Origin: an uncultured Oscillospiraceae bacterium
Lineage (GTDB): Bacteria; Bacillota; Clostridia; Oscillospirales; Oscillospiraceae
DNA: 64,000 nucleotides
Assembly (NCBI GenBank): GCA_947625285.1
Contig: CANQNS010000003.1
Span: forward strand, 124,001-188,000
Reading direction: 5' to 3'
Of the stretch, positions 1 to 64,000 are shown piece by piece; position 1 is the stretch's first letter, and every line of letters starts with the position of its first letter. The notes under the pieces were generated by a model. The model had not been told where the DNA came from. It made no database searches and saw only the letters and a program-made list of their open reading frames with translations. The position numbers and the translations under genes were made by a program.

Positions 1-1
1 A

Positions 2-77
2 GTGAATATTTTAGCATTTTCTTGCAAGTTATACAAAGTGAAACCCCTTTTCCGAGGAAAAGGGGATAAATATTCAC
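2..77. repeat. Small inverted-repeat element with internal hairpin
   Basis: Positions 2-10 (GTGAATATT) and 69-77 (AATATTCAC) are perfect 9-base inverted repeats. Between them, 44-51 (CCCCTTTT) and 58-65 (AAAAGGGG) form a second, inner hairpin. The whole is AT-rich compared with its surroundings. The right arm supplies the TGA stop of the glycosyltransferase that follows on the minus strand. It could be a MITE-like palindromic element or a complex terminator. The left boundary may lie before the window, so the full extent is unknown. Confidence 0.45.
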
Positions 78-826
78 GAAAAAAGCCGTTCGTCGATGTG
101 CGGATCGGGGGGTCTGGGGGTATTTTGGGGCTTGCAGCGGGCGCAGGTGAGGCTTTTCGCGGCCAGTTTGAGCATTTTTTTTAAGGTGTATTTGCTCTCG
201 CCGGCCACCCGGGGGGTGCGGTCGTACTCCACGGTGGCCCATTCCAGGCCCAGGTGGGTGGTCAGGCCCCGGAGGAAGGGGTCGTCCTCATGGTAGAGGG
301 CCAGCTTGTCCAGGGCGGCGCGGTCCATGAGCCGGAAGTCCGCGTGGTCGTATATGAGCTTCGCGCCGAACAGGTTCATGATATCATAATAAAGGTGGGC
401 GGTGGTGCGCTTGAAGAACGTGTCCGTGTCCCGCCGGGAGCGGACGCCGCAGACGATATGGAAGCCCTGGGCGTGCTTTCGCAGCATCTCGTCCATGACG
501 CGGATGTCGTCCTGCAGGTCCGCGTCGATGCTGATGGACACGTCCGCCCGTTCCCGGGCCTCCATGAGCCCGGCCATCACCGCGTTCTGATGGCCCCGGT
601 TGGGGCGCAGGCTCAGCCCGGCAAAGGCGGGGTCGCTCTCATGCAGGGAGCGGATCAGGTCCCAGGTGCCGTCGGTGGAGCCGTCGTTCACCAGCAGCAC
701 CCGGCTGTCGGGTCCGGCCAGCCCGGCCTGCTCCAGCTCCGCCAGCTCCCGGCGGAACACCGGCGCGGTCAGGGGCAGGCAGTCCGCCTCGTTATAGCAG
801 GGCACGACGATGTATAAGGTTTCCAA
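74..826 (-). CDS. Glycosyltransferase family 2, C-terminally truncated
   Basis: A GT2 enzyme of the dolichyl-phosphate-mannose-synthase/GtrB type, which moves a sugar from a nucleotide donor to a polyprenyl phosphate at the inner membrane face. Seen: N-terminal VVPCYNE, LLVNDGSTDGT, the metal-binding SIDADLQDD, and DFRLMDR. Recognisable family sequence stops shortly after the SKYTLKKML motif. The usual two C-terminal membrane helices are absent and replaced by a short, basic, proline-rich tail that ends inside the inverted-repeat element. I chose the TTG at 826 because GAGGTGAC lies seven bases upstream of it; a GTG at 835 overlaps that ribosome site. The catalytic domain looks intact, but membrane anchoring is probably lost. 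Confidence 0.8.
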   Translation of the reverse strand: METLYIVVPCYNEADCLPLTAPVFRRELAELEQAGLAGPDSRVLLVNDGSTDGTWDLIRSLHESDPAFAGLSLRPNRGHQNAVMAGLMEARERADVSISIDADLQDDIRVMDEMLRKHAQGFHIVCGVRSRRDTDTFFKRTTAHLYYDIMNLFGAKLIYDHADFRLMDRAALDKLALYHEDDPFLRGLTTHLGLEWATVEYDRTPRVAGESKYTLKKMLKLAAKSLTCARCKPQNTPRPPDPHIDERLFS

Positions 827-912
827 AACTGTCACCTCGGGATGTTTTCCATAGTATTATAGTCATTTGTCAGCGCAATTTCAACAATAATCAAAAAAGG
901 CCGGGGAGGCTC

Positions 913-940
913 TTGCAAAAAACAGGTTATGGTATATAAT
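913..940 (+). promoter_or_regulatory. Candidate sigma-A promoter for trmL
   Basis: TTGCAA at 913-918 and TATAAT at 935-940 are separated by 16 bases, in the gap between the divergent glycosyltransferase gene and trmL. Confidence 0.55.
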
Positions 941-981
941 GTTAAGGTGCAAATAGTGGAAAAATAGGCGGTTTTGCAGAC

Positions 982-1485
982 ATGGCCCTGACCAACAGCA
1001 TCGTTCTTTTCGCCCCGGAGATACCCCAGAACACCGGGGCCATCGCCCGCACCTGCGCCGCCACCGGCGCGAGCCTGCACCTGATAAAGCCCCTGGGCTT
1101 CGACATCTCCGACGCGGCGGTGAAGCGGGCCGGGCTGGATTACTGGCATCTGGTGGACGTGCATGTCTACGAGGATGTGGAGCAGTATCTGGCGGAGAAC
1201 GGGGACGACGGGCTGTGGCTTTTGTCCACCAAGGCCCCCCGGAGCTACGCGGAAGCGGACCTCTCCGGCGGCGTGTCGCTGCTGTTCGGCCGGGAGACGT
1301 CGGGGCTGCCGGAGCCGCTCATGGAGCGGTACCGGGACCGGTGCCTGCGCATCCCCATGCGGCCCAGGGCCCGGAGCCTGAATCTGGCAAGCTCCGCGTC
1401 CATCCTTTTGTATGAGGCCCTGCGCCAGCAGGGATTTCCCGGACTGCTGCAAACGGGGATCATGGCGGTGGCGGAGGAGCTTTGA
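982..1485 (+). CDS. trmL: tRNA (cytidine(34)-2'-O)-methyltransferase TrmL
   Basis: A SPOUT-fold methyltransferase that uses S-adenosylmethionine to methylate the wobble-base ribose of tRNA-Leu. The 167-residue length is right for the single-domain family. Motifs: PQNTGAIARTC near the start (motif 1), LLFGRETSGLP (motif 2), and SLNLASSASILLYEALRQ (motif 3, the knot that binds SAM). It has its own promoter candidate and is followed after about 36 bases by pgk. No sign of damage. Close relatives in the SpoU class modify other positions, but size and motif spacing favour TrmL. Confidence 0.88.
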   Translation: MALTNSIVLFAPEIPQNTGAIARTCAATGASLHLIKPLGFDISDAAVKRAGLDYWHLVDVHVYEDVEQYLAENGDDGLWLLSTKAPRSYAEADLSGGVSLLFGRETSGLPEPLMERYRDRCLRIPMRPRARSLNLASSASILLYEALRQQGFPGLLQTGIMAVAEEL

Positions 1486-1521
1486 GAAAGTTTAAAAACC
1501 ATATTCATGGAGGAAGACGAT

Positions 1522-2790
<1,269 letters not shown>

Positions 2791-2807
2791 TAGGAGGGAA
2801 GCTGAAA

Positions 2808-3578
2808 ATGGATAAGAAAAACCGCAAGGCCCTCATCGCGGGCAACTGGAAGATGAATATGCTGGCCTCTCAGGTCCCCGCCTACTGGCAGGGCCTGGAG
2901 GGCGGCGCGAAGCTGGCGGAGGGCGTGTCCTCCGCGCTGTGCGTGCCATTCCCCCTGATCCCGGCCGTGAAGGCCGCCCTGGCAGGCAGCCAGGTGAAGG
3001 TGGGTGCCCAGGACGTGTCCGCCCATGACAAGGGCGCGTATACCGGCGAGGTCTCCGCCGCCATGCTGGCGGACCTGGGCGTGGATTACTGCATCATCGG
3101 CCACAGCGAGCGGCGGGCCTACCACGCCGAGAGCGACGAGCTGGTGAACGCCAAGCTGAAGGCCCTGCTGGGCGCGGGGATAGAGCCCATCATGTGCTGC
3201 GGCGAGAGCCTGGAGCAGCGGGACGCGGGCGTGACGCTGTCTTTCGTGGAGAGCCAGATCAAGGGCGGTCTGGCCGGCGTCTCCGCCGAGGAGATGAAAA
3301 AGGTGGTCGTGGCCTATGAGCCCATCTGGGCCATCGGCACCGGCCGCACCGCCACCGCAGAGCAGGCCCAGGAGGTCTGCGGCCATATCCGCGGCGTGCT
3401 GGCGGACCTGTACGGCGCGGAGCTTGCCAAGGGCGTGCAGATCCTCTACGGCGGCAGCATGAACGGCAAGAACGCCGCGGAGCTTCTGGCCCAGCCCGAC
3501 ATCGACGGCGGCCTCATCGGCGGAGCCAGCCTGAAGCCCGAGTTCGCGGACATCATCGGTGCGGCCAATGAAGGATAA
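2808..3578 (+). CDS. tpiA: Triosephosphate isomerase
   Basis: Interconverts dihydroxyacetone phosphate and glyceraldehyde 3-phosphate. The 256-residue length is normal. The catalytic residues are visible: Lys in GNWKMN, His in IIGHSERR, and Glu in AYEPIWAIGTG. The phosphate-binding loop appears as LYGGSMN and GLIGGASL. A GGAGG ribosome site precedes the ATG, 17 bases after pgk. Its last codons overlap the start of gpmI, which fits translational coupling within the lower-glycolysis operon. Confidence 0.97.
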   Translation: MDKKNRKALIAGNWKMNMLASQVPAYWQGLEGGAKLAEGVSSALCVPFPLIPAVKAALAGSQVKVGAQDVSAHDKGAYTGEVSAAMLADLGVDYCIIGHSERRAYHAESDELVNAKLKALLGAGIEPIMCCGESLEQRDAGVTLSFVESQIKGGLAGVSAEEMKKVVVAYEPIWAIGTGRTATAEQAQEVCGHIRGVLADLYGAELAKGVQILYGGSMNGKNAAELLAQPDIDGGLIGGASLKPEFADIIGAANEG

Positions 3579-5094
3579 AAAGCCCACCGTACTGCTGATC
3601 ATGGACGGGTTCGGTCTGGCGGAGCCGTCGGACTACAACGCCGTCTATGTGGCGAAAACGCCCGTCCTGGACGGGCTGTTCGCCCAATATCCCAACACCC
3701 GGCTGCAGGCCAGCGGGGAGGACGTGGGTCTGCCCGCCGGGCAGATCGGAAACTCCGAGGTGGGCCACACCAACATCGGCGCGGGCCGGGTGGTGTTCCA
3801 GCCCCTGCCCCGGATCAGCCGGGCCGTGGACGACGGCAGCTTCTTTGAAAATCCCGCCTACTGCCACGCCATGGACGAGGCGGCCCGGACCGGCCACCCG
3901 GTCCATGTGCTGGGCCTTTTGTCCGACGGCGGCGTCCACAGCCACATCAAGCACATCTTCGCGCTGGTGGACATGGCGAAAAAGCGGGGCGTGAAGCAGT
4001 GCTACGTCCACTGCTTCCTGGACGGCCGGGACGTGCCGCCCTCCTCCGGCCAGGGGTATGTGAAGGCCCTGGCGGACCACTGCCAGCAGATCAGTTACGG
4101 AAAGATCGCCACCATCCAGGGCCGGTTCTGGGGCATGGACCGTGACAAACGCTGGGAGCGTGTGGAAAAGGGCTACCGGGCCATCGTCTGCGGCGAGGGC
4201 GTACAGGAGCCCGACCCAGTGAAGGCCGTGGCGGACAGCTACGCCGCCGGCGTCACGGACGAGTTCGTGGAGCCCGTGGTGTGCGACAAGGCCGGCATGA
4301 TCGGCCCCGGCGACAGCGTGATCTTCGCCAACTTCCGGCCCGACCGGGCCAGGGAGATGACCTGGGCGTTGATGAAGCCGGACTTTGACGGCTTCGCGCT
4401 GCCCAAGGGCCATTTCGACCTGAACTACGTCTGCACCGCCCAGTACGACGAGGCCATGACGGAGCTGCCCATCGCCTTCCCGCCGGTGGTCCTGGAGGAT
4501 ACCTTTGGGGAGATCGTCAGCCGGGCCGGCATGAAGCAGCTTCGCATCGCGGAGACGGAGAAGTACGCCCATGTGACGTTCTTCTTCAATGGCGGTGTGG
4601 AGCGGACCTACCCCGGCGAGGACCGGGTGCTGGTGCCGTCCCCCAAGCAGTACCCCACCTATGACCTGATCCCCCAGATGAGCGCGGAGGAGGTCACCGC
4701 CAAGGCCGTGGAGCGCATCGAGTCCGGCGCGTACGACGCGGTGATCATGAACCTTGCCAACTGCGACATGGTGGGCCACACCGGCGTCATGGAGGCGGCG
4801 GTGAAGGCCGTGGAGACCGTGGACGCCTGCGTGGGCAGGGTCTGGCAGGCCGTGAAGAAGATGGGCGGCGTACTGCTGGTAACAGCCGACCACGGCAACG
4901 CCGACAAGATGCGGGCCGAGGACGGCACCCCCCATACGGCCCACACCACCAACCCCGTGCCCTTCATCGTCTGCGGCGCGGGGGACGTGAAGCTCCATCC
5001 CGGCCGCCTGGCGGACATCGCGCCCACCATGCTGCGCCTGATGGGACTGGAGCAGCCCGCCGAGATGGACGGGGAGGACCTTATCCAAGAATAA
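3568..5094 (+). CDS. gpmI: 2,3-bisphosphoglycerate-independent phosphoglycerate mutase
   Basis: Manganese-dependent enzyme of the alkaline-phosphatase superfamily that interconverts 3- and 2-phosphoglycerate. Seen: the N-terminal metal site LIMDGFG, the phospho-acceptor serine in QIGNSEVGHTNIGAGR, the FLDGRDVPP motif, NFRPDRARE, and the C-terminal metal site VTADHGNADKM. The ATG at 3568 overlaps the end of tpiA by 11 bases. A GTG at 3559 is also in frame, but it only adds residues atypical of the family. A strong terminator follows, closing the operon. Spore formers commonly use this manganese- and pH-sensitive mutase. Confidence 0.96.
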   Translation: MKDKKPTVLLIMDGFGLAEPSDYNAVYVAKTPVLDGLFAQYPNTRLQASGEDVGLPAGQIGNSEVGHTNIGAGRVVFQPLPRISRAVDDGSFFENPAYCHAMDEAARTGHPVHVLGLLSDGGVHSHIKHIFALVDMAKKRGVKQCYVHCFLDGRDVPPSSGQGYVKALADHCQQISYGKIATIQGRFWGMDRDKRWERVEKGYRAIVCGEGVQEPDPVKAVADSYAAGVTDEFVEPVVCDKAGMIGPGDSVIFANFRPDRAREMTWALMKPDFDGFALPKGHFDLNYVCTAQYDEAMTELPIAFPPVVLEDTFGEIVSRAGMKQLRIAETEKYAHVTFFFNGGVERTYPGEDRVLVPSPKQYPTYDLIPQMSAEEVTAKAVERIESGAYDAVIMNLANCDMVGHTGVMEAAVKAVETVDACVGRVWQAVKKMGGVLLVTADHGNADKMRAEDGTPHTAHTTNPVPFIVCGAGDVKLHPGRLADIAPTMLRLMGLEQPAEMDGEDLIQE

Positions 5095-5161
5095 CGCCGG
5101 AGGCGTTCCGCGCCGGCAAAAAAGACGGCGGCGGAAAAAGTCCCTTCCAAAATCGGTATAG

Positions 5162-5208
5162 ATTGGTGTTTCCCTGGCAACAATAGCCTCGGAAACACCA
5201 ATTTTTTT
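5162..5208 (+). terminator. Rho-independent terminator of the pgk-tpiA-gpmI operon
   Basis: A perfect 12-base-pair stem (ATTGGTGTTTCC at 5162-5173 with GGAAACACCAAT at 5191-5202) is followed by a run of seven T. Confidence 0.92.
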
Positions 5209-5223
5209 GGAGGGTCAAAGAAA

Positions 5224-6051
5224 ATGGAAAACAAGCATGGGTCCGGCGCGAGAGCCGGGTCCCTGGAGGGGAAGGGCTTCTACATAGTCCTTTTCCTGTG
5301 CGCGGCGGCGATCGGCCTGTCGGCCTGGCTGCTGTTCACCGGCGCGGGGACTAATGTAGAAGACAACGACGAGACAGCGGAAGAACCGATCGTGGATGTG
5401 TCCGGGGCGTATGTGACTATGCTCCCGGCGGACAGCACAAGGCGGCAGTCCGAGGCCAACGAGGCGGCGGACCAGGAGCAGACCGCGGAAAACGGCCAGC
5501 CCCAGGCGGCGCAGACCCAGGAGGAGCCCGCCGCTCAGGAGCAGACGGCCCAGGAAGAGTCTGCCCAGGAGCAGACGGCCCAGCTCCAGGAGACGGCGGA
5601 TCAGGACCAGTCCGTTTTTTCCGACAGCACGGTCAGCTATATCTGGCCTGTCCAGGGCGAGGTACAGCGGGCCTACTCCATCGAAACGCTGGCCTATGAC
5701 AGCACCATGGCCGACTGGCGCACCCACGACGGCATCGACATCGCCTGTCAGCAGGGCACCCAGGTCATGAGCGCGGCGCCCGGTCTTGTGACGGAGGTCC
5801 GCAGCGACGACCTGTTGGGCACCGTGGTGGAGATCGACCATGAAAACGGCGTCCACAGCGTCTATGCCAACCTGGCGAGCCAGCCCCCTGTGGCGGCCGG
5901 CGACCGGGTGAGCATGGGCCAGGTCATCGGCTCCGTGGGCAGCACGGCCTTGGGCGAGGTCAACCAGGTGAGCCACCTGCACTTCGCCATGAAGCTGGAC
6001 GGCGCGTCGGCCGATCCGACCGAATACCTGGCCTCCGACTGGACGGAGTGA
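5224..6051 (+). CDS. spoIIQ: SpoIIQ-like M23 metallopeptidase
   Basis: A membrane-anchored LytM-domain protein. In spore formers, SpoIIQ sits in the forespore membrane and pairs with SpoIIIAH during engulfment. Seen: one membrane helix at about residues 19-40, a Gln/Glu-rich linker at 75-130 built of repeated AQEQTAQ units, then the M23 domain (WPVQGEV, THDGID with His168 and Asp172, HLHF with His251 and His253). The zinc ligands are intact, as in clostridial rather than Bacillus SpoIIQ, so it may still cut peptidoglycan. It stands alone between two terminators. No sigma-F promoter was identified. It could instead be a vegetative M23 protein. Confidence 0.72.
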   Translation: MENKHGSGARAGSLEGKGFYIVLFLCAAAIGLSAWLLFTGAGTNVEDNDETAEEPIVDVSGAYVTMLPADSTRRQSEANEAADQEQTAENGQPQAAQTQEEPAAQEQTAQEESAQEQTAQLQETADQDQSVFSDSTVSYIWPVQGEVQRAYSIETLAYDSTMADWRTHDGIDIACQQGTQVMSAAPGLVTEVRSDDLLGTVVEIDHENGVHSVYANLASQPPVAAGDRVSMGQVIGSVGSTALGEVNQVSHLHFAMKLDGASADPTEYLASDWTE

Positions 6052-6065
6052 GCGGCAAAAAACCA

Positions 6066-6095
6066 AAGCGGCGGGAGCTTTTCCCGCCGCTTTTT
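6066..6095 (+). terminator. Rho-independent terminator after the M23 gene
   Basis: An 11-base-pair GC-rich stem (AAGCGGCGGGA at 6066-6076 with TCCCGCCGCTT at 6082-6092) runs into a T-run. Confidence 0.9.
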
Positions 6096-6201
6096 CGCGT
6101 TTTGGACCGGCGGGCGGGAAAAACTTAAGGTCCTTTTAATCATTTTTGGCGGCCCATCCGTTATTATCATTAGAAGCATACAGCGATGGGAGGCGACGGC
6201 C

Positions 6202-6714
6202 GTGAGCGACGACGAACTGGTCCAGCGGATACGCCTCGGTGACGAGGACGCCGCCGAGACGCTGGTCCGCCGCTATTACGCCGCCATTTTGCGCTACTGC
6301 GCCCATCGCTGCGGCAGCGGCCAGCGGGCGGAGGATCTGACCCAGGAGACCTTTCTGCGGCTGTTCCGGTCCCTGCCGGAGTACGCGGGAAGGGGGCGGC
6401 TCCGGGCGTTTTTGTACACCATCGCGGAGCGGCTGTGCATCGACGAAAGCCGCCGGCCCCGGCCCTATCCGCTGGAGGAGCAGCAATTCCCGGCGGAGTG
6501 CGAGGGCATACGCCGGGCGGAGGACCGGGCGGAGATAGACGCGCTTCTGGACGCGCTGCCCCGGGAGCAGCGGACGGCGGTGCTGCTGCGGTACGGGGAA
6601 CAGCTCAGTTTCCGGGAGATCGGCGACGTGATGGGATGCAGCCTGCGGACGGCCCAGAGCCGGGTCCGATGGGCGTTGAAGAAGATGAGGCAGGTGAAAG
6701 ACGATGCGGGATAA
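6202..6714 (+). CDS. ECF-family RNA polymerase sigma factor
   Basis: A 170-residue two-domain sigma-70 protein of the extracytoplasmic-function group. Region 2 covers about residues 10-85 (QETFLRLFRSLPEY core). Region 4 covers about 105-165, with the helix-turn-helix LSFREIGDVMGCSLRTAQSR. GTG start, with GGGAGG nine bases upstream. Its end overlaps the next gene, a multi-helix membrane protein, by 11 bases. Such coupling usually marks a sigma/anti-sigma pair. Target genes cannot be told from the window. The AT-rich stretch just upstream may hold an autoregulated promoter, but I could not define one. Confidence 0.9.
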   Translation: MSDDELVQRIRLGDEDAAETLVRRYYAAILRYCAHRCGSGQRAEDLTQETFLRLFRSLPEYAGRGRLRAFLYTIAERLCIDESRRPRPYPLEEQQFPAECEGIRRAEDRAEIDALLDALPREQRTAVLLRYGEQLSFREIGDVMGCSLRTAQSRVRWALKKMRQVKDDAG

Positions 6715-7462
6715 AGCGTTGGAGGACGTTCTGCGCCGGTCCCTGGGCCGGGAGGCGGCTCCCGCCAGGCTGGAGGAAACGGTGTCCCTCTGCCGGCGGG
6801 CCGTCCGGGCGCGGGGGGACCAGACGGAGCGGCGGCAGAGCTTCTGGGGTTTTCTGGCGGATGTGTTCCACTTCGAGGGGATATCCATTTTGCTGTCCCA
6901 GCTGGCCGTATGCTTTGCCGCCAGTCTGGCGGCCCTGTCCTGCCGCATGGGCGTGTACGAGGTGCCCTATTATATGCCCCTGTTCATCCTGGCGGTCATG
7001 CCGGCCTTTTTCCGGGGACAGCTGTACCGGGTCAGCGAGGTGGAGGCGGCCACCCGCACCTCCGGGCCTCTGCTCATGCTGGCCCGTCTGATATTGGCGG
7101 GGGGCGGCGCGCTGGTGTGCCTGACGTTCCTGCTGGCATTGGAGGTCTGGCTGCAGCGGTCCTTTGAGAACCTGGGGCGGATGATCATCTACTGCCTGGT
7201 GCCTTACCTGACCTGCATGACCGCCATGCTGGCCCTGATCCGCCGGAGAAAGCGGGACGGCGCGCCCCTGTGCCTGGCGTTCGCGCTGGGGTCGGTGGTG
7301 TTCTGGCGGAACGCCTCCCACCTCTTTCCCTGGCTGTACGAGGCGTCCGCCCTGGGGATATGGGTCGCGGCGGTGCTGATCTATTCCTGGCTGCTGGCAA
7401 GAGAGGTGGTCTATATCATACACGCAAGAATGGAGATCGATATGTACGGGATCGTTGACTGA
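6704..7462 (+). CDS. Integral membrane protein coupled to the ECF sigma gene (possible anti-sigma factor)
   Basis: A protein of 252 residues with a charged, Arg-rich cytoplasmic N-terminus of about 60 residues, followed by about six hydrophobic helices (starting near residues 62, 90, 125, 158, 190 and 218). No zinc-binding HxxxCxxC anti-sigma motif is visible, so it is not a standard ZAS-domain anti-sigma factor. The 11-base overlap with the sigma gene and the absence of another partner suggest it holds or senses for that sigma factor. This is context only; the sequence itself does not prove it. Confidence 0.6.
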   Translation: MRDKALEDVLRRSLGREAAPARLEETVSLCRRAVRARGDQTERRQSFWGFLADVFHFEGISILLSQLAVCFAASLAALSCRMGVYEVPYYMPLFILAVMPAFFRGQLYRVSEVEAATRTSGPLLMLARLILAGGGALVCLTFLLALEVWLQRSFENLGRMIIYCLVPYLTCMTAMLALIRRRKRDGAPLCLAFALGSVVFWRNASHLFPWLYEASALGIWVAAVLIYSWLLAREVVYIIHARMEIDMYGIVD

Positions 7463-7494
7463 GTTCGGTGAGAGAAAAACAGGAGACCAGTACC

Positions 7495-8196
7495 ATGGAA
7501 TTTTACGCCAACGCCGGCAAGTCCGTCACCATCCGGGCGGGGGGCAAGATATACGCCCGCCACGCGGTCAGGACCCATTTCGTCCAGGTGGGCGAGAGCT
7601 ACATAGAGCTTTTGGAACAGTATGTGAAGCCCCTTTATCAGCCGGGAGATATCCTCTCCGTCAGCGAAAAGGTCATCGCGCTGTGCCAGGGGCGCATCGT
7701 CACGGAGGATGAGGTCCAGCCGGGCTTCTGGGCAAAATTCCTCGCCCGCTTCGTCCATCAGACGCCGGCGGGGCCGGGGATGGGCCTGCCGGTGAAGATG
7801 CAGTTCGCCATCAACACCTGCGGCTTGGTAAACGTGCTGAAAGCCGCCGTCTGCGCGGGACTGGACAAGCTCCGGGGCGTCCACGGCACGTTTTACGACA
7901 TGCTGGACCCGGAGGTCCGGGGCCTGGACGGCTTTTACGGCCGGGACATCCCGGAATACGCCCATATGGGCATCCGCATCCCCAGCCAGCCGGATAAGGT
8001 ATGCGACCAGGTCTATGAAAAAACAGGCATCGTGATGATGATCGTGGACGCAAACGATCTGACCGCCGAGCTTCTGGGCAAATGCGGCCGGCTTCAAAGC
8101 TGGACCGACGAGCAGCTTCTGGCCCTGATCGCTGACAACCCGGCGGGCCAGGACCGGCAGCTCACTCCGTTTATCCTGATCCGGGAGAGGATATAG
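7495..8196 (+). CDS. CofE-like (F420-0:gamma-glutamyl ligase family) protein
   Basis: Resembles the F420-0 gamma-glutamyl ligase family, chiefly through the N-terminal segment YQPGDILSVSEKVIALCQGR and the later MGIRIPSQPDKVCDQVYEKTG and MMIVDANDL segments. True CofE adds glutamates to coenzyme F420. Most Clostridia lack F420, and homologues there are of unknown role, so the substrate should not be assumed. The ATG at 7495 has AGGAG at 7481-7485. A GTG at 7468 is in frame but has no ribosome site. It lies between the sigma/membrane pair and an ABC exporter. Confidence 0.65.
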   Translation: MEFYANAGKSVTIRAGGKIYARHAVRTHFVQVGESYIELLEQYVKPLYQPGDILSVSEKVIALCQGRIVTEDEVQPGFWAKFLARFVHQTPAGPGMGLPVKMQFAINTCGLVNVLKAAVCAGLDKLRGVHGTFYDMLDPEVRGLDGFYGRDIPEYAHMGIRIPSQPDKVCDQVYEKTGIVMMIVDANDLTAELLGKCGRLQSWTDEQLLALIADNPAGQDRQLTPFILIRERI

Positions 8197-8241
8197 AGGC
8201 GGCAGAGCCTCATCATACATACAAACAGGGAGGCAGACTAT

Positions 8242-9111
8242 ATGGAATTGACGATCGACCGGCTGACGAAGCACTACGGCAGCAAGATCGCCGTGGACCG
8301 GGTCAGCGCGACGCTGACGCCCGGCGTCTACGGCCTGCTGGGGGCCAACGGCGCGGGCAAGACCACCCTCATGCGGATGCTGTGCGCCATTTTGGAACCC
8401 ACCTCTGGGGAAGTGCGCCTGGACGGGAAGGACGTGGTCGGCATGGGCCCAGCCTACCGGGACGTACTGGGGTATCTTCCCCAGGATTTCGGCTATTACC
8501 CCACCTACACCGCCGCCGAGTTTTTGGCATACGTCGCGGCCCTCAAGGGCATACCCAGAGAGCAGGCGAAAAAGCGTGTCAAAGAGCTGCTTGGCATGCT
8601 GGAGCTCACGGCCGTGGCGGACAAAAAGATCAAGACCTTCTCCGGCGGCATGAAACAGCGGGTCGGCATCGCCCAGGCTATGCTCAATAACCCGCAGATA
8701 CTCATCTTGGACGAGCCTACCTCCGGCCTGGACCCCAAGGAGCGGATACGGCTTCGCAATCTCCTGTCCGAGTACGCGGGGGACAAGATCGTGATACTGT
8801 CCACCCATATCGTGTCGGACGTGGAGGCCATCGCGGACGTGGTGTTCGTGATGAATAAGGGGCAGTTTCTGGTCCACGGCACTGTCCAGGAGCTGGCGGA
8901 GCAGGTCCGGGGCAAGGTCTGGGAGCTGACGGTGCCACGGGAGCAGGCCCGGCTCTGGCAGGAGGACTTCACGGTGGCCAACTACCGCCATGAGGGGGAC
9001 AATGTGGTGCTTCGCATCATTTCGGACGAGAAACCCTCTGATGGAGCCGTTCCCTGCGAGCCCATACTGGACGACGCGTATCTCTACTACTTCGGCGCGA
9101 AGGAGGCGTAA
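8242..9111 (+). CDS. ABC-2 type transporter ATP-binding protein
   Basis: ATPase subunit of an exporter of the NatA/CcmA-like group. Walker A is GANGAGKTT at residues 34-42. The Q-loop is GYLPQDFGYYP, the signature is SGGMKQRVG, Walker B is LILDEPTSGLD, and the switch histidine lies in STHIVSD. About 75 C-terminal residues beyond the ATPase core form an accessory domain. The permease gene follows directly, and its ribosome site lies inside the end of this gene. The substrate is unknown. Exporters of this build in Clostridia often handle peptides, antibiotics or lipids. Confidence 0.92.
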   Translation: MELTIDRLTKHYGSKIAVDRVSATLTPGVYGLLGANGAGKTTLMRMLCAILEPTSGEVRLDGKDVVGMGPAYRDVLGYLPQDFGYYPTYTAAEFLAYVAALKGIPREQAKKRVKELLGMLELTAVADKKIKTFSGGMKQRVGIAQAMLNNPQILILDEPTSGLDPKERIRLRNLLSEYAGDKIVILSTHIVSDVEAIADVVFVMNKGQFLVHGTVQELAEQVRGKVWELTVPREQARLWQEDFTVANYRHEGDNVVLRIISDEKPSDGAVPCEPILDDAYLYYFGAKEA

Positions 9112-9112
9112 C

Positions 9113-10324
9113 ATGGAACTTTTCGCTTTGGAACATAAAAGATTGTGGCGGACCACCCGTGTATGGCTGTGCGTGGTGCTGTGCTTCCTGTACAGCGTCG
9201 TATGGGGGAGCTTGATGTGGTATCAGTGGCTCGGCTTTGGCAGCCAAAATGACAGCACCGACATGTACGACAACAATTTTGACGGTTATACCGCCATCCG
9301 GGACTGGCAGGAGCAGTTTTCCCGATTCGGCGACGAATGGACGGACGAGACGCTCCAAAAGATCGTGGCGGAGTATCAGGGCTATGACATTTATGAAAAG
9401 CCGGGTCTTCAATCAAAGGGAGACTGGATGGTGGCATACAAGTGCCTCAAGCTCTACCCGGAGCTGGAGGACCCGGAGGGCCAGCAGTATCAGCCCCTGA
9501 TCCTCTACGCCGACACGACGAAGCTCACTGACTTCTATCAGCGGCGGGCGGACCTTTTGGAATTCACCCTGGAGGCGACCCGGCAGAACGAGGGGATGAC
9601 AGAGGCCGACAAGCAGATGCTCCTGGATATGAACAGCCAGATCAAGGAGCCCTGGCCCTATGAGTGGACCCAGGGCTGGGCCGACTTGACCTTTGACTGG
9701 CCGGAGCTGGCGCCATATATTGCCATCGTGCTGGGATTCCTCTTCTCCGGGGAGTGGCACAACAGCACCGCGCCCATGCTGCACACCACCAAATATGGCT
9801 GGAAGAAGCTGGCCCGGGTCAAGGTCCTCAGCGGATTGGCTTTCGCGCTGGAGCTATACGCGCTCATCGCGGGCGGGAAGGTGCTGCTGCAGCTTATTTA
9901 CCTGGGCACGTCCGGGTGGGACCTGCCTATCCAATACGTAAACCTGATGGCCGTTGCCCCCTGGAATATGCTTCAGGCGGAGCTGTATGAGCTGGCCTTC
10001 GGTCTGATCGGCGTGTTTGGCTACGCGGGGCTTGTCATGCTCATGTCGGCCCTGGTGAAAAACAACGTGCTGGCCCTGGTCTTTAGCCTGGCCTTCGTCT
10101 ATGTGCCGGACATACTTGGACGTTACCTGCCCAAATGGCTGCTGGCGGTGAGTCAGTATCTGCCTCTTGTGGGCAGCAGTTCTGACATTTACGGCTACAA
10201 CGTATTCCATATCTTTGGTAAGGGGATATGGTCCCCCTGGATGCTTATCACCGTCCCCGGACTGATCGGGATCGTGTGCATCCCCTTCGCCATCAGAAGC
10301 TGGGCCCGGCGGGAGCGGGTGTGA
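9113..10324 (+). CDS. ABC-2 type transporter permease
   Basis: Membrane partner of the preceding ATPase, about 403 residues. It has an N-terminal helix (VWLCVVLCFLYSVVWG), then a large soluble, acidic and aromatic extracytoplasmic segment of about 160 residues, then five or six helices in the C-terminal half. This long outer loop between helix 1 and 2 is typical of ABC-2 permeases of the YhgE/NatB sort. The ATG at 9113 has AGGAGG at 9101-9106. The reading frame is open upstream to 8990, but that part lies inside the ATPase gene. Confidence 0.88.
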   Translation: MELFALEHKRLWRTTRVWLCVVLCFLYSVVWGSLMWYQWLGFGSQNDSTDMYDNNFDGYTAIRDWQEQFSRFGDEWTDETLQKIVAEYQGYDIYEKPGLQSKGDWMVAYKCLKLYPELEDPEGQQYQPLILYADTTKLTDFYQRRADLLEFTLEATRQNEGMTEADKQMLLDMNSQIKEPWPYEWTQGWADLTFDWPELAPYIAIVLGFLFSGEWHNSTAPMLHTTKYGWKKLARVKVLSGLAFALELYALIAGGKVLLQLIYLGTSGWDLPIQYVNLMAVAPWNMLQAELYELAFGLIGVFGYAGLVMLMSALVKNNVLALVFSLAFVYVPDILGRYLPKWLLAVSQYLPLVGSSSDIYGYNVFHIFGKGIWSPWMLITVPGLIGIVCIPFAIRSWARRERV

Positions 10325-10350
10325 GGGCGTTTCGGCCTGACATGGAAAAG

Positions 10351-10383
10351 AGCGGCGTCCGCAAAGTGCGGACGCCGCTTTCC
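10351..10383. terminator. Bidirectional terminator between ABC permease and coat genes
   Basis: A perfect 13-base-pair stem (AGCGGCGTCCGCA at 10351-10363 with TGCGGACGCCGCT at 10367-10379) and a three-base loop, with a short T-run on the plus side. It separates convergent genes. Confidence 0.8.
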
Positions 10384-10392
10384 CGGCCTGCC

Positions 10393-10644
10393 TCAGCAGC
10401 AGGTGGGGGAGTACTTCTGCTTGGTCTGCTGGAGCTGCTGCTGGGGGGCGTTGTCCACCTGGTACCAGCCCTTGGCGGTCATCTGCTTGTAAATGCTGTC
10501 CTGCATGGATAGGGTATCGTCAAAGGCGTTGGAGAAGGTCTGATGCACGTTGGTGGTAGAGGATTCGATGGCGCCGTGCATATACAGATCGATGACGCCC
10601 TTGGTGGTGAGGAGCAGGTTCTCCATGATGGTCTTGTCATCCAT
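10393..10644 (-). CDS. CotF-family spore coat protein
   Basis: A small protein of 83 residues matching the CotF coat family, which in Bacillus is assembled on the spore surface. Its helical core is MDDKTIMENLLLTTKGVIDL and continues through HGAIESSTTNV, FSNAFDDTLSMQDSIYKQM and KGWYQVDNA. The Gln-rich tail ends in TCC, so two adjacent cysteines may cross-link. The ATG at 10644 has AAGGAGG eight bases upstream; the frame is open further upstream but over another gene. It is the second gene of a two-gene coat operon, after the 57-codon gene. Confidence 0.85.
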   Translation of the reverse strand: MDDKTIMENLLLTTKGVIDLYMHGAIESSTTNVHQTFSNAFDDTLSMQDSIYKQMTAKGWYQVDNAPQQQLQQTKQKYSPTCC

Positions 10645-10658
10645 TTTGCGTGGCCTCC

Positions 10659-10832
10659 TTACACAAGATCGTAGAATTTCTGGTAGACCTGGCGGTGGCG
10701 GTCTGCCATCTGCTGGGCCTGGAGCTTCAGGCTGGGGTCTTTCAGGCTGTTGGCCGCGTTCTGGCATTGGGTAGCCAGGAACATGGCGTGGGAGAGCGCG
10801 TCGTCAACGTAGAGAAGTTCTTTCGTCGTCAT
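10659..10832 (-). CDS. Short coat-associated protein (57 residues)
   Basis: A short reading frame starting MTTKELLYVDDALSHAMFLA and ending QVYQKFYDLV. It is predicted all-helical, with a QQMADRH motif that resembles the helices of CotF-type proteins. GAGGTG at 10841-10846 precedes the ATG at 10832. Its TAA stop (10659-10661) touches the ribosome site of the CotF-family gene, so the two are almost certainly co-translated. Clostridia often pair two small ferritin-like coat subunits in this way. Assignment as a coat protein rests on this pairing and on the helical pattern. Confidence 0.75.
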   Translation of the reverse strand: MTTKELLYVDDALSHAMFLATQCQNAANSLKDPSLKLQAQQMADRHRQVYQKFYDLV

Positions 10833-10931
10833 TATTAGATCACCTCATAGCCAGTATCTCCCCGAATGAGGAAACTATCCCGCCGGCAGGTCGCCGGACG
10901 GATATTTTTTCACGGAAAACGAAGAAAACAC

Positions 10932-10960
10932 TTGTTTGCCCGAAAGGGAGAGTATATAAT
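10932..10960 (+). promoter_or_regulatory. Candidate promoter for the LysR gene
   Basis: TTGTTT at 10932-10937 and TATAAT at 10955-10960 with a 17-base spacer, about 60 bases before the GTG start of the regulator. Confidence 0.6.
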
Positions 10961-11022
10961 GCAATTAAAAGCTAAGAGATTGTGAAAAACGATATCAGTA
11001 TGGCTTATGAGGTATACCCACA

Positions 11023-11898
11023 GTGAAAACATCCCGCTTTGAAGTGTTCTTGAAGATCGTGGAGACCAGGAGCCTGACCCGCACGGCGGCCTATTTCGGC
11101 TGCACCCAGTCGGCGGTGAGCCAGCTTGTGCGGGCGTTGGAGGCGGACCTGGGCGTGACGCTGCTGGCCCGGAGCAAGAGCGGCGTGCGGCTGACGGCGG
11201 AGGGGGAGTATCTGCTGCCCAGCATGCGCCAGATCGTGTCGGGGGAGCGCAGCGTGTTGGAGAGGTCCCTGGAGCTGCAGAACATGAACGCCGGCCTTAT
11301 CCGCATCGGCATCTTCACCAGCCTTTCCTGTCAGTGGCTGCCGCCGTATCTGAAAAAGTTCCGGGAGCGTTATCCCAACATCGGCTTCGAGCTTTCCCAA
11401 GGGGACACGGTGCAGATCTGCGACTGGCTGCGTAACGGCATCGCGGACATCGGCTTCATGACGAAGCCCGATTCGGACGAGTTCACCTTCCGGGAGCTGC
11501 TGGCCGACAGGATGCATATCGTCCTGCCGCCGGAGCATCCGCTGGCGGGGGAGCAGGTGGCCTTGAAGGACCTGAAGGACGAGACCTTTGTGCTGATGGA
11601 GTCCGGCTACAGCCAGATCGTGGAAAAGATGTTCCGGGCCGCGGGCATCCGGCCCCGGCAGCAGTACACGGTGAAGGACGATTACACGGTCATGAGCATG
11701 GTGGAGAGCGGTCTGGGCGTGAGCCTGCTGCCGGAGCTGATATTGCAGCGCACGCCGTACCGGCTCTATACCTGCCCGGCGGAGCCGGCCTTTTACCGGC
11801 GGCTGGGGGTGTCCTGGATGAAGCGGGAGGAAAGCTCCATCGCCGTGACTAAGTTCGTCCAGTATCTGCTGGAGGATATGGGCCTGCGGGACGAATGA
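11023..11898 (+). CDS. LysR-family transcriptional regulator
   Basis: A DNA-binding regulator of 291 residues. The N-terminal winged helix-turn-helix spans about residues 1-60 (SLTRTAAYFGCTQSAVSQLV), followed by a linker helix and a periplasmic-binding-like effector domain at about 90-290. GTG start. It stands as a single gene with its own promoter and terminator. LysR proteins normally act on the divergent neighbour, which here would be the coat operon on the minus strand; that pairing is unproven. The effector is unknown. Confidence 0.9.
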   Translation: MKTSRFEVFLKIVETRSLTRTAAYFGCTQSAVSQLVRALEADLGVTLLARSKSGVRLTAEGEYLLPSMRQIVSGERSVLERSLELQNMNAGLIRIGIFTSLSCQWLPPYLKKFRERYPNIGFELSQGDTVQICDWLRNGIADIGFMTKPDSDEFTFRELLADRMHIVLPPEHPLAGEQVALKDLKDETFVLMESGYSQIVEKMFRAAGIRPRQQYTVKDDYTVMSMVESGLGVSLLPELILQRTPYRLYTCPAEPAFYRRLGVSWMKREESSIAVTKFVQYLLEDMGLRDE

Positions 11899-11906
11899 CA
11901 AAAAAG

Positions 11907-11935
11907 TACCGGGCGGAGATCCGTCCGGTATTTTT
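11907..11935 (+). terminator. Terminator after the LysR gene
   Basis: An 11-base-pair stem with one G-T pair (11907-11917 with 11920-11930) followed by TTTTT. Confidence 0.8.
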
Positions 11936-11966
11936 GGAAAAAGCTGTGTTTTGGCGGCGGAAACTC

Positions 11967-11995
11967 TTGACAAGCAGGTAGGAATCTTGTATAAT
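11967..11995 (+). promoter_or_regulatory. Consensus promoter of the tRNA operon
   Basis: TTGACA at 11967-11972 and TATAAT at 11990-11995 with an exact 17-base spacer, ending 14 bases before tRNA-Met. Both hexamers are perfect consensus, as expected for stable RNA. Confidence 0.92.
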
Positions 11996-12009
11996 CCCTA
12001 TTGCTGTTT

Positions 12010-12086
12010 GGCGGCGTAGCTCAGTTGGCTAGAGCATGCGGTTCATACCCGCAGTGTCACCGGTTCGAATCCAGTCGCCGCTACCA
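12010..12086 (+). tRNA. tRNA-Met (CAT), elongator type
   Basis: A complete cloverleaf of 77 bases with encoded CCA. The acceptor arm GGCGGCG pairs with CGCCGCT (first pair G-T). Anticodon stem TGCGG/CCGCA encloses loop TTCATAC, anticodon CAT. The T-loop is TTCGAAT. It lacks the GGG/CCC anticodon-stem pairs and C1-A72 mismatch of initiator tRNA. An Ile tRNA with modified CAT cannot be fully excluded. Confidence 0.93.
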
Positions 12087-12088
12087 AT

Positions 12089-12165
12089 GGAGGCTTAGCT
12101 CAGCAGGTTAGAGCGCATGCTTCACACGCATGAGGTCGCGCGTTCGAGTCGCGCAGTCTCCACCA
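12089..12165 (+). tRNA. tRNA-Val (CAC)
   Basis: A cloverleaf of 77 bases with encoded CCA, two bases after tRNA-Met. Acceptor GGAGGCT/AGTCTCC has one G-T pair. Anticodon stem CATGC/GCATG, loop TTCACAC, anticodon CAC. T-stem GCGCG/CGCGC. Confidence 0.95.
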
Positions 12166-12172
12166 TTTTTTT

Positions 12173-12247
12173 GGCCCGTTGGTCAAGTGGTTAAGACACC
12201 GCCCTTTCACGGCGGTAACATGGGTTCGAATCCCGTACGGGTCACCA
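12173..12247 (+). tRNA. tRNA-Glu (TTC)
   Basis: A cloverleaf of 75 bases with encoded CCA. Acceptor GGCCCGT/ACGGGTC has one G-T pair. Anticodon stem CCGCC/GGCGG, loop CTTTCAC, anticodon TTC. Last tRNA of the operon. Confidence 0.95.
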
Positions 12248-12258
12248 GTTTTATCGCT

Positions 12259-12298
12259 CGCAAATCCTTTTTGACGGATTTGCGGGTTTTGCTTTTTT
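12259..12298 (+). terminator. Terminator of the tRNA operon
   Basis: A nine-base-pair stem (CGCAAATCC at 12259-12267 with GGATTTGCG at 12276-12284) followed by a T-rich stretch to 12298. Its end overlaps the stop region of the convergent MATE gene. Confidence 0.85.
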
Positions 12299-14075
12299 AC
12301 GCGGGCGCCCGTATGGTGATCTGAAGGACGTTGAGGCCCATGCTCCGGCGATAAACAAACTCGTCGGCTATCCCCCGCACGAGCCGCAGGCCCACATTCC
12401 GCTCTTTATCCGTATCGGGGGCCGCGTTCAAATAGGCAAGGGGATCGAAGGGCGCGCCGTTGTCCCTGAATTGCAGGAGCATACTGTCGTGCTTGTTGAC
12501 GATCGTGACGTCGAGCCAGCATTTTTTCCCCGCTTTGAACGAGTGCTGAACGATGTTCCCCGCGATCTCCTCAACGAAAAGCGCGATATCTTTCAGGAGC
12601 TTCTCATTTTCCTTGTGGACGGTGGCGTATTCAAAAAACTTCTCGGATACTTCCTGTACCTTGTTCTGGTCGTTTGCGATGGAAAATTCAAGGATGTCCT
12701 TTTCATCGGGCCCGAAGGGCTCCTTTATCAGCATAAGATCGTCGAGAGAAAGGATCGTTTTTTTCTTCTGGATGGCGATGATAAGGTACACCGTGAGCAG
12801 CGTCAGCACCTCACCGATGATAAAGGCGAGCCAGACGCCGTTGCTGCCCATCGGCTTTATCAAAAGCAGCGCGGACAGGACCGTATAAACGAACGACTCC
12901 AAAACGCATATGAGCAGAGCCATGCCTACCTTTTTCGTCGCCTGACAGAAGCTGAGGTAGGTATTATTTATGGCCCTAAACGGCATGGAGATGGCGAACA
13001 TCAGCACGGCCGCTACCGCCATGTCCATAACGGCGGCCTCCGTGATGCCCAGTATCTTGGGCAGGAACCGGGGGAATACCGCCAGCACCACGGCGGCGAT
13101 GCAGTTGATGATGAGCCCTATCTTGATCGACGTTTTCAGCGTGGATCGCAGAGCGGTCCTGTCTTCCTCTCCGTGGAACATCCCGGCGACCGGGACGATG
13201 GCCTGGCCTACGCCCAGGGTGAGCGCGCCAAAGATGTTGTTGGCCTGGTTCCTGACGTTCAGCGCGGCCACGGCGCCAACGCCGATCGCCGTCACCATGA
13301 TGTTGTTGAGGATCACGGATTTTAACGTGTCGCATATCCTGCCCACGGAAGCGGGCGCGCCGGTGATTGTCATGGTGCCCAGTATCTTCCAGGGGCTCTG
13401 GGGCTTTACGAGCTTCAAGGTGTTCTTTTTGCCAACGAAGTGCAGGCAGGCGACCAGCACGGCGATCATGTAGCTCAGCGTCGTGGCAAGGGCCATGCCG
13501 AACATCCCCAGCTTGAAAACGGTCACCATCACGATGTCCAGTATGACGTCGCCTACCGACATGGCCGCGATAGAGCACAGCGGCAATTTGGGGGAGCCGT
13601 CTATCTTCACAAAGCCCATGAGGGCCGTAGTCATGATCGTGGGGATGGTCCCCAGGAAGAACCCCCGGATGTAATCGGCGGACAGGTCCAAAAGCTCGTC
13701 TTTTGCGCCGAGAAGCACCGCCAGCTGTCTGGGGAAGAGCAGGCCCGGCAGCGTTATCACAAGGCCGCTTATCAGCGCGAACAGCAGCGTGACGGTGAAT
13801 ATATTCCTTACTTCTTCCTTGTCGCCCCTGCCCACGGCCTGAGAGGCAAGCGTGGTCCCGCCGCCCGAGCAGATATTCCCCACGGCGGAAAAGACGATCC
13901 CGATGGGGCCCACGATGCCCATCGCCCCCAAGGCGTCCTGGCCTAAAAACTGACCGGCGATGATATTGTCGATGAGCATCCCGGCGGTAGCGGCTATTGC
14001 CGAGAGGATAGAGACAAAAACGAACGACGAATATAAGCTCTTTACGATATAGTCATTTCTGCGGTACAGAGCCAT
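12297..14075 (-). CDS. MATE-family transporter fused to an RsbW-like ATPase domain
   Basis: A fusion of 592 residues. Residues 1 to about 450 form a 12-helix MATE/NorM exporter (IIAGQFLGQDALGAMG and ASVGRICDTLKS regions), which normally moves cationic or lipid-like compounds by ion antiport. After a charged linker, residues about 470-592 form a GHKL/HATPase domain like the anti-sigma kinases RsbW/SpoIIAB: N-box FVEEIAGNIVQHSF with Asn507, DNGAPFDP at 538-545, and the glycine box NVGLRLVRGIADE near 560. MATE proteins end after the helices, so this tail is extra. Last gene of the STAS operon, seven bases after the phosphotransferase, with its GGAGG inside that gene. Confidence 0.88.
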   Translation of the reverse strand: MALYRRNDYIVKSLYSSFVFVSILSAIAATAGMLIDNIIAGQFLGQDALGAMGIVGPIGIVFSAVGNICSGGGTTLASQAVGRGDKEEVRNIFTVTLLFALISGLVITLPGLLFPRQLAVLLGAKDELLDLSADYIRGFFLGTIPTIMTTALMGFVKIDGSPKLPLCSIAAMSVGDVILDIVMVTVFKLGMFGMALATTLSYMIAVLVACLHFVGKKNTLKLVKPQSPWKILGTMTITGAPASVGRICDTLKSVILNNIMVTAIGVGAVAALNVRNQANNIFGALTLGVGQAIVPVAGMFHGEEDRTALRSTLKTSIKIGLIINCIAAVVLAVFPRFLPKILGITEAAVMDMAVAAVLMFAISMPFRAINNTYLSFCQATKKVGMALLICVLESFVYTVLSALLLIKPMGSNGVWLAFIIGEVLTLLTVYLIIAIQKKKTILSLDDLMLIKEPFGPDEKDILEFSIANDQNKVQEVSEKFFEYATVHKENEKLLKDIALFVEEIAGNIVQHSFKAGKKCWLDVTIVNKHDSMLLQFRDNGAPFDPLAYLNAAPDTDKERNVGLRLVRGIADEFVYRRSMGLNVLQITIRAPA

Positions 14076-14082
14076 AGATCCC

Positions 14083-15072
14083 TCAGCCTCCGATTTGCTT
14101 TTTCGATATCTCCGTCATGGCGTCCATGATATCATCCTGCGTTATGATGTAATTGAAGAAACTTTTGATCCCGTCAAAATCATCCGTAACGCCGCATTCG
14201 TCTATCTCCGACAGGGCCATAACGGTGAGCGCGGTCCGATATGCGATGAACTTTTCGATATCGTCCCAATAATGGTCGTCCGTCTTTTTTTCCAGATCGT
14301 ATCCGATGCGGAAATAGGGGAGGATATCTTCGTACAGCAGCTTCTTTCTGTCCTCGCCCGGTTTATATCCCATCAGGAAGCACGACTGCACGAAGCTGGC
14401 TACGTCGTACAGGTAGTTGGCATAGCAGCAGCCGTCGAAATCGAACAGCCAGACGTTATTGCCCTCCACGAAGAAGTTGTTGGCGTGGAAATCCCCGTGG
14501 CATATCCCGAATTTGCCCAGGTCCTCGGGCAGCTCGTCGACCTGCGCCATTATCTTGTCGATATGGTCCAGGACATTCTTGTCCAGCTTATCCTTGCATC
14601 TCTCCCGGGAGGCGAGCATGATGCTTTTCAGGGTGTCCCGCTTATAGTTCATCCCCAGGGCCCGCTCGTCTGTGCTCACGGTATGTATGGTGCCCAGCAG
14701 CTCGCCCACGCAGATGAAGAACATCGGGTTCATGTCGATGGTGGCCTTCACGTTGCCGCGGGCGGTACGGAACATGCAGGCCCGGTAGACCGTGCCGTCG
14801 ATCTCAAATTCCTCCAGGATATGCCCGGTCAGGGAGGTGTTGGGCTCGCATATGGTCTGGGCGTAGGCCTTCAGATCATCCACCCACATCAGCTCGCTCA
14901 TTATGGCGGCTTTGCTCTTTTTGGGCGTGATGCTCACGCGGATCATGTAGGGTTTCTCGGGGAAGATGAACGCATAATTCTGCGTGGAGAAATGCGCCTT
15001 GGCCTCGTTGATGTCAACGCCGTAGCGCTCGAGCAGTATCTCCCGCATCTGGCTCTTGATGGGACTGATCAT
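14083..15072 (-). CDS. APH/choline-kinase-like phosphotransferase
   Basis: A protein-kinase-like small-molecule kinase of 329 residues (aminoglycoside phosphotransferase/homoserine kinase fold). Seen: the catalytic loop GICHGDFHANNFFVEGN with catalytic Asp and Asn, and the metal-binding LFDFDGC. A Lys-containing N-lobe strand (PYMIRVSI) takes the place of the ATP-binding lysine region. The substrate is unknown; relatives phosphorylate hydroxyls of choline, amino sugars, homoserine or antibiotics. It lies between the NRPS-like gene and the MATE-ATPase gene in one transcript direction, which suggests it phosphorylates the product or an acceptor of that pathway. A self-resistance role is also possible. 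Confidence 0.78.
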   Translation of the reverse strand: MISPIKSQMREILLERYGVDINEAKAHFSTQNYAFIFPEKPYMIRVSITPKKSKAAIMSELMWVDDLKAYAQTICEPNTSLTGHILEEFEIDGTVYRACMFRTARGNVKATIDMNPMFFICVGELLGTIHTVSTDERALGMNYKRDTLKSIMLASRERCKDKLDKNVLDHIDKIMAQVDELPEDLGKFGICHGDFHANNFFVEGNNVWLFDFDGCCYANYLYDVASFVQSCFLMGYKPGEDRKKLLYEDILPYFRIGYDLEKKTDDHYWDDIEKFIAYRTALTVMALSEIDECGVTDDFDGIKSFFNYIITQDDIMDAMTEISKKQIGG

Positions 15073-15150
15073 AGTGATAAATATCCTTTCGATGGTATGA
15101 AATGAAAGTACCGGGTATTATAGGCTGACGATGTTTTCCGCGGCGGGAGC

Positions 15151-18108
15151 TCATCCCTCCAGATCCAGGACAGCTTCCTCAAAGTCCTGCCTGCGCTCCA
15201 GCCTGCAGGGGATGCCTTCCGCGTTGAGCAGATCGCACAGCGCGGGGGCGTAGGGATCGTTTTTCAGGCGGGACATATAGGTTATCAGATAGGAATCCGC
15301 CCAGCGCACGATCTCCACCGTTATCGGTATCGCTCCGGCGGGGAGTATGGTGGAGACGTCGATGATATGCTCGTCGATGCCCTTTCCGAAGTGGATCTCT
15401 CCCACGTAGCTTATCCCGAAGGTATAGCGGCCCACCGCCTTTTCGCTGATCTTTGAACAGTAGGCCAGCTTTTCCTCAAGCTTTTGATGGTCTTGGTCCA
15501 GGCGGCGCATCTGCTGGTACTCTCTCTGGGCCGCCGCCGTGATATTGCAAGGGTCGGCCTCCGCCGTTATCCGCTCCCGTATCGCGGCAAGGCCCTGCTT
15601 CACGGGCCGGCGGGCCATGTCCTCCTCAAACGCTATGGAGAGGGTGCCTACGCAGCACTGCATGGTCGCTTCCGCCTGATAAGAGGGCCTTGCGTCAACG
15701 GCCATGGCGGACACGATGGGAACGCCGTCCAGCGCGTTTCTGTCCGCGATCACCTTGCTCATAAAATACGTGAACATGGCCGCGGTGCTCGTATCGTTTT
15801 CCCGGACGAAGCGGTCCGTATTCTCACCGTCAACGGTGAAATGGAAATGCGCGCATCTGCCCTTGTCCTCGATCAAGCCGTCACCGACGGTATAGGCCCG
15901 CTCATATTGGGCCCGCTCCCTCGGGGCGGCCGGCTCATCGGGCAAAAACAGCGTGCTGTCGGCATATTCTCTGGGGTCCTCGGGCGTGTCCGCCAGGATG
16001 AGGCCGTCGATCCCGTCCGGCGTCGTGCCATATTTCCTGCTGCAATAGTAATAGGCCAGCGTCTGCAGGAATTTAAGGCTGCCAACACCGTCGTTCGTCC
16101 CGTGGAACATATCCACGGTCACCTCGCTGCCGCTGTAGCCGATCCGCGTCAAAAACCCATTGTTGCCGCTGCCGCCGATGGTCTTTCTGCCGCCGTCGTT
16201 ATGATGGATAACGGGTCTGTTGTTGTTTATGGCGCAGTAATAGCGGTTCTCGTCACGGACGATCTTAAAGCCGAACGCTTTGAATCTCGCAATAGCCATT
16301 TCCGCCGCGTATTGCAGCGCGGAAGGGTCGATATCCTCATCGAAACGGAGGGAAAAACGCGGCGACTGGGTCTTTCTGTAAAACCGCATGCTCACGGGCG
16401 TGCGAAGTCTGCCCTGGCTGTCGAACTGGTCCTTGAATTTCGGGTCGTCCGCGGCGTTACGCTCCTGGCGCACCGCGCCGTTCCATACGTCCGCCAGCTT
16501 TTGAGGCGTTTTGCACTTGTAGATATTCTCGATGGTGAGCCCCTCAAGCTCCACGGAGAGGATCATGGCCTGGATGGAATCGCCGCCGAGCTCAAAGAAA
16601 TCGTCCGTTATGCCCACGGGGGACACGCCCAGGATCTTCTCAAAGGCCGCGCACAGCGTCTTTTCCTTTTCGCTCTCAGGCGGAACGTATTCGCGCTGGT
16701 CGGCCTTTTCCTTGGGGGCTTTCAGGCTCTTTCGGTCGATCTTCCCGTTGGCGTTGACCGGCAGCTTTTCCAGCTTTACGTAGTGCGTGGGTATCATATA
16801 CTCGGGCAGAGAGGCGGAAAGGGCGTTTTTGATATCGTCCGGCGTAAGCTCTCTGTCGGTGGTATAAAACGCGCACAGGTATGTCTGGCCGTGGGGATTC
16901 ACAAAGCCTTTCACGGCGGCGGAGGTCACGCCCGCCAGGGCCGAGACGGCCGCCTCGGTCTCCCCGAGCTCAACACGCTGGCCGTTGATCTTCACCATCC
17001 AGTCCTTGCGGTCCACATACACGAGATTCCCGTCGGGAAGCATACGGCAGATGTCGTTCGTGTGGAAGCAGACGCTGCCGTCGTCGAGCTTCTGGAAGGC
17101 CTTCTCCGTCTGCTCCGGCAGCTTGTAATAGCCCGACGCTATGTCACCGACGATGCACAGCTCGCCCTCCTCGCCGGCCGTGCCGATATGCCCGTCGTCG
17201 CAAAGGAGGAACGCCTGTATGCCATCCGCCGCTTTTCCTATGGGGGTGTTATCATAGGAGGCGTCCACTTCAAACATCACGGCGACGCCGGCTGTCTCGC
17301 TGCAGCCGTACAGATTCATAAAGCGGTAACCATGCCCGGTGATCCGGGAAACGCGCTCGCTCCCCGTCACCACCAGCCGCAGATCGCTGCTGTCGGTCTT
17401 CAGGAGCTTGAGCATCTGCGGGCTTATGAACGCGGTGGTGATCTTGTGGTCCTCTATATACTGGCCCAGGGCGCGGATGTCCCTGCGCTTTTCCTCGGGC
17501 AAGATATGGACGGTCTGCCCTTGGGAAAGGGGAGTATAGATATCCACCATCATCACGATGAAGCTGAAAGGACCGCAGCACAGGTGGATGTCCTTATCCG
17601 TTGAATCGAACGCCTTGGCATGGCGGACCACAGACGCGGCCATGCTCCGATGGGTGTGTACGATGCCCTTGGGGTTGCCCGATGAACCGGAGGTATAGAT
17701 AAGGAACGCCTTATCGTCCAGCCCGACCGGCACACCCTCGGCGGGCTCATGGGTAAGAGCCTGCTGAACGAGCTCGTCGTCGATGACGAACTTCGCGCCG
17801 CAATCTTTGCTTATATGCTCGATCCTTGCCTGGGGATATTCAGAAGAAAGCGGGGCAAACGCTGCTCCCGCTTTCAACACACCTATCTCGGCCGCGATGT
17901 ATTCGGCGCATCTCGACATGCAAATGGGCACAAGGTCTCCCTTGGTGACGCCCTTATCCATAAGGGCCCCGCAGATCCGGGAGCTTTGCTCATCGAGCTG
18001 GGCATATGTGATATGCCTTTTGCCATCCATATCGATCAGAGCATTCTTTGAGGAATACTTTTCCGATACTTCCCTGAATATCTCAAGGAACGTTTTTGCC
18101 GCGCCCAT
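15151..18108 (-). CDS. Single-module NRPS-like protein: adenylation, carrier, condensation
   Basis: A free-standing module of 985 residues. The adenylation domain covers about 1-465: TSGSSGNPKG at 139-148, NLYGCSETAG, YVDRKDWMVKINGQR, and NGKIDRKSL at its end. The carrier domain is about 475-545 with ELGGDSIQ, where Ser511 would carry phosphopantetheine. Residues about 555-985 form a condensation/alcohol-acyltransferase-like domain with HGTNDG (His669, Asp673). No thioesterase or reductase domain follows. The expected chemistry is activation of one amino or aryl acid, loading on the carrier, and transfer to an acceptor by the last domain. A phosphopantetheinyl transferase must come from elsewhere. 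I did not attempt substrate-code prediction. Confidence 0.88.
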   Translation of the reverse strand: MGAAKTFLEIFREVSEKYSSKNALIDMDGKRHITYAQLDEQSSRICGALMDKGVTKGDLVPICMSRCAEYIAAEIGVLKAGAAFAPLSSEYPQARIEHISKDCGAKFVIDDELVQQALTHEPAEGVPVGLDDKAFLIYTSGSSGNPKGIVHTHRSMAASVVRHAKAFDSTDKDIHLCCGPFSFIVMMVDIYTPLSQGQTVHILPEEKRRDIRALGQYIEDHKITTAFISPQMLKLLKTDSSDLRLVVTGSERVSRITGHGYRFMNLYGCSETAGVAVMFEVDASYDNTPIGKAADGIQAFLLCDDGHIGTAGEEGELCIVGDIASGYYKLPEQTEKAFQKLDDGSVCFHTNDICRMLPDGNLVYVDRKDWMVKINGQRVELGETEAAVSALAGVTSAAVKGFVNPHGQTYLCAFYTTDRELTPDDIKNALSASLPEYMIPTHYVKLEKLPVNANGKIDRKSLKAPKEKADQREYVPPESEKEKTLCAAFEKILGVSPVGITDDFFELGGDSIQAMILSVELEGLTIENIYKCKTPQKLADVWNGAVRQERNAADDPKFKDQFDSQGRLRTPVSMRFYRKTQSPRFSLRFDEDIDPSALQYAAEMAIARFKAFGFKIVRDENRYYCAINNNRPVIHHNDGGRKTIGGSGNNGFLTRIGYSGSEVTVDMFHGTNDGVGSLKFLQTLAYYYCSRKYGTTPDGIDGLILADTPEDPREYADSTLFLPDEPAAPRERAQYERAYTVGDGLIEDKGRCAHFHFTVDGENTDRFVRENDTSTAAMFTYFMSKVIADRNALDGVPIVSAMAVDARPSYQAEATMQCCVGTLSIAFEEDMARRPVKQGLAAIRERITAEADPCNITAAAQREYQQMRRLDQDHQKLEEKLAYCSKISEKAVGRYTFGISYVGEIHFGKGIDEHIIDVSTILPAGAIPITVEIVRWADSYLITYMSRLKNDPYAPALCDLLNAEGIPCRLERRQDFEEAVLDLEG

Positions 18109-18147
18109 AGCTAAACCTCCGATAGCTCAAAATGATCTTCACGCGCC

Positions 18148-18444
18148 TTATTCAATGTTCAAAAGATCGGTGAAGCCCGTCACCTCAAAGATCTCCCGAA
18201 CATCGTCGTTCACATTTTTCACCGTCATCGACCCCTGCTTGTTCATGATCTTCTGGGCGGACAACAGCACGCGCAGCCCCGCGGAGGAGATGTACATAAG
18301 CTCGGACAGGTCGATCACGACCTTCGTGATCCCCTCGTGGCTCTCCTTGAACGCCTTTTCAAACTCAGGAGCGGTCACCGTGTCAAGACGTCCCTTGGGG
18401 GCGAGAAACAGCTGATCTCCATCGACTTTCTTAACGATCTCCAT
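18148..18444 (-). CDS. STAS-domain anti-anti-sigma protein
   Basis: A 98-residue single STAS domain of the SpoIIAA/RsbV kind. In that family the unphosphorylated form binds an anti-sigma kinase and frees its partner. The phosphorylation loop is LMYISSAGLRVLL with Ser53/Ser54; SSAGLR proteins are normally phosphorylated on the second serine. First gene of the operon that ends with the MATE-RsbW fusion, so the fused ATPase is the obvious kinase partner. A GGAGGTAC ribosome site precedes the ATG. The 164 bases upstream hold no gene and no promoter I trust. Confidence 0.9.
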   Translation of the reverse strand: MEIVKKVDGDQLFLAPKGRLDTVTAPEFEKAFKESHEGITKVVIDLSELMYISSAGLRVLLSAQKIMNKQGSMTVKNVNDDVREIFEVTGFTDLLNIE

Positions 18445-18608
18445 GTATGTACCTCCATTATAGTACTATTTTTTGCTATAAATATTGGACTGATCGGCGG
18501 CCCTGACCGCGTTCCCGCGATCGGGCCGGATGCTTTAGCACGGTGCTTGATTAGCCGCTTAAAACTTATACCCATGATTGTACAGCAAAAAGCCAAAAAG
18601 TCAAGCGG

Positions 18609-20090
18609 TCAATTTGCGCCATAATGGCCGGGGCGCAGGGGCTCCGACGAGGGCAGCAGCGCCACCGCGCCGCCGGCGTCCACCTGGGCCTTGGCATAGA
18701 CCGTCCCGCCGCTCTCCACCGTGAGACTGCTGACAAGGGACCGTTCCCGGACCACCCAGACGCCGTTTTCCGCCACGGTCACGTCCAGCGTGGCCCCGCT
18801 CTTGGCGCAGGGCTCGTTTTGGACGTGGCCCTGCAGGTAGTACTGGTCCCGGGTGTAGGCGGAAAGCTGGATATAGGCGGCGTACCGTTCCTGGCAGGGC
18901 CGGCCCCCCAGGCCCAGCGCGGCGTAGCGGACGCCCTCCAGCCCGGACAGGGCGTCCAGGCTCTCCGCTCGATAGGGGACGGCCTTGATGGTGGAGGTGA
19001 GGGCCGCGTCCCCCCAGAGGACCGCGTTCCGGCCCACCGTGACGGACAGGCTGTCGCCCCGCTGGCCGTACCAGCCGGTGCCGTTATAGATATCGCCTTC
19101 GTAAAGGCCGTATGTGAACGTTACGTCAAGGCTCTCCGCCGGGTCCTCGCCGGCGGGGGGCAGGGCGGGGTCGTCGCTGCCGGAGCCGGAGGCGGGGGCG
19201 CAGTCATAGTTGACGCCTGGAAAACCGGTCTGGCCGCCCACGTCCCGCTCGTCGTAATAGCCGCCGTCCGCCCGCTGGTCCCCGTCGTCGTCCATCATCT
19301 GCAGAAGGACCCCGCTGTCGGAGGCGACGCGGGCGTTGTCAAAAACCAGCGCGCCGCTGCCGCGCTTATAGAGCACCGCCGCGTCCCGGCTGTGGATGGC
19401 GGCGCCCTCGTTCACCGTGACCTGGGCCGCGTCCCCGGCCAGCAGCAGGCCGAATACCCCGTCGATGGAGCAGGTCCCGCCCCGGCCGGTGGTCACGCCC
19501 GTATAGCCGCCGGCGGCGTCGTACAGGGGGATGGTGCCAGTGGAGGAGCCCAGCCAGAGGCTCTCCGCGCCGTCCAGCACCGCGCCGTAGGTGACGCCGG
19601 AGACCGTCACGCCGTAGAGCCAGCTCTCGGAGCCCGGGCCGCAGTACAGCCCCCAGCCGGAGCCCAGAGGATCGTTTTTGTCATAGCCCAGGACCCGCCC
19701 GCCGGCGGCGGTGGCGTCGGGGGCGAGGGACAGCTTCGCGTCCACGGCGGCGAAGCTGCCGCCATCGTTGGAGATAAGGCCCCAGCCGGCGGAGCTCACC
19801 TGGCTGCGGACCAGGTCCAGCCCGGCGTCCGGGCCGGAGACGGTCACGGGCTCCGCCTGGCCGGTGACGCCCAGGGTCCAGTCCGGCCCCGCCGGATCCG
19901 ACGCCAGAGGTAAGGAAAGGCTCGCGTCCGTCAGAAGGGCATAGTCGTCCCCGGAGACGGAAAGGGTCCCGCCATAGGCCGCGCCATAGGCGGTCCTGTC
20001 GAGGGGAGGAGCGCTGTCCGCGCATGCGCCGCCGCCTGGCAGCAGACTGGCCGCCACGATGGCCGCGATGATCCGTTTCAGTTTTCGCAC
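18609..20090 (-). CDS. Exported protein of unknown function, beta-helix-like
   Basis: A protein of 493 residues with an N-terminal signal sequence (MRKLKRIIAAIVAASLLPGG). The following GACADS could be a weak lipobox, but it does not fit the usual LxGC pattern well. The rest is rich in Gly, Ser, Asp, Val and Thr, with short alternating strands (SWLYGVTVSGVTYGAVLDG, VTVNEGAAIHS, LTVESGGTVYAKA) like right-handed beta-helix surface proteins. No catalytic motif, LPxTG or SLH repeat is seen. A GTG start at 20090 with AGGAGGC upstream. Probably displayed at the cell surface; function unknown. Confidence 0.6.
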   Translation of the reverse strand: MRKLKRIIAAIVAASLLPGGGACADSAPPLDRTAYGAAYGGTLSVSGDDYALLTDASLSLPLASDPAGPDWTLGVTGQAEPVTVSGPDAGLDLVRSQVSSAGWGLISNDGGSFAAVDAKLSLAPDATAAGGRVLGYDKNDPLGSGWGLYCGPGSESWLYGVTVSGVTYGAVLDGAESLWLGSSTGTIPLYDAAGGYTGVTTGRGGTCSIDGVFGLLLAGDAAQVTVNEGAAIHSRDAAVLYKRGSGALVFDNARVASDSGVLLQMMDDDGDQRADGGYYDERDVGGQTGFPGVNYDCAPASGSGSDDPALPPAGEDPAESLDVTFTYGLYEGDIYNGTGWYGQRGDSLSVTVGRNAVLWGDAALTSTIKAVPYRAESLDALSGLEGVRYAALGLGGRPCQERYAAYIQLSAYTRDQYYLQGHVQNEPCAKSGATLDVTVAENGVWVVRERSLVSSLTVESGGTVYAKAQVDAGGAVALLPSSEPLRPGHYGAN

Positions 20091-20294
20091 CCGGGACGCC
20101 TCCTTTCCACATGAAGTCCGTACCCGTCTATTTTAAATGAAAATCCGCCCCAATGCAATCATAAAAACGCACGCCCTCCCGGAGAGCCATTTTGTCGGCG
20201 TTAGGGGCGTTCGTGCCGATTATTAACAGTTTGTTCAACACAAGCCGGAGTGAATGGGGTATTCTAATGATAAGAACGAACATTAGGTGATAGC

Positions 20295-20711
20295 ATGAAT
20301 TTCAGACAGAGGATCGCACGATTCATGTATGGCCGCAACGGCTATGACGCCTACAGCCAGTTTTTGCTGCTGGCCGCCATCGTGCTGGTGGTGGCGAGTA
20401 TGCTGTTCAGCCGCCTGCCGGCGGTGGCGTTGCTGCTGCAGATGGGGGAGTATGCCGTACTCGTCTACTGCGTCTTTCGCGTCCTCTCCCGCAACGTCCT
20501 GAAAAGACAGCAGGAGAACGCCCGCTATTACGAGCGGCGGCAGAGGTTCCTTCGCTGGGCCCGGGGCCTGAAGGACCGCTGGCAGCAGCGAAAGGAGTAC
20601 AAATTCTTCCGCTGTCCCTCCTGCCACGCGCTGCTGCGGGTGCCCAGGGGGAAGGGCCGGCTGCAGCTTACCTGCCGCAAATGCGGCAACCGCTTCGAGC
20701 GTAAGACATGA
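20295..20711 (+). CDS. Membrane protein with C-terminal zinc ribbon
   Basis: A protein of 138 residues: two hydrophobic helices at about residues 22-40 and 45-65, an Arg/Gln-rich cytoplasmic stretch, then a zinc ribbon CPSCHALLRVPRGKGR...CRKCGNRF at about 112-134. The four cysteines are intact. It overlaps the next gene (a DnaJ-domain membrane protein) by four bases in an ATGA junction, so the two are translated together. Known in outline from Clostridia as an uncharacterised pair. A chaperone-related role at the membrane is only suggested by that partner. Confidence 0.72.
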   Translation: MNFRQRIARFMYGRNGYDAYSQFLLLAAIVLVVASMLFSRLPAVALLLQMGEYAVLVYCVFRVLSRNVLKRQQENARYYERRQRFLRWARGLKDRWQQRKEYKFFRCPSCHALLRVPRGKGRLQLTCRKCGNRFERKT

Positions 20712-21151
20712 ATCCATACGACGTGCTGGGCGTGGCGTCGGATGCGTCGGACGAAGAGATCGCCAGGGCCTATAAGAAGCTGGCTAAGCGGTACCACCCG
20801 GACCTGCACCCCGGCGACGCGGCGGCCGCGGAACAGATGGGCCGCGTCAACCGCGCCTATGACGACATCAAGGCCATGCGCCAGCAGGGGACGAGCCCGG
20901 ACCCGTCCGGGCGGACCTGGCAGGGCCCGTCCGACGCGGGATGGTCGGCCTATTACACCTACCGCCCGCCCCGGCGCAGCCCCGTGGCCGCACTGATCGC
21001 GGCGCTGGTGCTGTTTTTCATCATCCGATTCATTTTCAGCCTGCTCTTCGCCGGGCACGGAGGCGGATATTACTACATGGAGCCCGGCACGGGCGTGGGT
21101 CCCGGCGGCTATTACGGCTATTACCAGACCGTGCCTTACGGGGATCAATAA
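20708..21151 (+). CDS. J-domain membrane protein
   Basis: A protein of 147 residues with an N-terminal J-domain at about residues 2-60, including the HPD motif (RYHPDLHPGD) needed to stimulate DnaK ATPase. A Pro/Arg linker is followed by a membrane helix (VAALIAALVLFFIIRFIF) at about 95-118 and a Gly/Tyr-rich tail. It lacks the zinc-finger and client domains of DnaJ itself, so it probably recruits DnaK to a membrane site. Its start overlaps the zinc-ribbon gene by four bases. Confidence 0.85.
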   Translation: MNPYDVLGVASDASDEEIARAYKKLAKRYHPDLHPGDAAAAEQMGRVNRAYDDIKAMRQQGTSPDPSGRTWQGPSDAGWSAYYTYRPPRRSPVAALIAALVLFFIIRFIFSLLFAGHGGGYYYMEPGTGVGPGGYYGYYQTVPYGDQ

Positions 21152-21152
21152 A

Positions 21153-21188
21153 GCGGACAGCGCGTAGCACTGTCCGCCGTATTTTTTT
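21153..21188 (+). terminator. Terminator after the J-domain gene
   Basis: Stem GCGGACAG at 21153-21160 with CTGTCCGC at 21170-21177, then a run of seven T at 21182-21188. It lies between convergent genes. Confidence 0.85.
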
Positions 21189-21190
21189 GT

Positions 21191-22204
21191 CTACCGCCTG
21201 CCGGCTCCTCCGCCGCCGCTGTGGCCGCCGAAGCCGCCGCCGTGGCCTCCGCTGTGGAAACCGCCGCCGCCGCGAAAGCTGCCGCCGCTGCGAAAACCGC
21301 CGGTCCGCCGTCCGGCTCCGCTGACCCTGTTTGCACCGCCAGGGCCGCGGCTCCAGCCGCCGCCCATGAAGCCGCCGGGCCCGCCGAAACCGCCGGGACC
21401 TGGCCCCGGACCGGGACCGGGGGGCGGGGGCGGCTGACGCCGGTACCAGTCGTTATACCGCCGGCGGCCGCCGAACCAGAAGATGGGGAAGAAGCCGCCG
21501 GTATAGCCCCAGCGGCGCATCCGGGTGAACCGGCTCATGGCCCCCAGCACCCACAAAAACAGCAGGATGCCCACCACGAACAGGGCCACCGCGAAGCCGG
21601 AAAATCCCGTGTCCACGGCCTGGGCCGGGGCGTAGGGGTCATAGTAGCCGCCGGAGTAGGGGACGCTCTCATAGCCGCCGCCGGCGTCGGAAAGGTCCGC
21701 GCCGTAGTAGTCCGCGTACCAGGCCGCCAGCTGGCCCGCCAGGGTCTGCACGCCCTTGTCGAACTGGCCGGCGTCGATATAGTCCCAGAAGTACTGGTCC
21801 AGATACCGTCCGGCGGTGTCGTCGTCAAAGGCGTCCGACAGGCCGCGTCCCACGGCCAGCCAGCCCCGGTATTCCTCCGACACCAGCAGGAGCAGCATCC
21901 CGTTGGACTGGGCGGAGCTGCCCACGCCCCAGTCGTTCAAAAGCTCCGTGGCGGCCAGGTCCGAATCCTCGGCCAGATAGGGCACCGTGACAACCACAAG
22001 CTGGGCCTGGCTGCATTCCGGCTCCAGAAGGCTCGCGTTGTACGAGGCGACCAGCTCCTCCGTCTCGGCGCTGAGCACGTTGGCCGTGTCCCGGACATAA
22101 AAGCCGTCGCCGGTCCCGGGCTCCAGATCGATAGCCAGGGCGGGTATCGCCAGCAGCGTCACGGAAAGGACCGCCGCCAGCGCGCAGGAAACGAGCTTTT
22201 TCAT
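21191..22204 (-). CDS. TPM-domain membrane protein (YgcG-like)
   Basis: Seen: a signal peptide (MKKLVSCALAAVLSVTLLAIPALA), a TPM domain at about residues 30-175 (FYVRDTANVLS, LVVVTVPYL, GWLAVGRGL), a membrane helix near 200-222, and a C-terminal tail of Gly, Pro, Arg and Phe. TPM domains often act in photosystem repair in plants. In bacteria they pair with LemA, and their role is unclear. The ATG at 22204 follows GAGGGGTGA; an in-frame ATG at 22219 lies inside the stop of the upstream LemA-like gene. That gene is the immediate partner. Confidence 0.85.
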   Translation of the reverse strand: MKKLVSCALAAVLSVTLLAIPALAIDLEPGTGDGFYVRDTANVLSAETEELVASYNASLLEPECSQAQLVVVTVPYLAEDSDLAATELLNDWGVGSSAQSNGMLLLLVSEEYRGWLAVGRGLSDAFDDDTAGRYLDQYFWDYIDAGQFDKGVQTLAGQLAAWYADYYGADLSDAGGGYESVPYSGGYYDPYAPAQAVDTGFSGFAVALFVVGILLFLWVLGAMSRFTRMRRWGYTGGFFPIFWFGGRRRYNDWYRRQPPPPPGPGPGPGPGGFGGPGGFMGGGWSRGPGGANRVSGAGRRTGGFRSGGSFRGGGGFHSGGHGGGFGGHSGGGGAGRR

Positions 22205-22215
22205 CGCGTCACCCC

Positions 22216-22788
22216 TCATGGAAAGGTCTCCGGCGCGTCCACGAAGGCCAGATGCCGGAGAAGGCCGGTGGGGAACCGGTCCAGCACGTCCTCCCGGAAG
22301 GCCAGGATGTAGTCGTTGTAGCCGTTGTTATCCAAAGCCGCCTGCGCGCCGTCCAGGTCAGCGATGATCTGCTCATAATCGTCGTAGCTGTCGGACAGGG
22401 CCGCGCCGGAGGCCTTGACGGCCTTCACCGCCTCCACCGCCTCCGCCAAGGCCTGGCTGGCCGCGCCGGCGGCGGGGATGTCCCGGCGTTCCAGCGCGTC
22501 CAGCAGGTCCAGGCGGGCGGCGCGGAGCTGCTCGTAGGCTTCGGCATAGGGCTCGTTATCGCCGCCCACCACAGACAGCAGCCGGTTTGCCAGGTCCGCG
22601 CAGTTTTTCAGGTGGTCCCCGGGACAGGAGTAGACGCCCGCGTCCCGCAGAAGGCTCCTGTCAAAGAAGGCGGCCTCCGCCTTTCGGCAGGCTCGGCCCA
22701 GGCTCAGATGACAGCCGATCAGGCTGAACAGGATCACCACGACCACGAACACGCCTATGGCGGTGGAACGCTTTTTAAAAAAATCCAT
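22216..22788 (-). CDS. LemA-like membrane protein
   Basis: A protein of 190 residues with an N-terminal membrane helix (AIGVFVVVVILFSLIGC) and a long antiparallel helical body. The end (NGYNDYILAFREDVLDRFPTG) matches the C-terminal motif of the LemA family, and the rest is diverged. It is next to the TPM-domain gene, as LemA usually is, with its stop overlapping the possible upstream start of that gene. Probably a membrane-bound scaffold facing outward; no enzymatic motif. Confidence 0.75.
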   Translation of the reverse strand: MDFFKKRSTAIGVFVVVVILFSLIGCHLSLGRACRKAEAAFFDRSLLRDAGVYSCPGDHLKNCADLANRLLSVVGGDNEPYAEAYEQLRAARLDLLDALERRDIPAAGAASQALAEAVEAVKAVKASGAALSDSYDDYEQIIADLDGAQAALDNNGYNDYILAFREDVLDRFPTGLLRHLAFVDAPETFP

Positions 22789-22804
22789 AAAAAGCCTCGC
22801 AGAG

Positions 22805-22824
22805 TTTGGCTCCGCAGAGCCAAA
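22805..22824. other. Hairpin between telA and the LemA-like gene
   Basis: TTTGGCTC at 22805-22812 pairs with GAGCCAAA at 22817-22824 around a four-base loop. No T-run follows on the minus strand, so it may be a processing or attenuation hairpin. Confidence 0.5.
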
Positions 22825-22831
22825 TAAAGTT

Positions 22832-24052
22832 TTATCCCTTCATTTCAAGCAGCTTTTGCTTCAGCTGGCCCTCGATGCGGCCCAGCTCCTCCTCGGCCTG
22901 GGCCCGCCGGGCCCGGCCGTCGTCCTGGATCTTGCGAACGTCCTCCAGGGTGGCGATGAGCTCCTGGTTGGTCTGCTGCAGGGTCTCCAGGTCCACGATG
23001 CCCCGCTCGGCCTCCTGAGCCACGTCCACGGAGCCGGTGTGCAGCGCGGCGGCGTTCTCCTTGAGGAGCTGGTTAGTCATTTCGCTCACGTCGTGGGTGG
23101 CCTTCATAGCCTGCTGGGAGTTATACAAGCTCATGGCAAGCACCATCTGGCTCTTCCACAGGGGGATGGTGTTGTCGATGGCGGTCTGGATCTTCTCCAC
23201 CATGAGGGAGTCGTTGTTCTGGATCAGCCGGATCTGGGGGCTCATCTGGATGGAGATGACCCGGGTCAGCTCCAGGTCGTGGAGCTTCTTCTCAAAGCGG
23301 CCCAGCATGCTGGCGAAGTCGTTGGCGGCCTGGGCATCCTCCGGCTTGCCGGTATCCTCGGCCTTCTTCATGAGGGCGGGCAGCTCCGTGGAGCGAAGCT
23401 CCTCCAGGCGCAGCTTGCCGGCGATGATGTACATAGTCAGCTCCTTGAAGTAGGCCTGGTTCATCTCATACATATTGTCCATGGTGACGATGTCTTTGTT
23501 GAGGGTGATCCAGTGCTCGTTCAGGGCCTGGGTGATCTTGTCCACGTTGACCTCGGCCTTATCGTACTTGGTCTTCAGGTCGGAAAAGCTGCGGGTGGCC
23601 TTTTTGAAAAGCCCCTTCAGCCCCTTGGGCTGCCCGGCGGAAACGTCCAGCCCGCCCAGCTCCGCCACCAGGTCGGACAGCATATCGCCCACCTGGCCGA
23701 GATCCTTGGTGCGGACCTGCTCCAGCGCCTGGGCGGAGAACTCCGCGATGTTCTTCTGGGCGGCGGAGCCGTAGCCCAGCACCTGGGCGGTGTCGGTCAC
23801 GTCGATCTTCTTGGCGAATTCCCGCACGGCGGCCTGCTCCTCGGGAGCCAGGTCCTCGATGTCCAGCTTCTTCACAGGCGCGTCGGCCTGGGCCGCCGCC
23901 TGGGCAGCCTGGTCCGCCGCGCCGGCGGTCTGATCGGGGGCGGGGGCGGCCTGGGCCGCGGTCTGCGCGGCGGCGGGGGCCTCCGGGGCCCCGGGTGCGG
24001 CGGGAGTGGGGTCCAGGGTCAGATTGATCTCGTACTTTTTTTCGTCAGCCAT
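22832..24052 (-). CDS. telA: TelA-family toxic-anion-resistance protein
   Basis: A mostly helical cytoplasmic protein of 406 residues. The first 60 residues are an Ala/Pro/Gln-rich tail; from about 65 on it matches the TelA/KlaA family (LVAELGGLDVS, the KLHDLELTRVISIQMSPQIR segment, NTIPLWKSQMVLAMSLYN). Family members are linked to tellurite resistance and to cell-envelope stress in Firmicutes, with no proven enzymatic activity. It follows xpaC by about 40 bases, the standard Firmicute pair. Confidence 0.9.
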   Translation of the reverse strand: MADEKKYEINLTLDPTPAAPGAPEAPAAAQTAAQAAPAPDQTAGAADQAAQAAAQADAPVKKLDIEDLAPEEQAAVREFAKKIDVTDTAQVLGYGSAAQKNIAEFSAQALEQVRTKDLGQVGDMLSDLVAELGGLDVSAGQPKGLKGLFKKATRSFSDLKTKYDKAEVNVDKITQALNEHWITLNKDIVTMDNMYEMNQAYFKELTMYIIAGKLRLEELRSTELPALMKKAEDTGKPEDAQAANDFASMLGRFEKKLHDLELTRVISIQMSPQIRLIQNNDSLMVEKIQTAIDNTIPLWKSQMVLAMSLYNSQQAMKATHDVSEMTNQLLKENAAALHTGSVDVAQEAERGIVDLETLQQTNQELIATLEDVRKIQDDGRARRAQAEEELGRIEGQLKQKLLEMKG

Positions 24053-24091
24053 GGCGTTTGTTCCTTTCCTTATATATCATATCTTGATGTT

Positions 24092-24766
24092 TTAGCCTTT
24101 TTCCTGTTGGCGCAATATGGTCTTGATGGGGTCGGCGTCTCCCGTCAGGCCCTCCCGGGCCAGGAGCTGTTCCATCACCTTGATGTCCGCGTCCACGTCC
24201 AGGGCGTCGTTTTTGTAAAGCGCGTCCAGCTGCTTTTGGAAGGCGTCGATCTCCGTCTGGAGCATGGCGGCGATGGAGGATCTGGCCCGGTCGGTGTTCT
24301 CGCCCGACGCGCCCTGGCCGCTCATGCGGTCATAGGCGTTGAGCAGCTTGATGGTGGAGGGGAGGAAATAGCCCTGGAATTTTTTGATCTGGGGGATGTC
24401 CGCGGCGTCCTGGACCGCGTCCTGGGCGATGCGGTCGCTGAGCCGGGCCAGTTGGCCGATCTTCGCCTTCACATCCTCGTCGGGGATGGACCCGGCCAGC
24501 CGCTCCATCTCGGCGCGGGCCCGGGCGGCCTCCGCCAGAACGGCGTCCGCCTCCGGCCCATAGGACACGGGCTCCGGCTCGGGCTCGGGCACATATTCCG
24601 TCACGGGCTTTATGAGCTTGTCCGCCGCCAGCCAGACCCCCGCCGTCACCAGCGCGGCGATCAGGAAGTGCAAAAGGCTGTAAAGGGGGAACACCAGCGC
24701 GTACAGGGCGAAAGCCCCGGCGGCGATGTAGACCGGCAGAGCGGAACGGTGTTTGACCTCTCGCAT
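24092..24766 (-). CDS. xpaC: XpaC-family protein
   Basis: A protein of 224 residues with two closely spaced hydrophobic helices at about 8-50 (LPVYIAAGAFALYALVFPLY, FLIAALVTAGVWLAADKL) and a soluble helical domain with the family segment IPQIKKFQGYFLPSTIKLLNAYDRM. XpaC was named for hydrolysis of an indolyl phosphate, but its real role is unknown; it is co-expressed with TelA and probably tethers it to the membrane. First gene of the xpaC-telA-lemA-TPM set. Confidence 0.88.
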   Translation of the reverse strand: MREVKHRSALPVYIAAGAFALYALVFPLYSLLHFLIAALVTAGVWLAADKLIKPVTEYVPEPEPEPVSYGPEADAVLAEAARARAEMERLAGSIPDEDVKAKIGQLARLSDRIAQDAVQDAADIPQIKKFQGYFLPSTIKLLNAYDRMSGQGASGENTDRARSSIAAMLQTEIDAFQKQLDALYKNDALDVDADIKVMEQLLAREGLTGDADPIKTILRQQEKG

Positions 24767-24830
24767 GACGATGCCTCCCAGTCAGTATGTCACTATTTTA
24801 AAATAATCCGGCAATAACGTCAAGGTCTAC

Positions 24831-24883
24831 TTGCTAGGGACCGGGGGTATATGGTATAATAGGACTGTTAGCCCTATTATACC
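24831..24883 (+). promoter_or_regulatory. Promoter with palindromic -10 region
   Basis: TTGCTA at 24831-24836 and TATAAT at 24855-24860 with an 18-base spacer. GGTATAATAGG (24853-24863) is repeated exactly inverted as CCTATTATACC (24873-24883), so a second TATAAT faces the xpaC side. The 305-base gap from 24767 to 25071 holds this element and no convincing gene. It may serve as a shared operator or as divergent promoters. Confidence 0.5.
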
Positions 24884-25071
24884 TGAAAGATACCGGTCGC
24901 GCTCCCGGCTGGCGCCGAAACCGCGCGACATGGTATACTATGAACAATATGGGGGAACGTGTCCTTGCGGGGAAACAGTGGGGACAGACCGGCCCCCGGC
25001 CGGCCCATCCCCTATATGAAAGCCTGTCGCGCGCGGCGCGGCTGGACCATATTATGCAACGGGTGACGCAC

Positions 25072-25734
25072 ATGACAAACATCAAGATCGCGCCTTCTAT
25101 CCTGGCCGCCGATTTCGCCAGGCTGGACGACGAGATAAAAGACGTGCTGGACGCCGGCGCGGATTATATCCACCTGGATGTGATGGACGGGCAGTTCGTG
25201 CCCAACCTCTCCATGGGCGTGCCGGTGGTCCGCAGCATCCGCAACGCCTTTCCGGAGGCGTTTCTGGACGTGCATCTGATGATCGTGCAGCCCCGGAACA
25301 TGGTGGAGGCCTTCGCCCGGGCGGGGGCCAGCCACATCACGGTGCATCTGGAGGCGGACACGCCTGAGAACATCGCCCAGGCCCTGCGGATCGCCCGGGA
25401 CCATGGCGTGCGGACGGGGCTGTCCCTGAAGCCCGCCACCCCGGCGTCGGCGCTGGAGGGCTGGCTGGAGGACCTGGATATGGTACTTGTCATGACGGTG
25501 GAGCCCGGCTTTGGGGCCCAGCGGTTCATGACGGACCAACTGGACAAGGTGCGGGCCGTCCGGCGGATGCTGGACGCGGCGCATCCGGCCTGCGACGTGG
25601 AGGTGGACGGAGGCATCAAGCCGGACACCGCCCCCGCCGCCATCGCCGCGGGAGCCAACGTGCTGGTGGCCGGCTCCGCCGTGTTCGGCAGCGGTGACTA
25701 TGCCGCCGTCATCAAACAGCTTCGGGGAGAATAG
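25072..25734 (+). CDS. rpe: Ribulose-phosphate 3-epimerase
   Basis: Pentose-phosphate enzyme interconverting ribulose 5-phosphate and xylulose 5-phosphate. TIM barrel of 220 residues. Seen: IAPSILAADFARL at the N-terminus, the metal site HLDVMDGQFVPN, HLM, VMTVEPGFGAQRF, and the phosphate-binding VDGGIK and VAGSAVFG. The ATG at 25072 gives the family's usual N-terminus. The frame is open to 24940, but that extension has no family match and lacks a good ribosome site. recR follows six bases later. Confidence 0.95.
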   Translation: MTNIKIAPSILAADFARLDDEIKDVLDAGADYIHLDVMDGQFVPNLSMGVPVVRSIRNAFPEAFLDVHLMIVQPRNMVEAFARAGASHITVHLEADTPENIAQALRIARDHGVRTGLSLKPATPASALEGWLEDLDMVLVMTVEPGFGAQRFMTDQLDKVRAVRRMLDAAHPACDVEVDGGIKPDTAPAAIAAGANVLVAGSAVFGSGDYAAVIKQLRGE

Positions 25735-25740
25735 ATAGAA

Positions 25741-26340
25741 ATGGCGTTTTTTCCCGCATCATTTGAAGATCTGATAGACCGCTTCGCGTCGCTGCCGGGC
25801 ATCGGCCGCAAGAGCGCCCAGCGGCTGGCTTTCCATGTGCTGGGTCTGCCGGAGGGGGAGGCGGAGGCCTTTGCCGAGACGATCCTGTGGGCCCGGCGGA
25901 CCGTACATACCTGCCCGGTGTGCCAGAACCTGACGGACGGGGACATCTGCCCCGTCTGCGCCGACGAGCGGCGGGACAGGTCCGTCATCTGCGTGGTGGC
26001 GGAGCCCCGGGACGTGGCCAGCCTGGAGCGCAGCCGGGAGTTCGGCGGGGTGTACCATGTGCTGCACGGGGTACTGTCGCCCATGAGCCATGTGGGGCCC
26101 GACGATATCCGCATCTCGGAGCTTGTCAAGCGCGTGGCGGAGGGGGACGTGAAGGAGGTCATCATGGCCACCAACCCGGACACGGAGGGGGACGCCACGG
26201 CCATGTACATCGCCCGGCTGCTGAAGCCCTTCGACGTGCGGGTGACCCGCCTGGCCTACGGCATCCCCGTGGGCTCCAACCTGGAATTTACCGACGACGC
26301 CACCCTGGTCCGCGCTCTGGAGGGCCGCCGGGAGATGTGA
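25741..26340 (+). CDS. recR: Recombination protein RecR
   Basis: A 199-residue DNA-repair protein that works with RecF/RecO to load RecA at gaps. Seen: helix-hairpin-helix LPGIGRKSAQRLAFH at about 18-32, a four-cysteine zinc finger CPVCQNL...CPVC, and a Toprim domain (VICVVAEPRDV, MATNPDTEGDATAMYI). It ends with the usual YGIPVGSNLEFTDD segment. It is probably co-transcribed with rpe. dnaX, the commonest partner, is not present here. A short hairpin at 26391-26409 follows. Confidence 0.97.
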   Translation: MAFFPASFEDLIDRFASLPGIGRKSAQRLAFHVLGLPEGEAEAFAETILWARRTVHTCPVCQNLTDGDICPVCADERRDRSVICVVAEPRDVASLERSREFGGVYHVLHGVLSPMSHVGPDDIRISELVKRVAEGDVKEVIMATNPDTEGDATAMYIARLLKPFDVRVTRLAYGIPVGSNLEFTDDATLVRALEGRREM

Positions 26341-26448
26341 CGGCGCGCTTTTGACAGTATAATTTTCCCGGAACAGGATATGATTGTTACGGGCAGGACG
26401 AGCCCTGCCTGACGTTTTGATACATAGTTAAGGAGAAATCGACATCCA

Positions 26449-28110
26449 ATGGCACAAAAACTCAAGATCATGGCTCTTGGCGGTCTGGACGAGATCGGCA
26501 AGAATCTGTACGTTTACGAGTATGGCAAGGACATCGTCGTGGTGGACTGCGGCATGGGCTTTCCCGACGAGGATATGTACGGCATCGACGTTGTCATACC
26601 CGACATCACCTACCTGACCCAGAACCGGGACCGCATCCGGGGCATCGTGCTGACCCACGGCCATGAGGACCACATCGGGGCCATGCCCTATGTGATGAGC
26701 CGGCTGGACTGCCCGGTGTACGCCACCCGGCTCACCGCCGCGCTGGTGCGCCTGAAGCTGGAGGAGCACGGCCTGGCCGACAAGGTAAAGCTCGTCACCT
26801 GCTCGGCGGGGGACCGGTTCCGCATGGGGGACAACTTCGAGTGCGAGCTCATCCATGTGAACCACTCCATCGCTGACAGCGTGGCGGTGGCTTTGAAGAC
26901 CCCCATCGGCACGGTGATCCACACCGGCGACTTCAAGATCGACCTGACCCCCATCGAGGGGGGCGTGTTCGACTTCCATCGGTTCGCGGAGCTGGGCAGC
27001 GAGGGGGTGCTGGCCCTGCTGTCGGACTCCACCAACGTGGAGCGGCCCGGCTACTCTGATTCGGAGCGGCACGTGGGGGAGAGCATGAAGAGGCTGTTCC
27101 GGGGCTGCGACAAGCGCATCATCGTCACCACCTTCGCCTCCAACGTCCACCGCATCCAGCAGATCATCAACTGCGCCGCCCACTACGGGCGGAAGGTGGG
27201 CGTCACCGGCCGGAGCATGGAAAACGTGCTGAAGCTGGCGGTGGAGGAGGGATATCTGAACATCCCCAAGGGCGTGCTGATGGAGATGAACCGCCTGGGG
27301 GCCCTGCCCCCGGAGCGGGTGGTGATCATCACCACCGGCAGCCAGGGGGAGAGCATGTCCGCCCTGTACCGCATGGCCTTTTCCGAACACCGGCAGGTGA
27401 AGATCGGCGCGGGGGACCGGGTCATCATCTCCGCCTCCGCCATCCCCGGCAACGAGCGCACCGTCACCAAGGTGATAGACGAGCTGTTCTATAAGGGCGC
27501 GGAGGTCATCTATGACCGCAGCATCGATATCCATGTCTCCGGCCACGCCTGCCAGGAGGAGCAAAAGACCATGCTGGCCCTTACCAAGCCCAAATTCTTC
27601 ATCCCCGTCCACGGGGAGCATCGGATGCTCTGCCGCCACGGGGATCTGGCGAAGGAGATGGGCGTGGACCCGGCCAACATCGTCATCGCCGGCATCGGTG
27701 ACGTGATCGAGCTGACCGGCAAGAAGATCCAGAAAAACGGCGCTGTCCCCTCCGGCCGGGTGCTGGTGGACGGGGCCAACGACGAGGGCGTGGAGAACGT
27801 GGTCCTCCGGGACCGGCAGCATCTGGCCCAGGACGGTATGCTGGTGGTAGTCATGACTATGTCCGGCCAGGACGGAACCCTGATCTCCGAGCCGGAGATC
27901 ATCACCCGCGGCTTTGTCTACGTCAAGGACAACGCCCAGCTCATGGAGGAGATGCGCCGGGTGGTGTATGAGTCCATCGCCTCCTGCGAGCGGCAGCGCA
28001 TCACCGACTGGGCGGAGATCAAGGGCCGGGTCAAGAGCCAGTTGAGCGGGTATCTCTATAAGGTCACCCGCCGCAGCCCCATGATCCTGCCCGTCATCAT
28101 GGAGGTGTGA
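26449..28110 (+). CDS. rnjA: Ribonuclease J
   Basis: A metallo-beta-lactamase/beta-CASP ribonuclease of 553 residues, central to mRNA decay and 5'-end processing in Firmicutes. Seen: the zinc motif LTHGHEDHIGAMP, the DFKIDLTP strand, SDSTNVERPG, beta-CASP segments (TTFASNVHRIQQI, TTGSQGESMSALYRMAF), and the His in VSGHACQEEQ and PVHGEHRM. The C-terminal domain for dimer contact is present. A TATAAT at 26358-26363 is the best -10 candidate, but its -35 is poor. RNase J1 and J2 cannot be told apart here. Confidence 0.95.
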   Translation: MAQKLKIMALGGLDEIGKNLYVYEYGKDIVVVDCGMGFPDEDMYGIDVVIPDITYLTQNRDRIRGIVLTHGHEDHIGAMPYVMSRLDCPVYATRLTAALVRLKLEEHGLADKVKLVTCSAGDRFRMGDNFECELIHVNHSIADSVAVALKTPIGTVIHTGDFKIDLTPIEGGVFDFHRFAELGSEGVLALLSDSTNVERPGYSDSERHVGESMKRLFRGCDKRIIVTTFASNVHRIQQIINCAAHYGRKVGVTGRSMENVLKLAVEEGYLNIPKGVLMEMNRLGALPPERVVIITTGSQGESMSALYRMAFSEHRQVKIGAGDRVIISASAIPGNERTVTKVIDELFYKGAEVIYDRSIDIHVSGHACQEEQKTMLALTKPKFFIPVHGEHRMLCRHGDLAKEMGVDPANIVIAGIGDVIELTGKKIQKNGAVPSGRVLVDGANDEGVENVVLRDRQHLAQDGMLVVVMTMSGQDGTLISEPEIITRGFVYVKDNAQLMEEMRRVVYESIASCERQRITDWAEIKGRVKSQLSGYLYKVTRRSPMILPVIMEV

Positions 28111-28144
28111 GGACCGCCTCTGATGGCCGCATATCTGCACAAGA

Positions 28145-28173
28145 CCCCGAGCCGCCGAAGCGGCCCGGGGCCT
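28145..28173 (+). terminator. Terminator after the RNase J gene
   Basis: CCCCGAGCCGC at 28145-28155 pairs with GCGGCCCGGGG at 28160-28170, with one mismatch, followed by a short pyrimidine stretch. The stem sequence resembles the terminators at 36963 and 54691. Confidence 0.65.
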
Positions 28174-28197
28174 TGCCGTCTTGCAAGCAGCAAAGAC

Positions 28198-28545
28198 AAC
28201 CACTAGCTATGCTAGTGGGGATAAAGAGCTTCCAGCGAGGAAAGAAGTAGACAAGAAGAAAACTCCTCATTAGAGTAGAGGGTAGGTTTGCCGGCCACCA
28301 ACTACAAAATGAGGAGGTCTTTATCGTGAAAGACAAAGACATAGGTAGTTTAGAGCATACGATGTGGCGGTGTCAATACCATGTGGTGTTTGCCCCGAAA
28401 TACAGGCGAAAGTAAAGCCCCTTAAGGGGCGGCCTGAAAAAGAAATGCGGTCGGCAAACTTTTAGGGCTCCTTTAGGGGCTCGCTAGTACCAGGCCTTCT
28501 AGGGCCTAGTCAAACCTCCGGCTTCGCCGGAGGTTTTGACTTTTA
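28198..28545 (+). mobile_element. Internally deleted IS200/IS605-type element
   Basis: The left part has the terminal-type hairpin CCACTAGC/GCTAGTGG (28200-28207 with 28211-28218), and a leader in which CTCCTCATT (near 28264) is complementary to AATGAGGAG (28308-28316), which contains the tnpA ribosome site. The first 29 codons of tnpA follow, then a stop and a jump to palindromic sequence (AGCCCCTTAAGGGGC) and the hairpin CCTCCGGCTTCGCCGGAGG near 28514-28532. The transposase catalytic core is missing, so it can move only with help. Exact ends were not determined. This accounts for most of the 465-base gap 28111-28575. Confidence 0.75.
28326..28415 (+). pseudogene. tnpA: TnpA (IS200-like Y1 transposase) N-terminal fragment
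   Basis: A GTG-started frame of 29 codons beginning VKDKDIGSLEHTMWRCQYH and ending VVFAPKYRRK, then TAA. This is the conserved N-terminus of IS200-family transposases, which are about 130-150 residues long. The HUH motif is absent here, and so is the catalytic tyrosine. GAGGAGG lies just upstream inside the inverted repeat that would hide it in the mRNA. Confidence 0.85.
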
Positions 28546-28575
28546 TTTGCTTCAAAGTGGTGTCGAGACGCCTCT

Positions 28576-29532
28576 TTACGCCTGCTTCTTTCCCCGGCGC
28601 CGCCGGCGGCGGGGGTGGGACTGGCGTTCCCGGAAGCTGTTTACCATCTCCTCGTCCGCCTGATAGAGCAGGCGGTTGGCGGACCAGCCGCCGATCTCCT
28701 CATGGCGCAGCCGGACCCGGCAGAGGTAGGAGCCGTGCTGGTCGCAGGTAGCCAGGGACATATACCGCCGGTCCCCCTGGCTGACCCAGCGGGTCCGCTC
28801 CAGCGTCTTGCCGCAGACCGGGCACACGGCCCTTGACTGGTCCACGGCCTCCCAGAGCTGTTCCCGGGTGTCGTAGGAGGGGGAGACGCTGTGTTCGATG
28901 GGCTCAGGCCCGTTCTGCCCGCCCCCGTGGGTCCGGCGGGACAGGTCATGGACAAGGTCCCCATAGGCGGCCAGGCCCCGGGCCATGTCCAGCCGGGAGC
29001 AGACAAGGGCCGTGTTATAGGCGTCGCCCAGGGCGTCGTGGGCCACCCGCGTCTGCTCTATGCCGAAGTGCTCCATGGCCGTTTCCAGGGACTTCTGGTT
29101 GTGGTCGGCGTCCTCGGTGAGCATATTGTAGATGAGCTGCAGATTGATCCACCGGCCCATCCAGTCGATGTCCAGGTCGTGGATGATGCAGTTTTGCTCC
29201 ATGATACCGCTGTCGTCATAGCCCCAGGTCATGAAGGTGCAGTCCGGCCCGCACCAGGCCAGGAACTTTTCCATGGCGGCCGGGAAGGAGAGGCCGTGGG
29301 CCAGGCGGGTGTTGTCGAAGCCCGTCAGCTTTTTGACTTTGTAGTGCATCTTCTTGAACCAGACCGGGCTCACGTCGCACTGGAACTCGTCCCCCGGGGT
29401 GAAGTCCTCGTTCAGCTTCACCGCGCCGATCTGGATGATCTCCCCCCGCAGATGGATGGGCAGGTGGTTGAAAACGGATGATTTTGCGCTCATGGCCTGG
29501 TTCCATTCCAGGTCTATGACGATATAAGGCAT
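28576..29532 (-). CDS. DEDDh 3'-5' exonuclease family protein
   Basis: A protein of 318 residues. The exonuclease fold covers about 1-180: IVIDLEWNQ (first acidic pair), GEIIQIGAVKLNEDF, DDSGIMEQN (second Asp region), and HDALGDAYNTALV (His and last Asp). This build resembles KapD/ERI-1-like exonucleases that act on RNA. A C-terminal half from about 225 has a CPVCGKTLERTRW...CDQHGSY zinc-ribbon-like segment and an Arg-rich tail (RRRRRRGKK), which fits nucleic-acid binding. The target is unknown. Confidence 0.82.
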   Translation of the reverse strand: MPYIVIDLEWNQAMSAKSSVFNHLPIHLRGEIIQIGAVKLNEDFTPGDEFQCDVSPVWFKKMHYKVKKLTGFDNTRLAHGLSFPAAMEKFLAWCGPDCTFMTWGYDDSGIMEQNCIIHDLDIDWMGRWINLQLIYNMLTEDADHNQKSLETAMEHFGIEQTRVAHDALGDAYNTALVCSRLDMARGLAAYGDLVHDLSRRTHGGGQNGPEPIEHSVSPSYDTREQLWEAVDQSRAVCPVCGKTLERTRWVSQGDRRYMSLATCDQHGSYLCRVRLRHEEIGGWSANRLLYQADEEMVNSFRERQSHPRRRRRRGKKQA

Positions 29533-29598
29533 ATGTGGCTGGTCCCCCTAAATTACTGTCCGGCATTTTATCACATTTTTGAAAAAATAACAACATAA

Positions 29599-29627
29599 TT
29601 GCGTAAATCGGCCGTATATGTTAAAAT
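29599..29627 (+). promoter_or_regulatory. Candidate promoter for the ddl-murF operon
   Basis: TTGCGT at 29599-29604 and TAAAAT at 29622-29627 with a 17-base spacer, in an AT-rich gap. Confidence 0.6.
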
Positions 29628-29673
29628 GCTGGAAAAGCGATAAGGATTTCGTTTCCATTGGAGGAGTTGCGGG

Positions 29674-30702
29674 ATGAAGATTGCGGTCATATGCGGGGGG
29701 CTTTCCAACGAGCGGGACGTGTCGCTGTCCAGCGGCATAGGCATCGCCGGGGCCCTGCGGGGCCAGGGCCATCAGGTGGCTCTGGTGGACCTTTTTTTGG
29801 GCTGGACGGAGCCCTTTGCGGCGGTGGAGGACGTGTTCTCGGCGGAGGACCGCGCCAGTGATTTCGCCGTGGGGGAGAACGCCCCCGATCTGGAGGCTGT
29901 CCGGGCCATGCGCCCCGGCCAGGGGCTGGTGGGCCCCAATGTGCTGGAGATATGCCAGGCGGCGGACATCGCCTTTCTGGCCCTGCACGGCGAGGAGGGT
30001 GAGAACGGCAAGCTACAGGCGTATTTTGACATCAACGGCGTGCGCTACACCGGCAGCGGCTATCTGGGCAGCGCCATCGCCATGAACAAGAGCATCTCCA
30101 AGACTCTGCTGTGGGAGGCCGGGGTACCGGTGGCGGACAGCGTCACCATCCGCAAGGGCGATAAGACGGCGAAAATGCCCTCGTTCCCCTGTGTGGTGAA
30201 GCCCTGCTCCGGCGGCAGCAGCGTGGGCACCACCATCGTCAAAAGCCCGGAGGAGTATGACGCGGCCCTTGCCCTGGCGTTCCGATACGAGCCCAGCGTG
30301 CTGGCGGAGAGCTTTATTGCCGGCCGGGAGCTGACCGTGGGGGTGCTGGACGGCAAGGCCATGCCCGTGACGGAGATCATCCCCAAGAGCGGGTTTTACG
30401 ACTATAAAAACAAGTACCAGCCCGGCATGACGGACGATCCCTGCCCCGCGCCCATCACGCCGGAGCAGACCGCCGCCATCCAGGCCCTGGCGGAGCGGGT
30501 CTATCGGGTCCTGCGCCTGGAGGCCTATGGCCGGGTTGACTTCATCATGGGCCGGGACGGCGTGTTCTACTGCCTGGAGGCCAACACCCTGCCCGGCATG
30601 ACGCCCACCAGCCTGATACCCCGGATGGGCCGGGCCATGGGCATGGACTACGGGACCTTGTGCCAGGCCCTGGTGGACGCCTCTTTGAAGAAATACCAAT
30701 GA
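29674..30702 (+). CDS. ddl: D-alanine--D-alanine ligase
   Basis: ATP-grasp enzyme of 342 residues that makes the D-Ala-D-Ala dipeptide for peptidoglycan. Seen: VICGGLSNERDVSLSSG, FLALHGEEGENGKLQ, VVKPCSGGSSVGTT, GFYDYKNKYQPG and CLEANTLPGMTPTSL. The FYDYKNKY loop with Tyr is the D-Ala-D-Ala form; D-lactate ligases of vancomycin-resistant cells differ there. GGAGG precedes the ATG. murF follows within 14 bases, so the dipeptide and the enzyme that attaches it come from the same transcript. Confidence 0.96.
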   Translation: MKIAVICGGLSNERDVSLSSGIGIAGALRGQGHQVALVDLFLGWTEPFAAVEDVFSAEDRASDFAVGENAPDLEAVRAMRPGQGLVGPNVLEICQAADIAFLALHGEEGENGKLQAYFDINGVRYTGSGYLGSAIAMNKSISKTLLWEAGVPVADSVTIRKGDKTAKMPSFPCVVKPCSGGSSVGTTIVKSPEEYDAALALAFRYEPSVLAESFIAGRELTVGVLDGKAMPVTEIIPKSGFYDYKNKYQPGMTDDPCPAPITPEQTAAIQALAERVYRVLRLEAYGRVDFIMGRDGVFYCLEANTLPGMTPTSLIPRMGRAMGMDYGTLCQALVDASLKKYQ

Positions 30703-30716
30703 TGGAGGCGGGACGC

Positions 30717-32060
30717 ATGAGAGATCTGACCTGCGCCGCTGTGGCGTCCGTCACCGGCGGAGAGGTCCGGGGCGCGCTTCCGGACGGAGAGCTCACCGGC
30801 CTGACTACCGACAGCCGGGCCGTCACGGCCGGGGGCCTGTTCGCGGCCATACCCGGCGCCAGGGCGGACGGTCACGATTTTATGGACCAGGCGGCGGAAA
30901 AGGGCGCGGCCTGCGTGCTGTGCCAGCGTTTCACGGCCGCGCCGGCGCCCCAGATCCGGGTGGAGGACACCCAGGCGGCCCTGGGGACCCTGGCGGGCTG
31001 GTACCGCCGGCGGTTCCACATCCCCTTCGTGGGGGTGACCGGCTCCGTGGGCAAGACCACCGCCAAGGAGATGATCGCCTCCGTGCTGGCCCAGCGGTTC
31101 GACACCCTCAAGACGGAGAAGAATTTCAATAACGAGCTGGGCGTGCCGCTGACGCTGTTCCGCCTGCGGGAGAACCATCAGGCGGCGGTGGTGGAGATGG
31201 GCATCTCCGGCTTTGGGGAGATGCGCCGGCTCACGGACATGGTCCGGCCGGACATCGGCGTTTTCACCGTCATCGGAGACGCCCACCTGGAATTTCTGGG
31301 CGACCGGCCCGGCGTGCTCCGGGCCAAGGGCGAGATGGTGGAGGGCATGGGTCCCGGCGGCGTCGTCATCGCCAACGGCGACGACGCGCTGCTGCGTGTC
31401 CATGACTTTGGCCGGCGCACGGTGCTGTTCGGACAGGGGCGGAACGCCGCCGTCCGGGCGGAGGACGTCCGGCCGGAGGGCACGGCGGCCATGCGGTGCG
31501 TGATATGCGCCGGGGACCGGCGCATCCCGGTCCGCGTCCCCGCCTTTGGCGCGCACATGGTAAGCGCGGCCCTGATGGGAGCCGCCGTGGGGCTGGAGCT
31601 GGGCCTGACGGACGGGGAGATCGCCCGGGGCATCGAGGACTATGAGGTGGTGGGCAGCCGCGGCCGGGTGCTGGAAACGGGCTGGGCCACCATCGTGGAC
31701 GACTGCTACAACGCCAATCCCACCAGTGTGAAAAGCGCGCTGGAGAGCCTGGCGTCCCTGCCGGGGAGAAAGGTCGCCATACTGGGCGATATGCGGGAGC
31801 TGGGGCCGTCCGGCCCGGCTCTGCACCGGCAGACCGGGGCCCTGGCGGCGGAGCTTTGCGACGCGGTGATCGCCTGCGGCGCGGAGGCGGAGCAGATCGC
31901 CGCCGGCGCGGGCGCGGACGCGGTGTGGTTCCGGACGCGGGAGGAGCTGATCGCAGAGCTGCCCCGGCTCATAGAGAGAGGCGACGCGGTACTGGTGAAG
32001 GCCAGCCGCGCCATGGGTTTTGAGGCGGTCACGGAGGCGTTGCTGGCTCTGGACCGCTGA
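30717..32060 (+). CDS. murF: UDP-N-acetylmuramoyl-tripeptide--D-Ala-D-Ala ligase
   Basis: Mur-ligase of 447 residues that adds D-Ala-D-Ala to the UDP-MurNAc-tripeptide in the cytosol. Seen: TTDSRAVTAGGLFAAIPG (substrate domain), GVTGSVGKTTAKEM (P-loop), NFNNELGVPLTL, EMGISGFGEMRRL, and DDCYNANPTSVKSAL (C-terminal domain). I chose the ATG at 30717, which has GGAGG eight bases upstream; the frame is open to 30660, but only within the end of ddl. It is directly downstream of ddl. Confidence 0.96.
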   Translation: MRDLTCAAVASVTGGEVRGALPDGELTGLTTDSRAVTAGGLFAAIPGARADGHDFMDQAAEKGAACVLCQRFTAAPAPQIRVEDTQAALGTLAGWYRRRFHIPFVGVTGSVGKTTAKEMIASVLAQRFDTLKTEKNFNNELGVPLTLFRLRENHQAAVVEMGISGFGEMRRLTDMVRPDIGVFTVIGDAHLEFLGDRPGVLRAKGEMVEGMGPGGVVIANGDDALLRVHDFGRRTVLFGQGRNAAVRAEDVRPEGTAAMRCVICAGDRRIPVRVPAFGAHMVSAALMGAAVGLELGLTDGEIARGIEDYEVVGSRGRVLETGWATIVDDCYNANPTSVKSALESLASLPGRKVAILGDMRELGPSGPALHRQTGALAAELCDAVIACGAEAEQIAAGAGADAVWFRTREELIAELPRLIERGDAVLVKASRAMGFEAVTEALLALDR

Positions 32061-32076
32061 GAGGGAGAGTGTCGTT

Positions 32077-33411
32077 ATGGCAAATATGCGAATGGACAAA
32101 AACCCCATGCCCCAGCAGGACCCGGCTGTCCGCCGGGGCAATTTCGACGAGGCCGCTCTGGGCTATGACCTGCCCACCGCTATGGACGAGGCGGCCCGGT
32201 GCCTGCGCTGCAAGGTGCCCAAGTGCGTGCGGGGCTGCCCGGTGGGCGTGCCGGTCCCGGACTTCATCGCCAAGGTGGCGGAGGGGGACATGGACGGGGC
32301 CTATGACCTGATCGCCGGGGCCAACGACCTACCCGCCGTCTGCGGGCGGCTGTGCCACCAGGAGCAGCGGTGCGAGGGCCAGTGCATCCGGGGCATCAAG
32401 GGCGAGAGCGTAGCCATCGGCGCGCTGGAGCGGTTCGTGGCAGACCGGCATCTGGCGGCCGGAGAGACGTCCCGGGAGGCTCTGCCGCTGCCGGAGCCGA
32501 ACGGCCACAGCGTAGCGGTGATCGGCTCCGGCCCGGCGGGCCTTGCCTGCGCGGGGGAGCTGCTGCGCCGGGGCTATGACGTGACGGTGTTTGACGCCTT
32601 TTCCGAGCCCGGCGGCATGCTGACCCATGGGGTGCCCTCCTTCCGGCTGCCGGGGAACGTGGCGGCGGCGGAGATCGCCCGGCTGCAGCGGGCCGGCGTG
32701 AAGATCGAGACCGGCGCGGCCATCGACCAGGACAGGAGCATAGACGCTCTCTTTGAAGAGGGCTTCGAGGCGGTATTCATCGGCACGGGCGCCGGTGTCA
32801 ACCAGCCCCTGGGCATCCCCGGCGAGGACCTGGAAGGGGTGTATACCGCATACCAGGTGCTGCCCCGTGGGGAGGGCGCGTCCATCGGCAGACGGGTGGC
32901 CGTGCTGGGCAGCGGCGATATGGCCCTGGACGCGGCCCGCTGCGCGGTGCGCCTGGGCGCGGAGAAGGTGTGTCTCGTCTGCCGGGCCGCCTACGCGGAG
33001 GGGCTGTCCGCCCGTAAGGAGGACGTGGCCCGGGCCCGGGAGGAGGGCATAGAGTTCCTGCCGGACCATGAGGCGGCGGAGCTGCTGGCCGACGCAAAGG
33101 GCCATGTGGCCGGGGTCCGGGCCGTCTGCGTGGAGCCGGACGGGACCCAGACCGACGAGCGGGTCCTGCCGGCGGACACGGTGATCAACGCCGTGGGCGC
33201 GGCCACGGGGCCAAGGCTCCTGGACTCCACGCCGGGCCTGAACGGCTCGGCGGCGGAGGGCGTGCGGGCAGACGCCGTCACCGGGGCTACGAGCCGGGTG
33301 GGGGTGTTCGCAGGAGGCGACGCCGTCACCGGCGCGGACACCGTGATCGGTGCCATGGCCGCCGGCCGCCGGGCCGCCGCGGGCATCGACGTATATATCA
33401 ACAGCCGTTGA
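32077..33411 (+). CDS. Glutamate-synthase small-subunit-like NAD(P)H oxidoreductase
   Basis: A protein of 444 residues with an N-terminal iron-sulfur domain (CLRCKVPKCVRGCPV and CGRLCHQEQRCEGQCIRG) and two Rossmann folds: FAD site VIGSGPAGLACAGELLRRG and NADP site AVLGSGDMALDAARCA. This is the GltD/GltA family; in Clostridia the close relative NfnB works with NfnA in electron bifurcation. No NfnA or large glutamate-synthase subunit lies here, so it may serve as a stand-alone oxidoreductase. The ATG at 32077 follows GAGGGAGAG; the frame upstream overlaps murF. Confidence 0.87.
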   Translation: MANMRMDKNPMPQQDPAVRRGNFDEAALGYDLPTAMDEAARCLRCKVPKCVRGCPVGVPVPDFIAKVAEGDMDGAYDLIAGANDLPAVCGRLCHQEQRCEGQCIRGIKGESVAIGALERFVADRHLAAGETSREALPLPEPNGHSVAVIGSGPAGLACAGELLRRGYDVTVFDAFSEPGGMLTHGVPSFRLPGNVAAAEIARLQRAGVKIETGAAIDQDRSIDALFEEGFEAVFIGTGAGVNQPLGIPGEDLEGVYTAYQVLPRGEGASIGRRVAVLGSGDMALDAARCAVRLGAEKVCLVCRAAYAEGLSARKEDVARAREEGIEFLPDHEAAELLADAKGHVAGVRAVCVEPDGTQTDERVLPADTVINAVGAATGPRLLDSTPGLNGSAAEGVRADAVTGATSRVGVFAGGDAVTGADTVIGAMAAGRRAAAGIDVYINSR

Positions 33412-33469
33412 CAGAACTGCTTGGCCGGAGGCGGCGCTCGCGCCTCCGGCCATCCTTGGAGGTGGGCGC

Positions 33470-34147
33470 ATGGGCCATGGGAGAAGAAAGCTGCTGCCTC
33501 TGTGGCTGGTCCTGGCGGCGGCGGGCGCGCTGTGCGCCGGGTCGCTGCTGGTAGGGCGCGGCGGCACGCCGTCCGGCCCGCCGCCCGCATTGGACGGCGG
33601 GGAGGCCTGGAACGGCACGTCGCTTTTTCTGGGCGACAGCATCACAGACTTCTGCGACCTGTCCTTATATTACCCCGGCCTGGACGCCATCAACGAGGGC
33701 GTGTCCGGGGAGACCACAGCGGATATCCTGGAGCGGATGGACCGGTCCGTATATGCCTATGAACCGGACGTGCTGGTGCTGCTGGCGGGGGTGAACGATA
33801 TCCTCTCCGGCGTGCCGGACGACGCTGTGACGGCGGGGCTGGAGGCCATCATCGCCGGAATCCGGGAGCATTTGCCGGAAACGGCGGTCCTGGTGCAGTC
33901 CATCTACCCGGTGGCGGAGGGGGACGACCTGTGGTACACGGGCCATATCCGTGCCGTCAACGAGCGCCTGGAGGAGCTGGCGGCGGGATATGGCTGCCGG
34001 TATGTGGACGTGTACGGCGCGCTGTGCGCCGCCGACGGACGGCTGGACAGCCGCTATTCCGACGACGGCCTTCATCCCAACGACGCCGGCTACCGGGCGG
34101 CGTGCCCGCTGGTGGCCGCCGCCATCCGGGAGACCGACGGCCGGTGA
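33470..34147 (+). CDS. SGNH/GDSL hydrolase, exported
   Basis: A protein of 225 residues with an N-terminal signal or anchor helix (LLPLWLVLAAAGALCAGSLL) and an SGNH esterase domain: block I FLGDSITD (catalytic Ser), block II Gly in NEGVSGETT, block III LLAGVNDI (Asn), and block V SDDGLHPN (Asp and His). Such enzymes remove acyl groups from lipids or cell-wall sugars outside the membrane. The ATG at 33470 has TTGGAGGTG upstream. A GC-rich hairpin (33424-33449) separates it from the oxidoreductase gene. Confidence 0.85.
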   Translation: MGHGRRKLLPLWLVLAAAGALCAGSLLVGRGGTPSGPPPALDGGEAWNGTSLFLGDSITDFCDLSLYYPGLDAINEGVSGETTADILERMDRSVYAYEPDVLVLLAGVNDILSGVPDDAVTAGLEAIIAGIREHLPETAVLVQSIYPVAEGDDLWYTGHIRAVNERLEELAAGYGCRYVDVYGALCAADGRLDSRYSDDGLHPNDAGYRAACPLVAAAIRETDGR

Positions 34148-34190
34148 GGCGCCGGCCCCATACGAAAGATGACGACGAAGAGGCGAGAGT

Positions 34191-35336
34191 ATGAAGACGA
34201 TCCTGCTGGTCTTCGGCACCCGTCCCGAGGCGGTCAAGATGTGTCCGCTGGTGCGGGAGCTGAAGAGCCGGGAGCAAGTTGATACGGTGGTGTGCGTCAC
34301 CGGCCAGCACGATGAGCTGCTGGCGCCGGTGCTGCGGGCGTTTTCGGTGACGCCGGACTACGATCTGGGCGTCATGCGGCCGGAGCAGTCTCTTTTCGAC
34401 GTCACCACCCTGGTCCTGCAGCGTCTGCGCCCGGTGCTGGAGAAGGTGCGGCCGGACGTGCTGCTGGTCCACGGGGACACCACCACCACCTTCGCGGCGG
34501 CCCTGGCCGGCTACTATGAGCGCGTGCCTGTGGGCCATGTGGAGGCGGGGCTGCGGACCTATGACGCCCAGCGGCCGTTCCCGGAGGAGTTCGACCGCCG
34601 GGCGGTCAGCATCGTCAGCCGCTATCACTTCGCCCCCACCCGGCAGGCGGCGCAGAACCTGCTCCGGGAGGGAGTGGACCCGGCCCGGGTGTTCGTGACG
34701 GGCAATACCGTCGTCGACGCGCTGAGGACCACGGTCCGGGAGGATTTCCGCCACCCGGTCCTGGACTGGGCCGCCGGCAGCCGCCTTGTCCTCATCACCG
34801 CCCACCGGCGGGAGAATCTGGGCGGGCCCATGCGGGAGATGTTCCGGGTCATCCGGCAGGCGGTGGACCGGCGGCCGGACGTGAAGGCGGTCTATCCCGT
34901 ACACATGAACCCGGCGGTGCGGGCCGCGGCGGAGGAGGCCCTGGGGGGCCATGAGCGGATCCGCCTCATCGAGCCGCTGGACGTGGTGGATTTCCACAAC
35001 ATCATGCGCCGCAGCTATCTTGTGCTGACCGACTCCGGCGGCGTGCAGGAGGAGGCGTCCAGCCTGGGCGTGCCGACGCTGGTGATGCGTGACGTGACGG
35101 AGCGGCCGGAGGGTATCGCGGCGGGAACGCTGCGCCTGGCTGGGACACGGGAGCAGACTGTCCGGCGGGAGCTGGACCGGCTGCTGGACGATCCCGCCGC
35201 CTATGGGGCCATGGCCCGGGCGGAGGACCCATACGGCGACGGACAGGCCTGCCGGCGGATCGCGGATGTACTGTGCGGCCCGCATGAGAGCGGAGAGGAA
35301 GGACGGTCCTGCGGTGAGCATCATCGAGATCCATGA
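34191..35336 (+). CDS. wecB: UDP-N-acetylglucosamine 2-epimerase (non-hydrolysing)
   Basis: A protein of 381 residues converting UDP-GlcNAc to UDP-ManNAc, precursor of teichoic-acid linkage units or of other surface polymers. Seen: VFGTRPEAVKMCPLV, HGDTTTTFAAALAGYY, HVEAGLRTYD, ITAHRRENLGGP, PVHMNPAVR, and TDSGGVQEEASSLGVP. The catalytic Asp, Glu and His positions of the GT-B fold are present. It lies in core sequence 2.7 kb before the sugar island and is not part of it. It probably feeds wall teichoic acid. Confidence 0.94.
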   Translation: MKTILLVFGTRPEAVKMCPLVRELKSREQVDTVVCVTGQHDELLAPVLRAFSVTPDYDLGVMRPEQSLFDVTTLVLQRLRPVLEKVRPDVLLVHGDTTTTFAAALAGYYERVPVGHVEAGLRTYDAQRPFPEEFDRRAVSIVSRYHFAPTRQAAQNLLREGVDPARVFVTGNTVVDALRTTVREDFRHPVLDWAAGSRLVLITAHRRENLGGPMREMFRVIRQAVDRRPDVKAVYPVHMNPAVRAAAEEALGGHERIRLIEPLDVVDFHNIMRRSYLVLTDSGGVQEEASSLGVPTLVMRDVTERPEGIAAGTLRLAGTREQTVRRELDRLLDDPAAYGAMARAEDPYGDGQACRRIADVLCGPHESGEEGRSCGEHHRDP

Positions 35337-36132
35337 CCTGGCGGACCCGGCGTTGGACGTATATGAGCGGCTGACGGAGGCGCAGCGCAGGAACCGCCGG
35401 GAGCCGGAGATGGGCGTTTTCATCGCCGAGAGCGCGAAGGTCATTCGGGCGGCCCTGGACGCGGGCTGCGAGCCGGTCTCCTTTCTCATGACCCGGCGGC
35501 ACCTGGACGGCCAGGGGAGAGAGTTCATCGGCCGCCGGGGGGATGTGCCGGTGTACACCGGGGACGAGGCGGTGCTGGAAAAGCTGACCGGCTACCCGGT
35601 GAACCGGGGGATGCTGTGCGCCATGCGCCGGCCGCTGCCGCTGACGGTGGAGCAGGTCTGCGCCGGGGCGCGGCGTCTGGCCGTGCTGGAGGGCGTGACG
35701 GACGCTGCGAACGTGGGGGCCGTATTCCGCTCCGCGGCGGCGTTGGGCATGGACGGCGTGCTGGTGACGGACACCTGCTGCGACCCTCTGAACCGGCGGG
35801 CGGTGCGTGTCAGCATGGGCACGGTGCTGCAGGTGCCCTGGGCCTGTGTGGAGGACTGGCCCAGGGGCGGCCTGGAGCGGCTGCGGGCCATGGGCTTTTT
35901 GACCGCCGCGCTGGCTCTGGAGGAGAACAGCCTGGACATCGCTGATCCGGCCCTGGCGTCGGCGGAGCGGCTGGCCCTGGTGCTGGGGACGGAGGGGGAC
36001 GGCCTGGCCCAGCGGACCATCGCGCTCTGCGACCGGACCGTGCGCATCCCCATGCAGAACGGGGTGGACTCGCTGAACGTGGCCGCCGCCGGGGCCGTGG
36101 CCTTCTGGCAGCTCCGTGTCCGGGGCACATAA
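35314..36132 (+). CDS. SpoU-family RNA 2'-O-methyltransferase
   Basis: A protein of 272 residues. The N-terminal L30e-like substrate domain covers about 20-105 (MGVFIAESAKVIRAALDAG). The SPOUT domain covers about 115-270: motif 1 VTDAANVGAVFRSAAALG, motif 2 LVLGTEGDGL, motif 3 SLNVAAAGAVAFW. It would methylate a ribose of rRNA or tRNA; the exact base cannot be named. I chose GTG at 35314 with AGGAAGG upstream; an ATG at 35284 is in frame. Either start overlaps the end of wecB, so they are coupled. Confidence 0.88.
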   Translation: MSIIEIHDLADPALDVYERLTEAQRRNRREPEMGVFIAESAKVIRAALDAGCEPVSFLMTRRHLDGQGREFIGRRGDVPVYTGDEAVLEKLTGYPVNRGMLCAMRRPLPLTVEQVCAGARRLAVLEGVTDAANVGAVFRSAAALGMDGVLVTDTCCDPLNRRAVRVSMGTVLQVPWACVEDWPRGGLERLRAMGFLTAALALEENSLDIADPALASAERLALVLGTEGDGLAQRTIALCDRTVRIPMQNGVDSLNVAAAGAVAFWQLRVRGT

Positions 36133-36184
36133 TCGGCAGGCGAAGTTCATAGGATGTACCAAAATCGATCCGGAGGTATGCCCT

Positions 36185-36961
36185 GTGAACAAGTTAAAAG
36201 TCATGCTTATGAAACGCCGCAGGCTCTTGGGTCCCGCCGCCCTGGTGCTTGCGGTGATAGCTATATTCTGGGTGGTGAACAGCCCCGCCGTGGTAGGGGT
36301 GTCCGCCTCGGCCCGGCAGCTGCCCATCTACTCCGTGCAGCGGGACAATAAAGCCGTCAGCCTGACTTTCGACGCGGCCTGGGGCAACGAGGACACCCAG
36401 ACGCTCATTGACATCCTGGATAAGTACGGGGTCAAGGCCACGTTCTTCCTGGTGGGCCAGTGGGTGGACAAATACCCGGAGAGCGTCCAGGCCCTCAGCG
36501 ACGCGGGCATGGAGATCGGCAACCACTCCGACACGCATCCCCATATGGCAAAGCTGTCCGAGAAACAGATCATCGACGAGGTGAGCCAGTGCAGCGGCAA
36601 GATCGAGGCCATCACCGGGGAGGAAGTAACTCTGTTCCGCTGTCCCTACGGCGAGTATGACGACGAGGTCATCACCACCATCCGCAATATGGACATATAC
36701 CCCATCCAGTGGGACGTGGACTCCCTGGACTGGAAAGATTTGTCGGCGGCGGACATCACCAAGCGTATCACCTCCAAGGTCCGGGACGGGAGCATCATCC
36801 TTTTCCACAACGCGGCCAAGCATACCCCGGAGGCATTGCCGGGCATCATAGAGTACCTGCTGGCGGAGGGATATCAGATCGTGCCGGTATCGGAGCTGCT
36901 GCTGGACGGGACATACGACATCGACAACACCGGGCGCATGATCGCCTGCAGCGGAGCGTGA
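36185..36961 (+). CDS. pdaB: Polysaccharide deacetylase, PdaB-like sporulation protein
   Basis: A membrane-anchored NodB-fold protein of 258 residues. An N-terminal anchor helix (LLGPAALVLAVIAIFWVV) is followed by the deacetylase domain: SLTFDAAWGNEDTQTLIDIL, the zinc motif GNHSDTHPHM, RCPYGEYDDEV, WDVDSLDW, and ILFHNAAKHTPEALP. The replacement of the usual TFDDG by TFDAAWG is characteristic of the PdaB sporulation subgroup, which is needed late in spore development. GTG start at 36185 with GGAGG at 36172-36176. A strong terminator follows, and the sugar island begins after it. Confidence 0.88.
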   Translation: MNKLKVMLMKRRRLLGPAALVLAVIAIFWVVNSPAVVGVSASARQLPIYSVQRDNKAVSLTFDAAWGNEDTQTLIDILDKYGVKATFFLVGQWVDKYPESVQALSDAGMEIGNHSDTHPHMAKLSEKQIIDEVSQCSGKIEAITGEEVTLFRCPYGEYDDEVITTIRNMDIYPIQWDVDSLDWKDLSAADITKRITSKVRDGSIILFHNAAKHTPEALPGIIEYLLAEGYQIVPVSELLLDGTYDIDNTGRMIACSGA

Positions 36962-36962
36962 C

Positions 36963-37002
36963 AAAGCCCCGGGCCGCCGGAAATCGGCGGCCCGGGGCTT
37001 TT
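36963..37002 (+). terminator. Terminator bounding the sugar island on the left
   Basis: A perfect 17-base-pair GC-rich stem (36963-36979 with 36985-37001) and a short T-run. Its sequence and the TTTTCCGGCGGC that follows recur at the far end of the island (54691-54740). Confidence 0.92.
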
Positions 37003-37067
37003 CCGGCGGCCGACGCGCGCGTGCCGGAAACACAGGGCCGGCGCCGAGCGCACGGACGCGGAGCCAG

Positions 37068-37096
37068 TTGACAATAGATAGAAAAAAAGGTATAAT
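37068..37096 (+). promoter_or_regulatory. Perfect consensus promoter of the sugar island
   Basis: TTGACA at 37068-37073 and TATAAT at 37091-37096 with an exact 17-base spacer, about 110 bases before the first gene. A small inverted repeat, ATAAAT (37099-37104) and ATTTAT (37110-37115), lies at the expected start of transcription. All following genes to 54682 point the same way, with few gaps. Confidence 0.92.
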
Positions 37097-37205
37097 CCAT
37101 AAATACGTGATTTATATGCTAAAGTGCCGCGTATGGGCCGTGCGTCAGGCTTTTCCGGAGATACAAATTATTATGACGCAGAGGTGTTCGGTAGGAGGAA
37201 TGATG

Positions 37206-37907
37206 ATGAATAGCATAGCCATTATAACGGCAAGAGGCGGTTCAAAACGCATTCCCCATAAAAATATCAAAAGCTTTTGTGGAAAACCGATCATAGAATA
37301 TTCGATCGACGCCGCGCTTTGCGCAGACAGGTTTGAAGAGGTGATGGTCTCGACCGACGATGAAACGATAGCGAAGATCTCAATGGACGCCGGTGCGAGC
37401 GTTCCTTTTTTGAGAAGTGAAAAGACGTCGAACGACTACGCGACCACGGCGGACGTTTTGAAAGAAGTTTTACAGGAATATGCGAAAAAGGGAAAGCATT
37501 TTGATATGCTTTGCTGCATATATCCGACGGCACCTTTCGTGACAGCAGAAAAACTGAGATCGGCCGTTGACGAGCTTTCAGGATCATCTGCGGATTCCAT
37601 CATGCCGGTCGTTGCATACAGCTATCCCCCCCAGAGGGGACTTGTTATCCGTGATGGCTGTGTTCAGTTTCAATACCCGGAATATGAAGCCTCCCGCAGT
37701 CAGGACCTAGAGACGATCTATCATGATTGCGGTCAGTTTTATGTATGTAAAACAAAAGCCTTTGAAAGCGTCGGTACGCTCGTTACAAAGGATACGATCC
37801 CGTTTTTCATGCCGGAGGAGGAAGTACAGGATATAGACAACCTGTCAGACTGGGCCTTGGCAGAGATGAAATACCGGGCTTTTTTATGTAGAAAAAATAT
37901 GGCTTAA
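37206..37907 (+). CDS. pseF: CMP-pseudaminic acid cytidylyltransferase (PseF-like)
   Basis: A CMP-sugar synthetase of 233 residues that activates a nonulosonic acid with CTP, the last step before transfer. Seen: IAIITARGGSKRIPHKNIK at the N-terminus, GKPIIEYSI, VSTDDETIA, and DNLSDWALAEM near the end. Choice of PseF over NeuA/LegF rests on the whole Pse gene set nearby. ATGs at 37200, 37203 and 37206 are all in reach of AGGAGG (37193-37198); 37206 gives the usual N-terminus. GC is clearly lower than in the core. A C7 run at 37626-37632 lies mid-gene. Confidence 0.85.
   Translation: MNSIAIITARGGSKRIPHKNIKSFCGKPIIEYSIDAALCADRFEEVMVSTDDETIAKISMDAGASVPFLRSEKTSNDYATTADVLKEVLQEYAKKGKHFDMLCCIYPTAPFVTAEKLRSAVDELSGSSADSIMPVVAYSYPPQRGLVIRDGCVQFQYPEYEASRSQDLETIYHDCGQFYVCKTKAFESVGTLVTKDTIPFFMPEEEVQDIDNLSDWALAEMKYRAFLCRKNMA
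37626..37632 (+). repeat. C7 homopolymer inside pseF
   Basis: Seven C in the Ser-Tyr-Pro-Pro-Gln codons of pseF. A slip would truncate the enzyme. Length 7 is at the lower limit of what usually varies. Confidence 0.5.
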
Positions 37908-37944
37908 ATACCGGTACGATCCGGAAAGGCTCGCTGGAGGGAAA

Positions 37945-38970
37945 ATGGACGAAGGAGTTAAAGTCAGCATAATCGTGTCCACTTATAACGGTGAGAATAT
38001 GCTGCCAAAACTGATGGATACGCTGCTATCTCAGACGCTGGACAGTTATGAGATCATTTTGGCTGACGATTGCTCTGCTGATAATACGCGGCTGCTCATC
38101 GACGGATATGTTAAGGCGCACCCGGATAAAGTCGTTGCAAATTACATGACCGCCAACACCAGAGGTTCCGGCACGTTCAATCAGTCTGTCAAGCTCGCAA
38201 GAGGAAAGTATCTGGCGTTTATCGACCAGGACGACTGGGTAGACAGGACGATGTACGAAAAGCTGTATGATTCCGCCGAAAGAGAAAAAGCGGAAGTAGC
38301 CGATTGCAATGCCGCGTTGGTCGATTCACAGGGAAGTATATCGGAAATTGAAAACAGCAATTCAGCCGATCAGGTCGGAGATATCACAGTAGAAAAAAGA
38401 AGGTCGCTTTTTGTTTCTCCGGGATGGCGTCTGACCAAGATATTTCGGAAGGATTTTCTTATACAAAACGATATCTATCATTGCGACAACGTATGTTTTG
38501 GCGACAATTATTTTATGGAGCATATCGCCGCATACTGCCGTAGGATCGCGAAGGTCGACGAGCCCCTGTATTTTTATCGCACAGATATGGCTTCGATCAA
38601 CAGATCATACAACAGCCCGATCTTATATGACCGCGTGAGATCCGCCGAGCTTATGATCGAGAGCTTGACTCAGCGGGGGTTTATGGATCAGTTCAAAGAT
38701 GAGATCGAGTACAGATTCTACGAACTGTTCTATGTCAATTCGATTGATGTTTTCTTGAAAAAATTTAAGCCCTGTGAAGTCAACGAGCTGCGATATTTAC
38801 GCGGTGTAATGAAGCGGAAATATAGAGGATATAGGAAAAACAAGTATTTCAAGTCCCGTATCTCAACAAAGTATAAGCTGATCGCTCTTGCCTGTGATCT
38901 TAGCCCTCTGGCCTTGTGTAAAACATACGAGGCATACCGTTTTCTGAAATCCAAATTGCTTAAAGCGTAA
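37945..38970 (+). CDS. Glycosyltransferase family 2
   Basis: A GT-A fold enzyme of 341 residues. Seen: VSIIVSTYNGENMLPKLMDTLL, ILADDCSADNT, and the metal-binding FIDQDDWVD. The C-terminal 100 residues are helical and basic (KYKLIALACDL), suggesting membrane contact. It is the only transferase in the island, so it probably adds one of the two sugars made here to a growing surface chain. Other transferases, an initiating transferase and a polymerase must lie elsewhere. AT-rich with AGA codons, unlike the core. Confidence 0.88.
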   Translation: MDEGVKVSIIVSTYNGENMLPKLMDTLLSQTLDSYEIILADDCSADNTRLLIDGYVKAHPDKVVANYMTANTRGSGTFNQSVKLARGKYLAFIDQDDWVDRTMYEKLYDSAEREKAEVADCNAALVDSQGSISEIENSNSADQVGDITVEKRRSLFVSPGWRLTKIFRKDFLIQNDIYHCDNVCFGDNYFMEHIAAYCRRIAKVDEPLYFYRTDMASINRSYNSPILYDRVRSAELMIESLTQRGFMDQFKDEIEYRFYELFYVNSIDVFLKKFKPCEVNELRYLRGVMKRKYRGYRKNKYFKSRISTKYKLIALACDLSPLALCKTYEAYRFLKSKLLKA

Positions 38971-39011
38971 CATTTTTGCGCTGTCATCCGTTATGTTGTC
39001 GAGGTGATCCT

Positions 39012-40319
39012 ATGCCCCTGTATACGATCGAAGATATCCTGTCGTGGGTCGAAGAGCGAAATCGGACGGTCCATGTATCCATCCGAAAGAGCCGGCTCGA
39101 GGACTCGGACGCGTGGTATTACAACGATGCCGAGGGATATATCGAGAATCGGAACAAGAGCTTTTTCCGGATCACGGGCATGCAGAAGCTGATCGACGGC
39201 TGTGTGGTGGCAGAGCAGCCGATGATCATACAGCCGGAGATCGGCTTTCTTGGTATTTTATGCCATCGTTTCAACGGCGAGATGCACTGTCTTATGCAGG
39301 CGAAGATCGAACCGGGCAACATCAACCATATCCAGATATCACCGACGATCCAGGCAACCATGTCCAACTTCACCCAGAAGCATAACGGGGATAAACCCCC
39401 CTATCTGGACTACTTTCTGCACGCGGCGGACCACAGGATCGTGGTAGATCAGATACAGTCTGAGCAGTCGTCGCGTTTTTACAGAAAGCGCAATCGGAAC
39501 ATCGTCGTGGAGGTGGAGGAGGACGTCCCGGTGCTGCCCAGCCATCGGTGGATGACGGTGGGGCAGATCAAGGAATTGATGCACTATGACAACCTGGTGA
39601 ACATGGATACACGTACGGTGCTGTCCTGCCTGCCCCTGAGCGAGTACGCGGACAAGCTCACAGACCCGGCCCTGCGCCGGTCCGCTATGGGGGGGGCAAG
39701 CAGTGTTCTGCCGGCGGTGTACCAGTTTATCAACAACTACAAAATGTTTGATGAAAGCAGTTATCGCTTTGTGCCGCTGTATGATCTGAAGAGCTGGCAC
39801 ATGAAGAACGGAGAGTTCGTCTGCGACCATCTGTACAGCTTTAAAGTGGTGTTCTGCGACATCGAGATCGAGGGCCGCGAGGTGCGGCACTGGTCGCAGC
39901 CTCTGTTTGAGGCGGTCGGAGCGGCGACGTTTGGCCTTGTGACGGCGGTCATAGACGGCAAGATGCTGTTCCTTGTCCGGGCGATGCCGGAGGCTGGCTG
40001 TTTTGACAAGCTGGAACTGGGCCCGACGGTGCAGCGGGAGGCGACCTGGGCAGGGCCGGGAAACGCCGTGGACGAGCTGTTTGACCGATACCTTGCGGAA
40101 AAAAGAGGGGTCCGCTTTGATACGTTTCTCTCAGAGGAGGGCGGCCGGTTCTACCATGAGCAGAACAGGAACGTGGTCCTGTCGATCGACGGGTCCGAGC
40201 TGCCGGAGCTTCCGGCAGGATATTTCTGGCTGGACTATAAGACGCTCAACGAGCTGGTGCAGATCAACAACTGTCTCAACATCCAGCTGAGAAACCTGCT
40301 GTCGGCGTTGGAGTGGTGA
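39012..40319 (+). CDS. NDP-hexose 2,3-dehydratase
   Basis: A 435-residue member of the EvaA/TylCVI/UrdS family, which removes water from NDP-4-keto-6-deoxyglucose to start 2-deoxysugar formation. The protein is an internal duplication, as the family is: FLGILCHRFNGEMHCLMQAKIEPGN in the first half matches ATFGLVTAVIDGKMLFLVRAMPEAG in the second, each followed by LGPTVQ/ISPTIQ and SEEGGRFYHEQNRN/SEQSSRFYRKRNRN. The ATG at 39012 follows GAGGTGAT. A run of eight G at 39689-39696 falls at codon 226-229. Known mainly from actinomycete antibiotic clusters. Confidence 0.9.
   Translation: MPLYTIEDILSWVEERNRTVHVSIRKSRLEDSDAWYYNDAEGYIENRNKSFFRITGMQKLIDGCVVAEQPMIIQPEIGFLGILCHRFNGEMHCLMQAKIEPGNINHIQISPTIQATMSNFTQKHNGDKPPYLDYFLHAADHRIVVDQIQSEQSSRFYRKRNRNIVVEVEEDVPVLPSHRWMTVGQIKELMHYDNLVNMDTRTVLSCLPLSEYADKLTDPALRRSAMGGASSVLPAVYQFINNYKMFDESSYRFVPLYDLKSWHMKNGEFVCDHLYSFKVVFCDIEIEGREVRHWSQPLFEAVGAATFGLVTAVIDGKMLFLVRAMPEAGCFDKLELGPTVQREATWAGPGNAVDELFDRYLAEKRGVRFDTFLSEEGGRFYHEQNRNVVLSIDGSELPELPAGYFWLDYKTLNELVQINNCLNIQLRNLLSALEW
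39689..39696 (+). repeat. G8 run inside the 2,3-dehydratase gene
   Basis: Eight consecutive G span the codons Met-Gly-Gly-Ala in mid-gene. The gene is in frame as sequenced. Gain or loss of one G would end translation soon after codon 228 and remove the second half-repeat of the enzyme, so this run could switch the deoxysugar branch on and off. Confidence 0.65.
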
Positions 40320-40321
40320 GC

Positions 40322-41275
40322 ATGAGGATCGGGATTCTTGGGACATCGGAGATAGCGTTCCGGCGCTTTTTGCCTGCGCTCGTGAAGAGCGGTGAGCTGG
40401 AATATGCGGGCGTAGCCAGCCGGACGCCGGAGAAGGCAGTACCTTTCCGCGAGCGGTATGGCGGCGAGATCTACCACGGCTACGACGCGCTGCTGGCGGA
40501 CGAGAGCATAGAGGCGGTATATGTCCCGCTTCCCCCGGCGCTCCATTTTGTGTGGGGGCGGAAGGCTCTGCGGGCGGGAAAACACCTGCTTTTGGAGAAG
40601 CCGTTCACAACATCCGCCGCGGATACAAAGACGCTGTTGGAGCTGGCGGGGCAAAAGGGGCTGGCGGTCCATGAGAACTATATGTTCCTGTTCCATGAGC
40701 AGTTGAAAGAGATCCTGGAGATGGTGAACGGCGGCAGGATCGGGGATGTGCGCCTGTATCGTATGGCGTTCGGGTTCCCCCGGCGGGACGCCGGCGATTT
40801 CCGTTATGACAAGTCACTGGGAGGCGGCGCGCTGCTGGACTGCGGAGGGTACACACTGAAGCTGGCGAGCGTGCTTCTCGGAGACACGGCCCGTGTGGCG
40901 TGCGCGCAGCTGGACCGGACGGAAGAATTTGACGTGGACCTGTACGGCAGCGCAACGCTCGTGAACGATGCGGGCGTGACGGCCCAGGTTTGCTTCGGAA
41001 TGGACAACAGCTATAAGTGCGACCTGGAGGTATGGGGCAGCAAGGGCTGCATTACCACAGGCAGGATCTTTACCGCGCCGGCCGGCTTCACGCCGGCGGC
41101 GGATGTGAGGATAGGCAGCGAAACGGAAACGGTGGAGCTGACGGCGGATGACTCTTTCGCCAAGTCCATCGCGCATTTTTGCCGCTGCATACGGGACGAG
41201 AAGGCAAGGGAGCAAAACTACTCCGACATTCTCCGGCAGGCAGAGCTGGTGGATGCGGTGAAAGGATCGGAATGA
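40322..41275 (+). CDS. Gfo/Idh/MocA oxidoreductase, probable NDP-hexose 3-ketoreductase
   Basis: A protein of 317 residues with an N-terminal Rossmann fold (MRIGILGTSEIAFRRFLPAL) and the family signature EKPFTTS near residue 98. DYDK/GGGALLDCGGYTL marks the C-terminal substrate domain. Following a 2,3-dehydratase, this family supplies the 3-ketoreductase (UrdT/TylCII type) that fixes the C3 hydroxyl of the 2,6-dideoxysugar. It starts two bases after the dehydratase stop, and its stop precedes the next ATG by one base. The exact stereochemistry is not predictable here. Confidence 0.85.
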   Translation: MRIGILGTSEIAFRRFLPALVKSGELEYAGVASRTPEKAVPFRERYGGEIYHGYDALLADESIEAVYVPLPPALHFVWGRKALRAGKHLLLEKPFTTSAADTKTLLELAGQKGLAVHENYMFLFHEQLKEILEMVNGGRIGDVRLYRMAFGFPRRDAGDFRYDKSLGGGALLDCGGYTLKLASVLLGDTARVACAQLDRTEEFDVDLYGSATLVNDAGVTAQVCFGMDNSYKCDLEVWGSKGCITTGRIFTAPAGFTPAADVRIGSETETVELTADDSFAKSIAHFCRCIRDEKAREQNYSDILRQAELVDAVKGSE

Positions 41276-41276
41276 T

Positions 41277-41852
41277 ATGGCTATACCCAGGGTGACGGAG
41301 CTGGCCCTCCCAGGCGTGAGAGTCATCGAGCCGGTATATTTTGAAGATTTTCGCGGTTATTACTGCGAGAGCTATTCCGCACGGTCGCTCCATGAGGTGG
41401 GGATAGATGACGTATTTGTGCAGGACAATCATTTTCTGTCCCTGAAACGGGGAACGATCCGGGGCATACACTTCCAAAACGACCCATATCCCCAGGCGAA
41501 GCTGATACGCTGCACGAGGGGGAGCCTGTTCGACGTGGCTGTGGACCTGCGAAAAGGCTCGCCAACATACAAAAATTGGGTGTCGGTGATCCTGAGCGCG
41601 GAAAACCGAAAGCAGCTATATATCCCCAGGGGCTTCGGGCATATCTGCATGTCGCTGGTAGATGATACGGAGGGGCAGTACAAAGTGGACGCGCCGTATA
41701 TGCCGGAGTTTGACCGGGCCATCGCCTGGAACGATGAAGAGATCGGCATACAGTGGCCGCCCATAGCGCCCATCGTTTCGCCAAAGGACGAAAAAGCGCC
41801 TGCCCTGGTCATGAGCGATGTGAATTTCATATATGCGGGAGAGAGCAAATGA
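41277..41852 (+). CDS. dTDP-4-dehydro-6-deoxysugar 3,5-epimerase-like protein (RmlC family)
   Basis: A cupin of 191 residues. Seen: YFEDFRGYYCESYS, the catalytic His in IRGIHFQNDPYPQAKLIRC, VDLRKGSPTYKNW, YIPRGFGHICMSL, and a Tyr-containing QYKVDAPYMPEFDRAIAWND segment that replaces the usual YKCTDYY loop. In deoxysugar pathways this family inverts C3 and/or C5, giving L-sugars. The changed loop leaves open whether it acts at C5 only. It overlaps the next gene by four bases (ATGA). Confidence 0.85.
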   Translation: MAIPRVTELALPGVRVIEPVYFEDFRGYYCESYSARSLHEVGIDDVFVQDNHFLSLKRGTIRGIHFQNDPYPQAKLIRCTRGSLFDVAVDLRKGSPTYKNWVSVILSAENRKQLYIPRGFGHICMSLVDDTEGQYKVDAPYMPEFDRAIAWNDEEIGIQWPPIAPIVSPKDEKAPALVMSDVNFIYAGESK

Positions 41853-41950
41853 AACGGGCGGTGGTCACAGGCGCCAGCGGCTTCATCGGCAAAGCGCTGA
41901 CGAACAGGCTCCTGGCGGATGGCTGGACCGTGTACGCCGTGGTGCGGGAC
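41849..41950 (+). repeat. Direct repeat shared by the two epimerase genes (copy 1)
   Basis: Bases 41849-41950 and 42835-42936 match at 94 of 102 positions; most differences are at third codon positions. The repeat covers the NAD-binding N-terminus of both paralogues and could allow recombination or gene conversion between them. Confidence 0.85.
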
Positions 41951-42838
41951 GAGCAGCGGCTGGCGGGCATTCGCGGCGAGCTGCGTCCGGTCGTGTGTGA
42001 TTTTGCACACTATGACCGCCTGGCCGAGCGGATCGGGGAGCGGGTCGAGTGGTTTCTTCACTTTGGCTGGGCCGGCGTTGCCGGAGAACAGAGCCGGGAT
42101 ATCGTTGTGCAGGCTGAAAATATACGGGCCGCGGCGGAGGCGATGACACAGGCAGAACAGTTGGAAGCAAAGCGGTTTCTGTTTGCCGGGTCGAGCTACC
42201 AATACAGGATGGAGCCGCAAGACGGCGCCTTTCTGCAAAAGAACCTGTACGGCGCGGCAAAGGCAGCGGCGCGCAGATTGCTTTGGGCGGCGTCCTTTGG
42301 CACGGCGATGCGGTTCAATACGGTGCTATTCACCAACGTGTACGGCGTTGGCGATCGTTCGGGAAGGTCGACGAATACGATGCTGAAGAAAATGCTGGCG
42401 GGGGAGCCTCTCAATCTGATCTCCGGGGAGCATCTGCACGATTGGACGTATATAGATGACGCGGTGGACGGCGTGATGGCTGTTCTTGAAAACGGACGAG
42501 CCGGAAAGGACTATTATGTTGGAGCCAGGGAGCTGAGCACATTCCGTGACATCGTCACCTGTGCGCGGGACGCCGTATCTCCCGGGACAGAGCTGCGCTT
42601 TGGAGAGTATGAGGATAAGGCGTATATCGACTACGGTCAGATCGATCTAGACGCGCTTTATCGGGACACGGGGTTCCAGTGCAGGGCGGACCTTGCGGAG
42701 AGCGTACAAAAGACAGCCAGATGGCTGCTGCATGAAAATGAGATGTCCGGCGTGACGGATGGGGGGGGTGCGCCTTCTAGTTATGTCGTTGCCTGTGTCA
42801 TACCGGCCTTGGCTATGGGCAGGGGGGCCTCGCTATGA
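41849..42838 (+). CDS. NAD-dependent sugar epimerase/4-ketoreductase, paralogue 1, with variable tail
   Basis: An extended SDR of 329 residues: NAD site VTGASGFIGKALT, HFGWAGVAG, catalytic NLYGAAKAAARRLL (Tyr and Lys), NVYGVGDRSG. Its expected job is reduction of the 4-keto group of the deoxysugar. The family-like part ends near residue 302. After it comes a G8 run and a tail (DGGGAPSSYVVACVIP...) with no family look, whose TGA overlaps the ATG of paralogue 2. The first 102 bases are 92% identical to those of paralogue 2. Confidence 0.85.
   Translation: MKRAVVTGASGFIGKALTNRLLADGWTVYAVVRDEQRLAGIRGELRPVVCDFAHYDRLAERIGERVEWFLHFGWAGVAGEQSRDIVVQAENIRAAAEAMTQAEQLEAKRFLFAGSSYQYRMEPQDGAFLQKNLYGAAKAAARRLLWAASFGTAMRFNTVLFTNVYGVGDRSGRSTNTMLKKMLAGEPLNLISGEHLHDWTYIDDAVDGVMAVLENGRAGKDYYVGARELSTFRDIVTCARDAVSPGTELRFGEYEDKAYIDYGQIDLDALYRDTGFQCRADLAESVQKTARWLLHENEMSGVTDGGGAPSSYVVACVIPALAMGRGASL
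42761..42768 (+). repeat. G8 run near the 3' end of epimerase paralogue 1
   Basis: At eight G the frame continues 22 codons past the run and stops at TGA 42836-42838, overlapping the ATG of paralogue 2 (ATGA). With nine G, the frame meets TAG eight bases or so after the run, leaving the next gene uncoupled. With seven G, translation runs on in a wrong frame into paralogue 2 until 42959. Confidence 0.7.
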
Positions 42839-42936
42839 AACGGGCGGTGGTCACCGGCGCCAGCGGCTTTATCGGCAAAGCACTGACGGACAGGCTCCTG
42901 GCAGACGGTTGGACCGTGTATGCCGTGGTGCGGGAC
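42835..42936 (+). repeat. Direct repeat shared by the two epimerase genes (copy 2)
   Basis: Second copy of the 102-base repeat described for 41849-41950. Confidence 0.85.
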
Positions 42937-43749
42937 CCGTCAAAGCTGGAACAGCGTGATGGGCTGTGTGTGGTCCAGGCCGCGATGAGCGAATATGACC
43001 GGCTCGAAACGCTGATCCCGGAGCGCGGCATGGACGCTTTTTTCCATATGGCCTGGGACGGGACGTTCGGCGATAGCTTTCTGGATCATCACAGGCAGAT
43101 GAAAAACGCCGCCTATGCGGCGGACGCGTTGATGGCGGCAGTACAGCTGAAGGCGAAGCGGTTTGTTTATATCGGCACCATCGTTGAGCTTGAGGCGTTG
43201 CACTACATCTGCGGCAGCGACGAGCAGCCGAGGATCTCGTGTATATATGGCGTCGCAAAGGCTGCGGGCGAAATGATCTGCCGAGCCTTGGCCGCACGGA
43301 ACGGGATAGCGTTCAACGTGGCCATTCTAGCGAGGAACTACGGGGAAGGAGACCGCTCCAGGACGATACAGAATGTTTTGATAAGCGCGCTTTTGCGCGG
43401 GGAATCGCCCAAATTGATCGACGGCAGGCAGCTCTATGACTGGGTATACATTGATGACGTCGTATCGGCGCTGATCACGATCGCTGAAAAAGGGCGAGAG
43501 AATAAGGCATATTATGTCGGGCACGCGGAGCTGAAGACGTTTAGAGAGCTTGTGATGCGGACAAGGGATATCATCGCGCCGGACGTTGAGCTTGACTTTG
43601 GGAGCTTGGCTGAAAAAACAGTGATGGATTGGTCGCGGGTCGATCGAACCGCCTTGTACCGCGATACGGGATTTTTGTGCACGGCGGATTTTGACGAGAG
43701 CATAAGAAAAACGGCCAAATGGCTGGCGGCGCAAAGCGCGGCCATGTGA
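42835..43749 (+). CDS. NAD-dependent sugar epimerase/4-ketoreductase, paralogue 2
   Basis: An extended SDR of 304 residues: VTGASGFIGKALT, HMAWDGTFG, YIGTIVELEALHY, YGVAKAAGEMICRAL (catalytic Tyr, Lys), ILARNYGEGDRS. It is similar in length and order to paralogue 1, but has no extra tail. Having two such reductases in one pathway suggests two 4-epimeric products, or one reductase and one epimerase. Its start lies in an ATGA overlap controlled by the G8 run upstream. GC near 52%. Confidence 0.85.
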   Translation: MKRAVVTGASGFIGKALTDRLLADGWTVYAVVRDPSKLEQRDGLCVVQAAMSEYDRLETLIPERGMDAFFHMAWDGTFGDSFLDHHRQMKNAAYAADALMAAVQLKAKRFVYIGTIVELEALHYICGSDEQPRISCIYGVAKAAGEMICRALAARNGIAFNVAILARNYGEGDRSRTIQNVLISALLRGESPKLIDGRQLYDWVYIDDVVSALITIAEKGRENKAYYVGHAELKTFRELVMRTRDIIAPDVELDFGSLAEKTVMDWSRVDRTALYRDTGFLCTADFDESIRKTAKWLAAQSAAM

Positions 43750-43805
43750 TCTTTCAAGGTCGCCGCGGGCATATCAAGCGATTAAACAACTGATAGGATA
43801 GGTAT

Positions 43806-45221
43806 ATGGCTAACAACGGGCTCAAAGCGTTCAAATCTGGCGCGTGGTATATGGTCGCGAATTTTCTGATCGCCGGTTCGTCCTTTCTCACGACGCCGAT
43901 TTTCACGCGCATATTATCACAGGAGCAGTATGGGCTGTTCAATAACTTTACTTCCTGGCAGTCTATCCTTGCGATCCTGTTCACATTCAATGTGGCCGCA
44001 AGCCTGATCAGTGCGCGATATGACTATGAGAACGACCTGGATAAATACATTTTCTCCGTTCTGAATCTGAGCGCCGTTTCCGTCCTGGTGTGGACGATCA
44101 TACTGAATCTCTTCTCGGACTGGGCCCAACGCTTTTTTTCGCTGGACATCCGGTATTTAAACCTGATGATGGCGTACATCTTCTTCCTCCGGGTGTTCGA
44201 GATGTTCCAGATCAAGCAGCGTTACTTCTTTCAGTACCGGCTCCAGGTAAGTTTGAGCATCCTCTCGGCCCTGTCCAGCCTTGCGCTGGCACTCTTTCTT
44301 GTGACGCATATGGAGGACAGGCTCTCCGGCCGGATATACGGCTATACCTTGCCGACGATCGCACTTGGCGCGGGGATCTATCTTTGCTTTTTCGCGAAAG
44401 GGCGTGGTTTACGCCTCGACTACTGGAAATATGCGCTCAAAATATGCCTGCCGTATATACCGCATCTGCTCTCTATGACGGTCCTGGCCTCCACTGACCG
44501 GATCATGATAACAAAAATATGCGGCTCCAGAGACACGGCGCTGTACAGCCTGGCATATACCTGCGGGGCCTTGATGGGCATTCTGGTCGACTCCGTGAAC
44601 ACGGCGTTCTCCCCCTGGCTGGCGGAAAGGCTCCATGTGAACGATGTGAAGAGCGTGCGCGGCTTCTCAAAATATTATATCTCCGCGTTCGCCTGTGTTT
44701 CGTTTGGCGCGATGCTGGTCGCGCCGGAGATACTGTATGTGCTGGGCGGCAAGAGGTACCTGGCCGCCATCTATGTGATGCCGCCGGTCGCCATGGGGTG
44801 TCTGTGCCAGTTCCTTTATACCATGTTCGTGAATATCGAACAGATCAAGCGCAAGACCGTCGGCATGGCCGCGGCCAGCGCGGCGGCCGCTCTGATGAAT
44901 TATATCTTGAACCTGCTGTTCATCCCGCGCTTTGGCTATATCGCCGCGGCCTATACGACGCTGGCCGGGTATCTGCTGCTGCTCGCGCTGCATATGCTGC
45001 TGGTCCGCAGGATGGGGATGGCGGATGTATACAGCTATTCGTTCGTCATCTGCACAGTGCTGGTGGCAGGCGTCGTGATGATGATCGTAAATGCGGCCTA
45101 TTCGACGACTGCCGTCCGATATATCCTGGTCCTGTGCTATTTGTCAGCCCTGCTTGCGTTCGCCGTCAAAAAGCGTAAAATGATCGTCGACCTCGTCCGG
45201 CTCGTTATGTCGAAGCAGTAG
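43806..45221 (+). CDS. wzx: Wzx-type polysaccharide flippase
   Basis: A membrane protein of 471 residues with about 12-14 helices, of the MOP/polysaccharide-transporter group. The N-terminus (GAWYMVANFLIAGSSFLTTPIFTR, LSQEQYGLFNNF) is typical. Such proteins move lipid-linked oligosaccharide units across the membrane. Its presence says the sugars made here go into a lipid-linked glycan rather than being added only to cytosolic protein. No Wzy polymerase is found in the island. About 95 bases without a gene follow, in which I see no clear promoter. Confidence 0.88.
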   Translation: MANNGLKAFKSGAWYMVANFLIAGSSFLTTPIFTRILSQEQYGLFNNFTSWQSILAILFTFNVAASLISARYDYENDLDKYIFSVLNLSAVSVLVWTIILNLFSDWAQRFFSLDIRYLNLMMAYIFFLRVFEMFQIKQRYFFQYRLQVSLSILSALSSLALALFLVTHMEDRLSGRIYGYTLPTIALGAGIYLCFFAKGRGLRLDYWKYALKICLPYIPHLLSMTVLASTDRIMITKICGSRDTALYSLAYTCGALMGILVDSVNTAFSPWLAERLHVNDVKSVRGFSKYYISAFACVSFGAMLVAPEILYVLGGKRYLAAIYVMPPVAMGCLCQFLYTMFVNIEQIKRKTVGMAAASAAAALMNYILNLLFIPRFGYIAAAYTTLAGYLLLLALHMLLVRRMGMADVYSYSFVICTVLVAGVVMMIVNAAYSTTAVRYILVLCYLSALLAFAVKKRKMIVDLVRLVMSKQ

Positions 45222-45316
45222 GATAGAGCGCGGACGGCGCGGGACGCGGCCGCCGACGTGATATGTAATATATCCCATCATAATACAAACGATAAAATTA
45301 CGTGCAGGAGGATACT

Positions 45317-46315
45317 ATGTTCAACGACAAAACTATCTTGATCACGGGGGGGACGGGCTCTTTTGGCCATCACTTCGTGGATTATGTTCTTCAGCATTAT
45401 GAGCCGAAGAAGATCATTATTTATTCCCGGGACGAGTTCAAGCAGTTCAATATGCAGAACGCTTATAAAAGCCACAGCTCCGTGCTTCGCTTCTTCATCG
45501 GCGACGTGCGGGATAAGGACCGGCTGCGCCGCGCCATGAACGGGGTGGACTATGTGATCCACGCCGCCGCGCTCAAGCAGGTCCCCTCCTGTGAGTACAA
45601 CCCCATCGAAGCGATCAAGACGAATATCTACGGCGCTGTGAATGTGATCGACGCAGCCCTGGACACGGGGGTGAAGAAGGTCGTCGCGCTGTCTACCGAC
45701 AAATCTGTCAGCCCTATCAATCTGTATGGTTCGACAAAAATGGTGTCGGACAAGCTGTTCTGCGCGGCCAACGCATACAGCGGGGCCGACGGGACCACAT
45801 TTGCCGTTGTCCGCTATGGCAATGTGGCCGGCAGCCGGGGCTCGGTTATACCGTTTTTCCAGAACATCATCGACAACGGCGGCACGGAGCTGCCCGTTAC
45901 GGATTATCGCATGACTAGATTCTGGATCAGTCTTGAGCAGGGCGTCAAGCTGGTCATCAAGGCCTTGGAGGAGTCCCGCGGGGGAGAAGTGTTCATCTCG
46001 AAGATCCCATCGTTCAAGGTCGTTGATCTGGCCGAGGCCATGCTCCCGGGCGGCAAGACGAAGGAGGTCGGCATCCGGGAGGGCGAAAAGCTCCATGAGG
46101 TCATGGTCCCGGCGGAGGATTCTCCCCACACGTATGAGTATGAGAATCACTATATCATCTATCCCAACTATAACTGGTGGGCGCCCAGCAAGCTGATCCC
46201 CGGCGGAAAACCGGTAGAGCCCGGGTTCATTTACAGTTCCGGCACCAATACCCAGTGGCTCAGCGTTGAGGAGCTTCGTGAGAGGCTGAAGACCGATCTT
46301 GATAAGCATGAATGA
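45317..46315 (+). CDS. pseB: UDP-N-acetylglucosamine 4,6-dehydratase (inverting), PseB
   Basis: An SDR of 332 residues that starts pseudaminic-acid synthesis by 4,6-dehydration with C5 inversion. Seen: TILITGGTGSFGHHFVDYVL (NAD site), IIYSRDEFKQFNMQ, HAAALKQVPSCEYNPIEAIKTNI, LSTDKSVSPINLYGSTKMVSDKLF (catalytic Asp, Lys, Tyr) and RYGNVAGSRGSV. These are the PseB/FlaA1 markers. The ATG at 45317 has AGGAGG upstream; a GTG at 45302 lies ahead of that site. A G7 run at 45346-45352 falls in the NAD-site codons. Confidence 0.92.
   Translation: MFNDKTILITGGTGSFGHHFVDYVLQHYEPKKIIIYSRDEFKQFNMQNAYKSHSSVLRFFIGDVRDKDRLRRAMNGVDYVIHAAALKQVPSCEYNPIEAIKTNIYGAVNVIDAALDTGVKKVVALSTDKSVSPINLYGSTKMVSDKLFCAANAYSGADGTTFAVVRYGNVAGSRGSVIPFFQNIIDNGGTELPVTDYRMTRFWISLEQGVKLVIKALEESRGGEVFISKIPSFKVVDLAEAMLPGGKTKEVGIREGEKLHEVMVPAEDSPHTYEYENHYIIYPNYNWWAPSKLIPGGKPVEPGFIYSSGTNTQWLSVEELRERLKTDLDKHE
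45346..45352 (+). repeat. G7 run at the start of pseB
   Basis: Seven G in the Thr-Gly-Gly-Thr codons around residue 11-13. A slip would abolish PseB and thus the pathway. The run also encodes a required motif, so its length may simply be constrained. Confidence 0.45.
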
Positions 46316-46324
46316 GGCGGTGGC

Positions 46325-47521
46325 ATGGAAAACTTGGCGATTCATGGCGGGGAGCCAGTCCGCAAAAGCAAGATCTTTTACGGGCATCAGCTGATAGAGG
46401 ACGACGACATACAGGCGGTCGTCGAGGTGCTGAAAGGGGATTATCTCACTTGCGGTCCATATGTGGAAAAGGCTGAAAGAGCTCTTGAAGCCTACACAGG
46501 CGCGAAATATGCGGTCGCTGTCTCAAATGGCACAGCCGCGCTCCACTGTGCCTGTATTGCCGCGGGGATCGGTCCGGGAGACGAAGTTATCACGACGCCG
46601 CTCACATTTGCCGCTTCCGCTAACTGCGCGCTCTATTGCGGCGCGGATGTTGTCTTTGCCGACATCGATCCGGAGACTTATAATATCGATCCTACATCCA
46701 TCGAATCGAAGATCACTGACAGGACGAAGGCGGTCGTTGCGGTCGATTTTACCGGCCAGGCCGTGAGGATCGGGGAGATACGGGAGATCTGTGACAGGCA
46801 CGGGCTCGTTTTTATTGAAGACGCCGCGCATTCTATCGGGACAAAGTATAACGGCAAGATGGTCGGCTCGCTTGCGGACATGACTTGCTTCAGCTTTCAT
46901 CCTGTCAAAACGGTCACGGCCGGCGAGGGCGGGGCTGTTCTGACTAACAACGAGGAGCTTTATAAAAAACTTGTGTTGGCCCACACCCATGGAGTGACCC
47001 ACGATGAAAGCATGATGGAGGGCGCGCCGCATGAGGGCCCGTGGTATTATGAGGAGATCTCCCTGGGGTATAACTACCGCATCACGGATTTTCAGGCAGC
47101 TCTGCTGACGTCGCAGCTCGCAAAGATCGACCGGTTCATCGCGAGAAGGAAAGAGATCGTCGATCGATATAATAAGGCTTTCGCGGACCTTCCCGGGATA
47201 ATGGTCCAAAAGGAGATCCCGGAATCGGATACCTGCCGGCATTTATACATCATTCGCCTTGACCTTTCCAAGCTCACCTGTACAAGACGCGAGTTTTTTG
47301 ACGCAATGAGCGCGGAGGGTGTCCAGTGCCAGATCCATTATGTCCCGGTCTATTGGTTCCCGCATTATCAGCGCTTGGGCTTTGAAAAGGGTCTCTGCCC
47401 CAAAGCGGAAGAAGTCTATCAAAGCATTATGAGCATACCCCTATACCCCGGAATGAGCGAAACGGACGTGCAGGATGTCATCCATGCGGTTACGAAGATC
47501 GCGCGCTGGTACTCAAAATGA
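46325..47521 (+). CDS. pseC: UDP-4-amino-4,6-dideoxy-L-AltNAc transaminase, PseC
   Basis: A PLP aminotransferase of the DegT/DnrJ/EryC1 family, 398 residues, that puts the 4-amino group on the PseB product. Seen: AVSNGTAALHCACIAAGIGPGDEVITTP, FIEDAAHSIG, and the PLP lysine in SFHPVKTVTAGEGG. GYNYRITDFQAAL and the C-terminal HYVPVYWFPHY are family-typical. It starts nine bases after pseB, as pseB-pseC usually do. Confidence 0.92.
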   Translation: MENLAIHGGEPVRKSKIFYGHQLIEDDDIQAVVEVLKGDYLTCGPYVEKAERALEAYTGAKYAVAVSNGTAALHCACIAAGIGPGDEVITTPLTFAASANCALYCGADVVFADIDPETYNIDPTSIESKITDRTKAVVAVDFTGQAVRIGEIREICDRHGLVFIEDAAHSIGTKYNGKMVGSLADMTCFSFHPVKTVTAGEGGAVLTNNEELYKKLVLAHTHGVTHDESMMEGAPHEGPWYYEEISLGYNYRITDFQAALLTSQLAKIDRFIARRKEIVDRYNKAFADLPGIMVQKEIPESDTCRHLYIIRLDLSKLTCTRREFFDAMSAEGVQCQIHYVPVYWFPHYQRLGFEKGLCPKAEEVYQSIMSIPLYPGMSETDVQDVIHAVTKIARWYSK

Positions 47522-47615
47522 CGCGTATCGAAATAGTGAGATGAAAACGCGTAGGGGAGCGGACGTCCTGGCGGGCGTTTTACGCGAGGCCTGATTTACG
47601 GAAAGGAGCGGAGCC

Positions 47616-48647
47616 GTGTTCCATTTATATGACAAAATAAACGCCGGAGAGGTCTATGTCATCGCCGAGATGAGCGCCAACCACGGCGGCAGCATCGATA
47701 ACGCGCTGGAGATCGTGCGGCAGGCCGCCAGGGCCGGCGCGGACTGCGTGAAGATCCAGACCTATACGGCGGACACCATGACCATCGACTGCGACAACGA
47801 GTACTTTCGCATCAGCGGCGGGCTGTGGGACGGGTATAAGCTGTACGATCTCTATACCGACGCCGGTACGCCCTGGGAGTGGCAGGAGAGGATCAAAAAG
47901 GAGTGCGACGTCTGCGGGGTGGATTTCCTGTCTACGCCCTTTGACAAAACTGCCGTTGACTTTCTTGCGGACCTGCATATCGAGGCATACAAAGTTGCAA
48001 GCTATGAGCTGGTCGATATCCCCCTGATAGAGTACATCGCGTCCAAGGGAAAGCCCATGATCATTTCCGTGGGCATGGGGACGATCGACGAGATCCAGGA
48101 CGCGGTCGACGCCTGCCGGCGTATGGGAAACGACCAGATCGTTCTGCTCAAATGCTGCTCGGAATACCCCGCGCCCTGGAAGGACATGAAGCTGGGGAAT
48201 ATTCCCGATATGGCGGCCCGCTTTCATGTGCCCGTTGGGCTGTCTGACCACAGCGCGGGCAGCCTGGGGGCGGTCGTAGGGGTCAGCCTGGGCGCGTGCG
48301 TCATTGAAAAGCATGTGAAGCTGGACGGCGTTGAAAGTGCGGACAGCGGCTTCAGTATGCCAATGGACGAATTTGCGCAGATGGTGCGGGATGTTCACAA
48401 CGCCAAGCTGATCGCCCAGGGGCCGGATTATAGCCTGACAGCGGGAGAGGTATCGTCTACGGTCTTTAGAAGGAGCATTTTCACGATCCGGGATATAAAG
48501 GCCGGAGAGGAGTTCACGGAGGAGAACATACGGGTCATTCGGCCGGGCTATGGGATGAAGCCGAAGTATTATAAGGAAGTGCTGGGGAAAAAGGCAAGCT
48601 GTGATCTGCGGCGCGGCGTGCCGCTCGGGAAGGAGCAGGTACAGTGA
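47616..48647 (+). CDS. pseI: Pseudaminic acid synthase, PseI (NeuB family)
   Basis: A protein of 343 residues that condenses the 6-deoxy amino sugar with phosphoenolpyruvate to form the nine-carbon acid. The TIM barrel covers about 1-270 (YVIAEMSANHGGSIDNALEIV, CVKIQTYTADTMT, FLSTPFD, KVASYELVDIPLI, VGLSDHSAG, IEKHVKLD). A C-terminal antifreeze-like SAF domain follows at about 285-343 (SIFTIRDIKAGEEFTEENIRVIRPG). The GTG start at 47616 has AAAGGAG upstream. The SDR gene overlaps its stop (GTGA). Confidence 0.92.
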   Translation: MFHLYDKINAGEVYVIAEMSANHGGSIDNALEIVRQAARAGADCVKIQTYTADTMTIDCDNEYFRISGGLWDGYKLYDLYTDAGTPWEWQERIKKECDVCGVDFLSTPFDKTAVDFLADLHIEAYKVASYELVDIPLIEYIASKGKPMIISVGMGTIDEIQDAVDACRRMGNDQIVLLKCCSEYPAPWKDMKLGNIPDMAARFHVPVGLSDHSAGSLGAVVGVSLGACVIEKHVKLDGVESADSGFSMPMDEFAQMVRDVHNAKLIAQGPDYSLTAGEVSSTVFRRSIFTIRDIKAGEEFTEENIRVIRPGYGMKPKYYKEVLGKKASCDLRRGVPLGKEQVQ

Positions 48648-49369
48648 CCAGGCTTGTCATACTCACCGGCGCGACGGGCGGCATCGGTTCCTCCATTCTG
48701 CGCGGCCTGGAGGGCGGTTCGGACATGCGGGTGTGCGTTTTGACGCGCAATGGCGCGTTCCAGCGCGAGGGCATAACGTCTATCACGGCGGACTTCTCCC
48801 AGCCGGGGGCCGGTTATGCTGACGAGCTCGCGGCATGGATCGACGGCCACCGTGATATTGGCGAGATAGCGCTGGTCCTGGCGGCGGCGTCGATCGGCCC
48901 CATCAACGCCATCGGCAGCTTTGGCGTGGCTGCGGCGGAGAATATCCAGATCAACGTAACATCCCAGATACGCGTGATCGATACTGTCGTGAAGTGCGCG
49001 CAGAAGAACAAGGCGCCGGTAAGGATCATCCAATTTGACAGCGGCGCCGCGTATAGGCCGATCGGCGGATGGGCCCTTTATTGTGCGTCAAAGGCCTATG
49101 TGAGCATGTTCCTCAAGGTCCTGGCATCAGAGCATAAGGAGTATAAGATCGTGCTGTTCGATCCGGGCGTGGTCGATACGGGGATGCAGAAGACCATCCG
49201 GGACGCAGACAGCGACGCTTTCACGGACCGGGATTATTTCAAGTCGCTGAAAGACGACAGGAAGCTCCGCGACCCCGGCGACGTGGCAAAGGTGGTACTG
49301 GATCGGTATATTTGGGATTGGAAAGCAAAACAGCTCAATGAACGCTGCGGGGCATATGAACAGGGCTAG
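48644..49369 (+). CDS. Short-chain dehydrogenase/reductase
   Basis: A classical SDR of 241 residues: LTGATGGIGSSILRG (cofactor loop), the Asn in INVTSQIRV, FDSGAAYRPIGGWALYCASKAYVSMF (Ser, Tyr-x-x-x-Lys catalytic set), and DPGVVDTGM. Substrate unknown. Its four-base overlap with pseI (GTGA) suggests it changes the nonulosonic acid or its precursor, for example at C8 or in making an N-acyl group. It is not part of the canonical six-step pathway. Confidence 0.78.
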   Translation: MTRLVILTGATGGIGSSILRGLEGGSDMRVCVLTRNGAFQREGITSITADFSQPGAGYADELAAWIDGHRDIGEIALVLAAASIGPINAIGSFGVAAAENIQINVTSQIRVIDTVVKCAQKNKAPVRIIQFDSGAAYRPIGGWALYCASKAYVSMFLKVLASEHKEYKIVLFDPGVVDTGMQKTIRDADSDAFTDRDYFKSLKDDRKLRDPGDVAKVVLDRYIWDWKAKQLNERCGAYEQG

Positions 49370-49371
49370 AG

Positions 49372-50046
49372 ATGCGGTATATCATTTTTTCCGACCTGCA
49401 TGGGAACGCCGACGCTTTGGCAGAGCTACTGCGCGTGGAAAAGCCCGGCGGCGATAGGCGGTTCGTGTTTTGCGGCGATGTCTGCGGGTACTACTATGAA
49501 AGCGGAAGATGCGTCGAGCTTTTAAAAAGCATAGAGGGTCTGACGGCGGTAAGAGGCAATCACGACCAGTATTATCTGGATTGCTTTGACGACCGCGCAA
49601 AGACGGAGGAGATGGCGAAAAAGTACGGCTCGTCGTACAGGATCAAGGATGAGGCGGTCCGGGATTATCTCCGCTCCCTTCCCTTGACCCGGCGGATCGA
49701 GTCCGACGGGCGGAGGATCATCCTTCAGCACGGCGCTCCCGGCGATCCGCTGGAGGGCAGGCTGTACCCGGATACGGCTCTCCCCGTGGGCGAGGCCGCC
49801 GTATATCTGACGGGCCACACGCATTACAGGATGCTCCGGCACGTCGGCGGGACGGTCTGGCTCAACCCTGGTTCTCTCGGGCAGCCCCGCGATGGGAACG
49901 GGTTTTCGTACTGCGAGCTGGACACGGACGGCATGCGGGTATGTTTTCATTCTCTCGAGGTCGATACCGGCGGGCTCATAAAGCGCATCCGGCGGGAGGA
50001 CCCGGATAACGAATACTTAGAGGAGATACTGTACAGAAGAAAATGA
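49372..50046 (+). CDS. Calcineurin-like metallophosphoesterase
   Basis: A protein of 224 residues of the YfcE/MJ0936 class. Metal-site motifs are complete: SDLHGN, FCGDVCGYY, VRGNHD, LQHGAPGD, and TGHTHYRML. NPGSLGQPR closes the site. It starts two bases after the SDR stop and overlaps the ATP-grasp gene by four bases (ATGA). Possible roles are removal of a phosphate from a sugar intermediate (pseudaminic 9-phosphate routes need one) or a regulatory phosphodiesterase; neither is shown. Confidence 0.82.
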   Translation: MRYIIFSDLHGNADALAELLRVEKPGGDRRFVFCGDVCGYYYESGRCVELLKSIEGLTAVRGNHDQYYLDCFDDRAKTEEMAKKYGSSYRIKDEAVRDYLRSLPLTRRIESDGRRIILQHGAPGDPLEGRLYPDTALPVGEAAVYLTGHTHYRMLRHVGGTVWLNPGSLGQPRDGNGFSYCELDTDGMRVCFHSLEVDTGGLIKRIRREDPDNEYLEEILYRRK

Positions 50047-51050
50047 GACGTATACTGATCACAGGGGTCGGCGGGGACGTTGCCTGCGCCATCATCAGAA
50101 GCCTTCGGGACCGGTTCCCCGGCGACGAGATATACGGGATGGATATCAAGGAATTCACCCCGTATATGGATGTGTTGACGAAGGTGATCAAGGCGCCTCG
50201 CTATACGGACGAGGGGTATGTCCCGTTCCTGAAAAGGACCATCCTGGAAAACGGGATAACGCATTTTCTTCCGACGACGGAGCAGGAGATACTGATCGCA
50301 TCAGACAACAGGCAGTTTTTTGAGGCGCATGGCGTGCGTCTGGTCATAAATAATGATAAGATCATAAGGGTCTGCACGAGCAAGTATAAGACCGCCGAAT
50401 TTTTAAAGAGCATCGGCGTGGACGCTCCGGAAACATATCGGGCGGACCGCTATCAGGGAGAGCTGGGCTATCCGTTCATCATGAAAGCTGACAGCGGCTC
50501 CGGCGGGAAGAAGCTGACGGTCATACGGGATGAGGAGCAATGGGCCGAGGCTGGCAAGGAGGACATGGTATGCCAGCAGATGGTGGGCGACGCGGATAAT
50601 GAGTATACGGTGGGCGTGTTCTCCGACGGCGTTGTAGTAAGATCGATCATTCTTAAGAGATACCTGGGGCCTGGCGGCATGTCGGTGGAGGTTCATTGCT
50701 GTAAGTGCCCAGAAATGAGCAGCGCAGCGGAAAAAATAGCAAAAGCTTTCCAACTGCGCGGCTGCATCAATGTGCAGCTCAGACGGCAGGCGGACCACTG
50801 CTATGTGTTCGAGATCAACCCGAGACTGTCCAGCACGACCGGGTTCAGGCACAAGCTGGGGTTCCAGGACGCCGCGTGGTGGTTCGACATCATAGACGGA
50901 CAGGAAGTTCCCGCGTATCGGAACGATGCTGTCGGAAAGGTAGGAGTTAAAGTGACGGACGATATTATCTTGATGCGCGAAAAACCAATCGGGGGGGGTA
51001 ATCTAACACATTATTCCCCAGCATATGATCTTCTGGCGCGTGTCGCGTAG
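50043..51050 (+). CDS. ATP-grasp ligase (CarB-like), carboxylate-amine ligase
   Basis: A protein of 335 residues: N-terminal Rossmann-like domain (ILITGVGGDVACAIIRSL), then an ATP-grasp domain (CTSKYKTAEFLKSIGVDAPET, GYPFIMKADSGSGGKKL, EYTVGVFSDG, and metal-binding FEINPRLSSTTGFRHKLGF). It would join a carboxylate to an amine or thiol using ATP, for example adding an amino acid to an amino sugar. A G8 run at 50991-50998 lies 17 codons before its end. It overlaps the phosphoesterase by four bases. Confidence 0.82.
   Translation: MRRILITGVGGDVACAIIRSLRDRFPGDEIYGMDIKEFTPYMDVLTKVIKAPRYTDEGYVPFLKRTILENGITHFLPTTEQEILIASDNRQFFEAHGVRLVINNDKIIRVCTSKYKTAEFLKSIGVDAPETYRADRYQGELGYPFIMKADSGSGGKKLTVIRDEEQWAEAGKEDMVCQQMVGDADNEYTVGVFSDGVVVRSIILKRYLGPGGMSVEVHCCKCPEMSSAAEKIAKAFQLRGCINVQLRRQADHCYVFEINPRLSSTTGFRHKLGFQDAAWWFDIIDGQEVPAYRNDAVGKVGVKVTDDIILMREKPIGGGNLTHYSPAYDLLARVA
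50991..50998 (+). repeat. G8 run near the 3' end of the ATP-grasp gene
   Basis: At eight G the protein reads on for 17 residues to TAG at 51048-51050. With nine G the frame meets TAA at once; with seven G it meets TAA two codons later. The run therefore decides whether the C-terminal segment is made and how close the stop lies to the following acetyltransferase gene. Confidence 0.6.
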
Positions 51051-51070
51051 AGACAGAGAAGTTATATCTC

Positions 51071-51544
51071 ATGTGCACGGCTATGAAGAGATCATATGGT
51101 GATCCGTCCGCCTTTTTGAGATTGGCCAGGCCGGACGATGTTCATATTTTATACGCATGGGCGAATGATGAAGCTGTGAGAAACAGCGCTTTTCATACGG
51201 AGCCGATATCCTTTGAAAGCCATCAGAGATGGTTTGAAGAGATGATGCGTGACGACGGTCAGATACAGTTTATCATGGAAAATGCGGAAGGACCTGTGGG
51301 TCAGGTGCGTCTATCGGTAACAGGGGACACGGCGGAGATAGACTACAGTGTCGATCCCGGACGGCGTGGAAACGGATACGGTAGACAGATCATCTCGCTT
51401 TTAAGGGACAAGGTCTGCGCGGAGTATCAGTATATCAGGAAGCTCGTCGCGAGGGTCAAACCCGAGAACGAAAGGTCATCCAGCTGCTTTGTGCTGAACG
51501 GTTTTAATGAGGTTTACAGGCAGTATGAGATGGCTGTGAAATGA
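51071..51544 (+). CDS. pseH: GNAT acetyltransferase, PseH-like
   Basis: A GNAT-fold protein of 157 residues: LRLARPDDVHILYAWANDE at the N-terminus, SFESHQRWFEEMM, and the acetyl-CoA loop DPGRRGNGYGRQIISLL. In the pseudaminic pathway PseH acetylates the 4-amino group of the PseC product. The match in size, the RPDD/WANDE start common to PseH, and the company support this. The ribosome site is weak. An ATG at 51083 is an alternative start. Low GC. Confidence 0.82.
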   Translation: MCTAMKRSYGDPSAFLRLARPDDVHILYAWANDEAVRNSAFHTEPISFESHQRWFEEMMRDDGQIQFIMENAEGPVGQVRLSVTGDTAEIDYSVDPGRRGNGYGRQIISLLRDKVCAEYQYIRKLVARVKPENERSSSCFVLNGFNEVYRQYEMAVK

Positions 51545-51576
51545 CCAGATAGAAAGGGAGGTCAAGATCGGAAAAG

Positions 51577-52266
51577 ATGCGTCATTACGTGATAGCCACC
51601 GTCAAGTCGTGGAATATTGAGAACTTCAAGAAGCTGAAAGAGAGATTTGCAGAGGAAAGCTTCGTTCTGATCGACAGAAAAGAGGACCTCACCTATGAAC
51701 GGCTGCAGGAGATAAGACCGGAGTATGTTTTTTTCCCGCACTGGTCCTGGATCATCCCACAGAAGCTTTTTGACAGCTTCAACTGCGTGGTCTTCCATAT
51801 GGCCGACCTTCCGTTTGGGCGCGGCGGAAGCCCGCTGCAGAATCTGCTGGTGCGGGGGATCTATGACACCAAGATATCCGCCATCAAGGTAACGGCTGGT
51901 CTGGACGCCGGGCCGGTGTATTTCAAAGAGCCGCTGGATATGAGCGCGGGGAATGCGGACGATATTTTACGCCGGGCATCGGACATCGTTTTTGATAGAA
52001 TGATCCCAAGGTTTTTGCAGGAAAAAGTCGAGGCGTGCGCGCAGACGGGTGAGCCGGTGATCTTTCAACGCAGAACGCCGGATCAAAGCGAAATACCGCC
52101 TGGATTGTCGCCGCGGCAGACATATGATTACATCCGAATGCTGGATGGCGAGGGATATCCGCCGGCTTATCAGAGATACGCAGATAAGATCGTCTATTAC
52201 CGCAACGCCCGGCTGGAAGATAATGTCGTATATGCGGACGCGCAGTTTGGGGGGATGGACGCTTGA
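51577..52266 (+). CDS. Formyltransferase-like protein 1
   Basis: A protein of 229 residues similar to methionyl-tRNA formyltransferase-type enzymes that N-formylate amino sugars. Seen: the core FPHWSWIIPQKLFDSFNCVVFHMADLPFGRGG, in which HMADLPFGRGGSP takes the place of the HPSLLPxYRG segment, and TAGLDAGPVYFKEPLDM. A family Asn before this core is replaced (FPHW), and no HxSLLP motif is present, so activity is likely but on a particular sugar. AAAGGGAGG lies 15 bases upstream of the ATG. Its stop overlaps the TTG start of the PIG-L gene. Confidence 0.75.
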   Translation: MRHYVIATVKSWNIENFKKLKERFAEESFVLIDRKEDLTYERLQEIRPEYVFFPHWSWIIPQKLFDSFNCVVFHMADLPFGRGGSPLQNLLVRGIYDTKISAIKVTAGLDAGPVYFKEPLDMSAGNADDILRRASDIVFDRMIPRFLQEKVEACAQTGEPVIFQRRTPDQSEIPPGLSPRQTYDYIRMLDGEGYPPAYQRYADKIVYYRNARLEDNVVYADAQFGGMDA

Positions 52267-53012
52267 AAAATGTATTGGTGTTTGCCGCTCACCCTGACGA
52301 TGAGATACTGGGAGTCGGGGGAACTGTCCGGCTGCTCGCAGACAATGACATAACCGTGAGGGCTGTGATCCTGGCGGAAGGATTGACATCCAGAGGCGAT
52401 AGCCGGGAAGAGACAGACATGGAGGCCCTGCTGGGTTTGCAGAACGATGCGTCTGCGGCCGCGAAAGTGATCGGATATGCGAGCATAGATTTTTGCGGTA
52501 TGCCTGATAATCGGATGGACGAGATAGATCTGCTGGACATCGTAAAAACGGTGAGCAGATATATCGAGCGATATGATCCGGATACTGTGTTCACGCATCA
52601 TCACGGCGACTTGAACATAGATCATCGGAGAACATGCGAAGCTGTACTGACGGCGTGCAGACCTGTTGGGAAGTATCATGTTGAGCGCATATATGCCTTT
52701 GAAACCCCAAGCTCTACAGAGTGGAATTATACGTATGCAGAGCCCTACAGACCAAATGTGTACATTGACGTTGCAAGCACGCTGGAAGCAAAGGTGAAGG
52801 CCATGGCGTGCTATAAAACAGAGAGCACGGTATATCCGCACCCAAGGAGCGCGGAGGCCTTGCGTGCTCTGGGAAGATACAGGGGGTCCAGCGCGGGCTT
52901 TGAAATGGCGGAGAGCTTTATGCTGCTGAGAGAAACGGTCTCTTTTCCGGAGCGTATGGCACGGAGAGATGAAATAGCGTCAGATTCTGGCGGGGGGGGG
53001 TTAATGTCCTAA
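52263..53012 (+). CDS. PIG-L family N-deacetylase
   Basis: A zinc deacetylase of 249 residues: metal site FAAHPDDEILGVGGT near the N-terminus, CGMPDNRMDEI, and FTHHHGDLNIDHRRT. It removes an N-acetyl group from an amino sugar, which would free an amine for the neighbouring formyltransferases. The TTG start overlaps the upstream TGA. The family part ends near residue 235; the last residues (DSGGGGLMS) come from a G9 run at 52992-53000, which ends the frame early as sequenced. The next start lies 41 bases beyond the stop. Confidence 0.88.
   Translation: MKNVLVFAAHPDDEILGVGGTVRLLADNDITVRAVILAEGLTSRGDSREETDMEALLGLQNDASAAAKVIGYASIDFCGMPDNRMDEIDLLDIVKTVSRYIERYDPDTVFTHHHGDLNIDHRRTCEAVLTACRPVGKYHVERIYAFETPSSTEWNYTYAEPYRPNVYIDVASTLEAKVKAMACYKTESTVYPHPRSAEALRALGRYRGSSAGFEMAESFMLLRETVSFPERMARRDEIASDSGGGGLMS
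52992..53000 (+). repeat. G9 run at the 3' end of the PIG-L gene
   Basis: With nine G, the frame ends at TAA 53010-53012. With ten (or seven) G it would read 17 further codons and stop at TGA 53054-53056, overlapping the GTG start of the next formyltransferase (53053-53055) as GTGA. With eight G it stops at 53002-53004. The next gene has no good ribosome site of its own. Confidence 0.75.
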
Positions 53013-53052
53013 AGCGGCATTATACCGGCGCGGCGCGCCAGGTATATGCGGC

Positions 53053-53655
53053 GTGAGGATATTGTACCTTTATAACAACGAATGTGCGCTCGAGCTGGCT
53101 TCATGGCTCCGGGAACAGGGGCACGATGTCATAGAGTGCAAAACGCGCCTGAGCGAGAGCTGGTGCAGGGAACAGGCGTTCGAGCTGGCGGTCAGTTACA
53201 CATACCGCTATATTTTGACGGGGGAGGTCCTGTCCGCGCTTGGCGGCAACGTGGTAAATCTGCATAATTCCTATCTTCCTTGGAACCGTGGCGCGGACCC
53301 CAATATCTGGAGTATTCTGGACGGCACGCCACGCGGCGTCACGCTCCACTATGTTGACGAGAGGCTCGACAAGGGCGATATCATCGCGCAAAGATTTGTC
53401 GGCGTCGGTGTTGACGAGACCTTTGAGAGCAGCTATATGGAACTGGACAGCGCGGCAAAGGAGCTGTTCAAGGAAGCGTTCAGGTACTATTCATACTGGC
53501 CGGAGATGCGAAAGACGGCCCTGGGGCGGGGGAACTATCATGCCCTGGCTGACGGCCTGGAAATCAAGAAAAGGCTTGGCTCCTATCAAGTTAAGATATC
53601 CGATTATTTGAGCGGGGGAAATCAAAAACGGGACGCTGGCGGCGCCGCTGTTTAG
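53053..53655 (+). CDS. Formyltransferase-like protein 2
   Basis: A protein of 200 residues with a fuller formyltransferase core: FELAVSYTYRYILTG, VVNLHNSYLPWNRGADPNIW (the HxSxLPxxRG-type segment), GVTLHYVDERLDKGDIIAQ (catalytic Asp region). The Asn before His in NLHNS is kept. It probably N-formylates an amino group of the nonulosonic acid or its precursor. GTG start with only weak upstream AGG, so it likely depends on coupling to the PIG-L gene, which the G9 run controls. Confidence 0.8.
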   Translation: MRILYLYNNECALELASWLREQGHDVIECKTRLSESWCREQAFELAVSYTYRYILTGEVLSALGGNVVNLHNSYLPWNRGADPNIWSILDGTPRGVTLHYVDERLDKGDIIAQRFVGVGVDETFESSYMELDSAAKELFKEAFRYYSYWPEMRKTALGRGNYHALADGLEIKKRLGSYQVKISDYLSGGNQKRDAGGAAV

Positions 53656-53680
53656 ACCCGTTCATTTTCAGGAGTTATGT

Positions 53681-54682
53681 ATGCTCTATGTGAGAGTTGA
53701 CGCAAATGAACACATCGCCACTGGGCATCTCATGCGCTGCCTTTCCATCGCTGACGCGGCGAAAGGTCTGGGGGAGGACACCACTTTCATCATGGCGGAC
53801 GGCGGCGCAAGAGAGCTTGTACAAAGAAAAGGGCACAGGCTGATCGTCCTTGATACACCGTGGGACGATCTGGACCGTGAGATCGGGCCTATCACAGCGG
53901 TGATCGAAAAAGAGCGCATCTCCAGGCTCCTGGTGGACACCTATCAGGTCACGGAGCGTTATCTGGCGGCCTTGTCGGAGCGGGTGAAGGTGGCATATAT
54001 CGACGATCTGGACCAGTTCCATTATCCTGTCGATACGCTGATATGCTACGCCGCCTATGCCGCCAAGTTCGATCATCCGTCAAAGTACAAGGACACAAGG
54101 CTCCTGCTGGGGACGAAGTACGCGCCGCTCCGGCCGGAGTTCTGCGGGCTGAAGAAGAAGGCCATCGGGGACGGCATCGAACGGATACTCGTCCTGTCCG
54201 GCGGCGCGGACCCGCTGAACGCGATGCAGTTGGTGCTGGATGTGCTGGCCGAGCATCCCGCGGCCCACATCGACGCGATCTGCGGGATGTACAACCCGAA
54301 TTTCGACCGGCTGCGCCAGCGGTACGGTTCCCGGAAAAATATCTCGCTCCACCGCTCGACCGAAGACATAGTTTCCTATATGAAGTCCGCTGACCTGGCG
54401 GTCTCCGCCGGTGGGACGACGCTCTATGAGCTGTGCGCCTGCGGCACGCCGACGATCTCTTATGCCATCGCCGATAACCAGATCGACAACGTTTCGTGGT
54501 TTGATGAAGAGCATATCATCGAGTGCGCCGGCGACGTGCGCGCCGGCGATATCAGCGACGAACTGCGCCGGCTGCTGTCGGCGTACGGGGACAGGGCATA
54601 CCGGCAGAGCGTGTCGGCCAGGATGCAGACCATCGTGGATGGCAATGGAGCGAGACGGATCGTGGAGCACGTCCTCGGATAA
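53681..54682 (+). CDS. pseG: UDP-2,4-diacetamido-2,4,6-trideoxy-L-altropyranose hydrolase, PseG
   Basis: A GT-B fold hydrolase of 333 residues that releases UDP from the PseH product to give the sugar used by PseI. Seen: YVRVDANEHIATGHLMRCLSIA, LLVDTYQV, VAYIDDL, ILVLSGGADPLNAM, AVSAGGTTLYELCACGTP and YAIADNQ. The N-terminal GTGHLMRC-type motif (here ATGHLMRC) is the PseG mark. Last gene of the island; a terminator follows. CAGGAG lies six bases upstream of the ATG. Confidence 0.92.
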   Translation: MLYVRVDANEHIATGHLMRCLSIADAAKGLGEDTTFIMADGGARELVQRKGHRLIVLDTPWDDLDREIGPITAVIEKERISRLLVDTYQVTERYLAALSERVKVAYIDDLDQFHYPVDTLICYAAYAAKFDHPSKYKDTRLLLGTKYAPLRPEFCGLKKKAIGDGIERILVLSGGADPLNAMQLVLDVLAEHPAAHIDAICGMYNPNFDRLRQRYGSRKNISLHRSTEDIVSYMKSADLAVSAGGTTLYELCACGTPTISYAIADNQIDNVSWFDEEHIIECAGDVRAGDISDELRRLLSAYGDRAYRQSVSARMQTIVDGNGARRIVEHVLG

Positions 54683-54690
54683 AACAGTAA

Positions 54691-54731
54691 GAGCCCCGGG
54701 CTGCCGGCTTTCCGGCGGCCCGAGACTTTTT
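54691..54731 (+). terminator. Terminator bounding the sugar island on the right
   Basis: GAGCCCCGGGCTGCCGG pairs with CCGGCGGCCCGAGAC, then TTTTT. The stem and the following CCGGCGGC resemble the terminator at 36963-37002. Confidence 0.88.
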
Positions 54732-54759
54732 CCGGCGGCAAAAGGGTCCAAGCCCCCGC

Positions 54760-54788
54760 TTGCGGGAGGGACGCTGATGTGGTAAAAT
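54760..54788 (+). promoter_or_regulatory. Candidate promoter for the M3 peptidase gene
   Basis: TTGCGG at 54760-54765 and TAAAAT at 54783-54788 with a 17-base spacer, 36 bases before the start codon. Confidence 0.5.
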
Positions 54789-54823
54789 CCACCTATCCGT
54801 ATCTATATGAGGAGGGTAATGCC

Positions 54824-56527
54824 TTGAAGTTTTCCGAGATGCCCTATGAACGCCCCGATCTGGACGGGATGAAGGCCGCGTTGGCCGGGTACGCCGAGCG
54901 GCTGAAAAACGCGCCGGACTATGCCGCCGTCAGGGCGGCGTTTCTGGATAAGGAAACGGAGATGAAGCATATCTCCACGCTGTCGAGCCTGGCCTTTATC
55001 CGCCATTCCATTGACACCAGAGATGAATTTTACGACGCGGAGGTGAAGTTCTGGAACGCCGCGCTGCCTGAGCTGCAGGAGTATCAGCAGAGCTGGACCA
55101 TGGCTATGCTGGAAAGCCCCTATCGGCAGGAGCTTGCCGCGGAGTACGGCGAGCTGATGTTCCTCAACGCGGAGATCGCTCTGAAGGCCTTTTCGCCGGC
55201 CATCATACCGGAGATGCAAAAGGAGAACGAGGCGGCCCAGGAGTATGAAAAGCTCCTTGCCTCCGCCCAGATCCCCTTTGAGGGCGGGGTGTACACCCTG
55301 AGCCAGTTGTCGCCCTTTAAGACCGACCCGGACGACGCCCGCCGCCTGGCCGCCTGGAAGGCGGAGGGACAGTGGTACAAGGACCACCAGGATAAGCTGG
55401 ACGCGTACTACGACCAGCTTGTAAAGCTGCGGGACGCCATGGGAAAAAAGATGGGCTATGGCGGATATACTACTCTCGCCTATTACAGCCTGGGCCGCAA
55501 CTGCTATGGCAGGGAGGACGTGGAGCGGTTCCGGGCGGCGGTGGTGAAGTACCTGGTGCCGGTGGCGGACGGCATATACCGCCGGCAGGCACAGCGGCTT
55601 GGCAAGGGCTATCCGCTGAGCTTCGCGGACGCCGCGCTGGAGTTCCGCTCCGGCAACCCCCGGCCCCAGGGCGGGCCCGACGATATCCTGGCTATGGGCA
55701 GAAAATTCTATCGGGAGCTGAGCCCGGAGACCGGGGCGTTTTTCGATACCATGCTGGAAAACGAGCTTCTGGACGTGCTATCCACCGAGGGCAAGGAGGC
55801 CGGCGGCTACTGCACCAGCCTGGATGATTACGGCCTGCCCTTCATCTTCGCCAACTTCAACGGTACACAGGGGGATGTGGAGGTGGTGACCCATGAGGCC
55901 GGCCACGCTTTCGCCGCCTGGACCAACCGGGACCGGGTCCCCGCCGAGTATATCTGGCCCGGCATGGAGGGCTGCGAGGTCCACTCCATGAGCATGGAGT
56001 TCATGGCCTGGCCCTGGGCGGAGGGGTTTTTCGGCCCCGACGCCCGGAAATTCCGCTACAGCCACCTGGCCGCCGCGCTGACGTTCATTCCCTACGGGGC
56101 CCTGGTGGACCATTTCCAGCATGAGGTCTATGACCGGCCGGAGATGACCCCGGCGGAGCGGCATGGGGTGTGGAAAAAGCTCATGGGCATCTACATGCCC
56201 TGGATGAAGCTGGACGGGGAGATACCCTTCTACGCCGACGGGGAGGGCTGGCAGCGGCAGCACCACATCTATTCCAGCCCCTTCTACTACATCGACTACT
56301 GCCTGGCCCAGACCGTGTCCCTGCAGTTCTGGGCCCTGCTGCAGACCGACCGCCGCGCCGCCTGGGAAAAGTATATGGCCTACACCCGCCAGGGCGGCAG
56401 CCGGGTCTTTACGGAGCTGCTGAAAAATGCCGGACTGGAGAGCCCCTTTGAGGAGAGCTGCCTGCGGGACGTCTGTGCCACAGCCAACGCTTGGCTGGAG
56501 GCCTATGACCTGACGGGGATCGACTGA
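54824..56527 (+). CDS. M3 family oligoendopeptidase
   Basis: A cytosolic zinc peptidase of 567 residues (PepF/M3 type) that degrades medium-length peptides. The zinc motif is VVTHEAGHAFAAW, with the third ligand Glu in MEGCEVHSMSMEFM. GRNCYGREDVERF and HHIYSSPFYYIDYCLAQT are family segments near the active site. I chose the TTG at 54824: GGAGGG lies just upstream and MKFSEMPYERPDLD is the usual N-terminus. A GTG at 54779 is in frame but within the promoter. It lies next to the peptide transporter, so imported peptides may be its substrates. Confidence 0.93.
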   Translation: MKFSEMPYERPDLDGMKAALAGYAERLKNAPDYAAVRAAFLDKETEMKHISTLSSLAFIRHSIDTRDEFYDAEVKFWNAALPELQEYQQSWTMAMLESPYRQELAAEYGELMFLNAEIALKAFSPAIIPEMQKENEAAQEYEKLLASAQIPFEGGVYTLSQLSPFKTDPDDARRLAAWKAEGQWYKDHQDKLDAYYDQLVKLRDAMGKKMGYGGYTTLAYYSLGRNCYGREDVERFRAAVVKYLVPVADGIYRRQAQRLGKGYPLSFADAALEFRSGNPRPQGGPDDILAMGRKFYRELSPETGAFFDTMLENELLDVLSTEGKEAGGYCTSLDDYGLPFIFANFNGTQGDVEVVTHEAGHAFAAWTNRDRVPAEYIWPGMEGCEVHSMSMEFMAWPWAEGFFGPDARKFRYSHLAAALTFIPYGALVDHFQHEVYDRPEMTPAERHGVWKKLMGIYMPWMKLDGEIPFYADGEGWQRQHHIYSSPFYYIDYCLAQTVSLQFWALLQTDRRAAWEKYMAYTRQGGSRVFTELLKNAGLESPFEESCLRDVCATANAWLEAYDLTGID

Positions 56528-56633
56528 GCGGTTTGCTGGTTGTCCATATCGCCGGATGAACGGCGGGACAGGAGCGGACGTTTGGTAAATATGACGGAAA
56601 GACGCCGGGGCGGCGGTTCCGGACATTCGCCAC

Positions 56634-56662
56634 TTGACATTATTTATGCAACGTAATAAAAT
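56634..56662 (+). promoter_or_regulatory. Strong promoter of the opp operon
   Basis: TTGACA at 56634-56639 and TAAAAT at 56657-56662, 17-base spacer. The stretch 56528-56849 has no gene; it holds this promoter and a leader of about 180 bases. Confidence 0.85.
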
Positions 56663-56709
56663 ATTGATAATTATAGGCTTAATGGAAACTCTGCATCATA
56701 TGGAATGAT

Positions 56710-56774
56710 GTCCGCCTCTGGCGGACAGATGAAAGGGGACATGTCCCCTTTGTGCTTGTATCTCTGATACAAGC
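56710..56774 (+). promoter_or_regulatory. Three tandem hairpins in the opp leader
   Basis: Three perfect hairpins with tiny loops follow each other: GTCCGCC/GGCGGAC (56710-56716, 56720-56726), AAAGGGGAC/GTCCCCTTT (56732-56740, 56743-56751), and GCTTGTATC/GATACAAGC (56754-56762, 56766-56774). None is followed by a T-run. They lie between promoter and oppA start, so they belong to the mRNA leader and may affect its stability or be bound by a regulator. Confidence 0.7.
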
Positions 56775-56849
56775 AATATGCCTTACGAACAAGGGGGCGG
56801 GCGCGCCCCGGTTCAGATATGTGTATTGTATGACGAAGGAGGTCAAACA

Positions 56850-59159
56850 ATGATGAACGCGAAGAGACTGCTTGCTCTTCTGCTGGCGCTGGTCATGGTC
56901 CTGTCCCTGACCGCGTGCGGCGGCAATACGGCCGAGCCTGAGGTCGAGGAAGAGCCTGTCGAGGAGGCCCCCGCTGAGGAGAGTGAGGACGCCGCGGAAC
57001 CCGCCGAGGAAGGCGAAGAAGCCGCCGAGGAGGGGGAGGAGCCCGCTGAGGACGCCGCGGAGCCCGCTGCCGACAGCGATGCGCCTGTGGCTGCCGCCGA
57101 CCGTCTGGGCATGGAGTACGACGATATGTCCGCTCAGGTCTATGACGATGCGTTCGGTGAGTTCCTGGACTATTATGAGAAGGCCCTGGAGGAAGAGGAT
57201 ATCTCCACCCGCTGGGCTCTGATGGCCGTTGCCGAGGCGAAGATGCTTGAGTCCGGCGTCATGCTGCCCCTGTCCACCAACGGCGGCATGTACGCCATCA
57301 GCCGCGTGGCGCCTTATACCAACTCTCCCGCGCTGTGGGGCAACGATGAGTACCGCTACTATCAGCGCGTCGTGACCGAGGAGCTCATCACCACCGCCGA
57401 CCGGGACGCCATGAAGGCCCACTGGGCCGAGGTCCGCGGCACCGGCGAGTATATGGGCTGGGCCAAGGAATACCTGGAAGATAACGGCTACACCATCAAG
57501 GACGAGTACAACCTGTCCTATGGCGACGACCCTGTCACCTGGGACGTGCTGGCGACCTCTCTGCAGGCCGACAGTGAGAAGATCGTCCACACCTATGACG
57601 GTCTGATGGAGTATGACGTGGAGAACGTCCTCCAGCCCGCGCTGGCCGAGAGCTATGAGGTCTCCGACGATGGTCTGACCTATACCTTCCACATCCGCGA
57701 GGGCGTCAACTGGGTGGACTCCCAGGGCCGTGAGATCGCCCCCGTCACCGCTGACGACTGGGTAGCCGGTATGCAGCACATGTGCGACGCCATGGGCGGC
57801 CTGGAGTATCTGGTCCAGGGCATCATCAAGGGCGTCAACGAGTATATCACCGGCGAGATCACCGACTTTGACGAGGTCGGCGTGAAGGCCGTGGACGATT
57901 ACACGCTGGAGTACACGCTGGAGCAGCCCACCTCTTACTTCATGACTATGCTGAGCTACAGCATTTTCGCTCCCATGTGCCGCAGCTACTATGAGTCCCA
58001 GGGAGGCAAGTTCGGCGCCGAGTACGATTCCTCCGCCGCCGACTACAACTACGGCAAGGGCCCCGACTCCATCGCCTACTGCGGCCCGTTCCTGGTGACA
58101 AGCTGGGTGGAGAACAACTCCATCGTCTACGAGGCCAATGAGAGCTACTGGAACGCCGACGCGGTCAACTTCAAGACCATGACCTGGAAGTTCGACAGCG
58201 GCGACGACGCCATGAAGGCCTACAACGACACCATGTCCGGCACCATCGACGGCTGCAACCTGACGCCCGCCCGTCTGGAGCAGGCCAAGATCGACAAGCT
58301 GGACGGCGACAGCGAGACTGTCTTTGACAAGTACTATTATATCTCCAGCACCGACGCCACCTCTTTCATGGGCTTCTTCAACCTGGCCCGTGGCAGCTGG
58401 GGCAACTTCAACGACCCCACCGTTATGACCTCCGAGCAGACCGAGGAGGACGCCGCCCGCACCTTCGCGGCGATGAACAACGTCCACTTCCGCCGCGCCG
58501 TGGCCTTCTCTCTGGACCGCGCCGGCTACAACGCCCAGGTCGTGGGCGAGGATCTGAAGCTCAACAGCCTGCGTAACAGCTATGTCCCCGGCAACTTTGT
58601 CACCCTGGAAGACGATGTGACCGTTGAGGTCAACGGCGCGGAGATGGAGTTTGCCGCCGGCACCAACTACGGCGAGATCGTCCAGGCCCAGATCGACGCC
58701 GACGGCGTTGAGCTGACCGTCTATGATCCCAAGGCCGACGGCGGCGTTGGCTCCAGCGACGGCTTTGACGGCTGGTATAACCCCGAGGCCGCCAAGGAGG
58801 AGCTTGCCACCGCCATCGAGGAGCTGGCGGAGGACGGCGTGGAGATCTCCGAGGAGAATCCTATCCACCTGGATCTGCCTTATCCCTCCAACAACGAGCA
58901 GTACACCAACCGCGCCAATGCCTTCAAGCAGTCCCTGGAGGCCACCCTGGAAGGGGCCGTGGTCCTGGATCTGGTGGCCGGCAGCAGCTTTGACGACTGG
59001 TACTATGCCGGTTATTATCCCACCTACGGCTACGAGGGCAACTATGACCTGTGCGACGTGTCCGGCTGGGGTCCCGACTACGGCGATCCTCAGACCTATC
59101 TGGACACCCTCCTGCCCGAGTACGCCGGCTATATGATCAAGGCCCTGGGCATCTATTGA
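56850..59159 (+). CDS. oppA: Peptide ABC transporter substrate-binding lipoprotein
   Basis: A lipoprotein of about 769 residues: signal peptide and lipobox LSLTAC, then a 55-residue Glu/Ala/Pro-rich acidic linker, then an SBP_bac_5 binding domain (WDVLATSLQADSEKIVHTYDG, HIREGVNWVDSQGREIAPVTADDWV, AYCGPFLVTSW, NNVHFRRAVAFSLDR). It is longer than usual OppA (about 540) because of the linker and an extra 140-residue N-terminal portion before the binding domain. AAGGAGG at 56836-56842 precedes the ATG. The next genes encode the matching membrane and ATPase subunits. Confidence 0.93.
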   Translation: MMNAKRLLALLLALVMVLSLTACGGNTAEPEVEEEPVEEAPAEESEDAAEPAEEGEEAAEEGEEPAEDAAEPAADSDAPVAAADRLGMEYDDMSAQVYDDAFGEFLDYYEKALEEEDISTRWALMAVAEAKMLESGVMLPLSTNGGMYAISRVAPYTNSPALWGNDEYRYYQRVVTEELITTADRDAMKAHWAEVRGTGEYMGWAKEYLEDNGYTIKDEYNLSYGDDPVTWDVLATSLQADSEKIVHTYDGLMEYDVENVLQPALAESYEVSDDGLTYTFHIREGVNWVDSQGREIAPVTADDWVAGMQHMCDAMGGLEYLVQGIIKGVNEYITGEITDFDEVGVKAVDDYTLEYTLEQPTSYFMTMLSYSIFAPMCRSYYESQGGKFGAEYDSSAADYNYGKGPDSIAYCGPFLVTSWVENNSIVYEANESYWNADAVNFKTMTWKFDSGDDAMKAYNDTMSGTIDGCNLTPARLEQAKIDKLDGDSETVFDKYYYISSTDATSFMGFFNLARGSWGNFNDPTVMTSEQTEEDAARTFAAMNNVHFRRAVAFSLDRAGYNAQVVGEDLKLNSLRNSYVPGNFVTLEDDVTVEVNGAEMEFAAGTNYGEIVQAQIDADGVELTVYDPKADGGVGSSDGFDGWYNPEAAKEELATAIEELAEDGVEISEENPIHLDLPYPSNNEQYTNRANAFKQSLEATLEGAVVLDLVAGSSFDDWYYAGYYPTYGYEGNYDLCDVSGWGPDYGDPQTYLDTLLPEYAGYMIKALGIY

Positions 59160-59194
59160 TATCCCGCGCCTGACCGAGTGCAGGTAAAAAACCG

Positions 59195-59237
59195 ATATCG
59201 CGAGGGGGATGGGGATTTCCCCATCTCCCTTGCGGTA
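59195..59237 (+). terminator. Stem-loop between oppA and oppB
   Basis: A long imperfect hairpin (about 59195-59214 with 59218-59237; core GGGATGGGGA/TCCCCATC) followed by TTTTC. It probably ends part of the transcription or protects the oppA mRNA, so that the binding protein is made in excess. Confidence 0.7.
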
Positions 59238-59257
59238 TTTTCAGGGAGGGATAACTT

Positions 59258-60835
59258 ATGGGAAAGTATCTTGCCAAGCGTCTCATACACGGGGCTGTTT
59301 CCATCATCATCGTCGTGGCCATCGTCATGGTCATGATCTATTCCATGCTGGACCGGAACCTGGTTTTTGCCAAGGACCCGGTCTATACCCATCAGAGCAA
59401 CAACTCCAAGATCACTTATATGTACTCCAAATGGGAGGAGTACGGATATGTGGACTACGTGAATTACAGCGAGTGGCTCAACCAGCTCTACCGCAGCGGG
59501 GAGATCGACGATCAGACCCGCTCCGCCGTGTCCGCTCTGGGCCGGACGGAGGACGCCGATACGGAGCAGACGGCGGAATTCGTGGCCCGGTTCCGGGACT
59601 ATTACAGCTCCCAGGGCTATACGGTCCGGCGGATGGACGCGGTCACCCGGGCGGGGGGCCGGCTGGCCGACGGCGGCCAGCAGCAGTATTTCGCCTACCG
59701 CAACGTGCCGCTCACGACGCGGCTGCTGAAATATTTCTCGCATCTGCTCTCCGTTGAAGATGTCAATTACGTGCCGGCGGATGTGGACCTGGGGAAGCGG
59801 GGCGTGACCTTCACCCTGCGCGACCCCGTCTACGGGGGAGAGAAGTTCTCGCCCGCCATCATCGGCAACGGCACTTATCATAAATACCTGCTTTACTGCG
59901 ACGGCAATTTCCCATACATCCATCAGAATATCGCCTCCATCAATCTGGGCACCAGCTACACGGTCAACAGCGGCATCGACGTGTTCACCACCATGACCCG
60001 CAGCCAGGGTTCCTATGTCCGGTCCAACATCACATACCCCTCCGGCCTGGAGGAGCTGAGCGCGGACGACCTGCACACCGCCACCTATATGGCGGGCTCT
60101 CTGGAGGCAAACGCCCTGAACAAGACCCGCTTCACCGATGACTACACCTATGTCGATACGGTGAAAAACGGCATGTCCAAGATGGGCTATTCCTTCGTCA
60201 TCGGCATCATCGCCACGGTCATGGCCTACATCCTGGGCCTGCCCATCGGCCTGCTCATGGCTCTGCGTAAGGACAAGCTCATCGACAAGATCGGCACGAT
60301 CTACATCGTGTTCATCATCGCCGTGCCGAGCCTGGCGTACATCTTCCTGTTCAAAGCCATCGGCGGCAGGATGGGCCTGCCCACGACCTTCAACATGGAG
60401 TCGGCCAGCAAGCTCATGTATATCCTGCCCATCGTCTCGCTGGCCCTGCCGGAGATCGCCAACCTGATGAAGTGGATGCGCCGGTATATGATCGACCAGA
60501 TGAACTCCGACTATGTGAAGTTCGCCCGGTCCGGCGGTCTCAGCGAGGGGGAGATATTCTCCAAGCACATCATGAAGAACGCCGCCATCCCCATCGTCCA
60601 CGGCATCCCCGCCAGCGTGCTGTTCGCCATGACGGGCGCCATCATCACCGAGCGGGTGTACGTGGTCCCCGGCGCGGGCAACCTGCTGACCGAGGCCATC
60701 AACAAGTACGACAACGGCGTGATCGTGGGCGTGACGCTGTTCTACGCGGTACTCAGCGTGTTGAGCCTGATCCTGGGCGATATCCTCATGAGCATGGTGG
60801 ACCCGCGGATCTCCTTCACGACGAAAGACAGGTGA
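59258..60835 (+). CDS. oppB: Peptide ABC transporter permease OppB-like, with large extracytoplasmic insertion
   Basis: A permease of 525 residues, against about 310 in normal OppB. TM1 is at residues 10-30. The next about 270 residues are soluble (rich in Tyr, Asp, Asn) and should lie outside the membrane. The standard five-helix permease core starts near residue 300 (YSFVIGIIATVMAYILGLPIG). The ATPase-contact EAA loop is MNSDYVKFARSGGLSEGEIF...MKNAAIP. The insertion has no motif I know; it may dock the large OppA. Confidence 0.92.
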   Translation: MGKYLAKRLIHGAVSIIIVVAIVMVMIYSMLDRNLVFAKDPVYTHQSNNSKITYMYSKWEEYGYVDYVNYSEWLNQLYRSGEIDDQTRSAVSALGRTEDADTEQTAEFVARFRDYYSSQGYTVRRMDAVTRAGGRLADGGQQQYFAYRNVPLTTRLLKYFSHLLSVEDVNYVPADVDLGKRGVTFTLRDPVYGGEKFSPAIIGNGTYHKYLLYCDGNFPYIHQNIASINLGTSYTVNSGIDVFTTMTRSQGSYVRSNITYPSGLEELSADDLHTATYMAGSLEANALNKTRFTDDYTYVDTVKNGMSKMGYSFVIGIIATVMAYILGLPIGLLMALRKDKLIDKIGTIYIVFIIAVPSLAYIFLFKAIGGRMGLPTTFNMESASKLMYILPIVSLALPEIANLMKWMRRYMIDQMNSDYVKFARSGGLSEGEIFSKHIMKNAAIPIVHGIPASVLFAMTGAIITERVYVVPGAGNLLTEAINKYDNGVIVGVTLFYAVLSVLSLILGDILMSMVDPRISFTTKDR

Positions 60836-60842
60836 GGTGACG

Positions 60843-61814
60843 ATGATGGATGATTTGAATGAACTGTATGAGCTGAGCGACGAGGAGCTGTTCTCCCGCG
60901 TAGACCACAGCGACCAGGAATCGGAAAAGATCACCGCGCCCCGTTATTCTTACTGGCAGTCGGTGTTCCGGGTGTTCTTCCGCAAGAAGATCAACATCTT
61001 TGTGCTGGCCGTGCTGGTGGCGTTGGTGCTGTTTGCGTACATCTATCCCTCCTTCACGGAGTATGACCGCTTCGGGAACCTGCTGGACGCCACCACCAAG
61101 CACCTGTCGCCCTCCGTGGCTATGGAGCGGCTGGGCCGGAATATCCACTGGATCCTGGGCACCGGCGGCGCCGGCCAGTCCACCTTTGACGCCGTGTGGA
61201 ACGGCTCGCGCATCTCCATCTCCCTGGCTTTCATCTGCGCCGCCATCAATATGACCGTTGGCGTCCTGATCGGCGCGATATGGGGCTTTTCCAAGCGCGT
61301 GGACATCATCATGACAGAGGTCTACAACATCATCGGCAACGTGCCGATGCTGCTGTTCATCGCCGTCATGGTCATGCTGTTCACCCCCGGCTTCTGGACC
61401 ATGGTGCTGGCGTTGACTATCACAGGATGGATCGCCATCGCATACTTCATCCGCACCCAGGTCATCATCATCCGGGACCGTGAGTACAACCTGGCCTCCA
61501 AGTGCCTGGGCACCTCCACCATCAAGATCGCCATGAAGAACATCCTGCCTTTCATGACCTCCGTCATCGTGACGCTGCTGGCTACGGAGATACCTTCCTA
61601 TATCTCCTATGAGGTGTTCCTGGCCTATATCGGCATGGGCATGAGCGAGATGAGCCTGGGCCGGCTGATCTTCGAGGCGGAGAGCGCCATGGTCACGCCG
61701 GGCTGGGGCTTTGAGTTCTGGAGCCCGGTGGTGGTGGCGTCCATCATCACGGTGGTGCTGTATGTGGTGGGGCAGAATCTGGGCGACGCGTCCGATCCCC
61801 GGACCCATATGTAA
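60843..61814 (+). CDS. oppC: Peptide ABC transporter permease OppC-like
   Basis: A permease of about 323 residues: cytosolic N-terminal 45 residues (acidic, then QSVFRVFFRKKINIFVLAV at TM1), then periplasmic loop and the five-helix core. The EAA loop is REYNLASKCLGTSTIKIAMKNILP. ATGs at 60843 and 60846 both follow GAGGTGA. Length is normal, unlike OppB and OppD. It is coupled to oppB by short spacing. Confidence 0.92.
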   Translation: MMDDLNELYELSDEELFSRVDHSDQESEKITAPRYSYWQSVFRVFFRKKINIFVLAVLVALVLFAYIYPSFTEYDRFGNLLDATTKHLSPSVAMERLGRNIHWILGTGGAGQSTFDAVWNGSRISISLAFICAAINMTVGVLIGAIWGFSKRVDIIMTEVYNIIGNVPMLLFIAVMVMLFTPGFWTMVLALTITGWIAIAYFIRTQVIIIRDREYNLASKCLGTSTIKIAMKNILPFMTSVIVTLLATEIPSYISYEVFLAYIGMGMSEMSLGRLIFEAESAMVTPGWGFEFWSPVVVASIITVVLYVVGQNLGDASDPRTHM

Positions 61815-61828
61815 GGGGAGGAGACGCC

Positions 61829-63580
61829 ATGGAAGAGAAGAAAAAGATACTTCTGTCTATCCAGGACCTGACGGTAAAATTCCGGGTCCGGGGCCGCATC
61901 CTGACGGCCATCCGGGACGTGAGCCTGGATATCTATGAAAATGAGTCCATCGCCATCGTGGGCGAATCCGGCTCCGGCAAGAGCGTACTCACCAAGACCT
62001 TTGCCGGCATGACCGACTCCAACGGCTTCGTGGACAAGGGCAAGATCATCTTCAACGACCCGGAGCTGGCGGACACCTATGTGTCCCTGACCCCCGGCGC
62101 CCGCAGGCTGATGGCGGGCACGCGGGCGCGTCTGGACCGCATGAGCCGCTTTGAGCTGGGCGCGGAGACCTATCGGAAGATGCAGGAGCTGGAGGCGGAG
62201 AAGAAGCGGCGCGCCTCTCTGACCGACCAGGAACGGGAGAGCATCGAAAAGGAGCTCAACGAGCTCCGCTTCCGCCGCACCGATCTATTCAACGAGAAGC
62301 AGACCTACGACCCCAAAAAGGAGAAGGACAGGATCCGCCAGGCCGACCGCGATCTGAAGGATTACGACGCCCGGATCAAGGTCTTGGAGGGGAAAGAGGC
62401 CGCCGAGGAGAAAAAGCGCAGGGAGGAGGCCGCCCGGGACACCGCCTTCAACCAGCGTTACGCCAGCGAGATGGCGGAGCTGAAGGCCCGGTATGAAAAG
62501 GAGATATCCGGCCCCATCACCGACGAGACCAGGGCCCGCAACGAGATACTGGGCAAGGAGATACGCCTGTCCGTGGGCCGGTACAACATCTTCCGGCGCA
62601 TCCAGCTGACCCACCGGCTGCTGGCCGCGCTGGAGAAGGCCATGAAGATGGGCGTGGACCTGGACGACGACGAGCAGCGCAACGCCGTGTTCGACACGGC
62701 GGCGTTCCGTGTGCGCTATGTGGACGAGACAGCCGGCAGGCTCCACGGCACCTGCGTGCTGAATCTGGCAAACGTGAAGTATAACAAGGACTGGACCCGG
62801 GTCCGGGGCCGGCGCATCGCCACGGTATTCCAGGACCCCATGACCAGTTTGAACCCCATCATCACCATCGGCAAGCAGATCACCTCCGTTATCATCAAGC
62901 ACCAGGGCTGCTCCGAAGTGGAGGCCCGCCGCCGGGCGTTGGAGCTGATGCACAAGGTGGGCATCCCCCACGCGGAGGCACGTTTTGACGACTACCCGTT
63001 CCAGTATTCCGGCGGCATGCGCCAGCGCATCGTCATTGCCATCGCCCTGAGCTGCCAACCCAAGATCCTGATCTGCGACGAGCCCACCACGGCCCTGGAC
63101 GTTACCATCCAGGCCCAGATACTCAAGCTCATCAAGGATCTGCAAAAGGAGTTCAACTTCACCACGGTGTTCATCACCCACGACCTGGGTGTGGTCGCCA
63201 ACATCGCAGACCGGGTGGCCGTGCTGTATGCCGGGCAGATCGTGGAGCTGGGCACGGTGGAGGAGGTCTTTTACGACCCCCGCCACCCCTACACCTGGGC
63301 GCTGCTGTCCAGCCTGCCCCAGCTCGCTGAGCGCAACACCACTCTCTATTCCATCACAGGCACGCCCCCCTCTCTCTATAACGCCATCGTGGGCGACGCC
63401 TTTGCCCCCCGCAATCCCTACTGTCTGAAGATCGACACCATCAAGGAGCCGCCCATGTTCCAGGTGAGCGAGACCCACTTCGCCAAGACATGGCTTCTGG
63501 ACCCCAGGGCTCCCAAGATCGAAAAGCCGGAGGGCATCCATGACATCCATGGAAAGCTCATGAAGGCGTTCAATATTTGA
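61829..63580 (+). CDS. oppD: Peptide ABC transporter ATPase OppD-like, with coiled-coil insertion
   Basis: An ATPase of 583 residues, against about 330 normally. Walker A GESGSGKS is at 45-52, but the Q-loop ([11 protein letters not shown]) begins only near residue 334. The extra about 230 residues between them are highly charged helix ([40 protein letters not shown]). The rest is normal: signature SGGMRQR near 393, Walker [12 protein letters not shown], switch His in ITHDLG, and a C-terminal Opp/Dpp extension with one Cys only. The reading frame is clean, so this is a real insertion. Confidence 0.92.
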
Positions 63581-63594
63581 GGGGGGACGGAAAA

Positions 63595-64000
63595 GTGGCT
63601 AAAATGAACAAGGACCGGCAGGGCCGCCGTTCCCGCTTCCCGGAGCACGGCCCCATGGCGGATAACGGACGGGAGATCCTCCTGTCGCTGAAAAACGTAG
63701 ATATCACCTTCGGCAAGGGCGACAACGCCGTCCGCGCCGTGCAGGACGCCTCCTTTGACATCTACAAGGGGGAGACCTTCTCCCTGGTGGGCGAATCCGG
63801 CTCCGGCAAGACCACCATCGGCCGGGCGGTGATACGGGTCAACCCGCTGGCCGGCGGCGAGATCGACTATAAGGGCGTTCGCATCTCCGGCAAGATACCC
63901 CGGTCGCTGGATCGGGAGGTCATACGCAATGTGCAGATGGTGTTCCAGGACCCGGCGGCGTCCCTGAACGAGCGCGCCACGGTGGACTACATCATCTCCG
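63595..64000 (+). CDS. oppF: Peptide ABC transporter ATPase OppF-like (cut by the window end)
   Basis: The second ATPase of the transporter; about 135 residues are visible. Translated start [15 protein letters not shown], then [19 protein letters not shown], Walker [10 protein letters not shown] and Q-loop [15 protein letters not shown]. Here the distance from Walker A to the Q-loop is normal, so the insertion is peculiar to OppD. GTG at 63595 follows GAGGGGGG; ATG at 63604 is an alternative. The 3' part lies beyond the window. Confidence 0.9.

Follow-up and report, generated by a model that had tools for sequence, protein, structure and literature searches.

The locus reported here shares several components with the partner-switching systems RsbV/RsbW/RsbU and SpoIIAA/SpoIIAB/SpoIIE, namely a STAS protein with an acceptor serine, an RsbW-like kinase domain and, in many of its relatives, a SpoIIE-type PP2C phosphatase; it differs from them in that an exporter carries the kinase domain as its tail, that no cognate sigma factor was seen, and that the operon itself lacks a PP2C. 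STAS/kinase pairs with an output other than a sigma factor include the SiaABCD system of Pseudomonas aeruginosa, in which SiaC acts on SiaD; unlike in the present operon, the output described in the available part of the source is a diguanylate cyclase bound by the free STAS protein (PMC8457831; PDB match 6kko). In Vibrio fischeri, SypA is a STAS protein with a possibly non-sigma target that has the dual kinase/phosphatase SypE upstream, and SLC26/SulP transporters likewise have a partner-switch-type domain fused to a transporter (PMC8256260). The Syp system controls biofilm formation and is described without mention of an exporter fusion in the available passages of that source, according to which the SLC26/SulP proteins carry a STAS domain instead of a kinase domain and represent another transporter family (PMC8256260).

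In Methanobrevibacter ruminantium M1, genes mru0066-mru0071 bring together two serine phosphatases, an anti-sigma factor antagonist, an NRPS and a MatE protein, and in the available part of the paper its authors proposed a system of sensing, regulated NRPS expression and export (PMC2812497, 2010). On that account the literature has contained such clusters since 2010, and the statement in the preliminary description of the present operon that no system with this layout was known was too strong. The likeness, drawn from the description in the accessible text of PMC2812497, lies in the joint presence of phosphatase (in relatives of the present operon), STAS, NRPS-type and MatE genes, whereas the M. 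ruminantium NRPS has two modules and a terminal release domain, the control proposed is that of expression, and a HATPase tail on the MatE protein is not mentioned in that text. For a MATE-HATPase fusion with an RsbW-like tail, or for its cassette family, no description was found in the open-licence literature. Two other papers, each available in part, were set aside: the matching words in PMC3861447 concern an unrelated contig, and "transporter" was not found in the text at hand of PMC11418112.

This paper describes the operon, its relatives and the company they keep, and weighs the readings of what the exporter tail may do.

Materials and Methods

The window, to which all coordinates refer unless a locus is named, is the whole stretch of DNA analysed: 64,000 nucleotides of contig CANQNS010000003.1 (assembly GCA_947625285.1, uncultured Oscillospiraceae bacterium). 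Flanking regions were compared for 65 fusion loci plus the window, seven phylum-level loci and 18 plain-MATE controls, the latter drawn from the best-scoring plain matches of the search in the order. The stretches fetched measured approximately 3 to 20 kb, the 65 fusion loci averaging 16.6 kb and the controls 18.2 kb. Domains in the loci were labelled with purpose-built profiles at E <1e-4 (1e-3 for loci of condensation-domain relatives), and Pfam was applied to chosen representatives only. Five fusion-bearing loci stood outside the switch-gene counts; L163 and L166 hold STAS, SpoIIE and HATPase genes, and L164, L165 and L014 have none beside the fusion.

Results

The operon lies on the minus strand and encodes, in the 5' to 3' direction, a STAS protein of the anti-anti-sigma type (98 aa, 18148..18444; Pfam STAS 2.8e-16; TIGR00377 ant_ant_sig 71.3 bits, above cut-off), an NRPS-like enzyme with an adenylation, a carrier and a putative condensation domain (A-PCP-C; 985 aa, 15151..18108; Pfam and profile-profile comparison), an APH-fold kinase (329 aa, 14083..15072; Pfam APH 6.9e-15, with the motifs HGDFHANN and DFD read in the translation) and a MATE exporter with a C-terminal HATPase of the RsbW-like type (592 aa, 12297..14075; Pfam MatE 5.7e-35 and HATPase_c_2 2.5e-12). 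The genes are separated by 39, 78 and 7 bases, and the order, strand, coordinates and gaps as first described agree with the open reading frames and Pfam domains. Upstream of the STAS gene lies a promoter-like sequence of the sigma-70 type (TTGACT-16-TACAAT, 18577..18604, minus strand), a consensus match only, of which the region holds 5 against 4.2 expected. A terminator-like hairpin (12256..12287, plus strand) separates the tRNA genes at 12010-12247 from the operon 3' end, such hairpins in the region numbering 5 with 5.5 expected. The 5' end of the operon is adjoined by a 493-aa ORF without a Pfam match (18609-20090).

The absence of a nearby sigma factor, as initially reported, did not hold, since an ECF-type sigma gene is present at 6202-6714, about 5.6 kb from the operon; this class is not known to be run by STAS/RsbW. 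The window operon holds no cognate sigma factor, and the ECF gene is the only sigma gene in its neighbourhood. It is followed by a gene for a 252-aa protein without a Pfam match (6202-7462 for the pair) and by an ABC transporter ATPase gene (8242-9111). A SpoIIE/RsbU PP2C phosphatase is equally lacking in the window operon, in agreement with the initial claim that none was nearby; that claim does not extend to the closest relative, L031, in which a SpoIIE-type PP2C sits in the operon. SpoIIE-type phosphatases are encoded elsewhere in the window's own genome.

The adenylation domain of the NRPS-like enzyme (aa 11-456, 16741..18078; Pfam AMP-binding 7.9e-66) has linear gramicidin synthase A (LgrA) as its best PDB match. 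In adenylation domains an Asp residue anchors amino acid substrates by their alpha-amino group, and alignment to LgrA places an Ile at the position of the Asp in the LgrA motif FDGSALDIF, which argues against an alpha-amino acid as substrate; judged from this position, a carboxylic acid without an alpha-amino group is probably the likelier one. The L031 enzyme has the same FSFIVMMVDIY as the window. The carrier domain (aa 484-540, 16489..16659; Pfam PP-binding 8.2e-9) has the phosphopantetheine serine, Ser511, within LGGDS, and one partial match to an ACPS-family PPTase was found in the own genome. To this extent the initial reading of the enzyme is modified, an alpha-amino acid being an improbable substrate.

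Pfam detected neither a condensation domain nor any other family in the C-terminal third of the 985-aa enzyme. A profile of this part (aa 551-985, 15151..16458), built from the window and seven relatives, aligned with three condensation domains across the HHxxxDG site (hhalign 95.2%, E 2.7e-8), of which the window motif FHGTNDG keeps the second His and the DG; all 33 sequences aligned share this His. The proposed adenylation-carrier-condensation architecture is therefore supported by Pfam for its first two domains and by profile-profile comparison for the third, a putative condensation-superfamily acyltransferase-like domain. Comparison of the latter with the PDB gave chance-level matches by sequence and none with the profile, and a structure model from a two-sequence alignment (pLDDT 38) was set aside.

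In the exporter, MatE matches two stretches over the membrane part (aa 1-445, 12741..14075), and plain MATE matches of the A1 profile stop near position 445; TIGR00797 scored 142.2 bits, below its cut-off of 147.4 bits. The tail (aa 451-592, 12297..12725) contains VEEIAGN, RDNGAPF and VGLRLV, and its AF2 model (pLDDT 82.4) has SpoIIAB, RsbW and UsfX as best PDB matches; comparison with the PDB by sequence alone gave chance-level matches only. The tail is thus predicted by modelling to adopt the SpoIIAB/RsbW fold with complete N-, D- and G-box ATP motifs, in line with the earlier proposal of an RsbW-like kinase built into the transporter. An assembly error as the source of the fusion was rejected, because relatives with the same fusion in one frame occur in many genomes.

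In the STAS protein, alignment of YISSAGL with FMDSSGI of the own-genome SpoIIAA places Ser54 (codon 18283..18285, minus strand) at the phospho-acceptor serine of SpoIIAA. By this alignment the window protein is one that retains the acceptor, and its phosphorylation is predicted. A serine pair occupies the acceptor site in all 49 STAS sequences aligned beside the own-genome SpoIIAA. The STAS protein of a dCache-HAMP-SpoIIE-HATPase cluster in the own genome is identical to that of the window at 60 of 98 positions.

In the order, relatives of the exporter that reach into the tail were represented by at least 48 matches, which came from no fewer than 39 of 394 genomes, the own genome included, with three candidates scored per genome, the best listed, and one of the 48 starting at position 151. 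In the phylum, such relatives were found in 7 other genomes of 398 (own genome excluded), at E up to 1e-100. The fusion is part of a widespread cassette family that occurs in several classes of one phylum. Genes for STAS, SpoIIE or a separate HATPase, at least one of the three, accompanied the fusion at 52 of 73 loci within the flanks fetched, whereas no such gene lay at any of the 18 plain-MATE loci. Among the 66 loci that include the window, STAS was found in 35, SpoIIE in 33, a separate HATPase in 30 and any of these in 45 (4, 7, 2 and 7, respectively, of the seven phylum loci), where the kinase counts are lower bounds, in controls too, since the HATP profile missed the own-genome SpoIIAB. 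Proximity by chance should be rare, given that the own genome of 2.06 Mb has only three STAS and three SpoIIE matches. The remaining 21 of 66 loci had no switch gene in the fetched stretch, and their tails may therefore also work alone or in trans. The co-occurrence anticipated for the four genes is accordingly found for the fusion with STAS, PP2C and kinase genes, and the exact four-gene order only in the window and L031. Distance-based comparison of STAS and tail gave no co-variation signal beyond that of the MATE part (30 operons, partial r 0.09, p 0.20; 23 non-redundant operons, r 0.04, p 0.39).

All three ATP-site residues were seen in 42 of 69 fusion tails, the window tail among them. 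The 27 others, in which ATP-site residues are lacking or lie outside the aligned part, were scored as degenerate, at least one of them, L044, because its D-box is beyond the aligned stretch and with no residue change seen; kinase activity would thus be no general property of these tails. On the same strand within 6 kb, degenerate-tail and intact-tail loci contained a separate HATPase gene in 20/27 versus 8/42 cases, SpoIIE in 23/27 versus 9/42 and STAS in 16/27 versus 17/42. A tree of 67 of the 69 fusion genes, two with a short or missing MATE part being omitted, needed five changes of tail state, two of them forced, with two independent pairs on supported branches. Because the tail sorts fall into few clades, the association of ATP-site loss with SpoIIE or a separate kinase was rejected as an independent statistical test and is a pattern. 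It would fit two sorts of tail, one a kinase and the other a docking platform.

An APH domain was present in 17 of 66 fusion loci and was fused to STAS in 15 of them, six of these fusions being joined to HATPase as well; a free APH protein was encoded in the window and in L031. Through these fusions the APH domain is linked to the switch itself, and it may act on something other than the product. Of the suggestion that the kinase perhaps phosphorylates the product, the kinase itself stands, and action on the product is not required.

The companion enzyme varies among the cassettes, and includes, besides A-PCP-C and others, GH3 ligases (L047 and L048 by Pfam; L050, L051, L119 and L134 by profile), large NRPSs (L049 by Pfam; L046, L124 and L128 by profile), LPG-synthase-like proteins (L031, weakly, L052 and L130 by Pfam; L053, L115 and L121 by profile), formyltransferases (L117, L118), GNAT proteins (L052, L121, L176) and D-Ala-D-Ala-ligase-like ATP-grasp proteins (L041 by Pfam; L042 and L043 by profile). 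In L177, genes for SpoIIE, STAS, a STAS-condensation fusion, an A-PCP-C protein and a MATE-HATPase stand in a row. Of 29 loci with stand-alone relatives of the condensation domain, 5 encoded them about 1.5 kb or less from a STAS, SpoIIE or HATPase domain, a count that has no control set. Two condensation-domain-like proteins occur in L161 together with an acyl ligase-HATPase fusion, SpoIIE, MATE-HATPase, HATPase and STAS.

Several further arrangements were observed in these loci. The AMP-binding acyl ligase of L161 (10603-12594) has a C-terminal HATPase that is apparently degenerate and below the Pfam cut-off. STAS is fused to an LCM methyltransferase domain beside a condensation-domain-like gene in L162 (7647-8906), and to a weak Methyltransf_23 match in the MATE-HATPase locus L041 (976-2280). 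In L167, L168 and L169, relatives of the window condensation domain lie inside longer proteins of approximately 680-730 aa, and the N-terminal start of that in L168 reads like an alpha/beta hydrolase (LHGGGY). HD-CE proteins are encoded directly beside MATE-HATPase or SpoIIE-HATPase genes in L040 and L065 (Pfam) and in L110 and L112 (profile). L065 (contig C4, 6602-14525) is a second cassette in the own genome, with genes for a xanthine/uracil-type permease, STAS, an MFS protein extended at its N terminus by about 240 aa, a D-Ala-D-Ala-ligase-like ATP-grasp protein, dCache-HAMP-SpoIIE-HATPase and an HD-CE protein; its exporter slot seems to be filled by MFS and not MATE.

The nearest relative, L031, on a contig of an uncultured Acetatifactor sp., has the same four-gene order and an exporter of 76% protein identity. 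Its operon continues with genes that the window operon does not have, encoding an LPG-synthase-like protein (below the Pfam cut-off), a second MATE-HATPase whose tail lacks the ATP-site Asn, the SpoIIE-type phosphatase and a separate HATPase. DNA similarity between the two loci (72.7%) is confined to window positions 12316-18395. The GC content of the window operon (56.6%) lies between that of the L031 operon (47.4%) and those of the window flanks (62% and 61%), and AGA plus AGG make up 33% of its Arg codons, versus 9% in nine other window genes. The best match to the exporter in 59 other genomes is 33% identical, and that to the condensation domain in 393 other genomes is a stand-alone protein with 25% identity. 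GC content, codon use, the restriction of L031 similarity to the operon and the distance of other matches fit horizontal transfer, by which the window copy was probably acquired. For integration at a tRNA gene with an att repeat, only 12- and 13-base matches were found, which are likely due to chance.

Discussion

The reading that we favour, at a probability of roughly 55%, is that a partner switch directly controls export of the enzyme's product, without a sigma factor; for this we infer binding, phosphorylation, gating, the product and a phosphatase in trans. The adenylation domain would activate a carboxylic acid, probably without an alpha-amino group, and load it onto the carrier domain, the terminal acyltransferase-like domain would use it to acylate a small amine or alcohol, and the acylated product would exit via the MATE exporter. 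The cytoplasmic tail of the exporter would act as an RsbW/SpoIIAB-type kinase, with the STAS protein as its binding partner and Ser54 of that protein as the site of phosphorylation. A PP2C, which relatives encode in cis and which would here probably work in trans (possibly the own-genome dCache-HAMP-SpoIIE-HATPase), would strip the phosphate upon an outside signal, and the unphosphorylated STAS protein on the tail would set the exporter, and perhaps the enzyme too, on or off directly. We know of no transporter fusion in SiaABCD.

The alternative that survives best, which we nevertheless consider unlikely, is that STAS and HATPase are mainly docking tags bringing enzymes to exporters for handover at the membrane, such that phosphorylation would set assembly and not gating. 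The relatives provide the two halves of such an arrangement: exporters bear HATPase, and enzymes bear STAS (APH in 15 of 66 loci, the methyltransferases of L162 and, by a weak match, L041, and condensation in L177, where this protein precedes A-PCP-C and MATE-HATPase). A docking role would also suit many of the 27 of 69 tails in which ATP-site residues are lacking or outside the aligned part. The window, however, has a free 98-aa STAS protein and no enzyme that bears STAS, the HATPase on an enzyme in L161 makes the assignment of tags less than strict, and a co-variation signal between STAS and tail is absent.

We regard as less likely still a conventional switch, in which the tail would be a membrane-bound anti-sigma factor and STAS would release a sigma factor for transcription of the cassette or of other genes. 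The best structural matches of the tail, SpoIIAB and RsbW, are indeed anti-sigma factors, and a SigF-like ORF lies near the cassette in L051 and L053; the sigma gene at 6202-6714 would suit this account as well, but it is of the ECF type and outside the operon, which has none. Moreover, sigma-like ORFs were found in 6 of 73 fusion loci versus 3 of 18 controls by a search with two queries that may miss distant sigma factors, so that sigma genes appear to be no regular part of the cassette, which fits a switch acting directly on transport.

That the tail is a leftover or a sensor domain with no role in export, in an ordinary small biosynthetic cluster that sits by chance with a STAS gene, is improbable, because in spite of the 21 loci without any switch gene and the degenerate state of some tails, the tail persists in genomes from other classes within the phylum, has all ATP-site motifs in the window, and is accompanied by switch genes at most fusion loci and at no plain-MATE locus.

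Tentatively, and at well below even odds, a further reading may be put forward: STAS and RsbW-like domains would be plug and socket physically joining small-molecule enzymes to the exporter, a post-translational switch would turn making and export on together, and the enzyme slot would be freely exchanged among cassettes, with A-PCP-C, GH3, NRPS, ATP-grasp, LPG-synthase-like and formyltransferase enzymes as its occupants.

If direct control of export is true, an exporter is governed without intermediary by a signalling circuit known mainly for its action on sigma factors. The natural fusions of exporter and kinase, enzyme and STAS, and ligase and kinase make this idea directly testable with small soluble proteins. 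The varying enzymes of the cassettes point to new acylated or amide-linked molecules that would be released on an outside signal, and the cassettes would thereby be a place to seek new signals exchanged among bacteria or with a host.
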